A DNA stretch of 64,000 nucleotides from Lachnospiraceae bacterium 10-1 (GTDB lineage: Bacteria > Bacillota > Clostridia > Lachnospirales > Lachnospiraceae), in contig KE159817.1 in NCBI GenBank assembly GCA_000403495.2, forward strand, positions 120,288-184,287, written 5' to 3'. This document shows positions 1 through 64,000 of this stretch, piece after piece. Made by a program: the position numbers and the translations under genes. How positions within the stretch are numbered: the first letter of the stretch is position 1; each line of letters opens with the position of its first letter. The notes below the pieces were generated by a model that was given only the letters and a program-made list of their open reading frames with translations, did no database searches and was not told the origin of the DNA.

Positions 1-1
1 A

Positions 2-85
2 TTGTCAAGTGTTTTGACAAAAAAAGTGGGGGATTTTAATAAAAAAGGAATCTGAAAGCCTTATATTTACTGGCTTAAAGATTCC
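2..85 (+). promoter_or_regulatory. Inverted repeat, promoter-like boxes and hairpin upstream of the surface operon
   Basis: TTGTCAA (2-8) and TTGACAA (14-20) form an inverted repeat. The second arm contains a TTGACA box (14-19), with a weak TAATAA box 17 bp downstream (37-42). A hairpin follows at 47-85, with arms GGAATCT..AAGCC and GGCTT..AGATTCC. It could be an attenuator or the terminator of an upstream gene; no clean T-tract follows it. Function is inferred only. Confidence 0.35.
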
Positions 86-120
86 GAGAGATTATTTATT
101 AAGAAATGGAGGATGCAGAA

Positions 121-144
121 ATGCGTAAAGCAAAAATACAATGA
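121..144 (+). CDS. Possible 7-codon leader ORF overlapping the next start
   Basis: An ATG at 121 lies 8 bp after a strong GGAGG at 108-112. It encodes only MRKAKIQ before a TGA that overlaps the ATG at 141. The best ribosome-binding site therefore serves this tiny ORF rather than the M23 gene. It may couple translation, or the true start may have been lost to a one-base change in the A-rich stretch. Confidence 0.25.
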   Translation: MRKAKIQ

Positions 145-2315
145 GCAATAACAGGTTAAACAGTTCTGGCGCAGATAAAACTCTTAGAACACAGGAACCT
201 TTATCCCCGGCACAAGCTAATTCTAATCAGCAGCTACGCAGCAGAGAGGGAGAAGAAAGCGCTTATCAGAGTGAAGCGCATAAACACACTTACCATAATC
301 AGAGCCAGTCTTATAATGACCAGAGAAATCAGTACACAGAACAGGCATTCAATGATCCTGTTCTACCGGCAGCCAGTTATGATTATCAAAATGCGCCACC
401 GCCTGATATACAGAATACGTCAGGGGCTTATAGCAGATACATTTCAAAAGATGGATCTGATTCCATTTTTTCCTCTTCCGACTTTGACCTTGCCAATGCA
501 ACAGAAAACTATCTGCCAAAAGACAACAGTTTTTTCAGCGGAAAAATAGATGCAATTGATAAAAAGATAGCAAAAACAAGCGAGAAAGTCGGGCGTATAG
601 AAACAAACGGTCTGCAGTATAGAAATTCCTATAAGTTCTGGAAGCACAGGCTTGTTATTGATAAAAACAGTGAAAAAGCCAAAAGCTGGCATGACAGGGG
701 CCTGATTCATAAGGATGTTATTCATAAAGAGAAAACATACCGGATTGCAGGAAGATTAAAATTCCGCAGCGAAAAAATCGCCCTGACAGAGCGGAAGCAC
801 AGGCATGAGGTACGCAGCGCAGAAGGAAAATCAACCAGAAGGGGATTTTTTCTGCGCAGGCTGCATGACAGCATCAGGGAGAACCTGCAGGGAGATAATT
901 TTTCCGAAGATGAAACGATAGCTGAAATGAGGCGGAAAGCAAAAGCTGCTGCAAGAGGCGCCAGATGGAATGCAAAGCGGAATTACCGGAAGCTGAAACA
1001 TACCCTTGACGGATACAGCAGGCTTAAGTTTCAAAAAGTGCGTCTTTCCTCCCTAAATGAGCAAAAGGCACAGGCAGCCTACAGATCCGGCCTTGACCTG
1101 CAGAGAAGAAAGGCAGAGGAAGCAGCAAGACAGGGCCTTTTACGGGAAAAACAAAAACGCAAAATAAAAAAAGAAATGATACAAAATTATAAAAGAGAAC
1201 AGGGTAATTTTTTTGTTCGCACCAGAAATCAGCATAAGATGAAAAAAACAGTAAAGAAGGAAAAACGCATGGCCAGAAAAAGAACCAAAACGCTGGTCAA
1301 ATCATCAATTTCCCTGGCTGTTTTTTTCTTTTTTATTATTATCCTGTTTTTTCTTTTTGTTACAATACTGGTCAATACTGGAGGGGAAGCCGTTGTAAAT
1401 AGCGTCAGCCAGAATGACTATCAGGAAATGACGGATGTAACCCAGTATTTTCGGGATAAAGAGGCAGAATTAATGGAATATATAAAACCTGAAAATCTGG
1501 AACCAATCATTAAGGAAGAGGAACCGGACATTTATGAATTTATTTATGAAATGGATGAAATCAGTTATGATGCCAATACCCTTGTAGCTTACCTGTCTGC
1601 CAAATATAACCAGTTTAATCTGGATATGGTAAAGGCAGATCTGGATGAGATTTTTGAACTGTATTATACGCTGGAGTGGGAAATTAAGGAGGAATACCGG
1701 CTATTACCAGACACAACGCAGGCACCCGATCCGGTTACAGGTGAATATCCCCTGATCAATAAGCTGGTCAAAATTTGTTATATAAGATTAAAGAAAACAA
1801 ATTTTTATGAACTGCTGCAGGGCAGGATTGATGATGCCGCCAAACAGAATCAGATGGATGGCTTTTTTCTTTCAGGAAATGGCCAGCAAGTGTATGGTCC
1901 TGTAATGAATGTTGACTGGAGGAATAAAATCAGCAGCAACTTTGGACACAGAGTCCACCCAATTACAGGGGAAAAAAAGCTTCATGATGGTGTGGACATT
2001 GCGGTACCAACAGGTACCGCTCTTTACTCGGCAGTAAAAGGAACTGTAATTACATCAAGATATAGTGACTCGGCAGGAAATATGATAACCATTCAGACAG
2101 ATTCCGGATGGCAGATTACTTTTATGCATATGGACAGCCGGGCGGTAAGCGTCGGAGATCAGGTAGAGCAGGGGCAGTATGTAGGCGCCAGCGGAAATAC
2201 GGGAAACAGTACAGGTCCCCATTTACACTTACAAGTTCATGATTCTTCGGGAAAGGAAATCAATCCGGTATTTATTATTCCCTTTTCCACCATTGAAGCA
2301 TCAGAAACATTTTAA
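141..2315 (+). CDS. Membrane-anchored M23 peptidoglycan hydrolase of the conjugation machinery
   Basis: This 724-residue protein likely opens peptidoglycan locally for the conjugation channel, as do CD1108-like proteins of Tn1549/CTn-type elements. Residues 1-380 are hydrophilic, rich in Lys/Arg and Gln, and probably cytoplasmic with coiled-coil character. A single strong membrane segment lies near residues 390-412. The C-terminal 130 residues are a lysostaphin-type M23 domain with the zinc/catalytic residues in LHDGVD (H615, D619) and PHLHLQ (H694, H696). It starts an operon reaching to about 8682. The start at 141 overlaps a 7-codon leader ORF and lacks its own good ribosome-binding site. 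Confidence 0.85.
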   Translation: MSNNRLNSSGADKTLRTQEPLSPAQANSNQQLRSREGEESAYQSEAHKHTYHNQSQSYNDQRNQYTEQAFNDPVLPAASYDYQNAPPPDIQNTSGAYSRYISKDGSDSIFSSSDFDLANATENYLPKDNSFFSGKIDAIDKKIAKTSEKVGRIETNGLQYRNSYKFWKHRLVIDKNSEKAKSWHDRGLIHKDVIHKEKTYRIAGRLKFRSEKIALTERKHRHEVRSAEGKSTRRGFFLRRLHDSIRENLQGDNFSEDETIAEMRRKAKAAARGARWNAKRNYRKLKHTLDGYSRLKFQKVRLSSLNEQKAQAAYRSGLDLQRRKAEEAARQGLLREKQKRKIKKEMIQNYKREQGNFFVRTRNQHKMKKTVKKEKRMARKRTKTLVKSSISLAVFFFFIIILFFLFVTILVNTGGEAVVNSVSQNDYQEMTDVTQYFRDKEAELMEYIKPENLEPIIKEEEPDIYEFIYEMDEISYDANTLVAYLSAKYNQFNLDMVKADLDEIFELYYTLEWEIKEEYRLLPDTTQAPDPVTGEYPLINKLVKICYIRLKKTNFYELLQGRIDDAAKQNQMDGFFLSGNGQQVYGPVMNVDWRNKISSNFGHRVHPITGEKKLHDGVDIAVPTGTALYSAVKGTVITSRYSDSAGNMITIQTDSGWQITFMHMDSRAVSVGDQVEQGQYVGASGNTGNSTGPHLHLQVHDSSGKEINPVFIIPFSTIEASETF

Positions 2316-2340
2316 TTTATGAAAGGAGCACAGCTGCAAA

Positions 2341-2634
2341 ATGAAAAAAATAGAAAGCCTGGAAGCAATGGCAGAAAAGAAACGGGAAAGTATAAAAGTG
2401 AAACAACAATCAATAAAAAAAGATATTGATAAGCTTAGAGATATTGAGGCAGAAATAGAAATCCTAAAGGGGGAAGAATTCCGAAAGGACATCAATAAAC
2501 TAAATCTTACTCCAGAGGAATATGAAAAATTCCGTTTGTGTCTGGCGGATAAAGCAAATCTTCTGAATGTGATTAACCGGATGGCAGAAGAGAGCCGAAT
2601 ACAAAAGGAAGGTGTGAAGCCGCTATATGAGTAA
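2341..2634 (+). CDS. Small coiled-coil protein, DUF4315-like
   Basis: This is a 97-residue charged protein. Its N-terminal half (residues 5-45) is a continuous Lys/Glu-rich coiled coil, followed by a helical LTPEEYEKF segment. Length, layout and position between the M23 hydrolase and a DUF4366-type gene match DUF4315 proteins of clostridial ICEs; the role there is unknown. It overlaps the next gene by 8 bp, indicating translational coupling. An AAAGGAG ribosome-binding site precedes the ATG. Confidence 0.6.
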   Translation: MKKIESLEAMAEKKRESIKVKQQSIKKDIDKLRDIEAEIEILKGEEFRKDINKLNLTPEEYEKFRLCLADKANLLNVINRMAEESRIQKEGVKPLYE

Positions 2635-4132
2635 GAAGAAAATGAAGCCTGTTATTATTTTAAAGATAGTTTCATTGCTGATATTTTTGATGTTTTTGGC
2701 TTTATTAGCAGTCGCCATATATTATGCGACGTCGCATAAAAAATCTGAAAGTGAAACGTCTTTGGAACACCAAATGGAAACTGATGAACTGGCTGCACTT
2801 TTAGAAAAAAACAGCAGCTCTGCTGTTGAAAGTAATGAAGTGATGGAAGCAGCGGAACATACTGTTTCAGGTAATGAAACAGGAGCAGACAGTAAAGAAA
2901 CAGAAGAGCCGAATGCAGAAAACGAGAACCATATGCCGCTATATCTTACAGATCTTTATGCAGAAAAGGGCGACACTGCGGTATTTAAATGCTATGACAG
3001 CGGGGCAGAATCTTATGCATGGGAATATTATGATATGGCTTTTAATGCATGGAAAAAAGCAGATATGGAAAACGTCCAGAATTCAAAGGATGAGCTTGGA
3101 AGGGAGGTATCAGGATTTGGAATTAAAGCAGATGAAAATATGGATGGAACGGTAGTAAGGTGCACGATCCATTTTAAAGATCCTGATAAAGAGGATGAAA
3201 CACAGGAGGCGTCACTTTTTATTCTGCCTGGCAGAATAAAAAAGATATCCATAGAAGATAAATTTACTGCTGATGCAAATTATTGTTTAAGTACAAGAGA
3301 ACTGCCTGTGAAGGTAATTTATGCTGACGGAACGGACGAAATCATAACAGGATTAAATCATCTTTATTTTGTCATATCTGAGGAAAAGAAGGATCAATCT
3401 GTTTCCATTTCGGGAAACCGTGTTGAAACCACTACGCTCATAATGACAGAATGCGACTATCTGTATACTGGCATGAAAGAACAGGAGCAGCTTGTAAGGT
3501 ATCATCCGGATATGGCTGAAATAATCGAAACAAAGGCAGTGATCAAAGGGGAAGATACCATTGCCCCGGTCATTATGGAAGTAACAGTAAGCCCATATGA
3601 AGTAAGCAATACAGACGGGCCGGTAACACTAACTGTTAAAATCAAAGCTGAGGATAATGTTACCCCATATCCAAATCTGGAATATGCATTTTTGTATTCA
3701 GATCAGGAACCGAAGGAGGAAGACTGGGGAAAGAAATCTTCTTTTGAAACTGATATTGCCAGAAATGGAATATATACTGCATATGTCAGAGACAGCAGCG
3801 GAAATACAGCCCAAATGGAAAAGGAGATTATTACTGTGGATATGAAGGCACCGGTGATTAAATCCATTTCACTGGCAGAAGAAACTAACTGGTGCAGGAG
3901 CAATACAATTCAGGTATCAGCACATGATGCAAGCGACATACTGTATTGCTACGAAAACCATTCAGGCGGTTCCTCCGGCTGGATTACCTACTCCGAATAT
4001 ACCGTTGATAAAAATGGAATATGGATTATCCGTGTGAAGGATGCAGCAGGAAATGTATCAGAGGCAGAAGAAATTGAGATCTCCAATATAGATAAAGAAG
4101 CACCAGTCATACATAATATCAGCATTAAATAA
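2627..4132 (+). CDS. Surface protein with N-terminal anchor and Ig-like repeats
   Basis: This 501-residue protein has one N-terminal membrane segment (about residues 9-30) and a Glu/Ser-rich spacer. Beta-rich Ig-like modules follow, including two with APVI..(S/T) starts and VRDSSGN / VKDAAGN endings typical of bacterial Ig-like repeats. It ends in a third repeat start (EAPVIHNISIK), so the array may have been shortened. It is probably displayed outside the membrane, as an adhesin or pilus-associated component of conjugation. A perfect 18-bp palindrome lies in its codons 33-37 just after the membrane segment. No enzymatic motif was seen. Confidence 0.6.
   Translation: MSKKKMKPVIILKIVSLLIFLMFLALLAVAIYYATSHKKSESETSLEHQMETDELAALLEKNSSSAVESNEVMEAAEHTVSGNETGADSKETEEPNAENENHMPLYLTDLYAEKGDTAVFKCYDSGAESYAWEYYDMAFNAWKKADMENVQNSKDELGREVSGFGIKADENMDGTVVRCTIHFKDPDKEDETQEASLFILPGRIKKISIEDKFTADANYCLSTRELPVKVIYADGTDEIITGLNHLYFVISEEKKDQSVSISGNRVETTTLIMTECDYLYTGMKEQEQLVRYHPDMAEIIETKAVIKGEDTIAPVIMEVTVSPYEVSNTDGPVTLTVKIKAEDNVTPYPNLEYAFLYSDQEPKEEDWGKKSSFETDIARNGIYTAYVRDSSGNTAQMEKEIITVDMKAPVIKSISLAEETNWCRSNTIQVSAHDASDILYCYENHSGGSSGWITYSEYTVDKNGIWIIRVKDAAGNVSEAEEIEISNIDKEAPVIHNISIK
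2722..2739. repeat. 18-bp perfect palindrome, copy 1
   Basis: TTATGCGACGTCGCATAA is perfectly self-complementary and CG-rich in an AT-rich gene. It is read in frame as part of the peptide YATSHK. The same string recurs at 6793-6810 in another gene, in the same reading phase. Confidence 0.9.
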
Positions 4133-4151
4133 AAAGGAGTGAATAAAAAAC

Positions 4152-5306
4152 ATGAATAAAAAAACAGGACAGGCCATCAGGAAAGCACTGATGGCATTAT
4201 TTCTGCTCTTATGCAACAGCAGTACAGAATTGAAAGTATATGCTTCTGACGGGCAGGAATATATCACTATATCAGTAGATGCTACTGATGAAAATGGAAA
4301 TCTGCTTTATGCCATAGATACAGATGATCCATCTGCATTTACATCATCTAATGAATTTTCCGTGCCAGCAGGAACCCACCATACCATATATGTAAAAGAT
4401 GCCGCCGGAAATATTTCTTCACAGGAATTCAGTCCGGTGGAAACAAATGCCCAAATGAATGAAGGAGATACAGACAACCGTACAGTTAACATTGATGTTA
4501 CTTTAAATGACACTCCGGAGCAGGCGGAATATGGATATCCGGGAATGTCAGATCCGGCTGAATCAGGACAGGGAACCATTTATGAAAAAATCACAACGGA
4601 TGCCACAGATCAAAATGCAGAACGTATCTTTTATACGATTACAACAGATGAGGGAGAAGTTTTTTATATGGTAATTGATCAGGGGCAGAGCAGTAACAAC
4701 GTGTATTTATTAGATCAAGTCAATTTATCTGATCTAAAAACGCTTGCAGCGGATGACAGCGGTGAAACAGAAACGGAAGAGTCTTCTTCATTGCTGAGTG
4801 CTCTGAGTAATGATGATCAAAATACAGAAATTAATTCCAAAGACACTGAAATATCAAATACTTCAAAAAAAGAAAACACTATGATGAGAAATTTGATTTT
4901 TCTTTTAATCTTTGCAGCAGCCGGCGGAGGATATTATTATTACAAAAATATTTATAAAGATAAAAAAGATGAACAAATGGATCTGATGGATGCATTAGAC
5001 AAGGAAGATTTTGTTGCGGAGGATGAATCTGATGAGGAAGCTGATTTCGGACTGGATGAAGACTATCAGGAACAAATAATGCAGCAGCTTATCGAAGATG
5101 ACGAAGATGACAGCGACGATAATGATGCATTTCATGGCGGTAATGATGCTGTTCAAGAGGAAATTTTTGCAGAGAATCTTATGAATTATATACAGGAAGA
5201 AAAAACGGATATTTTTGCCGATACAGTATCCCATGAAAACAGTGAAAATATTGAAGAAGATGAGGATGACGAGGACGAGGATCTGGATGAGGAGGAGGAC
5301 GAATAA
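4152..5306 (+). CDS. DUF4366-like secreted/membrane protein with acidic tail
   Basis: This 384-residue protein has a signal peptide (residues 1-32, ending near VYAS). Its extracellular part contains an Ig-like motif related to the upstream protein (VKDAAGN). A second membrane segment (about residues 249-268, with a Gly-Gly-Gly and Tyr run) leads to a very acidic cytoplasmic tail ending in Glu/Asp repeats. This layout matches DUF4366 proteins of Gram-positive conjugative elements. The start follows AAGGAG, and the stop overlaps the next start (TAATG). The acidic tail may bind a basic partner; that is inference. Confidence 0.65.
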   Translation: MNKKTGQAIRKALMALFLLLCNSSTELKVYASDGQEYITISVDATDENGNLLYAIDTDDPSAFTSSNEFSVPAGTHHTIYVKDAAGNISSQEFSPVETNAQMNEGDTDNRTVNIDVTLNDTPEQAEYGYPGMSDPAESGQGTIYEKITTDATDQNAERIFYTITTDEGEVFYMVIDQGQSSNNVYLLDQVNLSDLKTLAADDSGETETEESSSLLSALSNDDQNTEINSKDTEISNTSKKENTMMRNLIFLLIFAAAGGGYYYYKNIYKDKKDEQMDLMDALDKEDFVAEDESDEEADFGLDEDYQEQIMQQLIEDDEDDSDDNDAFHGGNDAVQEEIFAENLMNYIQEEKTDIFADTVSHENSENIEEDEDDEDEDLDEEEDE

Positions 5307-6382
5307 TGCTAAGAAAAATTAATTTCAAATCTAAAAAGACTGTAATTATAGGAAGCATAATTTTAGTCATAGTTCTCTGTGCAATTCTGGCAGTAGGCGC
5401 TTCTGCTAACAAGGGAGCCAATGAAGCGGAAACTTATGATTATAATGAAACTGAACAGGCACTTGCAGAAGAGGTAAAGGAATATCTGTCACAATACATG
5501 TCGCTCCCAGAACATACCAGCAACGCTATAGCGGATGCAGCAGTACAAAACTATAACATTGTCATGGAATCAGGAACAGATGTTATTAATGATGAGATTA
5601 CTGATGCGGTCAGAAAAAGAATCAGAAGCACTATATTTGCTTTTGCTGACAATCCTGAACAATTGACAGATGATACACTGGATGCCCTGTCATCAGGAGT
5701 AACCGAAATTATATGGAATGCAGTACTGCTGCAGCTTACACAAAGCGGAATCATTATTTCGGAAGAACAGAAAGAAGAATATGAATATTTAATTCAGAGT
5801 CTTCAAGGACAGATAGATGCCTTAAAGGAGAGAAAATCAAAGATATCCATTCAGGCCAATATCACTGATAACACAGAAAGAGACATTACCAGTGATGAAC
5901 TGCTTACCAGTATTGACAATCTGAGTGAGGAAGAAATAAAAGCACTGTCTGAAAAGCTGGGCATATCTGCAGAACAATTCAGGGAATGGCTAGAAGCTTC
6001 CATGAATCAGTCAAATACAAATATAAAAGAATTAGAAGATGAAATTGAAAAACTGCGTAAGGAACTGGAAAAGGAAATATCATCTGTTTCAGGAAAGCCA
6101 GGTGCAGCGGGAAAGACGGGAGAAAAAGGCGCCACAGGAGCAACGGGAGCAGCCGGAAATGATGGAAAAACCACATATATTGCATATGCTGATGATGCTT
6201 ATGGAAGCAATTTTTCTCTTGTGCCCACGGAAACATCCAAGTACATAGGCACCTGTATTTCTAACGATAAGCAGCAGCCCAAGGATTATAAAATGTACAG
6301 CAATTGGCAGGAATACCGTACTTATATTATCACATCTACTACTGATCAGGACACAGGAGTTACCACAGTATATATCAACTAA
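5306..6382 (+). CDS. Coiled-coil fibre protein with collagen-like repeats and phage-fibre-like tip
   Basis: This 358-residue protein has an N-terminal membrane anchor (about residues 10-32), a long helical region with heptad-like Glu/Lys/Leu (residues 150-260), and nine consecutive Gly-X-Y triplets (residues 263-289). A C-terminal beta domain follows (YIAYADDAYGSNFS ... KYIG ... YSNWQEYRTY). Collagen triplets leading into such a domain are familiar from phage tail fibres and trimeric surface fibres. It probably forms a trimeric filament outside the cell, perhaps contacting recipients. It is paralogous in layout to the next gene. Confidence 0.6.
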   Translation: MLRKINFKSKKTVIIGSIILVIVLCAILAVGASANKGANEAETYDYNETEQALAEEVKEYLSQYMSLPEHTSNAIADAAVQNYNIVMESGTDVINDEITDAVRKRIRSTIFAFADNPEQLTDDTLDALSSGVTEIIWNAVLLQLTQSGIIISEEQKEEYEYLIQSLQGQIDALKERKSKISIQANITDNTERDITSDELLTSIDNLSEEEIKALSEKLGISAEQFREWLEASMNQSNTNIKELEDEIEKLRKELEKEISSVSGKPGAAGKTGEKGATGATGAAGNDGKTTYIAYADDAYGSNFSLVPTETSKYIGTCISNDKQQPKDYKMYSNWQEYRTYIITSTTDQDTGVTTVYIN

Positions 6383-6400
6383 TGAGAGGAGGCAGTATAT

Positions 6401-7504
6401 TTGGATAAAATAAAAAAAGTTTTAAAAAAATATATTCATCCATTTTTTATTCTTTGCATGATGTTGATTATTATTGCCGGAATGTTAATTATACATAACA
6501 GCAGACAGAAATATGCAACAGAAGAATGGATTTTTGAATATTTCGAAAAGTATAATGACCGGCTATCTGATCTGGATATTCAGGTTTTAACGCAAAACTT
6601 ATCATTAGAAATTGATAAAAAACTGGAAGAATTGGATTGTTCCGAAGAGTTGACCAAAGAACAGCTTATGGCTCTTCTTGCAATGGTCAATGAAGAACTG
6701 CAGTATGCAAATTTCAGTATTCCACAAGAGGAAGTTTCCAGAATATCTACTGATATTGTGAAAAAAATTGTAGCCGAAAGCATGGAAGAATTTTATGCGA
6801 CGTCGCATAAAACAGATGAAATAATAGACAGTCTTGGGGGGCAGTTATTTGAAATCAGGACTATAATGGAAAAATTAGAACAAGAAGAAATCAGCAGTAT
6901 ATCAGAACAGCAGGTAAAAGAAATTGCCAGGGCTGCAGGACTGGAAGAAGAGACTGTGAAAAATTGGATCAGAGAGATCCATTCCTCAGATACAGATAAA
7001 TATGATGCAGCTATACAGGAATTGTCTGAACTGCTTGACACTGACACTGAAAATTTAAAGAAACTCTTAGCGGATGCCAGGCTACAGGATGATGCAATAG
7101 AATATCTTGCAAACCGGCTTGAAATAACGGAGGAGAGGTTAAACACCATTTTAAATATAGCAGGTAATTCATCTAATCGTGAACTGCTGGAATTGGCCGC
7201 CAGATTAAAAGCAGCAGAATCAGAACTGCAGAACCAGATGAAAAGTGATATGTCCCTTATCACCAACAGCATTACATCAGTCCAGCAGCAGATCATAACC
7301 AATAAAAATATCACAGAAGAAACGATTCAGGAAAACAGGCAGGATACATTATCTGCAATCGCAGCAAATAGAGCTGAAACAGATGCACAGATAAGTACAA
7401 ATAAGGAAAAGACGGATGCTGCCATACAAGAGCTGCAGCAGAATGTTTTATTTTATGAATATGATGAAGATACAAATACATTAAAGCTTTTTGGATGTCA
7501 GTAG
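6401..7504 (+). CDS. Membrane-anchored coiled-coil protein, paralogue of the upstream fibre gene
   Basis: This 367-residue protein begins with TTG after GAGAGGAGG. It has one membrane segment (about residues 12-30) followed by almost uninterrupted helical coiled coil. Segments such as ISEQQVKEIARAAGLEEE resemble LSEEEIKALSEKLGISAE of the preceding protein, indicating an old duplication. The C-terminus (FYEYDEDTNTLKLFG) is a short beta motif and the collagen stretch is missing. It is likely exported and oligomeric. The second copy of the palindrome falls in codons 131-138. Confidence 0.55.
   Translation: MDKIKKVLKKYIHPFFILCMMLIIIAGMLIIHNSRQKYATEEWIFEYFEKYNDRLSDLDIQVLTQNLSLEIDKKLEELDCSEELTKEQLMALLAMVNEELQYANFSIPQEEVSRISTDIVKKIVAESMEEFYATSHKTDEIIDSLGGQLFEIRTIMEKLEQEEISSISEQQVKEIARAAGLEEETVKNWIREIHSSDTDKYDAAIQELSELLDTDTENLKKLLADARLQDDAIEYLANRLEITEERLNTILNIAGNSSNRELLELAARLKAAESELQNQMKSDMSLITNSITSVQQQIITNKNITEETIQENRQDTLSAIAANRAETDAQISTNKEKTDAAIQELQQNVLFYEYDEDTNTLKLFGCQ
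6791..6812. repeat. Perfect palindrome, copy 2 (22 bp including 18-bp core)
   Basis: The 18-bp core at 6793-6810 is identical to the palindrome at 2722-2739. Here symmetry extends two more bases on each side. It again encodes YATSHK in the same frame. Confidence 0.9.
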
Positions 7505-7514
7505 GAGGGAAAGA

Positions 7515-7712
7515 ATGAAAAAGAAATTAAAATATATAATCCTAGCAGCAATATTAGTTTTTCTTGCAGGCGTACAGGCATCTGCAAGTAATCAAAATCT
7601 GCATAGTAAAGGGATACTCATTCTTAAAGATGGTGCAGATTTTGCCTTTTATGCAGATGATGTTTATTATTTACAAAGGGAACTGGATGCTCTTTTCAAT
7701 GAAATAAATTAA
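7515..7712 (+). CDS. Small secreted protein, SKG type
   Basis: This 65-residue protein has a clear signal peptide (MKKKLKYIILAAILVFLAG, cleavage near ASA). The mature part (HSKGILILKDGADFAFYADD) resembles residues 43-75 of the next protein. AGGAGGG precedes the ATG at 7515, which is preferred over an upstream in-frame codon. Both small proteins may be subunits of one extracellular structure; function unknown. Confidence 0.6.
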   Translation: MKKKLKYIILAAILVFLAGVQASASNQNLHSKGILILKDGADFAFYADDVYYLQRELDALFNEIN

Positions 7713-7731
7713 TAATTTGGAGGAAGAGAAG

Positions 7732-8682
7732 ATGAAAAAAACAAATACAAATAAGAAGATATATATTTTTTTAGCAGTTATATTTCTAGCCGGATTAATT
7801 GGAATCAGTCTAACTGCTAATGCAAGAACAGAAAAAAGATCTGCCAATATAAAATCTAAGGGAATTATTGATTTTGAAAATGGTGCTGCAGTAATTGACT
7901 TTTCTGATTTGACATACCTTGCAGATGAGATTGATTTATTGGAGGATACTTATAAAAGTGAAACGGTAGATGCCTTGTCGCAAATCAGCATGTATTTTAA
8001 TATGGACGGGACAACTACACGTGATCAGAATCAGAGTAATTTAGCAATTGAAAATGCAAACATCCTTCCATTTAGTACTATCACAGACGGTATAATCAAT
8101 TCTCAGAGCATTCCAGGCGAAAGAACATATACGGGAACATTGCCGGGAGAAAATGCAGAAATAAGCGGAAATATATCTGCAGCAGATGCAGAAAAAATGA
8201 GTCTTGGTACAGCAGCATGGGTGGATGGCACATTGATGATCGGCACTGGAGCAGACAATAATTTTTATTATAATCAAGGATATACAAAAGGCTGGGCTGA
8301 TGGATATGATGAAAAGTTAGATAATATTGATGTGGAATATGTATACCATGTACACACCGGCAGTCCGGATAATGGTGGCGGATGCTATTCACAGCCAATC
8401 AATGAGCCAATTGTTAAATCATGCAGAGTCATTGTAGGCGGATGTGAAGGCGGTGGAACAAGTGAGCCGGATGGTCATTGTACTTGTGAGTATGAGACAA
8501 CCCATTATGATTGTGGTGCAGGATCCAGCAGAGGAACCCGAAGGCACATGAATCCACCTCATTTTTCTACGACTCAATACAATCATGATTATATTGATGG
8601 ATACAGATTTACAGGTAAATATGCATTGGGATGTAAAAAAACGGAGCAAACGATAGAATCCGCAACAATAGTTTTTCATTAG
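7732..8682 (+). CDS. Secreted cysteine-containing surface protein, SKG type
   Basis: This 316-residue protein has a signal peptide or anchor (residues 8-31) and an SKGIIDFENGAAVIDFSD segment shared with the preceding small protein. The C-terminal half is rich in Gly, His and Cys (HVHTG, GGCY, CTCEYETTHYDCG). Similar tails occur in large exported proteins of gut Clostridia (recalled, not searched). The GGAGG at 7719-7723 sets the start at ATG 7732. It is the last gene of the surface operon, followed by a terminator at 8695. Disulfides or metal binding by the tail are possible. Confidence 0.55.
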   Translation: MKKTNTNKKIYIFLAVIFLAGLIGISLTANARTEKRSANIKSKGIIDFENGAAVIDFSDLTYLADEIDLLEDTYKSETVDALSQISMYFNMDGTTTRDQNQSNLAIENANILPFSTITDGIINSQSIPGERTYTGTLPGENAEISGNISAADAEKMSLGTAAWVDGTLMIGTGADNNFYYNQGYTKGWADGYDEKLDNIDVEYVYHVHTGSPDNGGGCYSQPINEPIVKSCRVIVGGCEGGGTSEPDGHCTCEYETTHYDCGAGSSRGTRRHMNPPHFSTTQYNHDYIDGYRFTGKYALGCKKTEQTIESATIVFH

Positions 8683-8694
8683 TTCGAATAAAAG

Positions 8695-8735
8695 AAAGAG
8701 CTGGGCAGTTAATTTAGAATGCCTGGCTCTTTTTT
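8695..8735 (+). terminator. Rho-independent terminator after the surface operon
   Basis: AAAGAGCTGGGCA (8695-8707) pairs with TGCCTGGCTCTTT (8720-8732), with one internal mismatch, followed by a T-run. Confidence 0.8.
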
Positions 8736-8771
8736 ATCCGGCATTACACAAAGGCAAGGAGAGGACTTTAT

Positions 8772-10475
8772 ATGGGATATGTAGATGAAATTGTAGATTT
8801 ACAGCAGCAAATGAAAAATTATATAGATAGATTAAATACTGGAAAGCTTTCCAGAAAAGACAGCGGACTGATTGTGCAGGTGGCTGGAAGCTATTATGAA
8901 TCTTTGGAAGAATATAAGAAACAGGAACATGCAACGCTTGATGACAAGTTTAATGACATTCTTAGTGAAATTATAAATTTTCAGGATGGAATTATTCAGG
9001 CAGACAATCAGGCTGTCAGGGCAGCATATGAAAAATTTTCAAATACCGCAGAGGTAATGACGCTGGAAAATCAAAAGCTTGAATTGATGATGCAGACTTT
9101 TAAGACAGATCTTGAAGAAATGAATCTGCATGACATGAAGCTTCGTCTTATGCAGGACTTTGTAAATATTGATTTAAAATTATATGGTTCCATTACGGAA
9201 AAGACTTTGGAAGTTTTGGAAGTCCAAAAATGCGAGCTTGTAAACAATCTGGTTCAGGAAAAGAAATATATGGCAAATGAAAAAGATATAAAAAAAGAAC
9301 CTGAACAGTCTTATAAGGCTAATGTATATATGAAAAATTCCAGCACCAAGAAACAAATCCCTAAAGTTATATATGGAAACAGTCCGGAAGATATCATTAC
9401 TACACTGCAGGGATGGAACATGGGCCGAATTGACGCAATAAAATTTCGTACCTGCTATATCAGTAAACTGAATCCTGATACGAATAAGTATCAAAATCTA
9501 GCAAAATATGATGTGTCCACTGGCGTAGACATTACTCCCATTTACTTGAATATTCCTCATATGGGGCGAAACAAATTTTTAAAGACAATAGAACAGTTAA
9601 AAAAGAATGGTGCGCGTTACAATCCTGTACAAAAACAGTTTTATGTTACAAAGCAGTTAGATCTAAATAAGTTTTCTGACTATCTTCCGATCGTTGGAAC
9701 ACAGGCAGAAATCAGGGAAAGTAAAACTTCCAGTGAGAGCCGGCTTTCCTACGAAATAGAATCAGGGCAGGAATATTACGATAACAGAGTCCTTGTTACT
9801 GTGGAAGGCATGGAACCTTTTAATATTTATGGGGACAAATTTGATGTGCACTTTCCTTCACTTTCTGCAAAGGAGACAAGAGAAATCATTGAAAAATTTG
9901 TCCTTCCTGAGCTTGAAATAAACAGGACTGAAAGAAACATACCAAAGGAAATTCAATATAATGGACAAAAATATAATGCCCTACAGTATAACATTTTAGA
10001 GCTTGCAATCAGTCAGAATTTTTCCAAAGAACAAATGGCACTCATAGAAAGGCCAGAGCTGACATCTGACCGTATGAATGAGATCCGTTTTGCAGTCAGG
10101 GATGGATTATCTGCAGAACAGATTCTTCTTTTTGCAACACCAGCACATGAGCAGTGGCAGATGGATCTATGCCGGACGGGGATGCAGCATGGAATGACTT
10201 ATGAGGAACTTAAACCGGTCATTTCTCCTTCAGGATATATTCCGGAATTGTATGGGGAGCGAAGAAGTCAGCTAAGCCAAATGATAAAAGCGAAGGAAAA
10301 GGATTTAAATGCTCTTCAAAAGCCCGGTAAGGCATCAGAAAGCATTCAAAGTGAGAAAGATAATAAAAGCTCTGTATTGTCCAAATTAGGGCAAAATAAG
10401 GCTAAATTGGAATTTGGACAAACTAAGTGTGAACATGCCATGCAGCATAAAGAGAAAATGGAGACTGAAAGATAG
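8772..10475 (+). CDS. ICE accessory protein with DUF5710-like domain
   Basis: This 567-residue, probably cytoplasmic protein has no membrane segment. Residues 1-175 are helical and coiled-coil. Residues about 258-312 (PIYLNIPHMGRNKF ... GARYNPVQKQFYV) match the pattern of DUF5710 domains, found in conjugative-element proteins beside primases and topoisomerases. The rest holds helical repeats (ALQYNILELAISQNFSKEQ). Start is supported by AAGGAGAGG. It is likely involved in element DNA processing or control, but the exact role is unknown. Confidence 0.5.
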   Translation: MGYVDEIVDLQQQMKNYIDRLNTGKLSRKDSGLIVQVAGSYYESLEEYKKQEHATLDDKFNDILSEIINFQDGIIQADNQAVRAAYEKFSNTAEVMTLENQKLELMMQTFKTDLEEMNLHDMKLRLMQDFVNIDLKLYGSITEKTLEVLEVQKCELVNNLVQEKKYMANEKDIKKEPEQSYKANVYMKNSSTKKQIPKVIYGNSPEDIITTLQGWNMGRIDAIKFRTCYISKLNPDTNKYQNLAKYDVSTGVDITPIYLNIPHMGRNKFLKTIEQLKKNGARYNPVQKQFYVTKQLDLNKFSDYLPIVGTQAEIRESKTSSESRLSYEIESGQEYYDNRVLVTVEGMEPFNIYGDKFDVHFPSLSAKETREIIEKFVLPELEINRTERNIPKEIQYNGQKYNALQYNILELAISQNFSKEQMALIERPELTSDRMNEIRFAVRDGLSAEQILLFATPAHEQWQMDLCRTGMQHGMTYEELKPVISPSGYIPELYGERRSQLSQMIKAKEKDLNALQKPGKASESIQSEKDNKSSVLSKLGQNKAKLEFGQTKCEHAMQHKEKMETER

Positions 10476-10558
10476 CTGAAATGAAAAGCAGACAAGACAA
10501 ATCAAAATTAAATATGTTATACTAATTCATATATTATATGTCCAGAGGAGTGATTAAA

Positions 10559-11782
10559 ATGTATAATCTAATGAATAAAAATAGTAAAATTGCTGTTTTT
10601 GAGAAATCAAAAGATCAACTGGATAATAGTTTTGTAATGATTCATGAAACTGAAGAAAAACTGCCAATTGGTTTTCGGGATATTAATTCATGGCTGGACA
10701 GGCGGCAGGCAGCAAAACACAGGGAGCATTTAAGACAGCTTATGGCCCAATGTGGATGTTTAAATAGTGAAGGGTTTATCAAAATAACACATGCCACTTC
10801 TTTGAATGATACTTTTTGGGTAAAATCCGAAAATGAAAATGCTACATGGGAAACAGTTTCTTTGTATAGAAATGAATTCAATGAAGTTATCTCAAAAATA
10901 TCCTTTGAAGGAACTGGTTTATTTGGAATTGACTTTTCAACTACAACACCTGAATTCAGCACAGAGGGGAGTTTTGAGAAATGCTGGAAAAGGGAGGAAA
11001 ATGGTATTTATCTTTATAAGCGCGGCAGTATGGGTGCACGTAATGCCGGATTAGAACCTTATTCCGAAGTTTATGCCTGTCAGATTGGAAAGATTCTCTG
11101 CAAGAACTTTGTTGATTACAGTTTAACCACACTTCACAAAAGAACAGCATCCAAATGTGAACTATTTACAAATGAAGAGAATGGTTTTATACCTCTTTCT
11201 AACATTTTCCAGCGCCGCGTGACGCCCAGGGAAATGCTTGAGTATTATAGCAGCATTGGTTCCGAGGATGCATTTCGAAGAATGGTAGTATTTGATGCAG
11301 TTACCTTTAATACAGACCGTCATATGGGAAATCATGGAGTAATTTTTGATAATGATTCTCTTACTGTTAAATGTATGGCTCCGGTTTTTGATAATAACCA
11401 ATCATTATTACCTTATGCGGAAGAGCAGGATTTTCAGCAGGTAGGGAGTTATGTAGAGAGTAAAATTCCACATATTGGTGAGGATTTTGTAAATATTGCA
11501 AAGGCAGTTATGTCTCCGGCTATAAGAAGTGATTTAATAAATTTACATGGATTTAAATTTTCTTATATTGATAGTGACAGATTTTCAAAAGAAAGATTAT
11601 ATACCATTGAAAAGATCATAAACACACAAATAAGCGGGATATTGGATAAAAATAAAATGTATACTGTAGAAGTATTTCCTAAACAGGAGTCTGTTTTAAG
11701 TAAACTGCATAATTATCAGGGGCAGATAAGCCTATCTCGAACTGAAAATTTAACAGAAAAAAAGATTCAAATTGAAAAATAG
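10559..11782 (+). CDS. HipA-like protein kinase domain protein
   Basis: This 407-residue protein has HipA_C-type kinase motifs: an ATP-binding-like stretch (YLYKRGSMGARN), the catalytic loop NTDRHMGNHG (about residues 251-260, with D253 and N258) and a metal-binding FDNNQS (D278). HipA-family kinases phosphorylate protein targets such as GltX in toxin-antitoxin systems. No HipB-like antitoxin gene adjoins it, so it may instead be a lone CtkA-type kinase or an element regulator. The ATG at 10559 follows GAGGAGTG. A terminator lies just downstream. Confidence 0.65.
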   Translation: MYNLMNKNSKIAVFEKSKDQLDNSFVMIHETEEKLPIGFRDINSWLDRRQAAKHREHLRQLMAQCGCLNSEGFIKITHATSLNDTFWVKSENENATWETVSLYRNEFNEVISKISFEGTGLFGIDFSTTTPEFSTEGSFEKCWKREENGIYLYKRGSMGARNAGLEPYSEVYACQIGKILCKNFVDYSLTTLHKRTASKCELFTNEENGFIPLSNIFQRRVTPREMLEYYSSIGSEDAFRRMVVFDAVTFNTDRHMGNHGVIFDNDSLTVKCMAPVFDNNQSLLPYAEEQDFQQVGSYVESKIPHIGEDFVNIAKAVMSPAIRSDLINLHGFKFSYIDSDRFSKERLYTIEKIINTQISGILDKNKMYTVEVFPKQESVLSKLHNYQGQISLSRTENLTEKKIQIEK

Positions 11783-11795
11783 GATTGATATGCCT

Positions 11796-11825
11796 AAAGG
11801 TGCCTGAAAAGGCACCTTTTCTATT
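11796..11825 (+). terminator. Rho-independent terminator after the HipA-like gene
   Basis: AAAGGTGCC (11796-11804) and GGCACCTTT (11811-11819) form a perfect 9-bp stem with a TGAAAA loop, followed by T-rich sequence. Confidence 0.85.
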
Positions 11826-11848
11826 TAAAGGAAAAGGAGATTGTTATT

Positions 11849-12169
11849 ATGAGTAAAATTTTAATAGTAGCAGAAAAACCAGCAGCCGGTAAAGACATCG
11901 CAAGAATATTAGGAGCTACAGAATCCAGCAACGGCTATATGGAAAATGAAGAATATATTGTAACATGGGCAATCGGACATCTGATAGGATTAAAAGATCC
12001 GGAGGAAATAGATGAAAAATTTAAGATATGGAATGTGGATGACCTTCCGCTTCCCTATGATAATGGGCTCAAGGTTCTTGCAGGAACAAAGGGACAATAT
12101 AAGATTGTCAAGAGCCTGATCCAGCGTGACGATATCAGTTATTTAATTAACGCCGGTGATGTTGGATAG
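11849..12169 (+). pseudogene. topB: DNA topoisomerase III, N-terminal fragment, split by insertion
   Basis: Codes for the first 104 residues of a type IA topoisomerase (MSKILIVAEKPAAGKDIARI, TOPRIM start) and reads two codons into an inserted element before a stop. The frame breaks inside LINAGD|AGREG, the conserved TOPRIM acidic motif. The other half is at 19,182-20,945. Joining 12,159 to 19,184 restores an uninterrupted 690-residue protein. ICE-encoded TopB probably relaxes transferring or replicating DNA. The fragment lacks the catalytic Tyr and should be inactive. Confidence 0.93.
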
Positions 12170-12183
12170 TGCGGAGGGGTGAC
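12158..12183. repeat. Left attachment site and terminal inverted repeat of the nested element
   Basis: The core GA is at 12158-12159 and the arm TGTTGGATAGT at 12160-12170. Partial symmetry continues through GGGGTGAC. It mirrors 19158-19183. Confidence 0.88.
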
Positions 12184-12306
12184 AAACAAATACAAATAAA
12201 AAAGGGACTTCCTCAATCCTTAAAAGGCTATGACAATAACGGTTATAGCTTTTTTTCATGCGGTAATTACCGTAAGAAATAACCCCTTATTCCAACAAGC
12301 GGAGAA

Positions 12307-12486
12307 ATGCCCAACAACAGTATTCCGCAATCCAATCTCCCGACAATTAACGAAAGAAAACCATATATCAGCACCGAAACCAATCAATCTTATCAAACCA
12401 TATCACAGGAGGGCAAAGACCATGAACAAAAAGCAGGAACAGCAGATTTTAGATTATTACAGCACCACAGACAAATATATCCGTAG
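12307..12486 (+). CDS. Possible small ORF, 59 residues
   Basis: It starts MPNNSIPQSNLPTINERKP after GCGGAG and overlaps the next gene by 65 bp in another frame. Composition is Asn/Gln/Ser-rich and no family was recognised. It could equally be non-coding leader: 12,170-12,421 holds no other credible gene. Confidence 0.3.
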   Translation: MPNNSIPQSNLPTINERKPYISTETNQSYQTISQEGKDHEQKAGTADFRLLQHHRQIYP

Positions 12487-13030
12487 CAAGACACATTCCA
12501 ATGCGCATCAGACTGTATTTACCAAAGAAAGCGACAAATACCAGTGGCTTGTGTTGGAGCAGAAAAGCCAGTGCGAAGTTGAGGTAAGGCAAACCGACAG
12601 TCATGGAACAATCACAGCAAGGGATAATTACGAACTGACAAGAAATATCCCTAAGTGCGTGGGCGTGGAGCGTTTATGTGAGGGCGCAAATTTTCAGATA
12701 CCTTTTAACGCTGATGAAGTCAATCTGATTTATCAGTTTGGGGAACAGAGCAAAGCGGAAACGTGTGCCAGTCTGTCCGCTATTCTTCCGCAGATAAAGG
12801 ACAGCGACACAAAGCAGATAGTAAGCGGCACATTGAAGAAATTAAATGCCCTGTCCGAAGAAACGAGTGCGGAACTGACCGCCACCACCAAAAGACGGAA
12901 ACTGACCGAGCGTGACAACTCCATAAAGACAAGGTTAGCCAAAGCAAAGGAACAGGCGAAACAGCCGACAGTTGCCGAGGGAAAACTGCACAGAACCCAC
13001 AGCAAAGGAAAGGGGGATATGGCGCTATGA
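12422..13030 (+). CDS. Conserved hypothetical protein of mobilizable elements
   Basis: This is a 202-residue soluble, charged protein starting at ATG 12422 after AGGAGGGC. Its C-terminal third is Lys/Arg-rich helix (KRRKLTERDNSIKTRLAKAKEQ). Similar proteins accompany serine-recombinase mobilizable elements in gut Clostridia (recalled, not searched). It overlaps the next gene by ATGA. Function unknown. Confidence 0.55.
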   Translation: MNKKQEQQILDYYSTTDKYIRSKTHSNAHQTVFTKESDKYQWLVLEQKSQCEVEVRQTDSHGTITARDNYELTRNIPKCVGVERLCEGANFQIPFNADEVNLIYQFGEQSKAETCASLSAILPQIKDSDTKQIVSGTLKKLNALSEETSAELTATTKRRKLTERDNSIKTRLAKAKEQAKQPTVAEGKLHRTHSKGKGDMAL

Positions 13031-13308
13031 AACTTTCACGATACGAGCAGGAAACGATTGTCAATTATAACGCAGGAGAACAGACCGCCACCCTCTACAC
13101 AAGAGATAAAGCAGTCATGCGGAAACTTGACACACTTGTTGCCGATTATCCCGACACATACAAGCTGACAGGGCAGGACGAGGTATCTAAGACCTATTCC
13201 TTTCCGAAGTCACACGTCAGTTACCGAAAGCCGAGGACAGTCAGCACCGAGCAGAGGGAACGGGCAAGGCAGATGATGATTGCTAATAATAGGGCAAAGA
13301 AAGATTAA
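13027..13308 (+). CDS. Conserved small protein coupled to the upstream gene
   Basis: This 93-residue protein starts at an ATGA overlap with the preceding stop, so the pair is translationally coupled. The N-terminal half is beta-like (VNYNAGEQTATLYTRDKAVM) and the C-terminus basic (QRERARQMMIANNRAKK). The pattern is recurrent in Tn4451-like and IME modules, but no function is known to me. Confidence 0.55.
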   Translation: MKLSRYEQETIVNYNAGEQTATLYTRDKAVMRKLDTLVADYPDTYKLTGQDEVSKTYSFPKSHVSYRKPRTVSTEQRERARQMMIANNRAKKD

Positions 13309-13406
13309 GGAAAATTTATTGGTATTGTGTATGTGTTTGTGGTAAAATTGTGACGTTGAGCAACTCAATAATCGGGATTTATGATAAGGAAAGGGATAAT
13401 TGTAAA

Positions 13407-13658
13407 ATGAATGCGGATAATGAATTACTAATAAATTTGGATAAATTGCACACAACGGAATTAGGCGTAGAGCGCATTAAAAGAAATCTATCTTTAGATA
13501 CAGATGATGTGGTTGACTGGTGTAAAACTAAAATCAATTCCGATAATGCTGTCATTACCCGAAATGGAAAAAACTGGTATGTGAATGTAGACAATTATAT
13601 TTTAACGGTAAATGCATATAGTTACACGATTATAACGGCACATAAGGAAAAGAAATGA
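13407..13658 (+). CDS. DUF3781 family protein
   Basis: This 83-residue protein contains LDKLHTTELGVERIKRNL, DVVDWCKTKI and VITRNGKNWYV, the hallmark segments of DUF3781. ATG 13407 is preferred because it follows a purine-rich AAGGGATAA. It overlaps the next gene by 4 bp. DUF3781 genes are commonly cargo beside GyrI-like or regulator genes; the biochemical role is unknown. Confidence 0.75.
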   Translation: MNADNELLINLDKLHTTELGVERIKRNLSLDTDDVVDWCKTKINSDNAVITRNGKNWYVNVDNYILTVNAYSYTIITAHKEKK

Positions 13659-14122
13659 AATATACAATTCGTGAATTAGAAACATTTTCAGTTATTGGGC
13701 AGGAAGTAGAACTCACCAATTATCAAAAAAGAAACATTCAAATCAGTACACAATTTTGGCGAAAGTTTAACAGTAATTTGAAGAAATCGTATCTTTCACA
13801 ATCGGGAAACTGGATAAAATATGCCTTTATGGAAAGAAGAAATGAGAAACTATTTTATTTCTGTTCTATTCCAAAAAGGAATGTCGTTCCAAATAATTTT
13901 GTCTATAAAGAAATACAACATTACAAATATCTTGTTGTAGAGCATATAGGTTCTATGGACAAAATATATGAAACCTACGGAATGATTTATCAAGAAATAT
14001 TACCCCAAATGGAATATATACCTTTACAAGAAAACTTTTTACACTTTGAAAAATACGATTATCGCTTTCATTGGAATAAGGAAAATTCTATTATTGAAAT
14101 ATGGCTACCAATTAAGGGGTAG
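13655..14122 (+). CDS. GyrI-like / effector-binding domain protein
   Basis: This 155-residue protein has the SOUL/GyrI-like small-molecule-binding fold pattern: VIGQEVELTNYQ at the start, KYLVVEHIGSMDKIYETYG in the middle and FEKYDYRFHWNKENSIIEIWLPI at the end. Such stand-alone domains bind hydrophobic effectors or cyclic-nucleotide-like ligands. No DNA-binding domain is fused. It is coupled to the DUF3781 gene by an overlap and followed by a terminator. Confidence 0.7.
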   Translation: MKYTIRELETFSVIGQEVELTNYQKRNIQISTQFWRKFNSNLKKSYLSQSGNWIKYAFMERRNEKLFYFCSIPKRNVVPNNFVYKEIQHYKYLVVEHIGSMDKIYETYGMIYQEILPQMEYIPLQENFLHFEKYDYRFHWNKENSIIEIWLPIKG

Positions 14123-14191
14123 TTAAATTCTTATTTGTCAGGAAAAATCAAGACAGAAAAATGATGTAAAAACTGAATATTGTTTACCTTT

Positions 14192-14232
14192 AGGTAGCGA
14201 TTATCTTAACAGACAATCCGCTACCTTTTTTA
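14192..14232 (+). terminator. Rho-independent terminator
   Basis: AGGTAGCG (14192-14199) pairs with CGCTACCT (14219-14226), followed by TTTTTAT. It closes the small cargo operon. Confidence 0.8.
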
Positions 14233-14278
14233 TTTTCAGAACCTATCAACACAGCACAGAAAGAATGAGGTATCAGAA

Positions 14279-14620
14279 ATGATTGAGAGCAAGAATGATA
14301 CAAGCAAAAACTTAGAAAAAGCATTGCAGGCATTGAAACAGGCGCAACAGCGTGTAGCCAACGAGAAGAAAAAGCAGAACGAGAAAAAGCGAAAAGCTGA
14401 GAACCACCACAAGTATATCATGGGCGGTATTATCGTAAAGTATTTCCCCGACTGCTACCGCTATGACGAGGACGAGTTAAACCGTATCTTGTCGGTTGCA
14501 TTGCAGACAAAGGAATGTCAGCAGATTATATCTAAAATCAAAGCGGAAAGCCGAGAAACCACTCCCCCACAACCTACTCTCCCCAATGCCGAAAATGAAA
14601 GCGAGGGCGGTACGGAATGA
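14279..14620 (+). CDS. Small charged protein upstream of the relaxase, DUF3847-like
   Basis: This 113-residue protein has an N-terminal coiled coil rich in Lys/Gln/Ala (KALQALKQAQQRVANEKKKQ), then GGIIVKYFPDCYRYDEDELNR. Composition and position just before a MobA/MobL gene resemble DUF3847 proteins, possible relaxosome accessory factors. No GGAGG is seen just before the ATG; AAGAATGAGG lies a little upstream. Function is inferred from context only. Confidence 0.5.
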   Translation: MIESKNDTSKNLEKALQALKQAQQRVANEKKKQNEKKRKAENHHKYIMGGIIVKYFPDCYRYDEDELNRILSVALQTKECQQIISKIKAESRETTPPQPTLPNAENESEGGTE

Positions 14621-14658
14621 CGAGGGCAACGGAACTGGAAAGCCGAGGTAACGTATTC

Positions 14659-14864
14659 ACCCCGTTTACGGGGTGCGCACAGATATACCACCAGAGGTGG
14701 TATGTGCGCTCTCCGAGGGGCAAGTTTCACTTGCATGGACTCCTGCGGAGGGCGTTGGCTGCCTTGCGGCAGCCAAAAGGGGAAACAACAATTCCCCTTC
14801 GCAAGCTGCGCTTGCTACCCTTTAGTGAACTTTGCGTTCAGACAAAAGCCAAAGTACGGCTTTT
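14659..14864. other. Array of perfect hairpins before the relaxase gene; candidate oriT
   Basis: Within 206 bp there are consecutive perfect inverted repeats: 14659-14674 (ACCCCG), 14675-14709 (GCGCAC outer, ATACCACC inner), 14720-14734 (GCAAG), 14740-14750 (CTCC), 14755-14776 (TTGGCTGCC), 14777-14799 (AAGGGGAA), 14801-14815 (GCAAGC) and 14844-14864 (AAAAGCC). Open frames here are unconvincing. The position directly upstream of the mobilization gene suggests an origin of transfer. Confidence 0.7.
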
Positions 14865-14926
14865 ATCTGCCCACAAAGTCTATCCATGCGCCCCACTACT
14901 CTATTGGCAGAATGTAGGTGTTGCGT

Positions 14927-16501
14927 ATGGGTAATGTCACGAAACAGGCAAGCACACGTTTCTCCATAGTCAAGCGGAGCAAAGGGCAGTCGGCAGTTGA
15001 GAAAGCATCATACATCAGCAGGAGTATTCTTGTGAGCGAATATGACGGACAGACCTACCGCCCCAAATACCATGAAGATTTAGTCCACAGTGAAATCTCT
15101 CTCCCACCCAATGCACCCAAAGAATATGCAGACCGAGCCACCTTATGGAACGCTGTTGAACTGTCAGAGAAAGGGCAGAAATCACAGCTTGCGAGAATGC
15201 TGAAAGCGTCACTCCCCAACGATTGGAGTTATGAACTTGCGGAGGAAGTCGTGAGGGATTATGTGCAGAGGAATTTTGTTGACAAGGGAATGTGTGCGGA
15301 TTGGGCAATCCATGACAGCGAGAATGACAAAGGACAGCGCAATCTCCATATCCATGTTTTACTAACCATGCGCCCTATCACTGAAAACGGAGAATGGGGA
15401 GCAAAGACCAAAAAGGTTTATGTCCTTGATGAAAACGGGGAGCGTGTTCCCCTCATCGACAAAAAGACAGGTCAGCAGAAAGTGGATAATCGCAACCGCA
15501 AACAGTGGAAATGTCAGACCGTAGAAAGCACCGACTGGAACAGCCAAGAGAACGCCAAGATGTGGCGCAAAGATTTAGCCGACACAATCAATGCCACCAA
15601 TGAGCAGTTGGGTATTGACGTTCATTGGGAACACCGTTCTTTCAGGGAACAGGGGATAGATAAAGAACCGACAATCCATATCGGGGCGACTGCCAATGCT
15701 TTAGAGCGCAAGGGCATACAGACCGAGAGGGGAAACATCAATCGGGAAATCGTCAAGCGCAACATGATGTTGGAGCAGGCAAAGGCAATGCTTGAACTTG
15801 CCAAGCAGGAAGTACAGAGCATACAGTATGCCAAGATTAGAAATGCGGCAGTCAGCATGAAGAATGATGTCATGGAAATGATTGCAAAAGTGAGGGAACG
15901 AAAAGGCAGACTTGATTTGCCGATTGTCAGCGGAAAGCACCTAAGAAAAATATCCGACAGAACCGCCTTGCAGTCAGCCGACAATGCAGAGAAGTTTATC
16001 GCTACAAAGAAGATAGACAGCTTTGAGAGCCTTGCAAAATTTACAGCAGATACGGAACAGAAATACGGACAGCTTGACAGCGTACATCTATCAAAGGGGC
16101 AGAAACTAAGCCGACTAAAGGAACTGTCAAAAATGTATGCCCTCTATGAGCCATACCGCACCACCTACAAAGAGAGCCAGTCACTAAAAAGACTTGCCAA
16201 AATGAAGTTTGACAGGGAGCATAAAGAGAGCCTTGCCAAATATCCCGAAATGCGTGAGCGGTTGCAGAACCTTTTGGAACAGGGCGAGAAGATAACGCCG
16301 AAACAGTGGAAAGCGGAAATACAATCTTTACAAGCGGAATATGACAGTATCGGCAGGGAGAAATCAAAGACCGCCACAGAATTAGCTTATGCCGAGGTAA
16401 TCAGCTATAACAAAAAGAACCTTGAACGGGAACTTCAGAACGAGAGCCGACAGCATAACAAACAACAGAGCAAGGCGAAACGGAGGGAGGAAGAAATTTA
16501 A
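14927..16501 (+). CDS. MobA/MobL family relaxase
   Basis: Likely the nicking enzyme that mobilizes the nested element with a helper's secretion system. The N-terminal domain (about residues 1-260) has the MobA/MobL pattern, including the metal-binding NLHIHVLLTMRP (H141, H143). The rest is long helical, Lys/Glu-rich sequence, including an alanine/lysine coiled coil. Start ATG 14927 follows GTAGGTG; GTG 14918 is an alternative. The hairpin array upstream is the probable substrate. At 524 residues it is within the usual range of the family. Confidence 0.85.
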   Translation: MGNVTKQASTRFSIVKRSKGQSAVEKASYISRSILVSEYDGQTYRPKYHEDLVHSEISLPPNAPKEYADRATLWNAVELSEKGQKSQLARMLKASLPNDWSYELAEEVVRDYVQRNFVDKGMCADWAIHDSENDKGQRNLHIHVLLTMRPITENGEWGAKTKKVYVLDENGERVPLIDKKTGQQKVDNRNRKQWKCQTVESTDWNSQENAKMWRKDLADTINATNEQLGIDVHWEHRSFREQGIDKEPTIHIGATANALERKGIQTERGNINREIVKRNMMLEQAKAMLELAKQEVQSIQYAKIRNAAVSMKNDVMEMIAKVRERKGRLDLPIVSGKHLRKISDRTALQSADNAEKFIATKKIDSFESLAKFTADTEQKYGQLDSVHLSKGQKLSRLKELSKMYALYEPYRTTYKESQSLKRLAKMKFDREHKESLAKYPEMRERLQNLLEQGEKITPKQWKAEIQSLQAEYDSIGREKSKTATELAYAEVISYNKKNLERELQNESRQHNKQQSKAKRREEEI

Positions 16502-16688
16502 TGGAAATTTGATAGAGAAATAAATGTGAGTATGGTATTATAGTAGCTGTACAAGTTGGGAAATGTAGGATTCTATAAAGTGATTTTATATTTCTACCAC
16601 TGGTTGCGCAAATGTAAAAGTAGCTATATGGAATGCAACCGAGGTTTTTGGTATGGTCTAGGTATCAAAAACAAGGAGGAAAAATAAT

Positions 16689-17138
16689 ATGAATTTTTCA
16701 GAAAAACTTTTAACACTACGAAAGGCTAAAGACCTTACGCAAGAACAGCTTGCGGAGAAACTTGATGTTTCAAGGCAATCTGTTTCAAAATGGGAAAGCG
16801 GGCAGGCAACCCCTGATTTGGAAAAGATAGTGGAAATAAGCGCAATTTTTGATGTTACAACTGATTATTTGTTAAAGTCATCAGAGATAGATGATTTATC
16901 AGTGAAAACTGAAATGTTGGAAAAACAACAGCAGATGATGCTTCTTCGGGAACAAAAAAATCAAAGAACCTTTGAGTGTGTAATGTATTCGGTTGCAGTA
17001 TATCTCATTTTTTTTGCGGTCTATTTCATCGGACATTATTATTTTGAAATTTGGAATCCGTCAGTGATTTTTGCGGAATTTCTTATTGCTACTGCCATTG
17101 TAATCTTTATATGTGTTAAAAAACGTAGTAAAAAGTAG
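16689..17138 (+). CDS. XRE-family regulator with two membrane segments
   Basis: This 149-residue protein has an N-terminal helix-turn-helix ([20 protein letters not shown], about residues 17-36). A short coiled coil follows, then two membrane helices (about residues 97-116 and 123-142). Membrane-tethered XRE regulators are common in Clostridia and may sense envelope state. It stands alone between relaxase and recombinase genes and starts after AAGGAGGAAAA. Targets unknown. Confidence 0.8.
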
Positions 17139-17206
17139 TAGTAAAGTTCCAACCTGCCGCTAACCATTACCACACTACAATCACAACAAAATAATTACAC
17201 AGCGTC

Positions 17207-17241
17207 AGAGCGTATAGAATCAGTCTATGCGCTCTATTTTT
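17207..17241 (+). terminator. Rho-independent terminator
   Basis: AGAGCGTATAGA (17207-17218) and TCTATGCGCTCT form a stem with a single G·T-type mismatch, followed by ATTTTTAT. Confidence 0.75.
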
Positions 17242-17259
17242 ATGTAAAGGAGTAGATTT

Positions 17260-17433
17260 ATGAGTAAAAATATTGAAACAGAGCAAAGAACCCACCGACA
17301 GCAGACACCCACAAAAATTATCGTGGAAAGGCACTATGTAGGCACTGAAAAAATGGAAACGGTATTTAAGCGGATAGCCGAGGAACAGATAACAAAAAAG
17401 GTCAAAGAAATAGCGGAAAATAAAGCCAATTAG
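17260..17433 (+). CDS. TnpW-like small protein upstream of the recombinase
   Basis: This 57-residue protein starts at ATG 17260 after AAAGGAG. The pattern KIIVERHYVGTEKMETVFKR..EEQITKKVKEI matches small TnpW-family proteins encoded just upstream of large resolvases in Tn4451-like elements. It may modulate the recombinase; that role is not established here. It is short but well placed and has a good ribosome-binding site. Confidence 0.7.
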   Translation: MSKNIETEQRTHRQQTPTKIIVERHYVGTEKMETVFKRIAEEQITKKVKEIAENKAN

Positions 17434-17505
17434 CACTGGAAACGGAAAAGGGAATATAGTATAATATGAGTTGAGAGGAAGTCCCTTTTCATCAAGGAGG
17501 ACGAA

Positions 17506-19143
17506 ATGAAAAGGGCAAAATTAAATAACGACAAAATCACTGCTTTATATTGCAGGCTTTCCAAAGATGACGGCACGAACAATGAGAGCATGAGCATAGG
17601 CACACAGAAAACCATGCTGAAAGAATATGCAAAGCGCAACGGTTTTCTTAACTGTCAGTTCTATGTTGATGACGGTTACAGCGGTACGAACTATGACCGT
17701 CCTGCCTTCCAACAGCTTATTGAGGACATACGCAACGGGGAAATATCAACGCTCATCACAAAAGACCTGTCACGTCTGGGGAGGAATTACCTTGAAACGG
17801 GTACATATATCGAGGTATTTTTCCCCAACCACAATGTACGCTACATTGCAGTCAATGACGGTGTAGACTCCATAGATAACACGCAAATGGATATTACACC
17901 GTTCCGCAACATCATCAATGAAATGTACGCAAAGGACACGTCAAGGAAAATCAAGAGCGCACTCCGAACAAGGAAATTGCAAGGGAAGTATATGGCAACT
18001 ACACCGCCTTTCGGGTATCGGAAAGACGAGAGCGACCATAACCACCTTGTCATTGACGAAGTGACAGCACCCGTTGTGGAACTGATTTTTTCGATAGCCG
18101 AGGAGGGCGTGGGACTTCACACTATTTGTAACCGCTTGCGTAAGGCAAAAGTTATGAAACCGAGTTTCTACAAAAAGGAACTGTTTGAGAGGTACATTGA
18201 CGAGGAAAAGATGTATGATTGGGATACTGCTTATATCAGCAAGATATTACACGATCCAGTCTATGCAGGAAACCTTATCGTGGCGGAAAGACCGACCAAG
18301 ACCATGCGTTCCAAGAAAAGACAGTATATCCCGTTTGCAGAGCGTGAAGTCATCTATGGCACACATGAGCCAATCATTGAACAGAACCGCTGGAACAATG
18401 TGCAGAAGATTTTGCAGAGCAGACCGCCCGTTATCGGGGAAAGTTCAAGCGGATATGACAACATCTTCCGAGGGATTATCAAATGTGCCGATTGTGGGAG
18501 TGCCATGCTTGCCAAAGTGGAACAGAAAAGAAAGCGGAACAATGTAATAGACAAGACTTTCTACTGCTGTACCAAATACCGCAAGTTCGGGAAAGAGGGC
18601 TGTTCGTCACACAACATTGAGGCGAGGACGGTGCATGAAGTTGTGCTTGCAGACATTCAAAGACACGCACAGCAGGCATTGACGGACAGGAAAGCAATGG
18701 TAACGGATATTGCCGAGCGTCTTAATCTCCAACTGTCAGCGGACAAGGAACAGCAGAAAAAGGAACTTAGACAATGCAAGCAGCGAGTGTCGGAAATAGA
18801 AAACCTGTATGCCAAGCTGTACGAGGACATGACAAGGGAACTGATAACGGAAAAGCGTTTTCAGATGTTGTCGGCACGATATGACAGTGAGCAGGAAGAA
18901 CTGTCAGCAAGGATAAAGGAACTTGAAAAAAGTGCCATAGAGGACAGGGAGCAGTTATCTTCCATTGAGCAGTTTGCGGAGCAGATAAGCGGTTATGCAG
19001 GGATAACAGAACTCAATTTTAAAATAATCAATCAACTCATAGAAAAAATTCTTGTTTCTGAACCCGTAGAGATAGACGGGCAGAAAATTCAACGACTTAC
19101 TATCCATTACAAGTTCATAGGGGCATTGGAAACCCTTGAATAA
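17506..19143 (+). CDS. Large serine recombinase of the nested element (TndX/TnpX type)
   Basis: This 545-residue site-specific recombinase probably excises and inserts the nested element at GA dinucleotides. The resolvase domain (about residues 10-150) has the catalytic Ser19 in LYCRLSKDD, then GYSGTNYDRPAFQQL and LITKDLSRLGRNYLETG. The recombinase domain spans about 160-290. A zinc ribbon (CADCGSAML ... FYCCTKYRKF) and a coiled coil (about 395-480) follow. AAGGAGGACG precedes the ATG. The gene ends 40 bp from the right attachment site. Confidence 0.93.
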   Translation: MKRAKLNNDKITALYCRLSKDDGTNNESMSIGTQKTMLKEYAKRNGFLNCQFYVDDGYSGTNYDRPAFQQLIEDIRNGEISTLITKDLSRLGRNYLETGTYIEVFFPNHNVRYIAVNDGVDSIDNTQMDITPFRNIINEMYAKDTSRKIKSALRTRKLQGKYMATTPPFGYRKDESDHNHLVIDEVTAPVVELIFSIAEEGVGLHTICNRLRKAKVMKPSFYKKELFERYIDEEKMYDWDTAYISKILHDPVYAGNLIVAERPTKTMRSKKRQYIPFAEREVIYGTHEPIIEQNRWNNVQKILQSRPPVIGESSSGYDNIFRGIIKCADCGSAMLAKVEQKRKRNNVIDKTFYCCTKYRKFGKEGCSSHNIEARTVHEVVLADIQRHAQQALTDRKAMVTDIAERLNLQLSADKEQQKKELRQCKQRVSEIENLYAKLYEDMTRELITEKRFQMLSARYDSEQEELSARIKELEKSAIEDREQLSSIEQFAEQISGYAGITELNFKIINQLIEKILVSEPVEIDGQKIQRLTIHYKFIGALETLE

Positions 19144-19157
19144 TGGATATTTTCTAA

Positions 19158-19185
19158 GTCACCTATTCCAACTATCCAACAGATG
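19158..19185. repeat. Right attachment site and terminal inverted repeat of the nested element
   Basis: The arm ACTATCCAACA is at 19171-19181 and the GA core at 19182-19183. Inward sequence GTCACC mirrors GGTGAC at the left end. The topB frame resumes immediately. Confidence 0.88.
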
Positions 19186-20945
19186 CAGGAAGGGAAGGGC
19201 TTTTAATCCAGTCTTGGCTATACAGGATGTGCAGCAATAAACATCCTGTAAAAATACTTTGGGCTTCTTCCCTTACGGACGAAGCTATAAAAACTGCAAT
19301 GGGACATCTTCATGATGAAAAAGAAGAAGAGTTTGTGAATCTGCTCAGGGAAGCAGAAACAAGAGCAGTGGCCGATCAGATTTATGGATATAATTATACC
19401 AGGGCGTTAACATGTCTTTACGGTTCATCCGGAACGGTTTTATCGTATGGACGCTGCCAGACTCCGTTGCTTAACCTTATTTATAAAAGAGATCTGGAGA
19501 TAGAAAAATTTAAACCGCAGCCATACTGGACACTGAACGCCGAATTTAACAGTTTCACCGCAAGTGAAATTGGTGATAATGGAGAAGTTCTGAAATATAT
19601 GGAAAAGGCATCTGCAGATGCAGCCTTTCAGAGCTGCAGCAGATCCGGCCAGGTAAAAGTATGCAAAAAGGAACAGAAAAGCCAGAAGGCGCCTGCATTA
19701 TTTAATTTGGCAGAAATACAAAATACTATGGGCAAAAAATATGGTTTAAAGCCGGATGAAACGCTTGAAATTGCCCAAAAACTATATGAAACATATAAGA
19801 TCATGTCTTACCCAAGAACTGACAGCAGGTACCTGTCAACAGATCTGTATAACGAAATAGAGCAGCACGTTAAATCATGCAGTTTTGGCAAATTTGAAAG
19901 CTACATAGAAAAAATTGATTTTTCTTCTTTTACTATGGATAAATCATATTTTAACAATAATAAGGTTTCTGACCATCATGCATTAATTCCCACCATTAAC
20001 AGCAGCATAGCTGATGTATATGACAAATTGTCAGAAATGGAAAAGAATTTCTTTGATGAAATTGTATGCAGCCTGATTGCCATTTTTTATCCGCCTTACA
20101 TCTATGAAAGTACCGATATTATAATAGAGGTATCGGACCGAACTTTTCAGGCACATGGAAATGTAGTAAAGTCTGCCGGATATAAGGAGACCATGAATAT
20201 CCTGCAGACAAAAGAAAAGGATAAAGATGATCAGCAACCGCTTCCGGATCTGACAGAAGGAGAGATTCTTGAAGTGACAAACCTTGAACTTAAGGAAGGA
20301 AAAACAAAACCTAAAGCAAGGTATAATCCCGGTAATATTGTAAAGCTGATGAACAAATATAAAATTGGAACTTCGGCCACCAGTGCAAATATTGTTAAGA
20401 CACTGGAAAAGCGAAATTTTATTGAGCTGGATGAAAAGAAAAAGTATAAGACTACAGCTCTGGGCAGGGAATTTATATCCCTTGTTCCGGATATCCTTAA
20501 GTCAAAAAATCTGACAATCGAATTTGAAGATTCGCTTGCAAAAGTCAATTCCGGAGAACTTTCAAAGGAACAATTTATTGAAAAAATTATTATACAGATT
20601 AAAGGGAACATAGATAAGTTTAAAGAGAATGCTCCTGAAAAGAAGATGAGCGCCCAAAAAAGTGTCGGGGTATGTCCGGTATGCGGAAAGGAAATGAGGG
20701 AAAGCAGCAAATCATGGTACTGTTCCGGATATGCAGATGAATCTAAATGCAGCTTTTCCATCTGGAAGAAGATCTGCGGAAAAAATATTCCTGAAGCTTC
20801 CATAAAAACTTTACTTGCCTATGGAAAATCAGATCTGCTTAAAGGCTTCAAAAGTTCACAGGGGAACAGCTTTAGTGCATATCTTGTATTAAAGAAAGAT
20901 CATTCAATTGGATTTGAGTTTCCAAGCCGAAAAAATAAAAAGTAA
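19182..20945 (+). pseudogene. topB: DNA topoisomerase III, C-terminal fragment, split by insertion
   Basis: From 19,182 the frame reads DAGREGLLIQSWLYRM, continuing the TOPRIM motif broken at 12,160. It includes the catalytic tyrosine motif (SYPRTDSRYL), a type IA core and a C-terminal zinc finger (VCPVCGKEM ... WYCSGYADESKC). No ribosome-binding site serves it; the first in-frame Met is at 19,227, inside the domain. It is probably silent while the insert is present. The gene is otherwise intact, consistent with recent or reversible disruption. Confidence 0.92.
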
Positions 20946-20953
20946 ATGACTGA

Positions 20954-20990
20954 CCGGAAGTGGAAAAATTTCTGCTTCCGGATTTTTTAT
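20954..20990 (+). terminator. Rho-independent terminator after topB
   Basis: CCGGAAG (20954-20960) and CTTCCGG (20975-20981) form a 7-bp stem, followed by ATTTTTTATT. Confidence 0.8.
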
Positions 20991-21008
20991 TATGGGAGGA
21001 TTTCATTA

Positions 21009-21350
21009 ATGGCTGAAAGGTTAAGAGACGAACAGATTGCATTCAGAGTTTCAAATTTTGAAAAAGATTTAATTCAGCACCAATATAAAGAGTCAGGAAT
21101 CGAATCGTTCAGAGAGTTTGCAGTAAGGCTGTTATCAGATGGATATATACTTAATATTGATACAACACAGATACACAGCTATGCATATGAAGTGAATAAA
21201 ATTGGAGTCAATCTGAATCAAATCGCACATAAAATAAATATGCTGGACAAAGAAAATCCTGATATTTATTTGTTAAAAAAGGACATGGAAGAATGTCTTT
21301 TTTTAATGAATGAACTGACTAAAATTGTACGCAGGCATTGGATGTCTTAA
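21009..21350 (+). CDS. MobC-like relaxosome accessory protein
   Basis: This 113-residue protein starts at ATG 21009 after GGGAGG. An N-terminal RHH-like segment (IAFRVSNFEKDLIQHQYKES) is followed by the MobC signature (YEVNKIGVNLNQIAHKINM). MobC proteins bind oriT and help the relaxase open DNA. The relaxase gene starts 24 bp downstream. Confidence 0.85.
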   Translation: MAERLRDEQIAFRVSNFEKDLIQHQYKESGIESFREFAVRLLSDGYILNIDTTQIHSYAYEVNKIGVNLNQIAHKINMLDKENPDIYLLKKDMEECLFLMNELTKIVRRHWMS

Positions 21351-21373
21351 ACTACTATGGGAGGTAAAAACAT

Positions 21374-22813
21374 ATGGCTGTGTCAAAAATATGGCCACTG
21401 TATCAGACACTTGATAAGGCAGTTAAATACATCTGCAATTATGAAAAAACAGCAGATGGAACATTAATAGATACATTCCAGTGTACAGAAAAATTTGCTG
21501 ATTGTGAATTTAATGATACAGCAAAAAAAGCCAGGAAAGTTAAAAATTCCAGAATAGGATATCATACAATAATCTCATTTTCGCCGGATGATGTTATTTC
21601 ACCAGAAGATGCATTAAAGGTTGGTAAGCAGATTATTGATAAATACACAGGCGGAAAACATCAATATGTGCTTACTGTACACACGGATCAGGCACACATA
21701 CATGTGCACTGTATTTTCAATTCTGTTGATTACACTGACTTTAAAAAGCTGCAGATCAAAGACAAGGATCTTGACCGTCTTGAAAAAATAACTGATAAAG
21801 TATGCCGGGAAAATAATCTGTCAGTTATTGAAAAGAAATCCGGCGAAAAAGGACGCAAAAAATATGAATATGATAAGCATACAGCAGGTGAGTCATGGAA
21901 GGATAAAGTTAAAAACGCAATTGATAAAAATATTTTATTGTCCAATACCTACGAGGAATTTATTGAGCGGATGCAAATGGAAGAAGGATATCAAATTAAG
22001 CAGGGAAAGTATCTTTCGTTTACACTTGAACATGAAGGTCAAAAGAAAGCTGTGCGGAATAGAAGCCTTGGAGATTTTTATTCTATAGATTCCATAAAAG
22101 ACAGAATTAAAAATAAAGAAAAATATGCACAGAAAGAAAAAGCAGTTAGTACAAAAACTTTACCAGACAGCATTAAATTTGACAAGCCAATTTCTTATGA
22201 TGCCAATGTGAAAAAGCTGATTGATGTTAATAAAAATAAGAAAGCACAAGAACATCAGGCATACCGCAGAAAATTAAATATGATAAATATTTCAACCTAT
22301 GCCGGCATGATAAACTTTATAAAAAAATACCATCTTGTATATGCAGATGATTTTGAAAATGCGAAAAATAATTTAGAGCAAATGTATTCACAGCTTACTG
22401 ATTCGATCAAAGATACTTACAGAGATTTAAATGCTCTTGAGGCAAATATAAAACAGTATCAAAAATATTTGAATAATAAATCTGCGCATGAACGTTATAT
22501 AAGGACATCTGATAAAGATGAAAAATTTTTCCTTAGTGAGGCTAATAAGATGTATGAAAGTGCAATGTATTATTTTAAGAAAAATAATATAGATATATCC
22601 CAAATAACGCCTGAAACTGTTTCGAAAAAAATGATGAAAATGGATAATCTAAACCAAAGATTAGATCAGTTAAAAGTAGAGAGAAAATCTGTAAAAAATG
22701 ATGTTAAACAACTGACAATTATTGCTGACAATAATCGTTCTGTTTTGGGTGATGAATTTAAAAGCACCTCCAAACATCAAGAAAAAAAAGATATCTATGA
22801 TAGAAATAAATGA
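21374..22813 (+). CDS. ICE relaxase, MOBP / relaxase-mobilization nuclease family
   Basis: This 479-residue protein nicks the ICE at oriT and leads the strand into the recipient. The N-terminal nuclease domain contains the metal triad QAHIHVHCIFNSVD (H108, H110, H112). A conserved start (YICNYEKTADGTLI) is typical of clostridial relaxases. The C-terminal half is helical coiled coil. GGGAGG lies upstream of the ATG. It pairs with MobC and is followed by a strong terminator and a hairpin array. Confidence 0.9.
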   Translation: MAVSKIWPLYQTLDKAVKYICNYEKTADGTLIDTFQCTEKFADCEFNDTAKKARKVKNSRIGYHTIISFSPDDVISPEDALKVGKQIIDKYTGGKHQYVLTVHTDQAHIHVHCIFNSVDYTDFKKLQIKDKDLDRLEKITDKVCRENNLSVIEKKSGEKGRKKYEYDKHTAGESWKDKVKNAIDKNILLSNTYEEFIERMQMEEGYQIKQGKYLSFTLEHEGQKKAVRNRSLGDFYSIDSIKDRIKNKEKYAQKEKAVSTKTLPDSIKFDKPISYDANVKKLIDVNKNKKAQEHQAYRRKLNMINISTYAGMINFIKKYHLVYADDFENAKNNLEQMYSQLTDSIKDTYRDLNALEANIKQYQKYLNNKSAHERYIRTSDKDEKFFLSEANKMYESAMYYFKKNNIDISQITPETVSKKMMKMDNLNQRLDQLKVERKSVKNDVKQLTIIADNNRSVLGDEFKSTSKHQEKKDIYDRNK

Positions 22814-22875
22814 AATAAAACTGTACTTGCAATTTATAGGTTCTCTATAAATATAAGTACAGTTTTATTTTTTTG
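22813..22875 (+). terminator. Strong terminator after the relaxase
   Basis: AAATAAAACTGTACTT (22813-22828) and AAGTACAGTTTTATTT (22855-22870) are perfectly complementary over 16 bp. A nested stem, ATTTATAG/CTATAAAT, lies inside the loop and a T-run follows. Confidence 0.9.
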
Positions 22876-22932
22876 CAATATGCAAAATTTCAAAAATAGT
22901 CTTATAGATATTTTTTGAAATTGAAGCTGTTG

Positions 22933-23160
22933 TGAAAGCTTTCAGGGGATTGGGGATGTGCCCCAACAAGCCAATTATGAAAAAGAAGCGGAGGCGGATT
23001 TTTTCATAATTGAGTAAATGGCTAGCCATTTACGTTGCTTGCTGTTCTTTCAAACGGTTCCACCGTTTGTGCCAAATTTGCGAAGCAAATGGGCAGCGTC
23101 TGCCTGCCGAAAGCAGAGCAGCGCGTGTTCTAACCTGCATAGGCAGGTTGTATTGAACAC
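22933..23160. other. Second hairpin array, downstream of the ICE relaxase
   Basis: Seven or more perfect inverted repeats follow one another: 22933-22944 (12-bp palindrome), 22950-22966 (TTGGGG), 22973-23011 (12-bp arms), 23014-23033 (20-bp perfect palindrome), 23051-23069 (CAAACGGT), 23076-23090 (ATTTGC), 23092-23104 (GGCAG) and 23125-23160 (GTGTTC outer, AACCTGC inner). No credible gene lies in 22,876-23,347. It may be an origin of transfer or replication, or a structural remnant. A ribosome-binding site, GAAAGGAG, for the antitoxin follows at its right. Confidence 0.65.
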
Positions 23161-23347
23161 TAAAATGCCATATCTGGCAGAAGAGATACGTATATTTAAA
23201 TAGTGAACTAAATAATAATTAAACAGAAATATCATAATAATAGTGGATGAAAAAAGAGATTAATACAGTCCAGCCAGATTCTTTAGACATTGACAAAAAG
23301 CAAGCGAAGTAGTACAATGTACTATATAGAAGAAAGGAGCTGATAAT

Positions 23348-23569
23348 ATGAGTTTTTCCATCAGACTGACAGCGGAAGAAAAGAGCCTTGCGGAAAGCTA
23401 TGCTAAAATCCATTCCATATCGCTTGGAGAAGCCTTTAAGCAGGCACTCTTTGAGCGGATAGAAGATGAATATGATGTTACAGTGGCACAGGATGCATAT
23501 AACGAATATGCAAAGGATGACTGTAAGAGCAGGCCCATTTCCGAACTGTGGGAGGAGATAGGTTTATGA
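23348..23569 (+). CDS. RelB/DinJ-type antitoxin
   Basis: This 73-residue protein has an RHH-like N-terminus (SFSIRLTAEEKSLAESYAKI) and a toxin-neutralising acidic tail (KDDCKSRPISELWEEIGL). It would bind DNA as a dimer to autoregulate and block the downstream toxin. It overlaps the toxin start by 4 bp. The pair probably stabilises the ICE in its host. Confidence 0.85.
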   Translation: MSFSIRLTAEEKSLAESYAKIHSISLGEAFKQALFERIEDEYDVTVAQDAYNEYAKDDCKSRPISELWEEIGL

Positions 23570-23832
23570 GCTACAGCATAGAAACGACGACAAGATTTGA
23601 CCGGGAATTTAAGAAGCTGGATAGATATACCCAGCGCATCATAAAAGGCTGGATTGAAAAAAATCTTATCGGAGAAGATGATCCCAGACGTCACGGAAAA
23701 GGATTGACGTCTAACAGGAGCGGTCAGTGGCGTTACAGAATAGGCGATTACCGTCTTATATGCCAGATAGACGATAACAGGCTTATTATTCTTGCACTTT
23801 CTGTAGGACACAGAAGGGATATATATGACTGA
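23566..23832 (+). CDS. RelE/ParE-type toxin
   Basis: This 88-residue protein starts at ATG 23566, which overlaps the antitoxin stop and follows GGGAGGAG. RelE-fold features are FDREFKKLDRYTQRII at the start and GQWRYRIGDYRLICQIDD, with LSVGHRRDIYD at the end. RelE toxins cleave mRNA at the ribosome. The Arg-rich core and terminal His/Arg residues typical of the family are present. Followed by a terminator. Confidence 0.87.
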   Translation: MSYSIETTTRFDREFKKLDRYTQRIIKGWIEKNLIGEDDPRRHGKGLTSNRSGQWRYRIGDYRLICQIDDNRLIILALSVGHRRDIYD

Positions 23833-23877
23833 TACGACAGATAAATATTATACAATTCTGTAGAACACATAAACATC

Positions 23878-23919
23878 AAAAAAGCAACCGCCCCGACCAA
23901 AGGTAATGGTTGCTTTTTG
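23878..23919 (+). terminator. Terminator after the toxin-antitoxin pair
   Basis: AAAAAGCAACC (23879-23889) and GGTTGCTTTTT (23908-23918) form an 11-bp stem with T-tract. Confidence 0.8.
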
Positions 23920-24052
23920 ATAAATAACCGTTAACCAAGGTGAACCGTTTGCTTTACGGGTAGCACCTTTCTATATTTATTATAAAGAGAAAACACTTAT
24001 TTGACAATATACTTTTTGGAGAAATGTAAACAAACAAAAACATTTCGTGTGA

Positions 24053-24120
24053 AAGGAATTTAAATTCCTTGTACGAGGAGTAATAAGTTTATTTTAAAAA
24101 ATGGAAATAAATGGTATAAT
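24053..24120 (+). promoter_or_regulatory. 18-bp palindrome and extended -10 promoter-like box
   Basis: AAGGAATTTAAATTCCTT (24053-24070) is a perfect palindrome, a likely protein-binding or hairpin site. TGGTATAAT (24112-24120) is an extended -10 box about 50 bp before the next gene. The intergenic stretch 23,833-24,169 contains nothing else I can support. Confidence 0.45.
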
Positions 24121-24169
24121 TTGTCGAATAATATTTATATTCATATGAAAAGATTGTGAGGGAAAATAT

Positions 24170-24667
24170 ATGGATGATGTTTCAGGAAGTGCTTTTTTGT
24201 CATTAATTTTGGGATTACCAATAATAATTGGAATTAGTATTCTTAGTATTCCTTTTATTATAGTAGCTGCTGTTACTGGAATATCACTAGATATTGTTGT
24301 TAAAAGCATACTTGTGTTTGGACTTGCTGTTTTTATTATTTGGATATTTTGCAGATATCAAATTATAGAAAATGGGATAGTCGGACTAATTGCCGGAACA
24401 TTGGTCTATAAACATTTTTCATGGCATCCAGTTGCATGTATTTTGATCGGAGCAAGTGTTGTAGGCTTACTTTTTCTTGTTACATATTTGAAAATTGGAT
24501 TGATTATAAAGACAATTATTTTTTCTTCGATTGTAACATTTTTTGCATATGGAATTTTTTATTCGGATTCAGGCCTTTTTCCAGCACCAGATAATGTATG
24601 GAGGGTGACATTCTGCATTATATTTTTTTTAGAAAATTTATATATAAGATTTTACCCTTGTGATTAA
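24170..24667 (+). CDS. Hydrophobic membrane protein, 4-5 segments
   Basis: This 165-residue, strongly hydrophobic protein has about five predicted membrane helices and few charged residues. No family was recognised. It overlaps the long frame of the next gene and lies 32 bp before that gene's probable start, so the two likely form one unit. Start ATG 24170 follows GTGAGGGAA. It may be a partner of the downstream nuclease-like protein. Confidence 0.6.
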   Translation: MDDVSGSAFLSLILGLPIIIGISILSIPFIIVAAVTGISLDIVVKSILVFGLAVFIIWIFCRYQIIENGIVGLIAGTLVYKHFSWHPVACILIGASVVGLLFLVTYLKIGLIIKTIIFSSIVTFFAYGIFYSDSGLFPAPDNVWRVTFCIIFFLENLYIRFYPCD

Positions 24668-24698
24668 GAATTTTCAATTTAATTTGGAGGAAATACTA

Positions 24699-25523
24699 AT
24701 GAAAATAATTTTAATTTTATTGATAATTTTAATAGGGTTTATTATCTACAAAACGAAGAAAGCAAAGAATTCTTCACAAGCTTATCAAGAAAAAACAGTG
24801 GAAATAAATGAAAATCAGAAGCATATAGATAAAAATAAAGTTGCATCTATAGAATCAGTACCTAAAGAAACTTTTGAACTCGAAATAGATGATAATATAA
24901 TAAGAGTATTTTCACTTAAAAAATCTTTTTGGGATAGTCCGGCAGAGTCTTTAGTGTATGAAACTTTAAAAATTTTTATTGATGAAAATTATTTAATTGC
25001 ACCGCATGTTGGATTGCGTGAAATTTTTTATTGGGATTGGAAATATGATAAAAGAATAACCTATAAGGTAAATGCTATGCATTTTGATTTTGTAATATAT
25101 CATAAAGGTCAAATGATGAATAGACCGGCTTTGATAATTGAAGTTTTAGGAGGGGACCACTTTAACGAACAAAAATCTTGGGTAAAACAAAATGATGAAT
25201 TGAAATTAAAAATATTAAAAAAACTTGATGTATCTTTTATTACAATTGATCTTTCAAAATCTATGCCGGATGAAGAAGTGAAAAAAATGACAATTAAAAC
25301 CATAAAAGATAAGGTGCCAAGCAGAGAACATTATACAGTGTACTGCCCTAAATGCGGATCTGTAATGGAACTCAAACCTAATAAAACAACAGGCACAATG
25401 TTTTATGGCTGCAAAAAATTTCATAAAAATGGTGGATGTAATGGAAGCCGGGATATTACCAAAGTTGCACCTTTATATAATGGAATTAATATAAAGGATT
25501 TTAATTCAAAAAATAACGATTAG
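24699..25523 (+). CDS. Membrane-anchored DUF2726 nuclease-like protein with zinc ribbon
   Basis: This 274-residue protein starts at ATG 24699 after TTGGAGG. An N-terminal membrane helix (residues 2-18) leads into a DUF2726-like PD-(D/E)XK fold pattern (HFDFVIYHKGQ, then ALIIEVLGGDHF and QNDELKLKILKKL). A topoisomerase-type zinc ribbon (YCPKCGSVMEL ... FYGCKKF) follows. D/E-x-K-like residues (D in HFDF, E in IIEV) support nuclease ancestry, but the usual Lys is not obvious. It could be a defence or DNA-uptake control factor; unproven. Confidence 0.6.
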   Translation: MKIILILLIILIGFIIYKTKKAKNSSQAYQEKTVEINENQKHIDKNKVASIESVPKETFELEIDDNIIRVFSLKKSFWDSPAESLVYETLKIFIDENYLIAPHVGLREIFYWDWKYDKRITYKVNAMHFDFVIYHKGQMMNRPALIIEVLGGDHFNEQKSWVKQNDELKLKILKKLDVSFITIDLSKSMPDEEVKKMTIKTIKDKVPSREHYTVYCPKCGSVMELKPNKTTGTMFYGCKKFHKNGGCNGSRDITKVAPLYNGINIKDFNSKNND

Positions 25524-25601
25524 AAATACAAAGTGGAAGTCCTTTATATGGGACTCGTAAATATGTTAAAATAAGGAAAAAGAAAGTTATGGGGGATAGA
25601 G

Positions 25602-26372
25602 ATGAAAAGAAGAAACATTGTAATTATAGCCATATTATTGTTAATACTAATAGCTAATCTAATAGGATGTAAAAGAGAACAGCCAGATAGTTTAGACACA
25701 GCAGTTAGGGAGGAAACTTCAAATTCAGAAATTCCAGAAAACACAGAAGATAATACTGAAAATGAAGTTATAGAAGAACCGGTATCTTTTGAATGTCTGG
25801 AAGAAATTAAAACTGCGTCTCCAGAAAGTGGATTGGTACAGGTTGATGATATGCTTTTACAATATGGATGTAAAGTATCGGATGTTATAGAAGTTATAGA
25901 AAATAGCAAAAGTTCTTTTGAATATCTTAATGACTATAACGAGAATGAACTTGTTATTCAGGGTGATAGTGCTGATATTATTCTTATAAAAAATAATGAT
26001 TGGTATTTAAGTTTGCAAGCCAGAAATTTAACAGATGGGACAATTGCATTAAAAGATTGCATTGTAGGAAGAATTATAACTGAAAAAGCAGCAAAGGGAA
26101 ATGTGTTTTATTCAGGATTTAATGAGAATATGGGAGATATACCAACGTATGAATATATTAAAAATAATGTTATGATAGATTATGAGATATCTTATGAATT
26201 TACTGAACATGATGAACATGATGATTTGAAAAAATATGTGGCAGAAGTTTATATACTGCCAAATAATTTTTCTGAAACGGGTGAAATATGGTTGTATTTT
26301 GTTATCGAAGCAGATACAGGTGAACTTCGGTCAATTTCAATGAATAGTACTTCATTATATTCATTTTTATAA
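25602..26372 (+). CDS. Predicted lipoprotein
   Basis: This 256-residue protein has a lipoprotein signal (hydrophobic residues 6-22, lipobox LIGC, Cys23) and a Glu/Asn/Ser-rich spacer. A globular extracellular domain without recognised family follows. Tandem positions such as EFTEHDEHDDLKKY and WLYFVIEADTGELRSIS suggest a small beta-rich lipoprotein (NTF2/PepSY-like at most). GGGGGATAG precedes the ATG. Role in the ICE unknown. Confidence 0.65.
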   Translation: MKRRNIVIIAILLLILIANLIGCKREQPDSLDTAVREETSNSEIPENTEDNTENEVIEEPVSFECLEEIKTASPESGLVQVDDMLLQYGCKVSDVIEVIENSKSSFEYLNDYNENELVIQGDSADIILIKNNDWYLSLQARNLTDGTIALKDCIVGRIITEKAAKGNVFYSGFNENMGDIPTYEYIKNNVMIDYEISYEFTEHDEHDDLKKYVAEVYILPNNFSETGEIWLYFVIEADTGELRSISMNSTSLYSFL

Positions 26373-26389
26373 AAATAGGATATTGCTGA

Positions 26390-26418
26390 GAGCTCCAGAT
26401 TTAATCTGGGGCTTTTTC
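26390..26418. terminator. Bidirectional terminator between lipoprotein and repressor genes
   Basis: AGCTCCAGATT and AATCTGGGGCT pair (one G·T), followed by TTTTTCTTTT on the plus strand. It overlaps the stop region of the minus-strand repressor gene. Confidence 0.65.
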
Positions 26419-26769
26419 TTTTATAGTTTCTAAACTTCCTTTAACATATCCTATTACACGTTCTTTTGAATAATTAGGAAGTTCGCGAAAAAGCAGAAGA
26501 AGTTCTTGTTCATTTTCTGTAATAGGAGTAATATTTTCATTTTCTTTAGAATAAGGCGTATCGTTTCCAGTTAATAACCAAATTAATGAAATGTTCCAAA
26601 ATTCGCAAATGGGTAAAAGATATTCTGGAGGAATATCTCGTTTTTCACTTAGCCAAGTGCTTAAAGTACTTGCGCTTATGCCAATTTTTTCTGCCAATTG
26701 CTTCTGTTTTTTCGACTTATCATTTTTAAATAACATTTCAACACGTTCTGTTATTATAGAATTAGCCAT
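26401..26769 (-). CDS. CI/XRE-like repressor
   Basis: This 122-residue protein has an N-terminal helix-turn-helix (KQKQLAEKIGISASTLSTWL, about residues 20-39) and a short C-terminal helical region, without a peptidase domain. It is the only gene in this block transcribed leftward. The space between it and the rightward genes holds two matching palindromic operators and a strong rightward promoter, a classical lysogeny-switch layout. It probably keeps the downstream phage-like genes silent. Confidence 0.8.
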   Translation of the reverse strand: MANSIITERVEMLFKNDKSKKQKQLAEKIGISASTLSTWLSEKRDIPPEYLLPICEFWNISLIWLLTGNDTPYSKENENITPITENEQELLLLFRELPNYSKERVIGYVKGSLETIKEKAPD

Positions 26770-26781
26770 AATCTACCCCGG

Positions 26782-26834
26782 AATTCACAAATGTGAATTA
26801 ATTCGTTGACAAATACGCATTTGTGAATTATACT
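26782..26834 (+). promoter_or_regulatory. Two-operator switch with overlapping rightward promoter
   Basis: Operator 1 is AATTCACA-AA-TGTGAATT (26782-26799). Operator 2 is AATACGCA-TT-TGTGAATT (26812-26829). Centres are 30 bp apart. A near-consensus promoter, TTGACA (26806-26811), 17-bp spacer, TATACT (26829-26834), is overlapped by operator 2. A repressor bound there would block rightward transcription. Confidence 0.8.
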
Positions 26835-27052
26835 TTAAAATGTAATATAAAAACCAACAGATAAATAGCGTAAAAAGTACACAAACAAAAGATATTTCTG
26901 GTAAAAATATCTTTTGAAAAAGAGATATCAAAATAAAGGCTACCTTCCATAAATAAGCAAATTCAGCCACAGTGTAAAAAAACGCTATTTTTATTTTAGA
27001 ATACGCACATTAAAAAGTAAAGTAAAACAGTAATAAAACAGTAGGTAATGCG

Positions 27053-27274
27053 ATGAAAAAATACTTGTCACCTTGGAGTAAAGATGTGAAAAAAGCAATG
27101 ATTGATGCAGATATGGACACAAACGATCTTGCAGCTAAAATGTGCTGGAGCCGCCAGCATACCAGTTCAATTGTTAATGGACGTACATACCATAGGGAGT
27201 CCGTTTCTAAAATAAGCCAGCTTTTTAATCTGGAAATTCCACCAGAAAAGGCTACACTGGCGAAAGAAAAGTAA
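27053..27274 (+). CDS. Small Cro-like helix-turn-helix protein
   Basis: This 73-residue protein contains a helix-turn-helix pattern (MDTNDLAAKMCWSRQHTSSI). It is the first gene rightward from the switch, the place of cro or an excisionase activator in phages. About 220 bp of leader separates it from the promoter's -10 box. Its target could be the same operators. Confidence 0.65.
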   Translation: MKKYLSPWSKDVKKAMIDADMDTNDLAAKMCWSRQHTSSIVNGRTYHRESVSKISQLFNLEIPPEKATLAKEK

Positions 27275-27292
27275 GGAGTAATATTTATATCA

Positions 27293-27646
27293 ATGAGTAA
27301 TCCCGCTGCAAAATGGAATCTGTTTGATTCCTTCCTATATAAAGTAGAATGTATTATTACTAAATTGTTGGTTGACTTTAAGAAAAATGAAAAGACTCCT
27401 GATCCGGAGGAAATGATCATAGCAGCCACAAAATATTTGAAGGACGAAAATGACCAGTTAAAGAGAAAAGAATATCCAGGCACTTTAAAAAGTGAAAATG
27501 GAAAGTATTTTTGTCCAGACTGTCAAACAGAAATTCCTGATTTATTTATAGACGAATATCATACAAAATACTGTCCGGAATGCGGTAAGCGAATTATGCC
27601 TGCAATTCCATCACCTTATGCAGCATTATATAAAGATTATACATAA
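27293..27646 (+). CDS. Small protein with C-terminal zinc ribbon
   Basis: This 117-residue protein has a helical N-terminus and two cysteine pairs (FCPDCQTEIP and KYCPECGKRI), forming a likely zinc ribbon. No family assigned. It is in the rightward early train 18 bp after the Cro-like gene; AAGGAG precedes the start with long spacing. Confidence 0.55.
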   Translation: MSNPAAKWNLFDSFLYKVECIITKLLVDFKKNEKTPDPEEMIIAATKYLKDENDQLKRKEYPGTLKSENGKYFCPDCQTEIPDLFIDEYHTKYCPECGKRIMPAIPSPYAALYKDYT

Positions 27647-27710
27647 AATAATGAAAATGTTATATGCTGCAATACGACGATAAACTGATTTTCAAAAATG
27701 GAGGCAGGAA

Positions 27711-28115
27711 ATGAGCAGGGTTAATAAATACAGAGGTATACACATTCATGTGAGCCCACAAAACGAACATCTTAACGGAAGATGGGTTTGCGGATATTTG
27801 GCAGATGAAAACTATATCAATTCACCAGAATTAGAAGGAGAATTTCTGGTTGACAAAGATACGGTTGGGCAGTACATAGGCGTAAAAGATAAAAATGAAA
27901 AGGAAATCTATGAAGGAGATATTGTCAAAAGAGAAATTTGGGGCGAATACGTTATCGGACAGGTAGTTTGGTTTGATATTGGATTTTGTGGATTTCAGCT
28001 AAAATGCGGAAGACATTATTACCCAATGGGAAAAAGCGAACTTGATACAGGAAAATCTGACGACGAAGTTATTGGAAACATTTACGAAAATGCAAATTTG
28101 TTGGAGGAAGCATAA
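27711..28115 (+). CDS. YopX family protein
   Basis: This 134-residue protein shows the YopX pattern: YRGIHIH at the start, GQYIGVKDKNEKEIYEGDIV in the middle, VVWFDIGFCGFQL, and EVIGNIYENANLL at the end. YopX proteins are small phage and element proteins of unknown function. ATG follows GGAGGCAGG. It is tandem with a second YopX-like gene. Confidence 0.85.
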   Translation: MSRVNKYRGIHIHVSPQNEHLNGRWVCGYLADENYINSPELEGEFLVDKDTVGQYIGVKDKNEKEIYEGDIVKREIWGEYVIGQVVWFDIGFCGFQLKCGRHYYPMGKSELDTGKSDDEVIGNIYENANLLEEA

Positions 28116-28116
28116 A

Positions 28117-28599
28117 ATGGGATGGGTACCAGAAAATAAATTACTAAAGGTAAAAGCTAAACGAATGAATGATGGAAAATGGATAAAAGGTTACTGCTTC
28201 AAAGAACAAGAATGTACTTATCTTATTACAGGCAGACAGTACGAAGATATTATACATTCTTTTACACATGTTACAGAGGAATGTTATGACATGTTCAGTA
28301 TAAAGGCATATAAAATTGATCCAGGCACAATATGCTTATGTACGGGAAAAGAATATATGAACGGGGAAACAGCATATGAAGGCGACATATTTGAAAGCCA
28401 GGCAGGCGGACAATTAATGATATTGCGTTTCGGAACATATCAAGCGTACTGCCCTGCAGATAGAACATACATGGATTCGGTTGGATTTTATGCCGAATGT
28501 GAAGGATATCCGGATATGCCGATAGGCGATTTAAAGGATTATGCACTGAAAGCTGGCAATATTTTTGATAATACAGATTTGGTTTCAATACAAAAATAA
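28117..28599 (+). CDS. Second YopX-like protein
   Basis: This 160-residue protein carries a divergent YopX pattern (KRMNDGKWIKGYCF, NGETAYEGDIFES, KAGNIFDNTDLV). Start ATG 28117 follows TTGGAGGAAG inside the end of the first copy, so the two are coupled. The tandem pair probably arose by duplication or sequential recruitment. Confidence 0.75.
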   Translation: MGWVPENKLLKVKAKRMNDGKWIKGYCFKEQECTYLITGRQYEDIIHSFTHVTEECYDMFSIKAYKIDPGTICLCTGKEYMNGETAYEGDIFESQAGGQLMILRFGTYQAYCPADRTYMDSVGFYAECEGYPDMPIGDLKDYALKAGNIFDNTDLVSIQK

Positions 28600-28612
28600 A
28601 AGGAAACATCAA

Positions 28613-29008
28613 ATGGATAGATCAGAAAACACTTTTATTTTTCTTGGAAAAAGAAAAATGATTGAACTTATGAAAGAGCAATTTGAATATTTTACAGATA
28701 AGGATGCAAAGCAAAATTATTTTCATTATGATAAATATGGTAAATCAGAACGATTAACATATCTTGATGATTATGACAATGTGCATGATCTATACCATAG
28801 TATTGTTGGTGGAGAGGAAATGTGCCTATATCATGAGAATAATGACAGGAACCGACGTGTAAATTTACCCAGTTTTCGTTTATTGAAAGCAACCAATGGT
28901 GGACATTCTAAATCAGTAATTTCCTCTTTAAAGGAATACCGGAAAGAAATTGCTGCACAACCTAAAGCTAATAATTTGGAGCACCAGCGATCCGATCAGG
29001 AGCGTTGA
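28613..29008 (+). CDS. Hypothetical protein of the phage-like train
   Basis: This 131-residue soluble protein starts at ATG 28613 after AAAAGGAAAC, 13 bp after the YopX gene. It is rich in Tyr, His and Asp (YLDDYDNVHDLYHS) with a basic C-terminus. No family recognised and no membrane segment. Likely the last gene of the contiguous train. Confidence 0.5.
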   Translation: MDRSENTFIFLGKRKMIELMKEQFEYFTDKDAKQNYFHYDKYGKSERLTYLDDYDNVHDLYHSIVGGEEMCLYHENNDRNRRVNLPSFRLLKATNGGHSKSVISSLKEYRKEIAAQPKANNLEHQRSDQER

Positions 29009-29465
29009 GCAAAAAATCCAATTATTATAAATATTTTAAATATCATGCAGCACATTGAAAAAATATCTATGATGGGGAAATAGAAAGAACCATGAAAGAT
29101 ACATAAAGTCCGGTAACGTTCGATACGTGTGGAGCTTCACAGTGATTACGCAAGGATCTTTAATATTTATTTATCAATAGTTGGTCTCTTGATGAAACGT
29201 CTTGGTATTAAAAGGAGCGAAAATAATTGTTCTGTGTTCTGGTTTGTGGTAAAGATCAAAGCGAGGATGCATGTATTTGAGGATAATGATACACACCAAA
29301 GGAGTCTGCCCATAGAAATGGGAGAGGTAATGCTGCTATTTTCACCCTGTAAAAGGGGCTTTGTAACAGAGATAACCTGTGGAGCTGCTTAACCAGCAGC
29401 CACCGGCATATTATTAAGTATTAAGTATAATGATAAGATGGTAATTAAAGAAAGGCAAATAAAAT
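29009..29465. other. Gene-poor stretch with one doubtful ORF
   Basis: An 87-codon plus-strand frame (29,129-29,392) exists, but it lacks a ribosome-binding site at its GTG start and resembles no family. It may be a decayed gene. Short inverted repeats such as AGCTGCTTAACCAGCAGC (29383-29400) are present. I cannot support any other feature here. Confidence 0.3.
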
Positions 29466-29819
29466 ATGGCACAATGGATAATATACGGATATATGTTTGA
29501 TTGCCACGAATTTGAATACAACAATAGACACATCACTGGTCTTTGCTGCGAAATCAAAATGAATATAGATGCTTTAACTGAAGAATTAAATGCTGTGGCA
29601 ATACAAATTTCAAAAACTGATGGCTTTACAATACTATTAAACAGTAAAGCTACAAGTGTTATAGTTCAACCTTATAAAATATATGCATTGGCTCTATGTG
29701 AAAATCATGAAGAAGAACCAATTGAAATTGATGATGATGTACTTTATAAATTTTCAAATTATATAATAGAAGACATTAACGGCAGCGCTGAATCAAGTTG
29801 GTTAATTAATGAAAGTTAG
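29466..29819 (+). CDS. Hypothetical protein
   Basis: This 117-residue, mildly acidic, Cys-containing protein has no recognised domain; no membrane segment is evident. AAAGAAAGG lies upstream of ATG. It is convergent with, and overlaps by 18 bp, the following minus-strand gene. Confidence 0.45.
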   Translation: MAQWIIYGYMFDCHEFEYNNRHITGLCCEIKMNIDALTEELNAVAIQISKTDGFTILLNSKATSVIVQPYKIYALALCENHEEEPIEIDDDVLYKFSNYIIEDINGSAESSWLINES

Positions 29820-30401
29820 TATATCTTTGGATTTATTTATATCAGACGTAAAACGAAGCGTTTTTGTATGCCCACAATATTTAAATATTTGTTGAGCAAC
29901 TTTACTATCATATTTATTTTTAATTTTATTTACCATGTCATCTGACATAGACTTACGAATAATAGTTTCAAAAAAAGGATTATCATTATGTTTATGATAA
30001 TGATATAAATTTTTGTGACTAATATCATTTCTGTGATTAGATGGCGTAGGTTTGTTATTCATAATTGTTTGCACCATGCGTTCAAAATAAGGAGTAGTAC
30101 TACATTTCCCATTTATATATAAAAGTGTAAACTTTACATTTTTATATAATTCAGAAGGAAGATAATAATTCATAAAATATTCATTATCAGAATTCATTGA
30201 AAAATTTAATGTAGACAAGTAATCTACACCATTTACAGTAACAGCAATAAGTAACTGATTTTGCAGCTCATCCATCCTTGTATAGAATACATCTGTCTGA
30301 CAGTCATTATACAGGAAACTGTATTTTACAGAAGAATTAACAACAAGATTTGTATTCGCGTAATCAGTAAGTATTTTGTTAATTAAATTAGTAACGTTCA
30401 T
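29802..30401 (-). CDS. Hypothetical protein
   Basis: This 199-residue protein is rich in Asn, Tyr and Lys, with very low G+C coding. It has no membrane segment and no family recognised. It is transcribed opposite to its neighbours, like moron genes in phages, and may be an independently expressed cargo gene. A GAGGTTATAT stretch precedes the ATG on the minus strand. Confidence 0.45.
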   Translation of the reverse strand: MNVTNLINKILTDYANTNLVVNSSVKYSFLYNDCQTDVFYTRMDELQNQLLIAVTVNGVDYLSTLNFSMNSDNEYFMNYYLPSELYKNVKFTLLYINGKCSTTPYFERMVQTIMNNKPTPSNHRNDISHKNLYHYHKHNDNPFFETIIRKSMSDDMVNKIKNKYDSKVAQQIFKYCGHTKTLRFTSDINKSKDILTFIN

Positions 30402-30457
30402 AATATATAACCTCGGAATCGTAAAATATTAAGTTTAATCCGTAAAAGGAGATGTCC

Positions 30458-30808
30458 ATGTTTATTAATAATAAGAAAAAAATTTCAAAAATACAAGATT
30501 TTTTGATAAATAGCTGTGGAAAATCTTACTGGGGTACCAACAATGATATTTTTTCGGTTTTAAAATACAAAATAGAACCGAATAAAATGAAAAAACATAA
30601 TCTAAATATTATAGGCGGAAAAATATACCCTTGGTCAAGTTTAAATGCATGTAGATGTGGAAATATGCGTCCCTGGATGCATGGTTTTAAAGCCTGTAGT
30701 GAAGTAATCGAAAAGGGATCCAGCTATAGAGTGGTTTGCTATAGATGTCTCAGACATACTCATAAAGGAACATATTATGATGTGGTAAAAGAATGGAACA
30801 GTTACTAA
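30458..30808 (+). CDS. Lar-like zinc-ribbon protein
   Basis: This 116-residue protein has two Cys pairs (CRCGNMRPWMHG and VCYRCLRHT) and ends YDVVKEWNSY. That layout resembles Lar-type restriction-alleviation zinc ribbons of phages (Cys pairs, then an A/V-xx-WN ending). AAAAGGAG sets the start at ATG 30458. If truly Lar-like, it would modulate host type I restriction during transfer; that is inference. Confidence 0.5.
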   Translation: MFINNKKKISKIQDFLINSCGKSYWGTNNDIFSVLKYKIEPNKMKKHNLNIIGGKIYPWSSLNACRCGNMRPWMHGFKACSEVIEKGSSYRVVCYRCLRHTHKGTYYDVVKEWNSY

Positions 30809-30820
30809 TTTAAAGTTTAC

Positions 30821-30921
30821 ATTAATCTTTTTAAAGTGATGGATTATCCATACACAATAAATTTGATGGTCATTCTGTCTCTCCCCCTTTCTGGAATGTC
30901 CATCACTTTAAGCAGATTAAT
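30821..30921. repeat. 23-bp inverted repeat flanking a 55-bp loop
   Basis: Arm 30821-30843 (ATTAATCT..TAAAGTGATGGA) matches the complement of 30899-30921 (TCCATCACTTTA..AGATTAAT) at 21 of 23 positions. It could be a large terminator-like hairpin or a recombinase/accessory binding region upstream of the integrase cassette. No gene lies inside. Confidence 0.75.
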
Positions 30922-30984
30922 TTGGAATTGGACAAAAATGCAGCTACATATAATTTATAGAATATTATCAAGGGAGGACTAACT

Positions 30985-31119
30985 ATGCAGCAACAAAAAC
31001 AAAATGAAATTACTTTTAAAATTATAAATAAACATCCAGTCCATAAACAGCAGGAAGGAAATAGAAAGAAAGAAGCAGTAAGAGCCGATTTATACCATAT
31101 TTACAAAAAATATATGTAA
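30985..31119 (+). CDS. 44-residue protein upstream of the ICE recombinase
   Basis: ATG 30985 follows AGGGAGGAC. The sequence begins MQQQKQNEITFKIINKHPVH and ends in a basic helix (RADLYHIYKKYM). It occupies the same place as the TnpW-like gene of the nested element, just upstream of the recombinase. It may be a recombination-direction or accessory factor; function not established. Confidence 0.6.
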   Translation: MQQQKQNEITFKIINKHPVHKQQEGNRKKEAVRADLYHIYKKYM

Positions 31120-31139
31120 TAATGCCGGAGAAGGTTGTA

Positions 31140-32660
31140 ATGATGGAAGAATTTCGTATAGACGCATTGTATGTAAGGCAGTCTATAGATAAAAAAGACA
31201 GTATATCCATAGAAAGCCAATTAGATTTTTGCAAATATGAAACAAGAGGCGGAGCCTGTGAAGAATATGTGGACAGGGGGTTCAGTGGAAAGAACACGAA
31301 CAGACCGGCTTTTGAGCAAATGATGAAGGCGGTTGAGGGTGGAAAGATTAAGAGGGTTATCGTATATAAGCTGGACAGAATAAGTCGTTCCATCCTTGAT
31401 TTTGCAAATATGATGGAAACATTTCAAAAATACAATGTGGAATTTGTTTCATCTACTGAAAAATTTGATACATCTACTCCAATTGGCAGGGCCATGCTGA
31501 ATATTTGTATTGTATTTGCACAATTGGAAAGAGAAACAATCCAAAAACGTGTAAGCGACGCATATTATTCCAGAAGCCAGAAAGGGTTTTACATGGGCGG
31601 AAGAGTGCCTTATGGTTTTAAATTAGAAAAAACCATAATTGAAGGAATACATACTTCCCGTTTTGTACCAGATGATTTTAAAGCACTGCAGGTGAAAAAA
31701 ATGTTTCAATGGTATACAGAAGCAGATACTTCGCTGGGAGAAATTCAAAGACGACTGTGTGCTGAATCTACAGATGGCGTGGTTAAAAATTGGTGTACAG
31801 CAAGAATCAGCGAAATTTTAAGGAATCCTATCTATGTAAAAGCAGATATGGATATTTATAATTTTTTCAAATTACAGGGAGCAATTCTTGTAAACCCTCC
31901 GTCTGAGTATATTGGGATGAATGGAGCCTTTCTGTATAAAGGGAGAAATGCAGACGGAACCAAGAAAAAGCAATATGATCTTGTAGGACGAGAAGTAGTT
32001 CTGGCACCTCATGCAGGTATTATAGATTCTGCTACATGGCTGCGCTGTCGGTTAAAATTGATAAATAATCGCCAGGCAGCAAGGACAAATAAAGCAAAAC
32101 GAACATGGCTTGCAGGAAAAATGAAATGCAAAAAATGTGGATATGCATATGTGACAATTAAAAATATCAACGGTATGCGATATTTTCAGTGTTCAGGTGC
32201 GCGTTATGCAATTAAATGCGCTGGTATTGGAAAAACAATATATGCAGATCAGATGGAAGAATATATATATAGTGAAATGCAGTCAATGCTCGCTAAACTT
32301 GAATATCTTTCACCAGAAAAAAGCAACCAAAATAATTCTGTGGTCGTGCCTTACCAGATTGAAATAGCTGATAAAGATAAAGAAATCGAACTGTTACTGG
32401 ATAAACTTGCTTTTGCCAATCCCACACTGGTTGATTATATTAATAAGAGGATAAAAAAATTGGATGAGGACAAAAAAGCACTTTCTGAAAAAATAATGCA
32501 AATATCATCTTCAAATCCAGAAAAAAATATAGAAAAAATAACAAGCTATATTGATAAGTGGGATGTTATCAGTATTGATGATAAGCAAAAGATTGTAGAC
32601 ATATTGATAAAAGTAATATATATTGGAGAAGAGGCAATTGAAATAGAGTGGAATATATAG
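31140..32660 (+). CDS. Large serine recombinase of the ICE
   Basis: This 506-residue integrase has catalytic Ser15 in LYVRQSIDKKD. It also has GFSGKNTNRPAFEQM, a VYKLDRISRS segment, a recombinase domain (KGFYMGGRVPYGF onward), a zinc ribbon (MKCKKCGYAYV ... YFQCSG) and a C-terminal coiled coil. GGAGAAGG supports ATG 31140; 31122 is an upstream alternative. It ends 25 bp before the junction with cotJC and so most likely placed the ICE there. Confidence 0.92.
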   Translation: MMEEFRIDALYVRQSIDKKDSISIESQLDFCKYETRGGACEEYVDRGFSGKNTNRPAFEQMMKAVEGGKIKRVIVYKLDRISRSILDFANMMETFQKYNVEFVSSTEKFDTSTPIGRAMLNICIVFAQLERETIQKRVSDAYYSRSQKGFYMGGRVPYGFKLEKTIIEGIHTSRFVPDDFKALQVKKMFQWYTEADTSLGEIQRRLCAESTDGVVKNWCTARISEILRNPIYVKADMDIYNFFKLQGAILVNPPSEYIGMNGAFLYKGRNADGTKKKQYDLVGREVVLAPHAGIIDSATWLRCRLKLINNRQAARTNKAKRTWLAGKMKCKKCGYAYVTIKNINGMRYFQCSGARYAIKCAGIGKTIYADQMEEYIYSEMQSMLAKLEYLSPEKSNQNNSVVVPYQIEIADKDKEIELLLDKLAFANPTLVDYINKRIKKLDEDKKALSEKIMQISSSNPEKNIEKITSYIDKWDVISIDDKQKIVDILIKVIYIGEEAIEIEWNI

Positions 32661-33213
32661 TTATTTTATTTACATAACTACGTTTTGCTTCACCGAATCT
32701 CTGGAAGTGGACGATTTCCCGGGCACGCAGGAATTTTATGGGTTCGCAGACATCACTGTCATGTACCAGACGCAAGATGTTGTCATAGGTGGTGCGGGCT
32801 TTTTGTTCCGCAGCCATATCCTCAAACAAATCCGTAATTGCATCTCCCTTGGACTGGAATTCGCAGCTGTTAAAAGGAATTCCGCCTGCGGCCATAGGCC
32901 AGATGCCAACAGTATGGTCTACATAGTAATTAGCAAACCCTGACTCCTCAATTTCTTCCATTGATAAATTTTTGGTCAGTTGGTGTACGATTGTAGATAC
33001 CATTTCAAGATGAGCCAATTCTTCTGTACCGATATCGGTAAGAATTGCAGCAACTTCATTATATGGCATGGAATAACGTTGGGAAATATACCGCATGGAA
33101 GCGCCCAGTTCTCCGTCAGGACCACCATATTGGGACATAATCACCTGTGCAATTTTTGCATTAGGTTCTTTGATGTTAACCGGAAACTGTAATCTTTTTT
33201 CATAACTCCACAT
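32569..33213 (-). CDS. cotJC: Spore-coat manganese-catalase-like protein, C-terminus replaced by ICE sequence
   Basis: Residues 1-176 match the CotJC/Mn-catalase family: ferritin-like helices with metal ligands in GTEELAHLEM and REIVHFQRFGEA. The family normally continues about 15-25 residues with a conserved LR..L ending. Here residues 177-214 (KRSYVNKITIYS...) are encoded by the ICE end, running into the recombinase gene on the opposite strand. The metal site remains, so partial function is possible. It is third in the cotJABC operon, 3 bp after cotJB. Confidence 0.85.
   Translation of the reverse strand: MWSYEKRLQFPVNIKEPNAKIAQVIMSQYGGPDGELGASMRYISQRYSMPYNEVAAILTDIGTEELAHLEMVSTIVHQLTKNLSMEEIEESGFANYYVDHTVGIWPMAAGGIPFNSCEFQSKGDAITDLFEDMAAEQKARTTYDNILRLVHDSDVCEPIKFLRAREIVHFQRFGEAKRSYVNKITIYSTLFQLPLLQYILLLSICLQSFAYHQY
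32658..32690. other. Right attachment site (attR) of the ICE in cotJC
   Basis: An inverted repeat, TAGTTAT (32658-32664) and ATAACTA (32674-32680), sits on the ICE side. CotJC homology begins at about 32,686 (codons for FGEA on the minus strand). The exact crossover bases cannot be fixed without the left end. Confidence 0.7.
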
Positions 33214-33216
33214 AAT

Positions 33217-33489
33217 TTAGCATCCCCCTTCCCAAGGCCAAGGCTGTGTTGCCCATTTCCATTCGTTTTGATTGCACCCGTCTGCATCAGATATTCTTAA
33301 TGGGCCATATTTCATTGCATACTCACGCATAGCCTGATTTTTCATACGCACATAATGTCCAAGGTATTCCATTGCTTCCTTGTCAGTAGGGTGTGTATCC
33401 AGATATTCATTCATTTCAACAATCACAAAATCAATAACACCAATATCATGGAATAGTCTGCTGCGTTCATTTTGGTTAGGATTTGTCAT
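33217..33489 (-). CDS. cotJB: Spore coat protein CotJB
   Basis: This 90-residue protein has the CotJB pattern (FHDIGVIDFVIVEMNEYLDTHP, then a WxWxGGC-like end: WATQPWPWEGGC). It helps assemble the CotJC-containing inner coat. Start ATG 33489 is chosen because AGGAAGGAG sits 8 bp before it. It overlaps the stop of cotJA (ATGA). Confidence 0.93.
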   Translation of the reverse strand: MTNPNQNERSRLFHDIGVIDFVIVEMNEYLDTHPTDKEAMEYLGHYVRMKNQAMREYAMKYGPLRISDADGCNQNEWKWATQPWPWEGGC

Positions 33490-33656
33490 TTTACACATCT
33501 CCTTCCTGTAAAAGGTTTTTCCAGTTCAGGGAATATGGTTCCCACCTTGTAAGCTTCATCAAGATTTTCAAAAATATTGGTAAGGTGCTGCCAGGGAACA
33601 TATGCCATTGCAATTGGAAAACGATCGAAATATTCGTTAAAGCTGTAATCCTGCAT
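33486..33656 (-). CDS. cotJA: Spore coat protein CotJA (56 residues)
   Basis: Below the usual length cut-off but clear: it begins MQDYSFNEYFDRFPIAMAYV and continues PWQHLTNIFENLDEAYKVGT, matching CotJA. GAGAGGAG precedes the ATG at 33656. First gene of the cotJ operon, overlapping cotJB by 4 bp. In Bacillus this operon is sigma-E dependent; a CATATTAT box upstream would fit a mother-cell promoter, but I cannot confirm it. Confidence 0.93.
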   Translation of the reverse strand: MQDYSFNEYFDRFPIAMAYVPWQHLTNIFENLDEAYKVGTIFPELEKPFTGRRCVK

Positions 33657-33894
33657 AATTCTCCTCTCATAAAATGGAGCATAATTTAATAATATAATAT
33701 GATAGGGAATTTTACTGGTTCCGTTCTTATAAAAAATATTTTTATGTAGATAATTTCACAGGTTTAAGTGCTGATTACAGTCACCGGATTCGGACCAGAT
33801 ACAGCAGCTTCCAAGGCTTGCAAACAGTAAGGTTTTGTGATTTAATGTTGTTGAAAGTTTAGCTTTGAAATCATTGACTAAAGAGGATGAAATT

Positions 33895-34128
33895 ATGTCG
33901 TTATTTGAAGGTGAGAAGGGAAACTGTTATGAGGTAAAAGGGCTGTATGTGGAAGAGGGGATTACCCGCCGGCTGCAGGCCCTTGGTTTAAATGATGGGA
34001 CAGTAATTACCGTGCTTAACCGGAAAAAGAATGGAGCACTGATTATACGGGTTCGGGGAACCAGGCTTGCCATAGGAAAACACATCAGTCAGGGAATTGA
34101 AGTGGAGGAAAAAAGCAATGAAAAATAA
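33895..34128 (+). CDS. feoA: Ferrous iron transport protein A
   Basis: This 77-residue SH3-like protein (CYEVKGLYVEEGITRRLQAL, then GTRLAIGKHISQGIEV). It probably regulates FeoB. ATG 33895 follows AAGAGGATG; an upstream TTG at 33865 is less likely. It overlaps feoB by 11 bp. Confidence 0.92.
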   Translation: MSLFEGEKGNCYEVKGLYVEEGITRRLQALGLNDGTVITVLNRKKNGALIIRVRGTRLAIGKHISQGIEVEEKSNEK

Positions 34129-36115
34129 TCATACCATTCATGTGGCATTTGTAGGCAATCCTAATTGTGGAAAAACGACTCTTTTTAATGCAATAACCGG
34201 TTCTAAGCTTAAAGTAGCCAACTGGCCTGGGGTTACCGTTGAAAAGATGGAAGGAGAAGCAGAGTATGAAGATGTACATATGACGCTTGTTGACACTCCC
34301 GGTATTTATTCCCTTACCTGCTATACCATTGAAGAAAAGGTTACCAGAAGCTGTGTAATGGATGATGACATTGAGGTGATTGTAAATGTAGTGGATGCTT
34401 CTTCTCTTGAGAGAAATTTATATCTTACACTGCAGATTCTGGAGCTTGGAAAACCTGTAGTTCTGGCCCTTAATATGATGGATATTGTAGAAGAGAGGGG
34501 AATGGAGATTGATTTGCACAGGCTTCCGGAGCTTTTAGGGGATATACCGGTGGTTCCGGTTTCTGCTGCAAGACGAAAAGGGCTGGACATTTTGCTTCAT
34601 GCCATAAGCCACCATTACGAAGCAGGAACAAAAGGTGATGTATTTCACTACGGGCAGGAGATAGAAGATAAAATAGAGAAGCTTTCTGTGGTTATGCAGG
34701 CGCATTATCCCACTCATTCTTCCGTCAGGTGGCATGCAATCAAGCTGCTGGAAAATGATGAGGATGTAGCAGATGAACATCCGGTTCCTGTTATGAACAT
34801 TGCCACGCGGAGCTATGAAAAGGAAATTATTCAGGCAAAATATTCTTATATTGAAACCATTGTAAAAGAGGTACTTTTTTACCGCAAAAAGCGAAAGGAT
34901 GTTACGGAAAAAGTTGACAGGATTTTGACACATCCCATAGGAGGCGTTCCGATATTTTTATGTATTATGGGATTAGTGTTTTTTCTTACATTTGCCATAG
35001 GGGACTGGATGAAAGGATATTTTGAAAGTTTTCTTGATTACTTTTCCTCCCATATGAGCAACTTTCTTGGAACGGTTCATTCGGCGGACTGGTTGAGTTC
35101 ATTGATTGTAGACGGAATTATTGCAGGAGTGGGAGGAATTCTTACCTTTATTCCCAATATAGCTATTTTGTTTTTGGCTCTTGCTATTTTAGAGGACAGC
35201 GGATATATGTCAAGAGTTGCCTATGTAATGGATGGAATCATGGGCAGGGTAGGACTATCCGGCAAGGCATTTCTGCCAATGATTTTAGGCTTTGGCTGTA
35301 CCGTGCCTGCAATTATGGCTTCACGTGCACTTGAAACAGAAAAGGACCGTAGGAGGACGATGATCATTACGCCTTTTATGTCATGTTCGGCGCGGCTTCC
35401 TGTTTATGTGCTTTTTTCAGGAATGTTTTTTGGAAAATATGCTCATATGGCAGCTTTTTCCATGTATTTAATTGGTATGCTTTGTGCAATTTTGATTGCC
35501 CGCTTTCTGCATGTATATGAGAAAGGAAAAGTAAATGACAGTTTGTTAATTGAACTGCCGGAATATAAAAGGCCTAATGGGAGAACGATTCGCATATATG
35601 TTTGGAACAAACTTAAAGATTATCTTTCCAAGGCAGGAACAACTATTTTTATTGCATCAATTCTCATATGGCTGGTGCTTAATTTTGGCATTACGGGAAT
35701 GGTGGCAGATCCCGCTGACAGCTTTGGTGCAGCCTTTGGACGATGGCTTGAGCCGGTAATGCGTCCGGCAGGGCTTGGCATGTGGCAGATTATTGTATCT
35801 TTGATTGCAGGTATTTCCGCAAAAGAAGTAGTGGTTTCCAGTTTTTCTGTTCTTTTTGGAGTGGGCAGCGCAGAAGCGGCAAATATGACAATAGTAATTG
35901 AAAATTTAAAGAACATTGATCCTTCTTTTGGTCCCTTAAATGCGTACTGCATGATGCTGTTTGTTCTTTTATATGTACCATGTGCTGCGGCAATGGCAGC
36001 CATACGAAAGGAAAGCGGCTCTACAGCTTTTACATTAAAGCTTGCTTTGTTTCAGATTATTTTTGCATGGGCAGTATCTGCTGTTGTATTTCAGGCAGGC
36101 AGTTTTTTCTTATAA
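34118..36115 (+). CDS. feoB: Ferrous iron transport protein B
   Basis: This 665-residue Fe(II) transporter in the plasma membrane. The N-terminal G domain has FVGNPNCGKTTLFNA (P-loop), VDTPGIYSL and NMMD. The GDI-like linker leads to membrane gates (GFGCTVPAI, CSARLPVY, ISAKEVVVS). Start ATG 34118 follows GTGGAGGAA. It is co-transcribed with feoA, probably under iron control, though no Fur box was identified by eye. Length is typical. Confidence 0.96.
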   Translation: MKNNHTIHVAFVGNPNCGKTTLFNAITGSKLKVANWPGVTVEKMEGEAEYEDVHMTLVDTPGIYSLTCYTIEEKVTRSCVMDDDIEVIVNVVDASSLERNLYLTLQILELGKPVVLALNMMDIVEERGMEIDLHRLPELLGDIPVVPVSAARRKGLDILLHAISHHYEAGTKGDVFHYGQEIEDKIEKLSVVMQAHYPTHSSVRWHAIKLLENDEDVADEHPVPVMNIATRSYEKEIIQAKYSYIETIVKEVLFYRKKRKDVTEKVDRILTHPIGGVPIFLCIMGLVFFLTFAIGDWMKGYFESFLDYFSSHMSNFLGTVHSADWLSSLIVDGIIAGVGGILTFIPNIAILFLALAILEDSGYMSRVAYVMDGIMGRVGLSGKAFLPMILGFGCTVPAIMASRALETEKDRRRTMIITPFMSCSARLPVYVLFSGMFFGKYAHMAAFSMYLIGMLCAILIARFLHVYEKGKVNDSLLIELPEYKRPNGRTIRIYVWNKLKDYLSKAGTTIFIASILIWLVLNFGITGMVADPADSFGAAFGRWLEPVMRPAGLGMWQIIVSLIAGISAKEVVVSSFSVLFGVGSAEAANMTIVIENLKNIDPSFGPLNAYCMMLFVLLYVPCAAAMAAIRKESGSTAFTLKLALFQIIFAWAVSAVVFQAGSFFL

Positions 36116-36246
36116 ATAAGGAACGATTTCACGATATCCCCTAAATGTTCTGCTAGAGGCAAGTGTTGACTTCCTTGGGGGTTTATGTAAAAATATACAA
36201 GTAAACCTGTAATTTATTGTGTAAATAAACAGAGAGAGGCAAATGT

Positions 36247-37731
36247 ATGAGAGGAATTGATACACAGGTTCGAAAGGACAGAAGACGTATTTTTAAAGAA
36301 GTAGCTAATCTTGCATATCATTCTGAAAACTTGAAAGATGATGTGGAGGCATTGCCATATAAAATTGTGGATTATGATGAGTCTGAATATGACAGTATCT
36401 ATCGGGAACGTGCAATTACAAGAGAAAGAATTCGTCTGGCTATGGGGCTTTCCCTCCGGCCGGAAAATGCACCTGTTCATGTAACCCAGGGACTTGAGGA
36501 AAGCAACATTGATGAAAAGTATTATGAACCGCCCCTGATGCAGGTAATTCCTTCTGCCTGCAATGCATGTCCTGAGAATAAATATGAGGTGACAGATAAA
36601 TGTATGGGATGTGTTGCGCATCCTTGTCGTGAAGTTTGTCCAAGAGGGGCTATTTCCATGAAAAATGGAAAATCTGTGATTGATCAGGAAAAATGCATTA
36701 AATGTGGAAAATGTAAATCTGTTTGTCCCTATGATGCAATTTCCCATCAGATCCGGCCTTGTCTTGCCCACTGCGGGGTAAATGCCATTAAAAGCGATAA
36801 AAAGGGACGGGCTTACATTGATACGGAATTGTGTGTGTCCTGCGGCCAGTGCATGGTAAGCTGTCCTTTTGGAGCAATTGCAGATAAATCACAGATTTTT
36901 CAGTTGATTCGTGCCCTTCAGTCAGGAAGAAAAATTATTGCGCAGGTTGCTCCTGCTTTTGTAGGCCAGTTTGGAAAAGAGGCTACACCGGATAAAATCA
37001 AAGAGGCTTTAAAGGAACTGGGCTTTTATGACGTATATGAAACAGCCATTGGCGCGGATCAGGGGGCTATGGCGGAAGCAGAACATTATGTAAAGGAAGT
37101 AGCTACGGGTGAGGTTCCTTTTCTTTTGACCTCCTGTTGCCCATCATGGTCTATGCTGGCGAAAAAATTCTTTCCAGAAACCATTGATAAAATTTCTAAT
37201 GCATTGACACCTATGGTGGCGACTGCACGAAAGATTAAACAAGATCATCCTGACGCAGGCGTGGTATTTATCGGGCCATGTGCATCTAAAAAGCTGGAAG
37301 CTTCCAGGCGTACTGTCCGTTCGGATGTGGATTTTGTTATTACTTTTGAGGAACTGGCAGGAATGTTTGAAGCTAAAGGATTATTGCCGGAGAGTGTAGA
37401 AGCAATTGATAAAATGAATGATGCCACAGGTGCCGGAAGAGGATATGGTGTAGCCGGTGGTGTAGCCAGTGCTATAGAAGAGTGCATTCAGGAATACTAT
37501 CCTGATGTGGAAGTAAATATTGAACATGCAGAAAGTCTGACAGAGTGCAGAAAAATATTGATGCTTGCCAAAGCAGGCAAGAAAAATGGCTGTCTGATAG
37601 AGGGAATGGCATGTCCCGGAGGGTGTATTGCCGGCGCGGGAACCAACATAGCAATTCCCCAGGCAATGAAGGAAGTAGCAGGGTTTAAAGCACAGGCTGA
37701 TAAAAAAATTCCGGATATGAATGAAAAATAA
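36247..37731 (+). CDS. Monomeric [FeFe] hydrogenase, group B type
   Basis: This 494-residue cytoplasmic enzyme interconverts protons and H2 with ferredoxin. The N-terminal part holds several Cys clusters for [4Fe-4S] centres (CNACPENK, CVAHPCREVCP, CIKCGKCKSVCP, CVSCGQCMVSCP). H-cluster motifs are TSCCPSW, IGPCASKKLEA and EGMACPGGCIAGAG. The last motif, with AGAG rather than GGGGQP, points to group B. It stands alone, 25 bp before gltX, with 131 bp of upstream control region. Confidence 0.93.
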   Translation: MRGIDTQVRKDRRRIFKEVANLAYHSENLKDDVEALPYKIVDYDESEYDSIYRERAITRERIRLAMGLSLRPENAPVHVTQGLEESNIDEKYYEPPLMQVIPSACNACPENKYEVTDKCMGCVAHPCREVCPRGAISMKNGKSVIDQEKCIKCGKCKSVCPYDAISHQIRPCLAHCGVNAIKSDKKGRAYIDTELCVSCGQCMVSCPFGAIADKSQIFQLIRALQSGRKIIAQVAPAFVGQFGKEATPDKIKEALKELGFYDVYETAIGADQGAMAEAEHYVKEVATGEVPFLLTSCCPSWSMLAKKFFPETIDKISNALTPMVATARKIKQDHPDAGVVFIGPCASKKLEASRRTVRSDVDFVITFEELAGMFEAKGLLPESVEAIDKMNDATGAGRGYGVAGGVASAIEECIQEYYPDVEVNIEHAESLTECRKILMLAKAGKKNGCLIEGMACPGGCIAGAGTNIAIPQAMKEVAGFKAQADKKIPDMNEK

Positions 37732-37755
37732 CAGTCAGAAAGGAAATATTTTATA

Positions 37756-39219
37756 ATGACAAAAATTAGAACAAGATTTGCACCAAGTCCTACAGGAAGA
37801 ATGCATGTAGGCAATTTAAGAACAGCGCTTTATGCCTATTTAATTGCCAAACATGAGGGTGGTGATTTTATCCTTCGTATTGAAGATACGGATCAGGAGC
37901 GATATGTGGAAGGTGCAGTTGATATTATTTACCGCACCCTTGAAAAAACAGGACTTTTACATGATGAAGGTCCTGATAAAGATGGAGGTGCAGGCCCTTA
38001 TGTACAGTCAGAGCGGCAAAAGAGCGGTATTTATTTGGAATATGCAAAAAAATTGATTGATAAGGGAGAAGCTTACTATTGTTTTTGCGATAAGGAGCGT
38101 CTTGCCAGTCTGAAAACACAGATTGTAGAGGGAAAAGAAATTACAGTGTATGACAAACACTGCCTTTCTCTTTCAAAAGAAGAAGTGGAAGAAAAATTAA
38201 AAGCAGGTATTCCTTATGTAATCAGACAAAATAACCCCACGGAGGGAACTACTACATTCCATGATGAAATTTACGGGGACATCAGTATTGATAATTCAGA
38301 ATTAGATGATATGATTCTAATTAAATCGGACGGATATCCCACATACAATTTTGCCAATGTCGTGGATGATCATCTTATGGGGATTACCCATGTTGTAAGA
38401 GGAAATGAATATCTTTCTTCCTCTCCTAAATATAACAGACTTTATGATGCATTTGGATGGGAAGTGCCGGTGTATATTCATTGTCCCCTTATTACAGATG
38501 AAGAACATCATAAATTAAGCAAAAGATGCGGGCATTCTTCTTATGAAGATTTAATTGAACAGGGATTTTTAACAGAAGCAGTGGTTAATTTTGTATCGCT
38601 TTTAGGCTGGAGTCCTTCAGAGAGCAACAAAGAAATTTTTTCACTTGCAGAGCTGGTGGATGCATTTGACTATCACCATATGTCCAAATCACCAGCGGTA
38701 TTTGATTATACAAAACTAAAGTGGATGAATGGGGAATACATTAAAGCAATGAATGATCAGGATTTTTATGAAAGGGCGGAACAATACTTAAAGCAGGCTG
38801 TTACAAAAGATCTGGATCTTCATAAAATTGCCGCAATGGTAAAAACAAGAATTGAGACTTTTCCGGATATTCCTGAATTAGTTGACTTCTTTCAGAAACT
38901 GCCTGAATATGATGCTTCTATGTATGAACACAAAAAAATGAAAACAACAAAGGTTTCTTCTTTAGAAGTGTTAAAAGAGCTTTATTCTGTTTTAGAAGAA
39001 CAAACTGATTATTCAAATGATGCTTTATACCAGCTTTTAATCTCCTTTGTGGAGAAAAAAGGCTGTAAAAATGGATATGTGCTTTGGCCGGTAAGAACCG
39101 CTGTTTCAGGAAAGCAGATGACTCCGGCAGGTGCAACAGAAATTATGGAAATTATCGGAAAAGAAGAAACTCTAGACAGAATAAGAAAGGGGATTGCACT
39201 GCTTGAAAGAGCCCAGTAA
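37756..39219 (+). CDS. gltX: Glutamyl-tRNA synthetase
   Basis: This 487-residue class I aminoacyl-tRNA synthetase charges tRNA-Glu. The HIGH-type motif is in [17 protein letters not shown] and KMSKS-type in [20 protein letters not shown] supports the ATG. Interesting context: the ICE upstream carries a HipA-like kinase, and HipA's known target is GltX. The 3' end overlaps the helicase gene. Confidence 0.96.
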
Positions 39220-41008
39220 GATACAACGACAGGCAATTACCCATAATCAGGGGCCGGCATTAGTTTGTGCCGGTCCTGGTAGTGGAAAAACCTTCACCGT
39301 GATTCAACGCATTTTACATCTAATTAATCATTGTCATGTCCGGTCGGACAAAATTCTCGTTATCACTTACACAAAAGCTGCTGCTAAGGAAATGAAAGAG
39401 CGGTTTGAAGCGGAAAGCACACATACAGGTGTACATTTCGGTACTTTTCACAGCATCTGCTATAACATTTTAAAACAATCAGGAAAATCAGGAGGCAATT
39501 CTCTGATCAGTGAAGTAAATAAAAGAAATCTTCTTCATATTATTTTAAATAACTTAGGAATGTCATCTAAATCAAGCCATGAATTTCTTGACGTATTGTT
39601 AAAACGGATCAGCAAAATGAAAAATGTACCGGCTCAATGTATGGAAGAGTGTACGGAATTTTCTTATGAAGAAGTAAAAAAGATAAAAGAAGAATATGAC
39701 AATTACCTAAAAGAGCAAAATCTCCTTGATTTTGATGATATGATTACAAATTGTTTGAAGCTTTTGACCGAAAATGAAATTATCTGCAAAAAATATCAAC
39801 AAATGTTTCAATATATTCTTGTAGATGAATTTCAGGATATTAACAGGCCTCAATATGAAGTGATTAAGCTTTTGACTGCTCCTGAAAACAATATTTTTGC
39901 AGTAGGGGATGACGATCAGACGATTTATGGATTTCGAGGGGCATATCCTGATATTATGCAGCAGTTTTTGATGGATTTTCCAGAAGGAATACAAATTATG
40001 CTGACTGAAAATTACAGAAGTAAAAGAGAAATTGTCAGACTGGCTGAAAAAATGATATCCCAAAATCAAATGCGGTTTATAAAGGAGTTTCATCCTATAA
40101 ATAATGGTGGAAAAATTATTCTTTCCTGTTTTGAAACGAGAAAGGAAGAAGAAGCTCAGATGATAAAAGAATTATCCATGTCAATGTTAGAGGATTTATG
40201 TAATACTGCTGTTTTAGTAAGAACAAACAGGGAGGGAATTCAATACAGGGAGCTTTTTAAGGCAGAAGGCATTTCGGTGAAAGGAAATTGTATTGCAAAA
40301 GATGATATTTTTCATAGCTTTATTATGGAAGATATAGCAGCTTTTATGTCTTATTTGTTCTGTGGGAAAAAAAGATGTGACTTTATTCGCTTTATGAATA
40401 AACCGAACCGCTTTTTTGCGCGTGCTGCGTTACCCTGTGAAGAAGTGCGGCAGGAACATATGGAACAATATTATATAAGAAATCAGGAAATGTGTCAGTT
40501 AGTCAGACAATTTTTTGAACAGCTTATCATTGGGGAAAAATTAGGAGCGGTTCTGGCAGTTACTTTTTTTAGAAAAACGCTTGGCTATGACAACTATCTG
40601 CAGGAAATATCAAAAGATTACAGGAAATTTCAAGAATTATGCAGACAGGCAGATCAAATACAAAAGATCTTTGCAACATATAAAACAGGTATGCCGGTTG
40701 GAAACTTTCTAAAATTGATGGAAGAAAAATTTGCTGCAGGTACACCTAATAAAACACAGGAAAAGGGACTGAACATCCTTACCATGCATAGTGCCAAAGG
40801 TCTTGAGTTTGACAGGGTATACCTGCCGGACGTAAATGAGGGAATTATTCCCGGAAAAGAGATAAAAACAGAAAAAGAGCATGAGGAAGAAAGACGGCTC
40901 CTGTATGTTGCCATAACAAGAGCCAAAAATGAACTATATCTTTATTACACAAAAGAACGAAACAGAAAATTATCCAGATATTTAGAGGGGATTACGCCTC
41001 ATCCATAA
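39203..41008 (+). CDS. UvrD/PcrA-type superfamily 1 DNA helicase, short form
   Basis: This 601-residue ATP-dependent helicase has motifs I ([12 protein letters not shown]), II ([11 protein letters not shown]), III ([14 protein letters not shown]), V ([16 protein letters not shown]) and VI ([19 protein letters not shown]). It is shorter than PcrA (about 730-750), lacking the C-terminal extension. The start is a TTG at 39203 after AGAAAGGGG, overlapping gltX. Its 3' end overlaps the convergent DUF1292 gene by 17 bp. Confidence 0.9.
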
Positions 41009-41348
41009 GTTCGTCAAATTCTACATTATCCAGATACTCGTCAAATGCATCAGCGACAATCTCATATTCTTCGTCATCTTCGATATATTCCAGAACAGGT
41101 TCTTCGTTTGGATCATTTTCATTTTCGTAGTAACGGTAAAACCATACCATGCCATCCTGATTTTCTCCATCTTCTTCAAGGGGGAGCAGTACGATATAAT
41201 CCTGATCACGTACGTTGAGTATGGTGACAATGGCGCAGTTTACGCTTGTCCCATCATCTAAATCCAGAGTGACGGTCATTTCCTCCATAGTTTCTTCTGA
41301 CGGGGTATTTTCCTGTTTGTTTAATTGATCTGCTTCTTTTTTGCTCAT
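40992..41348 (-). CDS. DUF1292 family protein
   Basis: This 118-residue, very acidic protein shows the DUF1292 pattern (VTLDLDDGTSVNCAIV, then DYIVLLPL and VWFYRYYENENDP). Function unknown; common and conserved in Firmicutes. Transcribed opposite to its neighbours. AAAGGAGAG precedes the start on the minus strand. Confidence 0.85.
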   Translation of the reverse strand: MSKKEADQLNKQENTPSEETMEEMTVTLDLDDGTSVNCAIVTILNVRDQDYIVLLPLEEDGENQDGMVWFYRYYENENDPNEEPVLEYIEDDEEYEIVADAFDEYLDNVEFDELMDEA

Positions 41349-41439
41349 GAACTCTCCTTTGTCAGTTTGCGGCCTGCTTTATTTGTTAATTTTATTTTAC
41401 TAGTCATTTGATTTCTGTGCAACAATAGCTTCAATATTT

Positions 41440-41470
41440 TTTACACAGCAGGATATTTTTATGCTATGAT
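41440..41470 (+). promoter_or_regulatory. Promoter-like boxes before the GH13-like gene
   Basis: TTTACA (41440-41445) and an extended -10, TGCTATGAT (41462-41470), have a 19-bp spacer, a little long. They lie about 45 bp before the start codon. Confidence 0.4.
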
Positions 41471-41514
41471 ATTAATAGCGCATTTTCTTTTAAATTGAGC
41501 TGACAGGAGGGCGC

Positions 41515-43440
41515 ATGGGATCAAATTGGGATATAACTTATTTTAAACCGGATAAACCTGGTGTGATTTTTACAAAAACAGAGGTTTCATTTGCATTTGA
41601 AGCATCAACTGCAATAGAGTGTGGCGTGATCTTATATGATGGCAAGAGCAAAGAGCAGAGATATCCCTTTTCCAATGAGGGCAGGACAGGTGCTCTTTAC
41701 GGAATCACATTAAAGGGAAATCCTGTTGCAGATTATACTTATAATTATTATGACGGCGACCGGATTATTACTGATATTTATGCAAAAGGAATAAAGGGCC
41801 TGGAAAAATGGGGAGACAGTGCAAATGGCATACGTAAAACCTACGGAACGTTTCCTGACAGCAGATTTGACTGGCAGAAAGATGTACCATTAAAAATACC
41901 TTTAGAAGACAGTATTCTTTACGGTCTTAATGTGCGTGCGTTTACTATGCACAAAAGTTCCGGCGTGAAAAATCGTGGAACCTTTGAAGGAATTATTGAA
42001 AAAATTCCTTACTTGACAGAACTGGGAATAACTGCCATTGAGCTGATGCCCTGCTATGAATATGAAGAATGTATGTTCCCGGAGAAGGTAATACCAGCCT
42101 CTATACCTTTGCAGGCCCAGCCATTTATAAATGTCATGTCAAAAGAACAGGTGGAACAGGAAGCACCAAAGATCAACTGTTGGGGATTCCAAAAAGGATT
42201 TTATTATGCACCTAAGGCATCTTATAGTGCATCTTCTCATCCTGAGCATTCTTTTAAATCTATGGTTCGTGAGTTACATAAAAACGGAATAGAAGTCATT
42301 ATGCAGTTTTATTTTCCACAGGAAATCAAGCAGCTTTATATGCTGGAAGTGATTAAATTCTGGGTAAAAGAATATCATATTGATGGTGTCCGCATCAATG
42401 GATTTCATATTCCATACAGGCTTCTTGCGGAAGAATCCGCTTTGAAAGACACAAAAATCTGGTGCAGTTATCTGCCTCGGGAAGAATTTGAAATATTGGA
42501 TGATACAATTAACAAAAATTTTATGGAGGATAATGGTAATTACCGTCAGGATATGAGGCGCTACCTAAAAGGGGACGAGGGACTGATGAATCAGGTGCTG
42601 TATTATCAGCGCAGGAATCCCAGGAAATATGGTGTGGTTAATTATCTGGCAGACTATGATGGATTTACACTTTACGATTGTGTTTCTTATGAAAAAAAAC
42701 ACAATGAGGCAAATGGTGAAAATAACCATGATGGGAATGATGTGAATTTTACCTGGAATTGTGGTGCAGAAGGCGTCAGTCGAAAAAAATCTGTATTAGA
42801 GCTCAGACAAAAACAAATAAAAAATGCTCTGACATTTGTATTTTTGGCACAGGGAATTCCTTTTATTTTTAGTGGAGATGAATTTGCAAATTCCAGAAAT
42901 GGCAATAATAACTGCTATTGTCAGGATAACGAAAGTGGATGGATACACTGGAAGAAAACCCGGTTTTCAGAAGATATAACTGCTTATGTACAATTTTTGA
43001 TCCGACTGCGGAAGAAGAATCAGATTCTGCACATGAAAGAAGAATTGCTGGGAATAGATTTAGAAGGTTGTGGATACCCTGATATTTCTTATCATGGTAT
43101 CAAGGCATGGATTCCGGATTTAAGCTATATAAGTCGTATGATAGGGACTTTGCTCTGTGGGCAATATGCTCCTGAAAAGCAGGAAAATTTTTTTTATTTT
43201 GCATATAATATGCATTGGGAAATGCATGAGCTGGCATTGCCTAAGCTTCCAAAAGACAAGGCATGGATCAAAATTGCAGACACCTCTCTTCCTTTTAAAG
43301 AACAACAAAGCAGTGTCTGCATAGAGGACGAAAATTCTGTGATTTCCGTTAAAGAGAGAAGTATTGCAATTTATCAGACCAGAAAAATTCCAGTTTTAAA
43401 AAAGGATGGAAAAAGCAAAAAGGTAAGGAAAAATGGCTGA
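41515..43440 (+). CDS. GH13 isoamylase/GlgX-like protein lacking catalytic residues
   Basis: This 641-residue protein is collinear with glycogen-debranching GH13 enzymes: an N-terminal CBM48-like domain, RAFTMHKSSGVKNRGTFEG, KHNEANGENNHDGND and GDEFANSRNGNNNCYCQDN. But the nucleophile Asp of R-x-D is Asn (RIN, N295), the acid/base Glu region reads KIWCSYLP (C317), and the His of HDG is Tyr (YDG, D382 kept). It is therefore probably a non-hydrolytic glycan-binding or regulatory protein. ACAGGAGGGC precedes ATG 41515. It overlaps the next gene by 8 bp. Confidence 0.85.
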   Translation: MGSNWDITYFKPDKPGVIFTKTEVSFAFEASTAIECGVILYDGKSKEQRYPFSNEGRTGALYGITLKGNPVADYTYNYYDGDRIITDIYAKGIKGLEKWGDSANGIRKTYGTFPDSRFDWQKDVPLKIPLEDSILYGLNVRAFTMHKSSGVKNRGTFEGIIEKIPYLTELGITAIELMPCYEYEECMFPEKVIPASIPLQAQPFINVMSKEQVEQEAPKINCWGFQKGFYYAPKASYSASSHPEHSFKSMVRELHKNGIEVIMQFYFPQEIKQLYMLEVIKFWVKEYHIDGVRINGFHIPYRLLAEESALKDTKIWCSYLPREEFEILDDTINKNFMEDNGNYRQDMRRYLKGDEGLMNQVLYYQRRNPRKYGVVNYLADYDGFTLYDCVSYEKKHNEANGENNHDGNDVNFTWNCGAEGVSRKKSVLELRQKQIKNALTFVFLAQGIPFIFSGDEFANSRNGNNNCYCQDNESGWIHWKKTRFSEDITAYVQFLIRLRKKNQILHMKEELLGIDLEGCGYPDISYHGIKAWIPDLSYISRMIGTLLCGQYAPEKQENFFYFAYNMHWEMHELALPKLPKDKAWIKIADTSLPFKEQQSSVCIEDENSVISVKERSIAIYQTRKIPVLKKDGKSKKVRKNG

Positions 43441-43981
43441 TTTTATGAATGCTTGGAAACATTTTAAAACAATTACACATCATAAATATCTTGTGATGAA
43501 AGGATGCTTTAAAGTTGGCTTATACAAGCAGGGGATTCTTCATGATATGTCTAAATACAGCCCCAGTGAATTTTGGGTGGGTATAAAATATTATCAGGGG
43601 AATCGAAGTCCAAACAATGCAGAAAGAGAAGCCATTGGGTATTCTTCTGCATGGCTTCATCATAAAGGGAGAAACAAGCATCATTATGAATACTGGATTG
43701 ATTACAGCATAAAGGAAATCTCAGGAGGAATGGCACCAGCACCCATGCCCAACAAATATATTGTTGAAATGTTAATGGATCGTATTGCAGCGTGTAAGGT
43801 TTATAATGGAAAAAAATATACGAATGCATCTCCTTGGGAATATTATTCGGTAGGAAAGGAAAAAGCGCCTATTCACCCAGAGACAAAAGCTGCTTTGGAA
43901 AAACTTCTTTATATGCTGGCCAAGAACGGAGAAGAGGCAACCTTTGCTTATATCAAAAAAGAACTGCTTCGCAAAGCCTGA
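43433..43981 (+). CDS. DUF5662 family protein
   Basis: This 182-residue protein starts MADFMNAWKHFKTITHHKYL and has His-rich conserved segments (HDMSKYSPSEF, WLHHKGRNKHHYEYW). The arrangement of His/Asp suggests a metal site (HD-like), though this is inference. It overlaps the GH13-like gene's stop. Function unknown. Confidence 0.8.
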   Translation: MADFMNAWKHFKTITHHKYLVMKGCFKVGLYKQGILHDMSKYSPSEFWVGIKYYQGNRSPNNAEREAIGYSSAWLHHKGRNKHHYEYWIDYSIKEISGGMAPAPMPNKYIVEMLMDRIAACKVYNGKKYTNASPWEYYSVGKEKAPIHPETKAALEKLLYMLAKNGEEATFAYIKKELLRKA

Positions 43982-44046
43982 TGGGAAAGGTACCTTTTTA
44001 TTGCTTCTGCATATGATAAAGCATATGAAAAAGGAGTGATAAAAGC

Positions 44047-44361
44047 ATGAATTGTCTGATTTGGGTATTATTATTGTGTTGCGGAAATAACGGAGGCTGT
44101 TCTGACAGCAGCTGTAACAGAGACTGCAGAAAAGATGACCGCGATTGTGACTGCGGATGTGGGCGTGGGCGTGAAAGAAATGACTGCGGATGTGGTAATA
44201 ACGTAAATAGCGGATGTGGAAACGATAGTTCAGATAATGATGGCTGCAACTGCAGGCCAGAATTCCGTCCCGAACCCAGGTTTGAACAAAGGCCCTTTAT
44301 GTTCAATCAAAATGCAGGGTGTGGATGTGAAGAACATCAGAATAATTGTTGTGATCGTTAA
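44047..44361 (+). CDS. Cysteine-rich small protein (18 Cys in 104 residues)
   Basis: A hydrophobic start (CLIWVLLLCC) is followed by repeated Cys, Gly and Asp (CDCGCGRGRERNDCGCG) and a Pro/Arg/Phe stretch before a final CGC...CC. It resembles chorion-like high-cysteine proteins of gut Clostridia (recalled, not searched). AAAGGAG precedes the ATG, and a terminator follows. It may bind metal or be a spore- or surface-associated cross-linked protein. Confidence 0.65.
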   Translation: MNCLIWVLLLCCGNNGGCSDSSCNRDCRKDDRDCDCGCGRGRERNDCGCGNNVNSGCGNDSSDNDGCNCRPEFRPEPRFEQRPFMFNQNAGCGCEEHQNNCCDR

Positions 44362-44383
44362 CAGAAAGAAAAAGATATTTTGG

Positions 44384-44415
44384 AAATGTGCGGGATTTTC
44401 CCGCACATTTTTTTA
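44384..44415 (+). terminator. Strong terminator after the Cys-rich gene
   Basis: AAATGTGCGGGA (44384-44395) and TCCCGCACATTT (44399-44410) form a perfect 12-bp stem with a 3-base loop, followed by T-run. Confidence 0.92.
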
Positions 44416-44515
44416 TAAAGGTGATTAATTTTACAAATTACTATTTATTTGGAACCTTTTATACAGATAAATGCTCTTATATGTAAAAGCAGAAGAAAAG
44501 GAGGTAAATAAGCAG

Positions 44516-44980
44516 GTGTCTAAAATAGATAATGAAACTTTTGCAAAGCTGGTCAGGGAATACAGCATTAATATGTACAGGCTTTCCTATGGAATACTGC
44601 ACTCTAAATCAGATGCGGAAGATGCGGTGAGCGAAGCAGTATTAAAAGCATATGAAAATTTAAAGTCTCTGAAAAAAACGGAAAGCTTTAAGGCATGGAT
44701 TATGCAGATTACTGTAAATGAGGCACGAAGAATTTACCGAAGATCTCAAAAGGAAATTCCTGCCGATCAGTCAAAAGGGTTAGAACCAGCCTTTTGGGAT
44801 GAGCATCATGAACTTTGGGATGTGGTGATGAAACTGAAAGAAGGGTATCGCGAAGTAATTCTTTTATACTTTTACGAGCAAATGTCATTAAAAGAAATAA
44901 GCAAAGTGCTTCATATTGCGGAGGGAACTGTAAAGAGCCGCTTATCCAGAGGAAAAAAGCTTTTGAAGGAAATGCTTTAA
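44516..44980 (+). CDS. ECF-type sigma-70 factor
   Basis: This 154-residue sigma factor directs RNA polymerase to a specific regulon. Sigma2 (FAKLVREYSINMYRLSYGIL, DAEDAVSEAVLKAYENL) and sigma4 (YREVILLYFYEQMSLKEISK, VKSRLSRGKKLLKEML) are both present. The GTG at 44516 is preferred because AAAGGAGGT is correctly spaced from it; an upstream ATG at 44471 is an alternative. The next gene, 16 bp on, encodes a membrane protein likely to act as its anti-sigma. Confidence 0.9.
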   Translation: MSKIDNETFAKLVREYSINMYRLSYGILHSKSDAEDAVSEAVLKAYENLKSLKKTESFKAWIMQITVNEARRIYRRSQKEIPADQSKGLEPAFWDEHHELWDVVMKLKEGYREVILLYFYEQMSLKEISKVLHIAEGTVKSRLSRGKKLLKEML

Positions 44981-44996
44981 GCAGAAAGGAGTTCAT

Positions 44997-46508
44997 ATGA
45001 GAGATCAATTTGAAAATAAATTATTTGCTATGGCATCAGAGGAAAAAATGGTTCTGCCAGAGGAAATGGAAAACAAAATAAACCGTCTGCTTAAGCAGAT
45101 GCCGCAAAAAAAACATACCCCTAAAATGAACTTAAGGAAAGCAATACTTCTGGCTGCGGTACTTACTATGCTATTTTCTGTTACAGCAACAGCGGCAGTG
45201 GGAATTTTGAAAGAGCGGATGGAATCAATGAATCATAAAGAACTGGAAGAATATTTTTCTCAGATTTACACGTCCAAAGTACCATCTGATAATTATAACC
45301 GTCCTTTTTCAGAAGGGGAAAAAGTGCGAATGAAGGAGCTGGAAGCATCTTATTTAAATCAGTGCCATTTTCCGGAAGGAGAATTGACCATGCTTTCGAA
45401 GACAGCAGATTATAAGGGCAGGGGAGTTGCTTTTTATAAAGATACCAGTACCTTCTTTTTCCCGAAAAAAGAAATGAGTGATGAAGAGCTTTTGCAGATT
45501 ATTGATTTTCGTTATAAAAGGGATTACAGTCTGCAGAAAATAAATGAAATGATTGATACAGGAGAAGCACAATTTCCAGAAGCAGCTTTAAATAATGATG
45601 AGCCTATAGAGGTAACAGAATCCACATTTTATTATACAGGAGATTTGGAAATCCAGATGATAGCGGCCGGTCAGGACTGCATTTTCCTGACAGGATGGAA
45701 CGCAGTTCACAAAATGGAAATTGGAAGCAGTGAATCCGCGTTATTTTATGATGATTTCGAAAGAAAAACGAAGGTAACAGCCCTTTGTCAGGACAAGTCC
45801 TTAAATGTGTATATGGGGCTTTCGGAAATGAAGAATGATGGAACATGGGATTTATCAGTATTGATTGTAGATGCAGAGGGCAAGTATATTAATAAAATTG
45901 ATTTATCCGCTTACAGAGAGTATAACGGTCTGATCTATCGGATGGCAGTGGATGAAAAGGGATATATTTACCTGAGAGCTTCCGGTATGAAAGAGGACAG
46001 TCTGCTCATGGTGCTGGATAAAGAAGGAAATCTGGTATCACAGATTAGGTCGAAAGAATACACAACCCATATGGCAGGCTGTCTGGGCGTTGGCAAAGAC
46101 GGAGAAGTTTATACATTAATCATGGATAAAGACAATATGCTGGGAATTGCCTCTGTGGATGTGGAAAATCAATGTTTGAAAAAGATTTACAGCGGTATTG
46201 TACCCGAAGGTACGCTTATGCTTGATTTAATTGCACCGGGAGCTGATACAGATTTCGTGCTGTGGGGATATGATGGCATTTTCACTTATAATTTGGGAGA
46301 AAAAAGCGCAGTGAATATTCTGCCTGCGTGGGAAGCCCCCTGTGATTATGAGGGAGTACTAGTATTGGTGCTTCCAGATGGAAGAATCGTATTTGCTGAC
46401 CGAACCGAATTCCGGGTAGAGAAAAATGAAAATGGACAGGAAGAAATTTTTTCAATTCCGGATAAAATCTGTTTTTACTATAAATCAGGCTTAAGAGGTG
46501 CAAAATAA
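44997..46508 (+). CDS. Membrane protein downstream of the sigma factor, probable anti-sigma/sensor
   Basis: This 503-residue protein has a short cytoplasmic N-terminus (residues 1-43), one membrane helix (about 44-66, AILLAAVLTMLFSVTATAAV) and a long extracellular domain. The latter has beta-propeller-like strand repeats (VDEKGYIYLRASG, VGKDGEVYTLIM). The layout is that of DUF4179-like anti-sigma factors, but the sensor part is different. AAAGGAG precedes the ATG. It is co-transcribed with the sigma gene and followed by a terminator. Confidence 0.65.
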   Translation: MRDQFENKLFAMASEEKMVLPEEMENKINRLLKQMPQKKHTPKMNLRKAILLAAVLTMLFSVTATAAVGILKERMESMNHKELEEYFSQIYTSKVPSDNYNRPFSEGEKVRMKELEASYLNQCHFPEGELTMLSKTADYKGRGVAFYKDTSTFFFPKKEMSDEELLQIIDFRYKRDYSLQKINEMIDTGEAQFPEAALNNDEPIEVTESTFYYTGDLEIQMIAAGQDCIFLTGWNAVHKMEIGSSESALFYDDFERKTKVTALCQDKSLNVYMGLSEMKNDGTWDLSVLIVDAEGKYINKIDLSAYREYNGLIYRMAVDEKGYIYLRASGMKEDSLLMVLDKEGNLVSQIRSKEYTTHMAGCLGVGKDGEVYTLIMDKDNMLGIASVDVENQCLKKIYSGIVPEGTLMLDLIAPGADTDFVLWGYDGIFTYNLGEKSAVNILPAWEAPCDYEGVLVLVLPDGRIVFADRTEFRVEKNENGQEEIFSIPDKICFYYKSGLRGAK

Positions 46509-46560
46509 TAGAAAATAAAAGAATTTTAAAAACTGAATAAAAATTTAATGCCTCAAAATC

Positions 46561-46603
46561 AGAATGTCATGTTATAATAATCTACGCATGGCATTCTTTT
46601 TTG
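46561..46603 (+). terminator. Terminator after the sigma/anti-sigma operon
   Basis: AGAATGTCATG (46561-46571) and CATGGCATTCT (46587-46597) pair with one G·T, followed by TTTTTT. Confidence 0.8.
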
Positions 46604-46655
46604 GGAAATTAGGGACAGATTAGAAAGAATCTGTGCAGGAAGGCATGGTAATCAA

Positions 46656-47081
46656 ATGAAGAATTTAATAAACCAGATTTTAAAATTTGGAGTGGTGGGC
46701 TTTTTTTGCTTTTTAATAGATTTTGGGCTTACTACCGGACTTGCAAATATAGTTGGCGTTCATTACTCAATTTCCAAATTTATTGGATTTGTTATTTCCG
46801 CCATAGTCAATTATATTTTAAGCATCAAATTTGTATTTACCCAGAAAAAGAAAATGGACCAAAAGAAGGAATTTACAGTATTTTTGATTTTGTCAGCCAT
46901 CGGACTTGTCATTAATGAAATTGTCATGTTTGTCTGCATTGACGGAATCTATGCACATTCTTTGGCACTTAAGGATATGATTTCTGATAAACTTATGGTA
47001 TCCATTGCAGCAATTATTGCGACTGGTATTGTTATGGTGTACAATTTCATTTCCAGAAAACTGTTTTTGGAACGGAAATAA
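46656..47081 (+). CDS. GtrA family membrane protein
   Basis: This 141-residue protein has four membrane helices and the GtrA start (FGVVGFFCFLIDFGLTTGLA) and YILSIKFVFTQ segments. Members are thought to flip lipid-linked sugars for glycan decoration. No glycosyltransferase is adjacent, which leaves the substrate open. The next gene begins 10 bp after its stop. Confidence 0.85.
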   Translation: MKNLINQILKFGVVGFFCFLIDFGLTTGLANIVGVHYSISKFIGFVISAIVNYILSIKFVFTQKKKMDQKKEFTVFLILSAIGLVINEIVMFVCIDGIYAHSLALKDMISDKLMVSIAAIIATGIVMVYNFISRKLFLERK

Positions 47082-47091
47082 TCAGTGTGGT

Positions 47092-47850
47092 ATGATTGAC
47101 AAAAGACGTTTTGAAGAGGTAAAAGAAAAATATATATCCACGCAGAAAAAAAGAAGCGGAATCGGAACTCTTAAGGAAAAAACCGTTCATGGCATTTTAA
47201 AGGATTATTATGCGCCAGCAAAAGATATGCAGGAGGTCATGATTGAAGGGTACATTGCAGATATTTTTACGGGAACGGAAATCATTGAAATTCAAACTGC
47301 CGGTTTTGATAAAATGAGAGACAAGCTGAAAGCCTTTCTTCCCCAATATCCTGTTACAATTGTCCACCCAATTCCTCATATTAAATGGCTGGGATGGATT
47401 GATGAAGAATCAGGGGAATGCTCTGCGCTTCGAAAAAGTCCTGTAAAGGGAAATGTATACAAAGCCTTTTTTGAGTTATATAAAATTAAAAATTTTTTGC
47501 CGGATAGGAATCTTCGTTTATGCTTTCCAATGCTTGATGTGGAGGAATATCGTCTGTTAAATGGCTGGAGCAGGGATAAAAAAAGAGGATCTGTGCGGTA
47601 TGACAGAATTCCGGTTGCTTTTGTTGAAGAAATAAGATTTGACCGGGTGGAAGATTACATGCAGTTAATTCCCTATGAACTTAAAGAGCCATTTACGGTA
47701 CAGGAGTTTGCAAAAACAGTTAAAATACGAAGAGAACAGGCACAGATAGTGATTCATATTCTCAATTATCTTCATACCATAAAAAGAACCGGAAAACAGG
47801 GAAGAGCCTATACCTATTGTGTGCAGGAATTTAACGAAAAGGAAAAATGA
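47092..47850 (+). CDS. Conserved protein, possibly nuclease-fold
   Basis: This 252-residue soluble protein starts at ATG 47092. Segment YIADIFTGTEIIEIQTAGFD resembles a PD-(D/E)XK core, with Gln in place of Lys. RYDRIPV and a C-terminal winged-helix-like region (FAKTVKIRREQAQIVIHI) follow. It recurs next to miaB in Lachnospiraceae (recalled, not searched). It overlaps miaB by ATGA and likely shares its operon. No function is assigned; the nuclease idea is weak inference. Confidence 0.6.
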   Translation: MIDKRRFEEVKEKYISTQKKRSGIGTLKEKTVHGILKDYYAPAKDMQEVMIEGYIADIFTGTEIIEIQTAGFDKMRDKLKAFLPQYPVTIVHPIPHIKWLGWIDEESGECSALRKSPVKGNVYKAFFELYKIKNFLPDRNLRLCFPMLDVEEYRLLNGWSRDKKRGSVRYDRIPVAFVEEIRFDRVEDYMQLIPYELKEPFTVQEFAKTVKIRREQAQIVIHILNYLHTIKRTGKQGRAYTYCVQEFNEKEK

Positions 47851-49295
47851 CTAATATGGAGCAAAAGGATCAAATAAGAACAAATGAAATAAAGGATATG
47901 ACAGAAACGCAAAGACAGCTTTTCTATATAGAAAAAGCAGCTATGTATGTGCAGGGGTTAAAGGAAGAACTGGGGCGTAGGCCAACTTGCTGCGTAACAA
48001 CCTTTGGATGTCAGATGAACGCCAGAGACTCCGAAAAACTGGCGGGTATTTTAGAAAAGGCAGGGTATCTGCTGATTGATGAGGAAGATGCAGATTTTGT
48101 TATTTATAATACCTGTACGGTACGGGATAATGCCAATCAGCGCGTTTATGGCCGGTTGGGGCATTTAAACAGTTTAAAGAAGAAAATGCCTCACAAGAAA
48201 ATTGCCCTCTGCGGCTGTATGATGCAGGAGCCTTCCGTAATAGAAAAGATCAGAAAAAGCTATGGATTTGTTGATTTGATTTTTGGCACACACAATATTT
48301 ATAAGTTTGCAGAACTTTTGGTAAAAATGTTTGAATCTGACGGTATGGTTATAGATATATGGGAAGATACGGATAAGATTGTGGAGGATCTGCCGGTAGA
48401 ACGGAAATATCCCTTTAAATCAGGGATCAATATTATGTTTGGCTGCAATAATTTCTGCAGTTATTGCATTGTACCTTATGTGAGGGGAAGGGAAAGAAGC
48501 CGCATTCCCAAAGATATTATCCGAGAAATAAAAGCACTTGTTGCAGATGGGGTGGTAGAAGTTATGCTTTTAGGCCAAAATGTCAATTCTTATGGGAAAA
48601 ATTTAGAAGAACCCATGACCTTCGCACAACTTCTTAGGGAGGTTGAAAATATTGAAGGACTAAAGCGCATTCGTTTTATGACATCCCACCCAAAGGATCT
48701 TTCGGATGAACTGATTCAGGTAATGAAAGAATCAAAAAAAATCTGCAGGCATCTGCACCTGCCGCTGCAGTCTGGATCAACAAGAATTTTACAGGCAATG
48801 AACAGGCGGTACACGAAAGAGCAATATCTTGCATTAGCTGAAAAAATCAGGCAGGAAATTCCTGATATTGCGATTACCACAGATATTATTGTAGGCTTTC
48901 CGGGAGAGATGCCCTGTGACGTAGATGAAACCATTGATGTGATAAAAAAAGTAAAATATGACAATGCCTTTACTTTTATTTATTCAAAACGTACCGGAAC
49001 CCCTGCGGCGGCAATGGAAAAACAGGTGCCGGAAGCAGTAGTTAAGGAAGGCTTTGACCGGGTTTTAAAGGTAGTGCAGGATACTGCAAGAGAACAGGTA
49101 AGCAGACTTTTGGGACAAACATTAGAGGCACTTGTGGAGGAAGTAAATGAGCATGACGACCGACTGCTTACAGGAAGGCTTTCTAATAATACCATTGTTC
49201 ATTTTGAGGGGGAGAAATCGCTGATTGGACAGATCGTGCCGGTGCATTTAAAGGAATGCCGCGGTTTTTATTACTTTGGAGAAATGACCATATGA
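47847..49295 (+). CDS. miaB: tRNA-2-methylthio-N6-dimethylallyladenosine synthase
   Basis: This 482-residue radical-SAM methylthiotransferase modifies A37 of tRNA after MiaA. The N-terminal cluster domain has Cys in TTFGCQMNARDSE, NTCTVRDNA and ALCGCMMQE; the radical-SAM motif is CNNFCSYC. A TRAM domain ends the protein (LGQTLEALVEEVNEHDDRLL). Length is typical. Next comes mutS, 19 bp on; miaA follows mutL. Confidence 0.96.
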   Translation: MTNMEQKDQIRTNEIKDMTETQRQLFYIEKAAMYVQGLKEELGRRPTCCVTTFGCQMNARDSEKLAGILEKAGYLLIDEEDADFVIYNTCTVRDNANQRVYGRLGHLNSLKKKMPHKKIALCGCMMQEPSVIEKIRKSYGFVDLIFGTHNIYKFAELLVKMFESDGMVIDIWEDTDKIVEDLPVERKYPFKSGINIMFGCNNFCSYCIVPYVRGRERSRIPKDIIREIKALVADGVVEVMLLGQNVNSYGKNLEEPMTFAQLLREVENIEGLKRIRFMTSHPKDLSDELIQVMKESKKICRHLHLPLQSGSTRILQAMNRRYTKEQYLALAEKIRQEIPDIAITTDIIVGFPGEMPCDVDETIDVIKKVKYDNAFTFIYSKRTGTPAAAMEKQVPEAVVKEGFDRVLKVVQDTAREQVSRLLGQTLEALVEEVNEHDDRLLTGRLSNNTIVHFEGEKSLIGQIVPVHLKECRGFYYFGEMTI

Positions 49296-49314
49296 GAAAG
49301 GCATAGGTACAAAA

Positions 49315-51963
49315 ATGGCAGAAGTAACACCAATGATGCAAAAATATCTGGAAACAAAAAAAGAATATCCTGATTGTATTCTTTTTTACCGGCTGGGAGA
49401 CTTTTACGAAATGTTTTTTGAAGATGCCCTTACTGCATCCAAGGAACTTGAAATCACTCTCACCGGAAAAAGCTGTGGCCTTGAGGAACGTGCACCTATG
49501 TGCGGAGTCCCTTTTCATGCAGTGGACGGATATTTAAATAAATTAGTTGCCAAAGGATATAAAGTGGCAATCTGCGAGCAGGTAGAAGATCCCAAGCTTG
49601 CCAAAGGACTTGTAAAAAGAGAAGTAGTTAGAATTGTTACTCCCGGAACCAATACAAATTTTCAGGCAATTGATGAGGGACGCAATAATTTTATAATGTG
49701 TATTGCCTATTTTCAGGGAAAAACCGGTATATCCATTGCAGATGTTACTACCGGAGATTATTATTTGACGGAAGTGGAAGACAACAGGAAGCTGTTAGAT
49801 GAAATTAATAAGTATACCCCCAGTGAAATTATCTGCAATGATGCTTTTTTATTAAGCGGTATAGATATTGAGAACTTAAAAGGCAGAATGCATGTTGCCA
49901 TATATCCCTTAGAACCTCATTTTTTTGATGAGGAAAGAGGAAGAAAAAGCTTGTTAAAGCATTTTCATGTTACCACTCTTATGGGTATGGGAATAGAGGA
50001 CTTTCCTTCCGGTCTGATTGCAGCAGGAGGCCTGATGCAGTACCTTATGGATACCCAAAAGACTTCTTTGGAGCATATTACACATTTGTATCCTTACCTG
50101 ACCAGCAAATATATGCTTCTTGACAGTTCCACCAGAAGAAACCTTGAGTTGACGGAGACCTTGCGTGAAAAGCAGAAAAGAGGTTCTCTATTGTGGGTAT
50201 TGGATAAAACCAAGACCGCTATGGGGGCAAGAACCCTGCGGCAGTTTGTGGAACAGCCTTTGATTGATAAAAAACAGATTGAAATGCGCTTAAACAGTGT
50301 AGATGCCTTGTCAAAGCAGGCAATAGGGCGAGATGAAATCAGGGAATATTTGAATCCAATTTATGATCTGGAAAGACTGCTTGGGAAGGTAAGTTACCGG
50401 TCAGCTAACCCAAGAGATATGATAGCTTTTAGAAATTCGCTTAAAATGCTTCCCCACATTAAAACACTGCTGAAAGATTTTCAGGATGAGCTTTTAAGTG
50501 AAATTGATGTTGAAATTGACACCCTTGATGATATATGTACTCTGATTGAAAATGCAATTGAGGAAGATCCCCCTGTTGCCATTAAAGAAGGTGGAATTAT
50601 TAAAGCCGGATTTGATGAAACCATTGACAAGCTCCGCCATGCCAAAACCGAAGGGAAAGACTGGCTGGCAAAGTTAGAGGAGGAAGACAGGGAGCGGACT
50701 GGAATCAAAAATTTGAAGATTAAATATAATAAAGTTTTTGGTTATTACTATGAAGTGACAAATTCATATCAATCCATGGTCCCGGAGGATTATATCCGCA
50801 AGCAGACGCTTGCCAATGCGGAACGTTATACCAACGCCCGGTTGAAGGATCTGGAAGACATGATATTAAATGCAGAGGACAAGCTTTTTTCCCTGGAATA
50901 TGATATGTTCTGCCAGCTAAGAGATGCAATTGCAGGGGAAATGGAACGGATTCAGCGGACTGCTAAAGCTGTGGCAAAGCTGGATGTGCTGGCTTCTTTT
51001 TCTTTTGTGGCAGAAAGAAATCATTATGTAAGACCGGCTGTTAATGAAAAGGGAGTAATTGATATTAAAGGCGGCAGGCATCCGGTGGTGGAGCAGATGA
51101 TTTCTGATGAAATGTTTATTTCCAACGATACTTATCTGGATAATAATAAATATTGTGTTTCCATTATAACGGGGCCTAATATGGCAGGAAAGTCAACTTA
51201 TATGCGGCAGGCCGCTTTGATTGTGTTAATGGCGCAGATTGGATGTTTCGTGCCGGCAGCAAGTGCTAACATTGGCCTGGTTGACCGGATTTTCACCCGG
51301 GTGGGGGCATCAGATGATTTAGCCAGCGGTCAAAGCACTTTTATGGTAGAAATGAATGAAGTTGCCAATATTCTGCGCAATGCCACAGTCAATAGTCTTT
51401 TGATCTTAGATGAAATAGGCAGAGGCACCTCTACCTTTGACGGTCTCAGCATTGCATGGGCTGTGATTGAACATATCAGCAACAAAAAGCTGTTAGGGGC
51501 AAAAACCTTATTTGCAACCCATTATCATGAGCTTACAGAGCTGGAAGGCAAGATGAATAATGTAAATAATTATTGTATTGCCGTGAAGGAAAAGGGTGAT
51601 GATATTGTGTTTTTAAGGAAGATCATCAAAGGCGGGGCTGATAAAAGTTATGGTATTCAGGTTGCAAAATTGGCCGGAGTTCCAGATATGGTAATAGACC
51701 GGGCAAAGGAGATTGTTGCACAGCTTTGCGATAATGATATTCTTGAAAAAGTTCAAAGCATTACTATAGATCAAAAGGAAGCAAAACACAAAGCAGTAAA
51801 GTATGATGAGGTTGATTTAAGCCAGATGTCTTTATTCGATACGGTTAAGGATGAGGATGTTCTTAATGAACTTAAAGAGATTGATGTTACCACATTAACC
51901 CCGTTAGACGCCTTAAACACTCTTTACAGACTTCAAAATAAGCTGAAAAACAGATGGGGATAA
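49315..51963 (+). CDS. mutS: DNA mismatch repair protein MutS
   Basis: This 882-residue protein recognises mismatches. The mismatch-reading GDFYEMFFEDA (FYE motif) is near the N-terminus. ATPase motifs are GPNMAGKSTYMRQ (Walker A), LLILDEIGRGTSTFDG (Walker B) and FATHYHELTEL. Standard length and domains. It sits in the miaB-mutS-mutL-miaA run, which is common in clostridia, with 4 bp to mutL. Confidence 0.97.
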   Translation: MAEVTPMMQKYLETKKEYPDCILFYRLGDFYEMFFEDALTASKELEITLTGKSCGLEERAPMCGVPFHAVDGYLNKLVAKGYKVAICEQVEDPKLAKGLVKREVVRIVTPGTNTNFQAIDEGRNNFIMCIAYFQGKTGISIADVTTGDYYLTEVEDNRKLLDEINKYTPSEIICNDAFLLSGIDIENLKGRMHVAIYPLEPHFFDEERGRKSLLKHFHVTTLMGMGIEDFPSGLIAAGGLMQYLMDTQKTSLEHITHLYPYLTSKYMLLDSSTRRNLELTETLREKQKRGSLLWVLDKTKTAMGARTLRQFVEQPLIDKKQIEMRLNSVDALSKQAIGRDEIREYLNPIYDLERLLGKVSYRSANPRDMIAFRNSLKMLPHIKTLLKDFQDELLSEIDVEIDTLDDICTLIENAIEEDPPVAIKEGGIIKAGFDETIDKLRHAKTEGKDWLAKLEEEDRERTGIKNLKIKYNKVFGYYYEVTNSYQSMVPEDYIRKQTLANAERYTNARLKDLEDMILNAEDKLFSLEYDMFCQLRDAIAGEMERIQRTAKAVAKLDVLASFSFVAERNHYVRPAVNEKGVIDIKGGRHPVVEQMISDEMFISNDTYLDNNKYCVSIITGPNMAGKSTYMRQAALIVLMAQIGCFVPAASANIGLVDRIFTRVGASDDLASGQSTFMVEMNEVANILRNATVNSLLILDEIGRGTSTFDGLSIAWAVIEHISNKKLLGAKTLFATHYHELTELEGKMNNVNNYCIAVKEKGDDIVFLRKIIKGGADKSYGIQVAKLAGVPDMVIDRAKEIVAQLCDNDILEKVQSITIDQKEAKHKAVKYDEVDLSQMSLFDTVKDEDVLNELKEIDVTTLTPLDALNTLYRLQNKLKNRWG

Positions 51964-51967
51964 AATT

Positions 51968-53899
51968 ATGCCTGTAATAAATTTATTAAGTCAAAGTACA
52001 ATTGATAAGATTGCAGCGGGGGAAGTGGTGGAACGCCCATTAAGTGTTGTCAAGGAATTGACAGAAAATGCAATTGATGCAGGAGCAGGCGCCATCGCCG
52101 TAGAAATCAAGGATGGCGGTATTTCTTTCATCCGTGTTACTGATAATGGGTGCGGCATTGAAAAAGATCAGGTGAAAAAAGCCTTTTTGAGACATGCCAC
52201 CAGTAAGATCACTTCCATTGAAGATTTGGATTTTATATCCAGTTTAGGTTTTCGGGGAGAAGCATTGTCCAGCATTGCAGCAGTTTCACAAATGGAGGTT
52301 ATTACCAAGACAAAGGAGGAACTCACGGGAATCCGTTATGCCATTGCAGGAGGATGCGAAGAAGAATTAGAGGAAATCGGTGCTCCTAACGGAACCACCT
52401 TCCTTGTACGTAATCTTTTCTTTAATACACCGGTTCGAAAAAAATTTTTAAAGCAGCCTCAAACAGAAGGCAGTTATGTTTCTGATTTAATGGAACATCT
52501 TGCTTTATCCCATCCGGATATTGCAATCAAATTTATTCAAAATGGTCAGATAAAGTTTCACACTTCCGGCAATAATAACCTGAAAGAGGTAATTTACCGC
52601 ATATACGGCAAAGATGTTACAGAAGCATTGAATTTTTTTGAAATGGAAATTGGGGAATGCGGAAGAAAAATAAAGGTAAGTGGTTTTTTAGGACGTCCTG
52701 AGTTAAACCGTTCCAACCGGAGTTTTGAAACCTATTTTGTAAATGGCCGCTTCGTAAAAAACGATATTATTACAAAGGCATTGGAGGAAGGATACCGCAC
52801 TTATCTTATGCAGCATAAGTTCCCTTTTTGTATACTTCACTTTTCTATTCCGCCGGATCTGATTGACGTAAATGTACATCCTGCAAAAATGGAAATCCGC
52901 CTGATTCAGGGAATGGAAATCTTTGAAAAGCTTTCTAAAGGGATTCAGAATTATTTAAAAGACCTTGAGATGATTCCTTCGGTAATATTAACTGCCGAAA
53001 AAGATGAAAAAAAAATATTTCAAAAGTCGCCTGAACCTTTTGAAATAGAGAGAAGCCAAATGATGCTGCGGGAAGACAATGTGGAATATCAAAAGAATGT
53101 TATAAGCGCCGCTGCAAAACAGGAAATGCCCAAAGAACCCAGTGTAAAAGATTTCCTGCATAAAATAGGGGAAAATAGAATTATTGGAAGCAAAACTGAC
53201 GGAAATTCAGACAGGAATGACGGAATTCATGCAAATGTCATCAAGGCAGATGAACATATCCTGGTAGAACGACCAAAGCAGTTCGATCTTTTTGAGGAAA
53301 ATTTTCTGACTAAAGAGGCAAAGAACGAATATAAGATCATGGGGCAGTTATTTGAAACCTACTGGCTGGTGGCTTTTCATGATAAGCTGTTTATTATAGA
53401 TCAGCATGCTGCCCATGAAAAAGTAAAATATGAGCGGCTTGTAAAAGAACTTGAAGGAAAACATATTTCTTCCCAGATGTTGAATCCACCTGTAATCATC
53501 AATCTCACCAGCAGGGAAGAAGAAGTCCTTAATGAATATTTAAAATATTTTGCAGATTTTGGATTTGAGATAGAGGAGTTTGGCGGGGGTTCCTATTCGG
53601 TAAGAAGCATGCCGATTGATTTATATGGCTGTAATGAGAAACAGTTTTTTACTGAAATTTTAGATGAACTGATGGACAGTCCAATGAAAGGCACACCGGA
53701 AGTAATTTTAAACAAACTGGCTTCTATGGCATGCAAAGCAGCGGTAAAAGGAAATCAAGAATTAAGTGAAAAAGAAGCCTGTGCGTTGATTGATGAACTT
53801 CTCACCCTTGAGAATCCTTATCATTGCCCTCATGGACGTCCTACCATCATATCTATGGGCAAATATGAAATTGAAAAAAAGTTCAAACGTGTATTGTAG
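51968..53899 (+). CDS. mutL: DNA mismatch repair protein MutL
   Basis: This 643-residue GHKL ATPase couples MutS to strand incision. The N-terminal domain has IAAGEVVERPLSVVKELTEN and GFRGEALSSI. The C-terminal endonuclease metal motif DQHAAHEKVKYERL, with ACKAAVKG and CPHGRP, is present. So this MutL should nick DNA itself, as in bacteria lacking MutH. A charged linker spans about residues 335-430. AAAATT upstream is a weak ribosome-binding site, so translation may depend on mutS. Confidence 0.96.
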   Translation: MPVINLLSQSTIDKIAAGEVVERPLSVVKELTENAIDAGAGAIAVEIKDGGISFIRVTDNGCGIEKDQVKKAFLRHATSKITSIEDLDFISSLGFRGEALSSIAAVSQMEVITKTKEELTGIRYAIAGGCEEELEEIGAPNGTTFLVRNLFFNTPVRKKFLKQPQTEGSYVSDLMEHLALSHPDIAIKFIQNGQIKFHTSGNNNLKEVIYRIYGKDVTEALNFFEMEIGECGRKIKVSGFLGRPELNRSNRSFETYFVNGRFVKNDIITKALEEGYRTYLMQHKFPFCILHFSIPPDLIDVNVHPAKMEIRLIQGMEIFEKLSKGIQNYLKDLEMIPSVILTAEKDEKKIFQKSPEPFEIERSQMMLREDNVEYQKNVISAAAKQEMPKEPSVKDFLHKIGENRIIGSKTDGNSDRNDGIHANVIKADEHILVERPKQFDLFEENFLTKEAKNEYKIMGQLFETYWLVAFHDKLFIIDQHAAHEKVKYERLVKELEGKHISSQMLNPPVIINLTSREEEVLNEYLKYFADFGFEIEEFGGGSYSVRSMPIDLYGCNEKQFFTEILDELMDSPMKGTPEVILNKLASMACKAAVKGNQELSEKEACALIDELLTLENPYHCPHGRPTIISMGKYEIEKKFKRVL

Positions 53900-53938
53900 G
53901 CCACAGGTTTTAGCTACAGGAAAGGGTTGTGCTAAATA

Positions 53939-54886
53939 ATGAATCAGAAAAATAAAATGATTATTCTTACCGGCCCTACGGCAGTGGGCAAAACAGCCTT
54001 GTCAATTGCACTTGCAAAGAAAATTAAGGGCGAAATAATTTCCGCGGATTCCATGCAGGTTTACCGGTATATGGATATCGGTTCCGCCAAAATATTGAAA
54101 GAAGAAATGCAGGGGATTCCTCATTATCTGGTGGATGTGCTTATGCCGGAAGAAGAATTTAATGTCTGTCGTTTTAAAGAAATGGCCCAAGAGGCGCTTT
54201 CTGTTATTTATGAAAGAGGGCATATACCCATTATTGTGGGGGGAACCGGTTTTTATATTCAGGCCCTTTTATATGACATTGACTTTTCAAAGGAAGGGGA
54301 TCATTCGCCTGTGCGTGCAAGGCTTGAAAGAGAAGCTAAGGAAAATGGGATGGAAAATCTCTACTCACAACTTTGTAAGATTGATCCTGTGTCAGCCCGG
54401 GAAATCCATAAAAATAACACCAAACGCATTATCAGGGCACTGGAGTTTTATGAACTAAATGGTTATCCTATTTCGGAACACAATAGACGGGAACGAGAAA
54501 AAGATGCGGCATATGAGAGCTGGTATTTTGTATTAAATGATGACAGACAGCATCTTTATCAAAGAATTGACCAGCGTGTGGACGCCATGTTTGCACAGGG
54601 GCTTGTAGAAGAAGTGCAAAAACTAAAGGATATGGGCTGCAAAAAAGGTATGGTATCCATGCAGGGATTGGGATACAAAGAAATTCTGGCCTATCTGGAT
54701 GGAGAGTGCTCTTTGGAGGATGCCCTATATAAAATTAAACGTGATACTCGGCGCTTTGCCAAAAGACAGCTTACATGGTTTCGGCGGGAACGGAATATAA
54801 TTTGGATTGATAAGCCTTCATTTAAATATGATGATCAGATAATATTAGATTTTATGGTGTCGAAAATAAAAGACTCTGGGCTTTGA
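53939..54886 (+). CDS. miaA: tRNA dimethylallyltransferase
   Basis: This 315-residue enzyme adds the dimethylallyl group to A37 of tRNAs, the substrate for MiaB. GPTAVGKTALSIALAKKI is the P-loop, and SADSMQVYRYMDIGSAKI the conserved substrate loop. Standard length. It overlaps the long frame of the next gene, with 20 bp to the ATG preferred there. Confidence 0.96.
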   Translation: MNQKNKMIILTGPTAVGKTALSIALAKKIKGEIISADSMQVYRYMDIGSAKILKEEMQGIPHYLVDVLMPEEEFNVCRFKEMAQEALSVIYERGHIPIIVGGTGFYIQALLYDIDFSKEGDHSPVRARLEREAKENGMENLYSQLCKIDPVSAREIHKNNTKRIIRALEFYELNGYPISEHNRREREKDAAYESWYFVLNDDRQHLYQRIDQRVDAMFAQGLVEEVQKLKDMGCKKGMVSMQGLGYKEILAYLDGECSLEDALYKIKRDTRRFAKRQLTWFRRERNIIWIDKPSFKYDDQIILDFMVSKIKDSGL

Positions 54887-54906
54887 AAGGAACATGGTTT
54901 ATAAAT

Positions 54907-56238
54907 ATGATTAAAAATGAGTTGGAAATGAATCAGGAATCTATAGAACAGGTGTATGCCTCTATGGGAATCAGCAGGGAAGTATATGATTATGCACAAA
55001 AAATATGGGACTCTCTTAAAGGACGCTGGGAAGAGATTGATTCCCTTTCCGAATATAACCAGTTAAAGGTTATTGGAGCCATGCAGAAAAACAGAGTCAG
55101 TGAAGCATGTCTGCTGGGAACTACCGGATATGGTTACAATGACTTGGGAAGAGAAACTTTGGAACAGGTTTATGCGGATATTTTTCATACTGAGGATGCC
55201 CTTGTGCGTCCTCAGATTACTTGTGGAACCCATGCGCTTGCCCTTGCACTTATGAGTAATCTGCGGCCGGGAGATGAATTGCTTTCGCCGGTGGGAAAGC
55301 CCTATGATACGTTAGAAGAAGTGATTGGAATCCGCCCCTCTACAGGTTCGCTTAAGGAATATGGCATCAATTATAAACAGGTAGACTTATTGCCGGATGG
55401 AAGTTTTGATTTTGAAAGAATCAAAAAGGCAATGAATGAAAAAACAAAAATGGTTACCATTCAACGCTCTAAAGGATATCAAACCCGACCGACTCTGTCA
55501 ATAGACCGACTTGGTCAATTGATTTCATTTATAAAAGAATGCAGCCCTAATGTGATCTGTATGGTGGATAATTGTTATGGAGAATTTACGGAAACAAGGG
55601 AACCTTCCGATGTAGGGGCAGATCTGGTGGTTGGCTCTTTGATTAAAAACCCCGGCGGTGGATTAGCGCCTGTTGGCGGTTATCTTGCCGGAACAAAAAA
55701 ATGCATTGAAAATGCGGCTTATCGTCTTACTTCTCCAGGACTTGGAAAGGAAGTAGGTGCGTCTTTGCAGGTGTTAGGAGCCTTTTATCAAGGGTTGTTT
55801 TTAGCGCCTTCGGTAACAGCCAATGCGTTAAAATCTGCCATTTTTGCGGCTAATTTATATGAAAAACTTGGATTTAAAGTGGTTCCAAACGGAACAGAAT
55901 CCAGACATGATATTATTCAGGCGGTCACTTTTGGGAATCCGGAAGGAGTGATTGCTTTCTGTGAGGGAATTCAGCAGGCGGCAGGGGTAGACGGGCATGT
56001 ATCACCGGAACCCTGGGATATGCCCGGATACGACAGTCCGGTAATTATGGCTGCCGGTGCATTTGTCTCAGGTTCCTCTATCGAGCTAAGTGCAGACGGA
56101 CCGATAAAGCCTCCTTATGCAGTGTATTTTCAGGGAGGGCTTACCTGGCAGCATGGGAAGTTTGGAATTATGAAAACCTTACAGAAATTAGTTGAAAAAG
56201 GAATAATCATGAAAGATTTTGACAAACGAAACTTATAA
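54907..56238 (+). CDS. PLP-dependent methionine gamma-lyase family (aluminium-resistance type) protein
   Basis: This 443-residue fold-type I PLP enzyme has the active Lys in GSLIKNPGGGLAPVGGYLAG and a cofactor-binding DNCYGEF. Members are annotated as cystathionine/methionine-lyase-like or aluminium resistance proteins; actual substrate uncertain. ATG 54907 lies after GAAAGGAAC; an upstream TTG at 54883 is an alternative. Conserved beside miaA in Clostridia. Confidence 0.88.
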   Translation: MIKNELEMNQESIEQVYASMGISREVYDYAQKIWDSLKGRWEEIDSLSEYNQLKVIGAMQKNRVSEACLLGTTGYGYNDLGRETLEQVYADIFHTEDALVRPQITCGTHALALALMSNLRPGDELLSPVGKPYDTLEEVIGIRPSTGSLKEYGINYKQVDLLPDGSFDFERIKKAMNEKTKMVTIQRSKGYQTRPTLSIDRLGQLISFIKECSPNVICMVDNCYGEFTETREPSDVGADLVVGSLIKNPGGGLAPVGGYLAGTKKCIENAAYRLTSPGLGKEVGASLQVLGAFYQGLFLAPSVTANALKSAIFAANLYEKLGFKVVPNGTESRHDIIQAVTFGNPEGVIAFCEGIQQAAGVDGHVSPEPWDMPGYDSPVIMAAGAFVSGSSIELSADGPIKPPYAVYFQGGLTWQHGKFGIMKTLQKLVEKGIIMKDFDKRNL

Positions 56239-56343
56239 AATTTCAATGAAATCAGTATACATAAATTTCCAATTGTGTTAATATAATGGATAGTTGTAAT
56301 TTCATTTCGATCTGATTGAGAGAAGGGATCGGAAAGGAAATAT

Positions 56344-57030
56344 ATGAAATTAAACACATCAGGAAATCCGGATCTGCCTTATGAGAAATTTTTATCACTT
56401 GGTCCTTGTTCTTTATCGGAAGCAGAACTTTTGGCAATTATTTTAAGAACCGGCACCCGAAACTGTCCGGCATTAAAGCTGGCGGAACAGATACTTTCTC
56501 TTTCTGCAAAAAGCAGGCGGGGGCTTAATCTGCTTCATCATATTTCTTTAAAAGAGCTGATGGAGATTCCTGGAATAGGAGAAGTTAAGGCAGTAAAAAT
56601 AAAGTGTATTGCGGAGCTTGCAACAAGAATGTCCAAGGAAAGAGCAGCATCCTCTCTCCGCTTTAATTTACCTGATACAGTGGCTGAGTATTATATGGAA
56701 AGCATGCGCCATCAGGAAAAGGAAATTGTTTTGTTATTACTTTTGGATAATAAGTTAAACTTAATCGAAGAATATATGGTATCAATAGGGACTGTAAATG
56801 CTTCACTTGTATCTGCCCGGGAAATTTTTATACAGGCGTTAAAATATAGAGCCTGCCATTTAATGCTTCTGCATAATCATCCCAGCGGAGATCCCAACCC
56901 AAGCAATCAGGATATTCTGATTACCCAAAAGATAAAAAAAGCAGGAGAACTGATGGACATACCGCTTATAGATCATATTATTGTAGGCGATGGCTGTTAC
57001 ATTAGTTTAAAAGAAGAACATTTAATATAG
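56344..57030 (+). CDS. radC: RadC/JAB domain DNA repair protein
   Basis: This 228-residue protein has an HhH segment (MEIPGIGEVKAVKIKC) and the JAMM metal motif (LLHNHPSGDPNPSNQD). Despite the name, a repair role is disputed in the family. GGAAAGG precedes the ATG, and a GTGTTAATATAATGG promoter-like stretch lies at 56276-56290. It heads the mreB cluster, as is usual in Firmicutes. Confidence 0.93.
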   Translation: MKLNTSGNPDLPYEKFLSLGPCSLSEAELLAIILRTGTRNCPALKLAEQILSLSAKSRRGLNLLHHISLKELMEIPGIGEVKAVKIKCIAELATRMSKERAASSLRFNLPDTVAEYYMESMRHQEKEIVLLLLLDNKLNLIEEYMVSIGTVNASLVSAREIFIQALKYRACHLMLLHNHPSGDPNPSNQDILITQKIKKAGELMDIPLIDHIIVGDGCYISLKEEHLI

Positions 57031-57045
57031 AAAGGGGTATTTACT

Positions 57046-58056
57046 TTGTCTAACAGTGCATTTGGTATTGATTTAGGAACCAGTAATATTAAAATTTATA
57101 ACCGTTCGGATGATACGATTCTGGTGGAAAAAAATATGATTGCCATAGAAAATAAAAATAATTTATTTGCTTATGGCGATTCTGCTTTTGAAATGTATGA
57201 AAAAGCACCTGCAAACATTCATATTTCGTATCCGCTTTCCAATGGAGTAATTGCAGATATTAAAAATATGGAGCTTTTGATCAAATATTTTATCAACGAC
57301 CTGACCAGAAGCAATTTAAAAGCGGCAGACTATTATATTGCAGTTCCCACAGATGTTACTGAGGTTGAAAAAAGAGCATTTTACGATCTGATTCGTGATG
57401 CCGGAGTAAAGGCAAAAAGGATTATGGTGGTTGAAAAGGCTGTTGCTGACGGCCTGGGGCTTGATATTGATGTGAAAAATTCCCAAGGCGTACTTATTGT
57501 TAATGTAGGATTTGATACCACTGAAATATCAATTCTTTCGCTGGGAGGCATTGTATTAAGCCGCCTGATCAAAGTGGGCGGTCAAAAATTTGATGATGCC
57601 ATCCGTGCTGCAGTAAGGCGTGAATTCAGCCTTATTATTGGCGGCAAGACTGCTGAGAATGTTAAAATTGCACTGCGTGACCTTGAAAAATCAGGTGCCG
57701 GAGCTGTGGTTTATGGAAGAGATATTGTAACAGGGCTTCCTGTGGAGCGGGAGCTTCCCACCCAGCTGATTGATGATTCTTTGACAGAACATTTTTATAC
57801 AATTATTGATAACATAAAAGTTATTTTGGAAAGAACGCCTCCAGAACTTGCAGCAGATATATACCGGCATGGTATTTATTTAACCGGAGGGGCTTCACAG
57901 GTCAATCATTTGGCAGAGCTTATGCAAAAGGGAACAGGGCTTAAAGTAAATGTTTCTGAAAATCCGACAACAAGTGTAGCGCTGGGAATTTCCAAGATTA
58001 TTAAGGATACAAATTATAAATCAGTGGCCTATTCAATTGAAGGAATGAGCAAATGA
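57046..58056 (+). CDS. mreB: Rod-shape actin homologue MreB
   Basis: This 336-residue actin-like filament protein guides lateral wall synthesis. It has the phosphate-1 loop FGIDLGTSNIKIY, the adenosine-binding LTGGASQVNHLAELM and SQGVLIVNVGFDTTEIS. Start is TTG 57046 after GAAAGGGG. Overlaps mreC (ATGA). Confidence 0.95.
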   Translation: MSNSAFGIDLGTSNIKIYNRSDDTILVEKNMIAIENKNNLFAYGDSAFEMYEKAPANIHISYPLSNGVIADIKNMELLIKYFINDLTRSNLKAADYYIAVPTDVTEVEKRAFYDLIRDAGVKAKRIMVVEKAVADGLGLDIDVKNSQGVLIVNVGFDTTEISILSLGGIVLSRLIKVGGQKFDDAIRAAVRREFSLIIGGKTAENVKIALRDLEKSGAGAVVYGRDIVTGLPVERELPTQLIDDSLTEHFYTIIDNIKVILERTPPELAADIYRHGIYLTGGASQVNHLAELMQKGTGLKVNVSENPTTSVALGISKIIKDTNYKSVAYSIEGMSK

Positions 58057-58925
58057 GTCCAATCATAAAGAAAAAAGGAGAAAAGTTTACATTACCCGGT
58101 AAATATCTCCTTTTTATTTTAACAATATTATGTACAGGGTTAATAGTTATTACATTTAACACTAATTTTTTAAGCGCTCCTATCAGTGCGGCAGGAGGCT
58201 TTCTTCTCATCCCTTTGCAGGATGGAATCAGTAAGGCGGGAGACTGGCTCAGCACCCGGTCGGAGGAGTTGGTGCAGATTCGTTATCTTCTCAATGAAAA
58301 TGAGGAGTTGAAAGCACAGGTAGATGAACTCACTATGGAAAATATACGTCTTCAACAGGACCGCTATGAGCTTACGAATTTAAGGGAGCTATATGATCTG
58401 GATGCCCAGTATGATGAATATGATAAAGTCGGAGCCCGCATTATTGCCAAGGATGCTGGAAACTGGTTTCATTCCTTTGTTATTAATAAAGGATATGAGG
58501 ATGGGCTGGCAATTGATATGAATGTGCTGGCCGGCAGCGGGCTGGTGGGGCGTATCATTGATGTAGGCCCTAATTGGGCAAAGATTATGTCGATTATAGA
58601 TGATAATTCAAATACCAGCGGCATGGTTTTGTCAACATCGGATAATCTGGTAGTGCGGGGCAGTCTTGTATTGTATGCAGATGGGCTGATCAGTTTTGAA
58701 ATGTTAATTGACAGTGCCGACAGAGTGGTAGAGGGTGATAAAATTGTAACATCAAATGTCAGTGATAAATATCTGCCTGGAATATTGATCGGTTATATTT
58801 CCAGTATTACGGTGGATTCCAATAATCTGACAAAATCCGGAATGATTACACCGGCTGTTGACTTTGAGCATTTAGAAGAAGTTCTGGTAATTACGGAATT
58901 AAAGCAGACCACGGGAGATTCTTAA
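58053..58925 (+). CDS. mreC: Rod-shape determining protein MreC
   Basis: This 290-residue bitopic protein has one membrane helix (about residues 15-36), a coiled coil (about 70-110, with LLNENEELKAQVDELTMEN) and an extracellular beta-barrel pair (AKDAGNWFHSFVINKGY..GLVGRIIDVGPNWAKI). It links MreB to PBP2. It adjoins mreD directly (next start follows the stop). Confidence 0.94.
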   Translation: MSPIIKKKGEKFTLPGKYLLFILTILCTGLIVITFNTNFLSAPISAAGGFLLIPLQDGISKAGDWLSTRSEELVQIRYLLNENEELKAQVDELTMENIRLQQDRYELTNLRELYDLDAQYDEYDKVGARIIAKDAGNWFHSFVINKGYEDGLAIDMNVLAGSGLVGRIIDVGPNWAKIMSIIDDNSNTSGMVLSTSDNLVVRGSLVLYADGLISFEMLIDSADRVVEGDKIVTSNVSDKYLPGILIGYISSITVDSNNLTKSGMITPAVDFEHLEEVLVITELKQTTGDS

Positions 58926-59444
58926 GTGAAGCGTTTTATAGTATCTGTATTTTTTATTATTATATGTTTTCTGCTCCAGACTACCGTGTTTAAAGGCCTG
59001 TCGTTTGGAGGCATTGTTCCAAATCTTATGATTATCCTGACCGCTTCCTTTGGATTTATGAGGGGAGAAAAGACAGGACTTATTATGGGATTTTGCTGTG
59101 GTTTTTTAATTGATATCTTTTTTGGAAGTGTTCTTGGTTTAAACGCAATGATCTATATGTATATAGGTTATGCAAATGGCAAATTTAACCGGATTTTTTA
59201 TCCGGATGATATTAAACTACCCTTGATTCTTATATTGGTCAGTGATTTTGTATATGGATTTTCCTATTATGTAATTTTATTTTTGATGAGAAGACGCTTT
59301 AATATCAATTACTATTTGCTTCATATCATATTGCCTGAAATGGTATACACCATATTTATAACGCTGCTTTTGTATCCGCTGATCTTATGGATCAATAAAA
59401 AGATAGAGGCCTCTGAAAAAAGGAGTGAGCGGAAATTTGTTTGA
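58926..59444 (+). CDS. mreD: Rod-shape determining protein MreD
   Basis: This 172-residue membrane protein has five or six hydrophobic helices, start GTG 58926 and an internal FMRGEKTGLIMGFCCGFLID segment typical of MreD. It acts with MreC and PBP2 in the elongasome. It overlaps the PBP2 start by 8 bp. Confidence 0.92.
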   Translation: MKRFIVSVFFIIICFLLQTTVFKGLSFGGIVPNLMIILTASFGFMRGEKTGLIMGFCCGFLIDIFFGSVLGLNAMIYMYIGYANGKFNRIFYPDDIKLPLILILVSDFVYGFSYYVILFLMRRRFNINYYLLHIILPEMVYTIFITLLLYPLILWINKKIEASEKRSERKFV

Positions 59445-62304
59445 TGAATTTAGAGAAAATTTTTTTAATATAGTAACTTCCAGGGTTTTTGTACTGGTAT
59501 TGATTATGATCAGTATATGTGGAATCATGATTAACCGGATTTTTGATCTGCAGATTGTTCATGGGGAAGAATACCTTGATTCTTTTCAGATGAAAATTAT
59601 GAAAGAGCGTACAATTAACGGGAGCCGGGGGTGTATTTATGACAGAAATGGAAATTTGCTTGCCTATAATGAACTGGCACATTCTGTTACTATCGAAGAC
59701 GTTTATGAAAGTGGACGGTATAAAAATTTAAATTTGAATACTACCATCTATAAGTTGATCAATATTATTGAACGGAATGGAGACAGTATTTCCAGTGATT
59801 TTAAAATTGTCCTGGATAAAAACGGGCGGTATATTTTTACTGTTGAAGGAACACAACTTAACCGTTTTCTTGCTGATGTTTATGGACATGCCTCTATTGA
59901 AAAGCTGGAAGAAAAGGAACGCACTGCCACGGCACAGGATGTAATTAACTATTTATGCGGTTGGGACAGATTCCGGATTGGCAATTATACTGATGATGAT
60001 AACAGTGATACTTTTGTTCCGGGAAATGGATATACCAGTGAAGAGGTTCTTAAAATTTTGTCTATTCGTTATGACATGAATAACAACAGTTTCCAGAAAT
60101 ATATTGCCACCACAGTTGCAACAGATGTAAGTGAAGCAACAGTTGCCGTAGTAATGGAAAATAATACGGAGTTAGAGGGAGTATCTATTGTTGAAGATAC
60201 CATTCGCAAGTATGTGGACAGTGTTTATTTTTCCCATATTTTAGGCTATACAGGGAAGATTTCACAAGAAGAATTGACAGCACTTCAAGAAGAGCACGGA
60301 GAAGCTTCCTATAACTTAAATGATACGGTAGGAAAACTTGGGATTGAAAAGTCTATGGAGTCATATCTTCAGGGAACTAAAGGCAGCGAAACGATTTTTG
60401 TTGACAGCCTTGGAAAGGTAACAGAAACCACCAATTATGTGGAACCAGTTGCTGGAAATGATGTTTTTCTTACCATAGACAAGGATTTACAGATCGCAGT
60501 TTATAAAATACTGGAGCAGAAGCTTGCAAGCATCCTTTATACCAATATAATTAATGCTAAAGAATTTAACACCAATGAGGTAAGCAGCAGTAAAATTAAA
60601 ATTCCTATTTATGATGTCTACTATGCCCTTATTAATAACAATGTAATTGATACATCTCATTTTACAGCAGCAAATGCCAGGGAAACAGAAAAAGAAGTTT
60701 ATAAACGGTATATGGAAAGAAAGGCTGGCGTATTTGATACCATACAAAAAGAACTTACAGAAATAATGACTCCTTATGAAAAGCTTGATCTTGAGTATCA
60801 GATTTATGAGAGTTATATCGCTGAAATGCTATACAAAAATGGAATTATTGTCAGAAGTCGTGTAGATGTGGATGACGAAACATATATTGCATGGACGACG
60901 GACGAAGTTATTAGTTTAAAAGAATATTTAAATTATTGTATTGCAATGAACTGGATAGATGTGACGAGACTTGACTTGTCAAGTCAATACGCTGATTCGG
61001 AAGAGATTTATGAACATATTGTCAGTTACATTTTTGAACAGTTAGAAGATAATATTGATTTTACCAAGCGGATTTACCGCTTTATGATAAAAAAGGATGT
61101 TATTTCAGGGACACAGATCTGTAAAATTCTTTTAGAACAGGAACTGGTCGAAGTGTCGGCAGAAGAAAGAGCTGATTTGGAAAATGGATCGGTTTCTGCA
61201 TTTAACTTTATGATGGAGCGTATCAAAAATCTGGATATTACTCCGGCTCAGCTTGCTTTAGATCCTTATTCCGCATCCATGGTTGTTACAGATGTAAATA
61301 CAGGAGATGTGCTGGCGCTGGTCACTTATCCGGGGTATGATAACAATAAAATGGCCAATGGTGTAAATGCCGAGTATTATTCCCAATTGCTCAATGATCT
61401 TTCTACACCGCTGCGAAATTACGCGACCATGCAGATGACAGCGCCGGGATCTACTTTTAAGATGGTTTCTGCAACTGCCGGACTGATGGAAGGGGCTGTT
61501 ACACCTTATACCACCGTTACTTGTAACGGGATTTTTGAGGATATTTATCCGCCGCCAACCTGTTGGATTCATCCTGGAAGGCATGGTTCTTTAAATTTGT
61601 CAGGAAGCATCCGACATTCCTGTAATATTTTTTTCTATGAATTAGGATATCAGCTGGGAATGAATGGGGAGTCCTATTCACCTGATGCCGGACTGGCAGT
61701 GCTGAAAAAATATGCGGATATGTATGGACTTACGGAAACTTCAGGTATTGAAATCGAAGAGTCTACACCTCAGGTTTCTACGGAAGATGCAGTCCGGTCT
61801 GCAATCGGACAGGGCAATAACAATTTTTCTACCGTAGGGCTGGCCAGATATATTACCACAGTAGCAAACAGTGGTACATGCTATGACTTAACATTAGTGG
61901 ACAAGATTACGGATCATAGCGGAAATTTGCTGAAGGAAAACAGTGCTGAGGTCAGAAATACTATAGATATGGAGGATTCTTATTGGGACGCAATTCATCT
62001 TGGAATGCGCCAGGTAATTGAAAATAATGCCTACCTGAAAGATCTTGAAGTAAAAACAGCTGGTAAGACCGGTACGGCTGAAGAGGATAAAAATCGTGCC
62101 AACCATGCACTGTTTGTCTGCTATGCACCTTATGATAATCCGGAAATTGCCATAGCTACAAGAATTGCATTTGGATATACTTCCAGCTACGCAGCAAGAA
62201 CTACAAAAGAAGTGCTTCAGTACTATTTTAATCTTGTAGATGAAGATGAACTTCTCACAGGAGTTGCACAACAATTAACTGGCAGTACAGCCAGAACAGA
62301 TTAA
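59437..62304 (+). CDS. mrdA: Elongasome penicillin-binding protein 2 with large insertion
   Basis: This 955-residue class B transpeptidase has an N-terminal membrane helix (about residues 10-30). Catalytic motifs are PGSTFK (Ser672), SCN in RHSCNIFFYE, and AGKTGTAEE. The dimerisation domain is present (ERTINGSRGCIYDRNGNLLA). About 230 residues are inserted between VFLTIDKDLQIAVYKI and SASMVVTDVNTGDVL, where most PBP2s have only about 20-30. Start TTG 59437 is 11 bp after AGGAG; the GTG at 59425 is too close. Name by context. Confidence 0.92.
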   Translation: MFDEFRENFFNIVTSRVFVLVLIMISICGIMINRIFDLQIVHGEEYLDSFQMKIMKERTINGSRGCIYDRNGNLLAYNELAHSVTIEDVYESGRYKNLNLNTTIYKLINIIERNGDSISSDFKIVLDKNGRYIFTVEGTQLNRFLADVYGHASIEKLEEKERTATAQDVINYLCGWDRFRIGNYTDDDNSDTFVPGNGYTSEEVLKILSIRYDMNNNSFQKYIATTVATDVSEATVAVVMENNTELEGVSIVEDTIRKYVDSVYFSHILGYTGKISQEELTALQEEHGEASYNLNDTVGKLGIEKSMESYLQGTKGSETIFVDSLGKVTETTNYVEPVAGNDVFLTIDKDLQIAVYKILEQKLASILYTNIINAKEFNTNEVSSSKIKIPIYDVYYALINNNVIDTSHFTAANARETEKEVYKRYMERKAGVFDTIQKELTEIMTPYEKLDLEYQIYESYIAEMLYKNGIIVRSRVDVDDETYIAWTTDEVISLKEYLNYCIAMNWIDVTRLDLSSQYADSEEIYEHIVSYIFEQLEDNIDFTKRIYRFMIKKDVISGTQICKILLEQELVEVSAEERADLENGSVSAFNFMMERIKNLDITPAQLALDPYSASMVVTDVNTGDVLALVTYPGYDNNKMANGVNAEYYSQLLNDLSTPLRNYATMQMTAPGSTFKMVSATAGLMEGAVTPYTTVTCNGIFEDIYPPPTCWIHPGRHGSLNLSGSIRHSCNIFFYELGYQLGMNGESYSPDAGLAVLKKYADMYGLTETSGIEIEESTPQVSTEDAVRSAIGQGNNNFSTVGLARYITTVANSGTCYDLTLVDKITDHSGNLLKENSAEVRNTIDMEDSYWDAIHLGMRQVIENNAYLKDLEVKTAGKTGTAEEDKNRANHALFVCYAPYDNPEIAIATRIAFGYTSSYAARTTKEVLQYYFNLVDEDELLTGVAQQLTGSTARTD

Positions 62305-62331
62305 TGAATTGTTTAAAGGAGTAAAAATATT

Positions 62332-63015
62332 TTGAAAAATTCAGTTGTACTTAAAAGCTTTCCTAATGGTATTGTGCTGCACCTTGATCCGGAAATGCCT
62401 TTTGAAACTTTAATAATTGATATTGCCGATAAGTTCCATGAATCCAGCAGTTTTTTTAAAGATGCAAGGATGGCGCTTTCCATCAAGGGGCGGATATTAA
62501 CTGATGAAGAAGAAAAGCAAATACTGGATGCGATTTCTGATAACTCAAGGCTTCAGATTATCTGCCTGGTGGGAGAGGATGATGCAACCAATCAAAATTT
62601 TGTTAAGGCATTACAGCAGACAGATTTCTCAGGCAGCCCCGGGGCTGGTGATGAAGGGCAGTTTTACAAAGGAACGCTGAAAAATGGACAAATTTTAGAA
62701 ACGGAATCCAGTATTGTCATACTAGGAGATGTATATCCGGGATCTGCAATTATATCAGCAAAGGATATTATTGTTTTAGGAGGGCTTTTTGGTGAAGCCT
62801 ATGCAGGCGGAAATGGAGATCATCATCATTATGTTGCTGCGCTTGAAATGTCACCGGAAAGATTAAAGATCGGTGATTTCAAATATAAACAAAAAGAAAA
62901 GACTTCAAAATGGTCCATAAAACCAAAGGTACAGCCGAAAATAGCATACGTAAAAGACGAAAAAGTAATCATGGATTCTCTCACAAAAGAATTACTGAGT
63001 GAACTGCCTGTTTAA
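62332..63015 (+). CDS. minC: Septum site-determining protein MinC
   Basis: This 227-residue FtsZ inhibitor has an N-terminal domain (SVVLKSFPNGIVLHLDPEMP) and a C-terminal beta-helix (IVILGDVYPGSAIISAKDII, VLGGLFGEAYAGG). Starts with TTG 62332 after AAAGGAG. It partners with MinD, 52 bp downstream. Confidence 0.92.
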   Translation: MKNSVVLKSFPNGIVLHLDPEMPFETLIIDIADKFHESSSFFKDARMALSIKGRILTDEEEKQILDAISDNSRLQIICLVGEDDATNQNFVKALQQTDFSGSPGAGDEGQFYKGTLKNGQILETESSIVILGDVYPGSAIISAKDIIVLGGLFGEAYAGGNGDHHHYVAALEMSPERLKIGDFKYKQKEKTSKWSIKPKVQPKIAYVKDEKVIMDSLTKELLSELPV

Positions 63016-63067
63016 GGGACTTTTCTCAGGGGACGAAATTAATTCATTTAAAATTTGGAGGTAAAAA

Positions 63068-63859
63068 ATGAGTGAAGTAATTGTCGTCACGTCAGGAAAA
63101 GGCGGTGTGGGGAAGACCACCACATCTGCAAACGTAGGATCAGGTCTGGCTGCTATGGGAAAACGTGTGGTTTTGATCGATACGGATATAGGGCTGCGCA
63201 ATCTGGATGTTGTGATGGGGCTGGAAAACAGGATTGTATACAATCTCGTAGATGTGGTAGAAGGAAAATGCCGCATTAAACAGGCATTAATTAAAGATAA
63301 ACGTCATCCAAGCTTATATCTTATGCCTTCGGCGCAGACAAAGGATAAAACAGCAGTAAGCCCTGAACAGATGGTAAGGATGATTAATCAGCTTCGGGAA
63401 CAATTTGACTATATTATTCTGGATTGTCCGGCAGGAATTGAACAGGGTTTTAAAAATGCCATTGCAGGAGCAGATCGGGCTCTTGTGGTTACCACGCCTG
63501 AAGTATCTGCAATCAGAGATGCGGATCGGATTATCGGGCTTTTGGAAGCAAGTGATTTTAGTAAAATTGATTTGATTATCAACAGACTGCGGTATGATAT
63601 GGTTAAACGTGGGGATATGATGAGTGCGGCTGACGTAGTGGATATTCTGGCCATCAGTCTGATTGGAATTGTACCGGATGATGAAAATGTAGTCATTGCA
63701 ACCAACCAGGGGGAACCTCTTGTAGGAAATAATACATTGGCAGGAAAAGCATATCAAAATATATGTTATCGGGTAACAGGAAAAGAAATACCTTTTCTTG
63801 AATTTGAAAAGGGTGTTTCTTTTTGGGCAAGAATGTCAGGTATTTTCCATAAAAATTAG
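63068..63859 (+). CDS. minD: Septum site-determining ATPase MinD
   Basis: This 263-residue membrane-cycling ATPase has the deviant Walker A SGKGGVGKTTTSANV and a DTDIGLRNLD switch. The C-terminal amphipathic stretch (FEKGVSFWARMSGIFHK) should bind membrane. TTTGGAGG precedes the ATG. It recruits MinC and, with MinE, sets the division site. Confidence 0.96.
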   Translation: MSEVIVVTSGKGGVGKTTTSANVGSGLAAMGKRVVLIDTDIGLRNLDVVMGLENRIVYNLVDVVEGKCRIKQALIKDKRHPSLYLMPSAQTKDKTAVSPEQMVRMINQLREQFDYIILDCPAGIEQGFKNAIAGADRALVVTTPEVSAIRDADRIIGLLEASDFSKIDLIINRLRYDMVKRGDMMSAADVVDILAISLIGIVPDDENVVIATNQGEPLVGNNTLAGKAYQNICYRVTGKEIPFLEFEKGVSFWARMSGIFHKN

Positions 63860-63870
63860 GAGGTGGTCTC

Positions 63871-64000
63871 ATGGGAATCAGAAACTTTTTTAGCAGAAAA
63901 AAATCAAGAGAAATTGCAAAAGACCGTTTGAAAATATTGCTTATTTCCGACAGAGTCAACTGTTCGCCGGAAATGATGGAAATGATAAAAACAGATATTG
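63871..64000 (+). CDS. minE: Cell division topological factor MinE (start only)
   Basis: It starts MGIRNFFSRKKSREIAKDRL after AGGAGGT, and continues LKILLISDRVNC, the anti-MinCD helix region. The gene is cut by the window edge after 43 codons. Its presence shows that this rod-type Clostridium uses a MinCDE, not DivIVA-only, system. Confidence 0.92.
   Translation, partial: MGIRNFFSRKKSREIAKDRLKILLISDRVNCSPEMMEMIKTDI

Follow-up and report, generated by a model that had tools for sequence, protein, structure and literature searches.

An IME in the TOPRIM codons of an ICE topB, and related insertions at the same codon

IMEs nested in ICE genes

IMEs that reside in genes of ICEs are already in print, and those described in the accessible parts of the literature occupy traG, maff2, snf2, PPI and COG4646 (PMC5357655, PMC5704250, PMC7168690, PMC3158075, PMC12904643). 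Nested IMEs in print mostly use genes peculiar to one ICE superfamily. The available sections of one paper describe serine-integrase IMEs in traG, maff2 and snf2 of Tn5252-superfamily ICEs and propose a model of excision on conjugation (PMC5357655). IMEs of S. suis are found in SNF2 and PPI genes and in the COG4646, membrane-protein and traG genes of Tn1549 (PMC7168690, in part), IME_Rho_tet is found in MAFF2 genes, a single conserved target across 48 clusters (PMC12904643, in part), and Tn6104, which excises, is in traG of an ICE (PMC5704250, PMC3158075, both in part). The word ‘topoisomerase’ occurs 0 times in the accessible text of PMC5357655 and of PMC7168690.

HLGR_IME of Streptococcus dysgalactiae, published in 2026 and reported from several hosts, lies in an ICE ‘topA’, a predicted topoisomerase III gene, with junction repeats ACTGA/ACAGA; in the accessible text its authors call the ‘topA’ site unreported so far for this IME class (PMC13214566).

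Here we describe an element of this known kind, in which the active-site target and the breadth of targets are new. It is contained in the window, i.e. the whole stretch of 64,000 nucleotides, contig positions 120288-184287 of Lachnospiraceae bacterium 10-1, that was analysed. With a probability of about 0.86, it is an IME with a TnpX-related recombinase that is integrated in an ICE topB and targets the TOPRIM codons of very different ICE topBs.

As far as the published text is accessible, the window element resembles HLGR_IME in having a MobA/L relaxase, a serine integrase and an ICE topoisomerase gene as site. Similarly, it shares an own relaxase and the disruption of a conserved ICE gene with the IMEs of Tn5252-superfamily ICEs, which have other targets (PMC5357655, in part); the S. 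suis IMEs are likewise nested, also in Tn1549-type ICEs, but their targets differ (PMC7168690, in part). IME_Rho_tet has gut bacteria and a serine recombinase in common with it and differs in target and in its tet genes (PMC12904643, in part). Tn4451/TnpX and Tn6104 also have a large serine recombinase and a 2-bp target, which is GA for Tn4451, but Tn4451, unlike the window element, uses many sites and has a MobV relaxase (PMC5704250, PMC3158075, both in part).

An element on a C. freundii plasmid (L199) agrees with HLGR_IME in its gene lengths and in the types of resistance gene that it carries, and is probably a copy of it. L199 splits the topoisomerase into pieces that match residues 14-494 and 501-617 of the L098 protein (the intact relative described below) and leaves the TOPRIM motif whole. 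It sits far downstream of this motif, and therefore in another site of the topoisomerase gene. The L199 recombinase is 33% identical to that of the window and is at the opposite end of the element, and the window arms are absent from L199. Judged through L199, taken as a copy, HLGR_IME thus would differ from the window element in its site within the topoisomerase gene and in a recombinase that is not closely related. The five bases of the HLGR_IME repeats would also arise at some topBs here; at L029 the left flank ends ACTGA and the element's right end reads ACAGA. Another plasmid element (L198), with a 36.5% identical recombinase, is a TnpV/TnpW-type element and was set aside.

Among the literature matches listed, as far as their main text is freely accessible, no IME at TOPRIM codons was found; the accessible parts of PMC9092696, PMC6907783 and PMC8138268 describe none.

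The insertion in topB

A 7,024-bp insert at window positions 12160-19183 interrupts the ICE topB within its TOPRIM motif DAGREG, at the Asp codon. The features are listed below; counts of conserved genes refer to 28 elements with both ends found, 26 of which come from a scan of genome contigs (window included), the others being L095 and L097.

11849..12159, + strand: N-terminal part of the host-ICE topB, to the GA of the Asp codon (Pfam Toprim, E 6e-5; junction)
12160..19183, + strand: the IME, 7,024 bp, left arm through right-hand GA (junctions, empty sites)
12160..12170, + strand: left terminal arm, TGTTGGATAGT
12419..13030, + strand: TTRAP protein, putative transposon-transfer assisting (Pfam PF14203, E 3e-15; 28/28 elements)
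13027..13308, + strand: 93-aa protein without family (28/28)
13350..14122, + strand: cargo slot 1, DUF3781 and GyrI-like proteins (Pfam)
14279..14620, + strand: DUF3847-like protein, perhaps a relaxase accessory (E 7e-4, under the Pfam cut-off; 28/28)
14918..16501, + strand: MobA/MobL (MobQ-like) relaxase (Pfam PF03389, E 9e-72; 26/28)
16689..17138, + strand: cargo slot 2, Xre-type HTH regulator (Pfam); relatives have different genes here
17506..19143, + strand: large serine recombinase (Resolvase, Recombinase, zinc ribbon, DUF4368; 27/28)
19171..19181, + strand: right terminal arm, ACTATCCAACA
19182..20945, + strand: C-terminal part of the host-ICE topB, from the GAT of DAGREG (Pfam Topoisom_bac, E 4e-101)
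20946..22813, + strand: host-ICE genes for a NikA/MobC-like protein and a Pfam PF03432 relaxase

The left junction reads GCCGGTGA followed by TGTTGGATAGT, and the right junction ACTATCCAACA followed by GATGCAGG. The topB frame is open from 11849 to 12159, and the 106-aa open reading frame that runs to 12169 terminates three codons inside the insert. The frame restarts with GAT at 19182, the same Asp codon, and the position of break and restart given in the initial annotation is borne out by the junctions and by the side-by-side alignments to L098. In an alignment with E. coli topoisomerase III the broken Asp falls on residue 103, an acidic catalytic residue of that enzyme.

The window arms are perfect 11-bp inverted repeats with GA on either outer side. 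Perfect arms had been proposed; they hold for the window, and in 5 of the 28 two-ended elements the arms differ by one base. The patterns used to find the ends fix most arm bases and the GA, and uniform ends are therefore partly by construction. Arm plus GA is present at 49 of 75 loci (unfiltered right-flank listing; loci from the best 80 of 120 matches).

Read from topB into the element, all 28 two-ended elements give D-V-G-stop, most of these bases being fixed by the left-end search pattern. In the C-terminal part of the window topB the first usual start codon is at 19227, downstream of DAGREG, and in 49 of 52 junctions (37 in topB, 15 not) no usual start codon follows the last in-frame stop before the right junction; the exceptions, L039, L040 and L042, all belong to the Faecalibacterium lineage. 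Because the frame ends after three codons and the remainder has no start before the motif, the topoisomerase should be null with the IME inside.

Empty sites and the host ICE

A same-genus relative, L098, has an uninterrupted topB, a 699-aa open frame whose C-terminal part is 92% identical to that of the window. Window 11831-12161 aligns with L098 3588-3258, and window 19182-22440 with L098 3261-4. These alignments adjoin, and therefore the window flanks abut, with a 4-base overlap. Compared with 22 topB loci, 18 of the 22 two-ended topB insertions have flanks that join at zero gap in the topB of a relative, so that the expectation of one intact topB in relatives is largely realized; no matching intact relative was found among these loci for L007, L018, L027 and L043. 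Both flanks are at least 79% identical in 11 of these 18 insertions; in the other seven they are 64-76% identical, and some of the alignments of the seven are shorter than 100 nt.

The window topB neighbours genes for an M23 peptidase, a CD1107-like protein, a NikA/MobC-like protein and a relaxase. Together with the element's own relaxase and recombinase and the empty site, these ICE genes support the nesting that was first proposed. For 13 further loci in topB, 41 flanking open reading frames were listed and 20 of these were scanned for families; relaxase, TraG P-loop, CD1107-like, CHAP or M23/NlpC families lie by topB at eight of the 13 loci. None of the ICE-type families was found among the flanking proteins tried at L011, L015, L032, L039 and L050, and two of the 20 scanned proteins match no family at all.

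Genes and class of the element

The window element encodes eight proteins, with every gene on the + strand. The best solved-structure match of its recombinase is TnpX (PDB 2mhc, a 120-aa fragment, E 2e-38) which, with the GA crossover dinucleotide, upholds the kinship to TnpX suggested at the outset. The relaxase scores 196 bits against NCBIfam MobQ, for which the cut-off is 200. None of the mating-pore families was found above cut-off among the eight proteins.

The two-ended elements have two variable gene slots. The DUF3781 and GyrI-like cargo is found in only one of the other 27 elements, L053. Ten cargo proteins of relatives were scanned; GNAT, methyltransferase, CNNM/CorC, PadR and DUF6144 families are represented, and four proteins have no family. 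L021 carries a streptomycin-adenylyltransferase family protein.

With its own recombinase and relaxase, defined ends and an exact empty site, the window element classes as an IME, and it sits in and disrupts a conserved ICE gene, as ICE-nested serine-recombinase IMEs do. Its TnpX-related large serine recombinase and GA crossover dinucleotide are those of the Tn4451/TnpX group, but it has a MobA/MobL relaxase instead of the MobV type, and the concentration of 35 of 50 junctions on a single motif is at variance with low site specificity.

A very improbable reading is that the insertion is real and the element is now an immobile, decayed passenger. L053 and L058 have no relaxase match and L058 no recombinase match either, and no circle or tandem junction was found in viral contigs, the collected family loci or 20 genomes carrying the family. 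The proposal that topB is knocked out until the element excises is consistent with the anatomy; the circle-junction search did not reveal excision. Against decay, the recombinase and relaxase frames of the window are open, its arms are perfect, and elements of the same length, 7,892 bp, are found in different topBs (L007, L009, L011, L029 and L095).

Recurrence at one codon

A recombinase scan of genome contigs gave 75 loci from the best 80 of 120 matches, and the counts of loci, junctions and clusters that follow are limited to these matches. With the window included, 50 of 76 loci have a readable right junction; the other 26 have cut contigs or distant recombinases. The right flank starts at the GA of D[A/S]GREG in 35 of the 50 and elsewhere in 15. 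The prediction that relatives have the insert at the same place is correct for the majority of junctions, topB being the main and not the sole target, and the prediction that many ICE topBs are targets is supported. When the occupied topBs are clustered by their 35 C-terminal parts, there are 17 clusters at 90% identity and four at 70%.

The source genome of the window is 4.57 Mb in size. It has a second copy of 7,892 bp in the same codon of another topB; the recombinases of the two copies are 93% and the topBs 33% identical. This copy, L097 and L123 are three further distinct topB insertions, and L120 and L122 bring the non-topB sites to 17. Twenty genomes that carry the family have 25 right ends, 20 in topB and five not, mostly the same insertions as the scan loci; the exact right-end pattern has no match in one of the 20, G764 of the Faecalibacterium lineage. 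The junction-plus-motif pattern is present in 4 of 397 family genomes. The right end is found in 4 of 37 genus genomes, at five places, four of them in topB, and in 2 of 392 order genomes, that of the window included. Carriers include Lachnospiraceae bacteria, Acetatifactor muris, Eubacterium plexicaudatum and others; many of them are mouse-gut isolates.

Full-length recombinases are available for 29 of the 35 topB-sited elements, and 34 pairs of these share 98% identity or more. In 29 of the 34 pairs the protein identity between the topB parts is only 30-74%, and therefore the site was chosen repeatedly. It is at least 75% in the other five, one of which (L021/L022) is cut by a contig end. 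Targeting of topB is seen down to 61-63% recombinase identity, in Faecalibacterium (two of three readable). No topB match (tblastn with three intact topBs, E 1e-5) was found in the searched flanks of 30 loci with distant recombinases, comprising 27 with recombinases about 33-48% identical plus L060, L068 and L096.

Recombinases found at non-topB sites share 93 to 99.9% identity with those in topB, and because of this the non-topB sites appear to be secondary targets that these enzymes also use. The 15 junctions outside topB could also be taken to mean that a low-specificity, TnpX-like enzyme transposes to any GA, and that topB is over-represented since insertions in an ICE are tolerated and spread with it; the accessible text lists Tn4451 with numerous GA sites (PMC5704250, Table 1). 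Tolerance predicts scatter over topB, but all 35 topB insertions are at one codon, although junctions were classed by a DAGREG-type motif, and insertions elsewhere in topB would count among the 15 others. The presence of near-identical recombinases in very different topBs also argues against random transposition, as does the resemblance of the non-topB sites to the motif (see below), and we consider this explanation very improbable.

Some occupied topBs are closely related, as the clusters at 90% identity show, but descent of all the insertions from one ancient event in an ancestral topB, passed on with the ICEs, is refuted by L007 and L009, which have identical recombinases in topBs that do not align at the nucleotide level, and by empty near-copies of occupied topBs, such as L105 for the L029 topB (100% identical over 184 and 802 nt).

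Site recognition and the chromosomal topB

Repeated targeting of the TOPRIM codons raises the question of what the recombinase reads. As a group, the non-topB sites resemble the DAGREG-codon site. On a matrix of topB right flanks, the 15 right flanks at non-topB sites rank high against 18,166 GA positions (median background fraction 0.07; Mann-Whitney p 3e-6), but those of L025, L028 and L049 score no better than background. In addition, 15 of the 17 non-topB sites have G at +3, where one in four would be expected (binomial p 7e-8). No clear signal emerged from the six left flanks tested.

A topB with the motif DSGREGEYIY, and T at +3, is found at 21 loci from 21 other genus genomes, selected by hand from the topB matches in the genus, and in the window's own genome (L003). 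It is presumed chromosomal because it is spread over the 21 genomes. This type was never seen occupied, at 0 of the 35 occupied sites and 0 of the three later ones; the occupied site at L040 reads DSGREGELIF. The presumed chromosomal topB may be spared through recognition or through selection.

With L117 and L033, L119 and L048, and L124 and L032 each counted once, GAG is found at 29 of 34 unique occupied sites and at 16 of 37 intact sites of mixed type, a difference that is confounded by base composition and gives weak hints of a wobble preference.

Proposed life cycle

The anatomy and the specificity of the element are well supported, and from these and from published analogies a life cycle can be proposed. 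The recombinase crosses over at GA, and it seems to recognize chiefly the right half-site, GA-Y-GC-N-GG-N-MG-N-GA-R-GG, i.e. the DAGREG codons. Because the codons hardly vary, the topB genes of very different ICEs are targets. TnpX elements and the model in print for ICE-nested IMEs suggest, by analogy, that the IME would excise as a circle, which would restore topB. On the same model, with its own relaxase it could borrow the mating pore of the ICE, and it would then reintegrate in the topB of the recipient.

It is a tentative idea, somewhat more doubtful than probable, that the recombinase evolved to read catalytic TopB codons that are invariant in mobile elements, that the difference between Ala GCN and Ser TCN exempts the cell's own topB, and that the IME switches conjugative elements off selectively and reversibly. 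On this reading, Ser TCN for Ala GCN removes the G at +3, and carriers across unrelated ICE families could escape at wobble positions only.

Since the target is an active-site motif common to very different ICE TopBs, a single recombinase has many carriers within its reach, and one conserved sequence can thus provide a mobile-DNA parasite with numerous carriers. A similar logic is found in homing endonucleases and inteins that occupy conserved active sites. Several questions become testable: the need for ICE topB in transfer, excision triggered by mating, and protection of the chromosomal topB by a codon difference. IME insertion also accounts for one kind of truncated topB gene that appears in annotations.

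Topoisomerase genes as insertion targets

Two related IMEs (loci L120 and L122) lie outside topB, and their insertion sites are close mimics, at the DNA level, of the topB codons. A different MobA/MobL serine-recombinase IME is found inside the topoisomerase gene of a Citrobacter plasmid (L199, 2620–11460), where the insertion point is a second, C-terminal site of the gene. Topoisomerase genes of mobile elements may therefore represent a recurrent target.

Cargo of related IMEs

Cargo slot 1, a variable gene position, holds a streptomycin-adenylyltransferase family gene in the topB-sited IMEs at L021 and L022. The family was assigned with Pfam on the L021 protein, and the L022 ORF has the same start. 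The L019 element is 9,483 bp in length and has the same ORFs on both strands in cargo slot 1, a pattern that two copies of an insertion sequence, inserted into the IME in opposite orientations, would produce.

Genes around the IME and other large serine recombinases

10538–11782, HipA-like gene, within segment 10482–11830
31122–32660, additional large serine recombinase, preceding a chromosomal-looking gene run

The same-genus relative L098, otherwise collinear with the window, is without the HipA-like gene, and the flanks of 10482–11830 abut there. Judging from this comparison, the segment is a small indel (insertion or deletion) directly 5′ of topB, independent of the IME. The recombinase at 31122–32660 is followed by feoB (from 34097), hydrogenase and gltX genes; perhaps it is the integrase of the host ICE itself. 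Large serine recombinase matches are found at 44 places in the window's genome, including trios of adjacent matches at C1:810841–815687, C20:222687–227762 and C21:210049–214923 (contig:positions).
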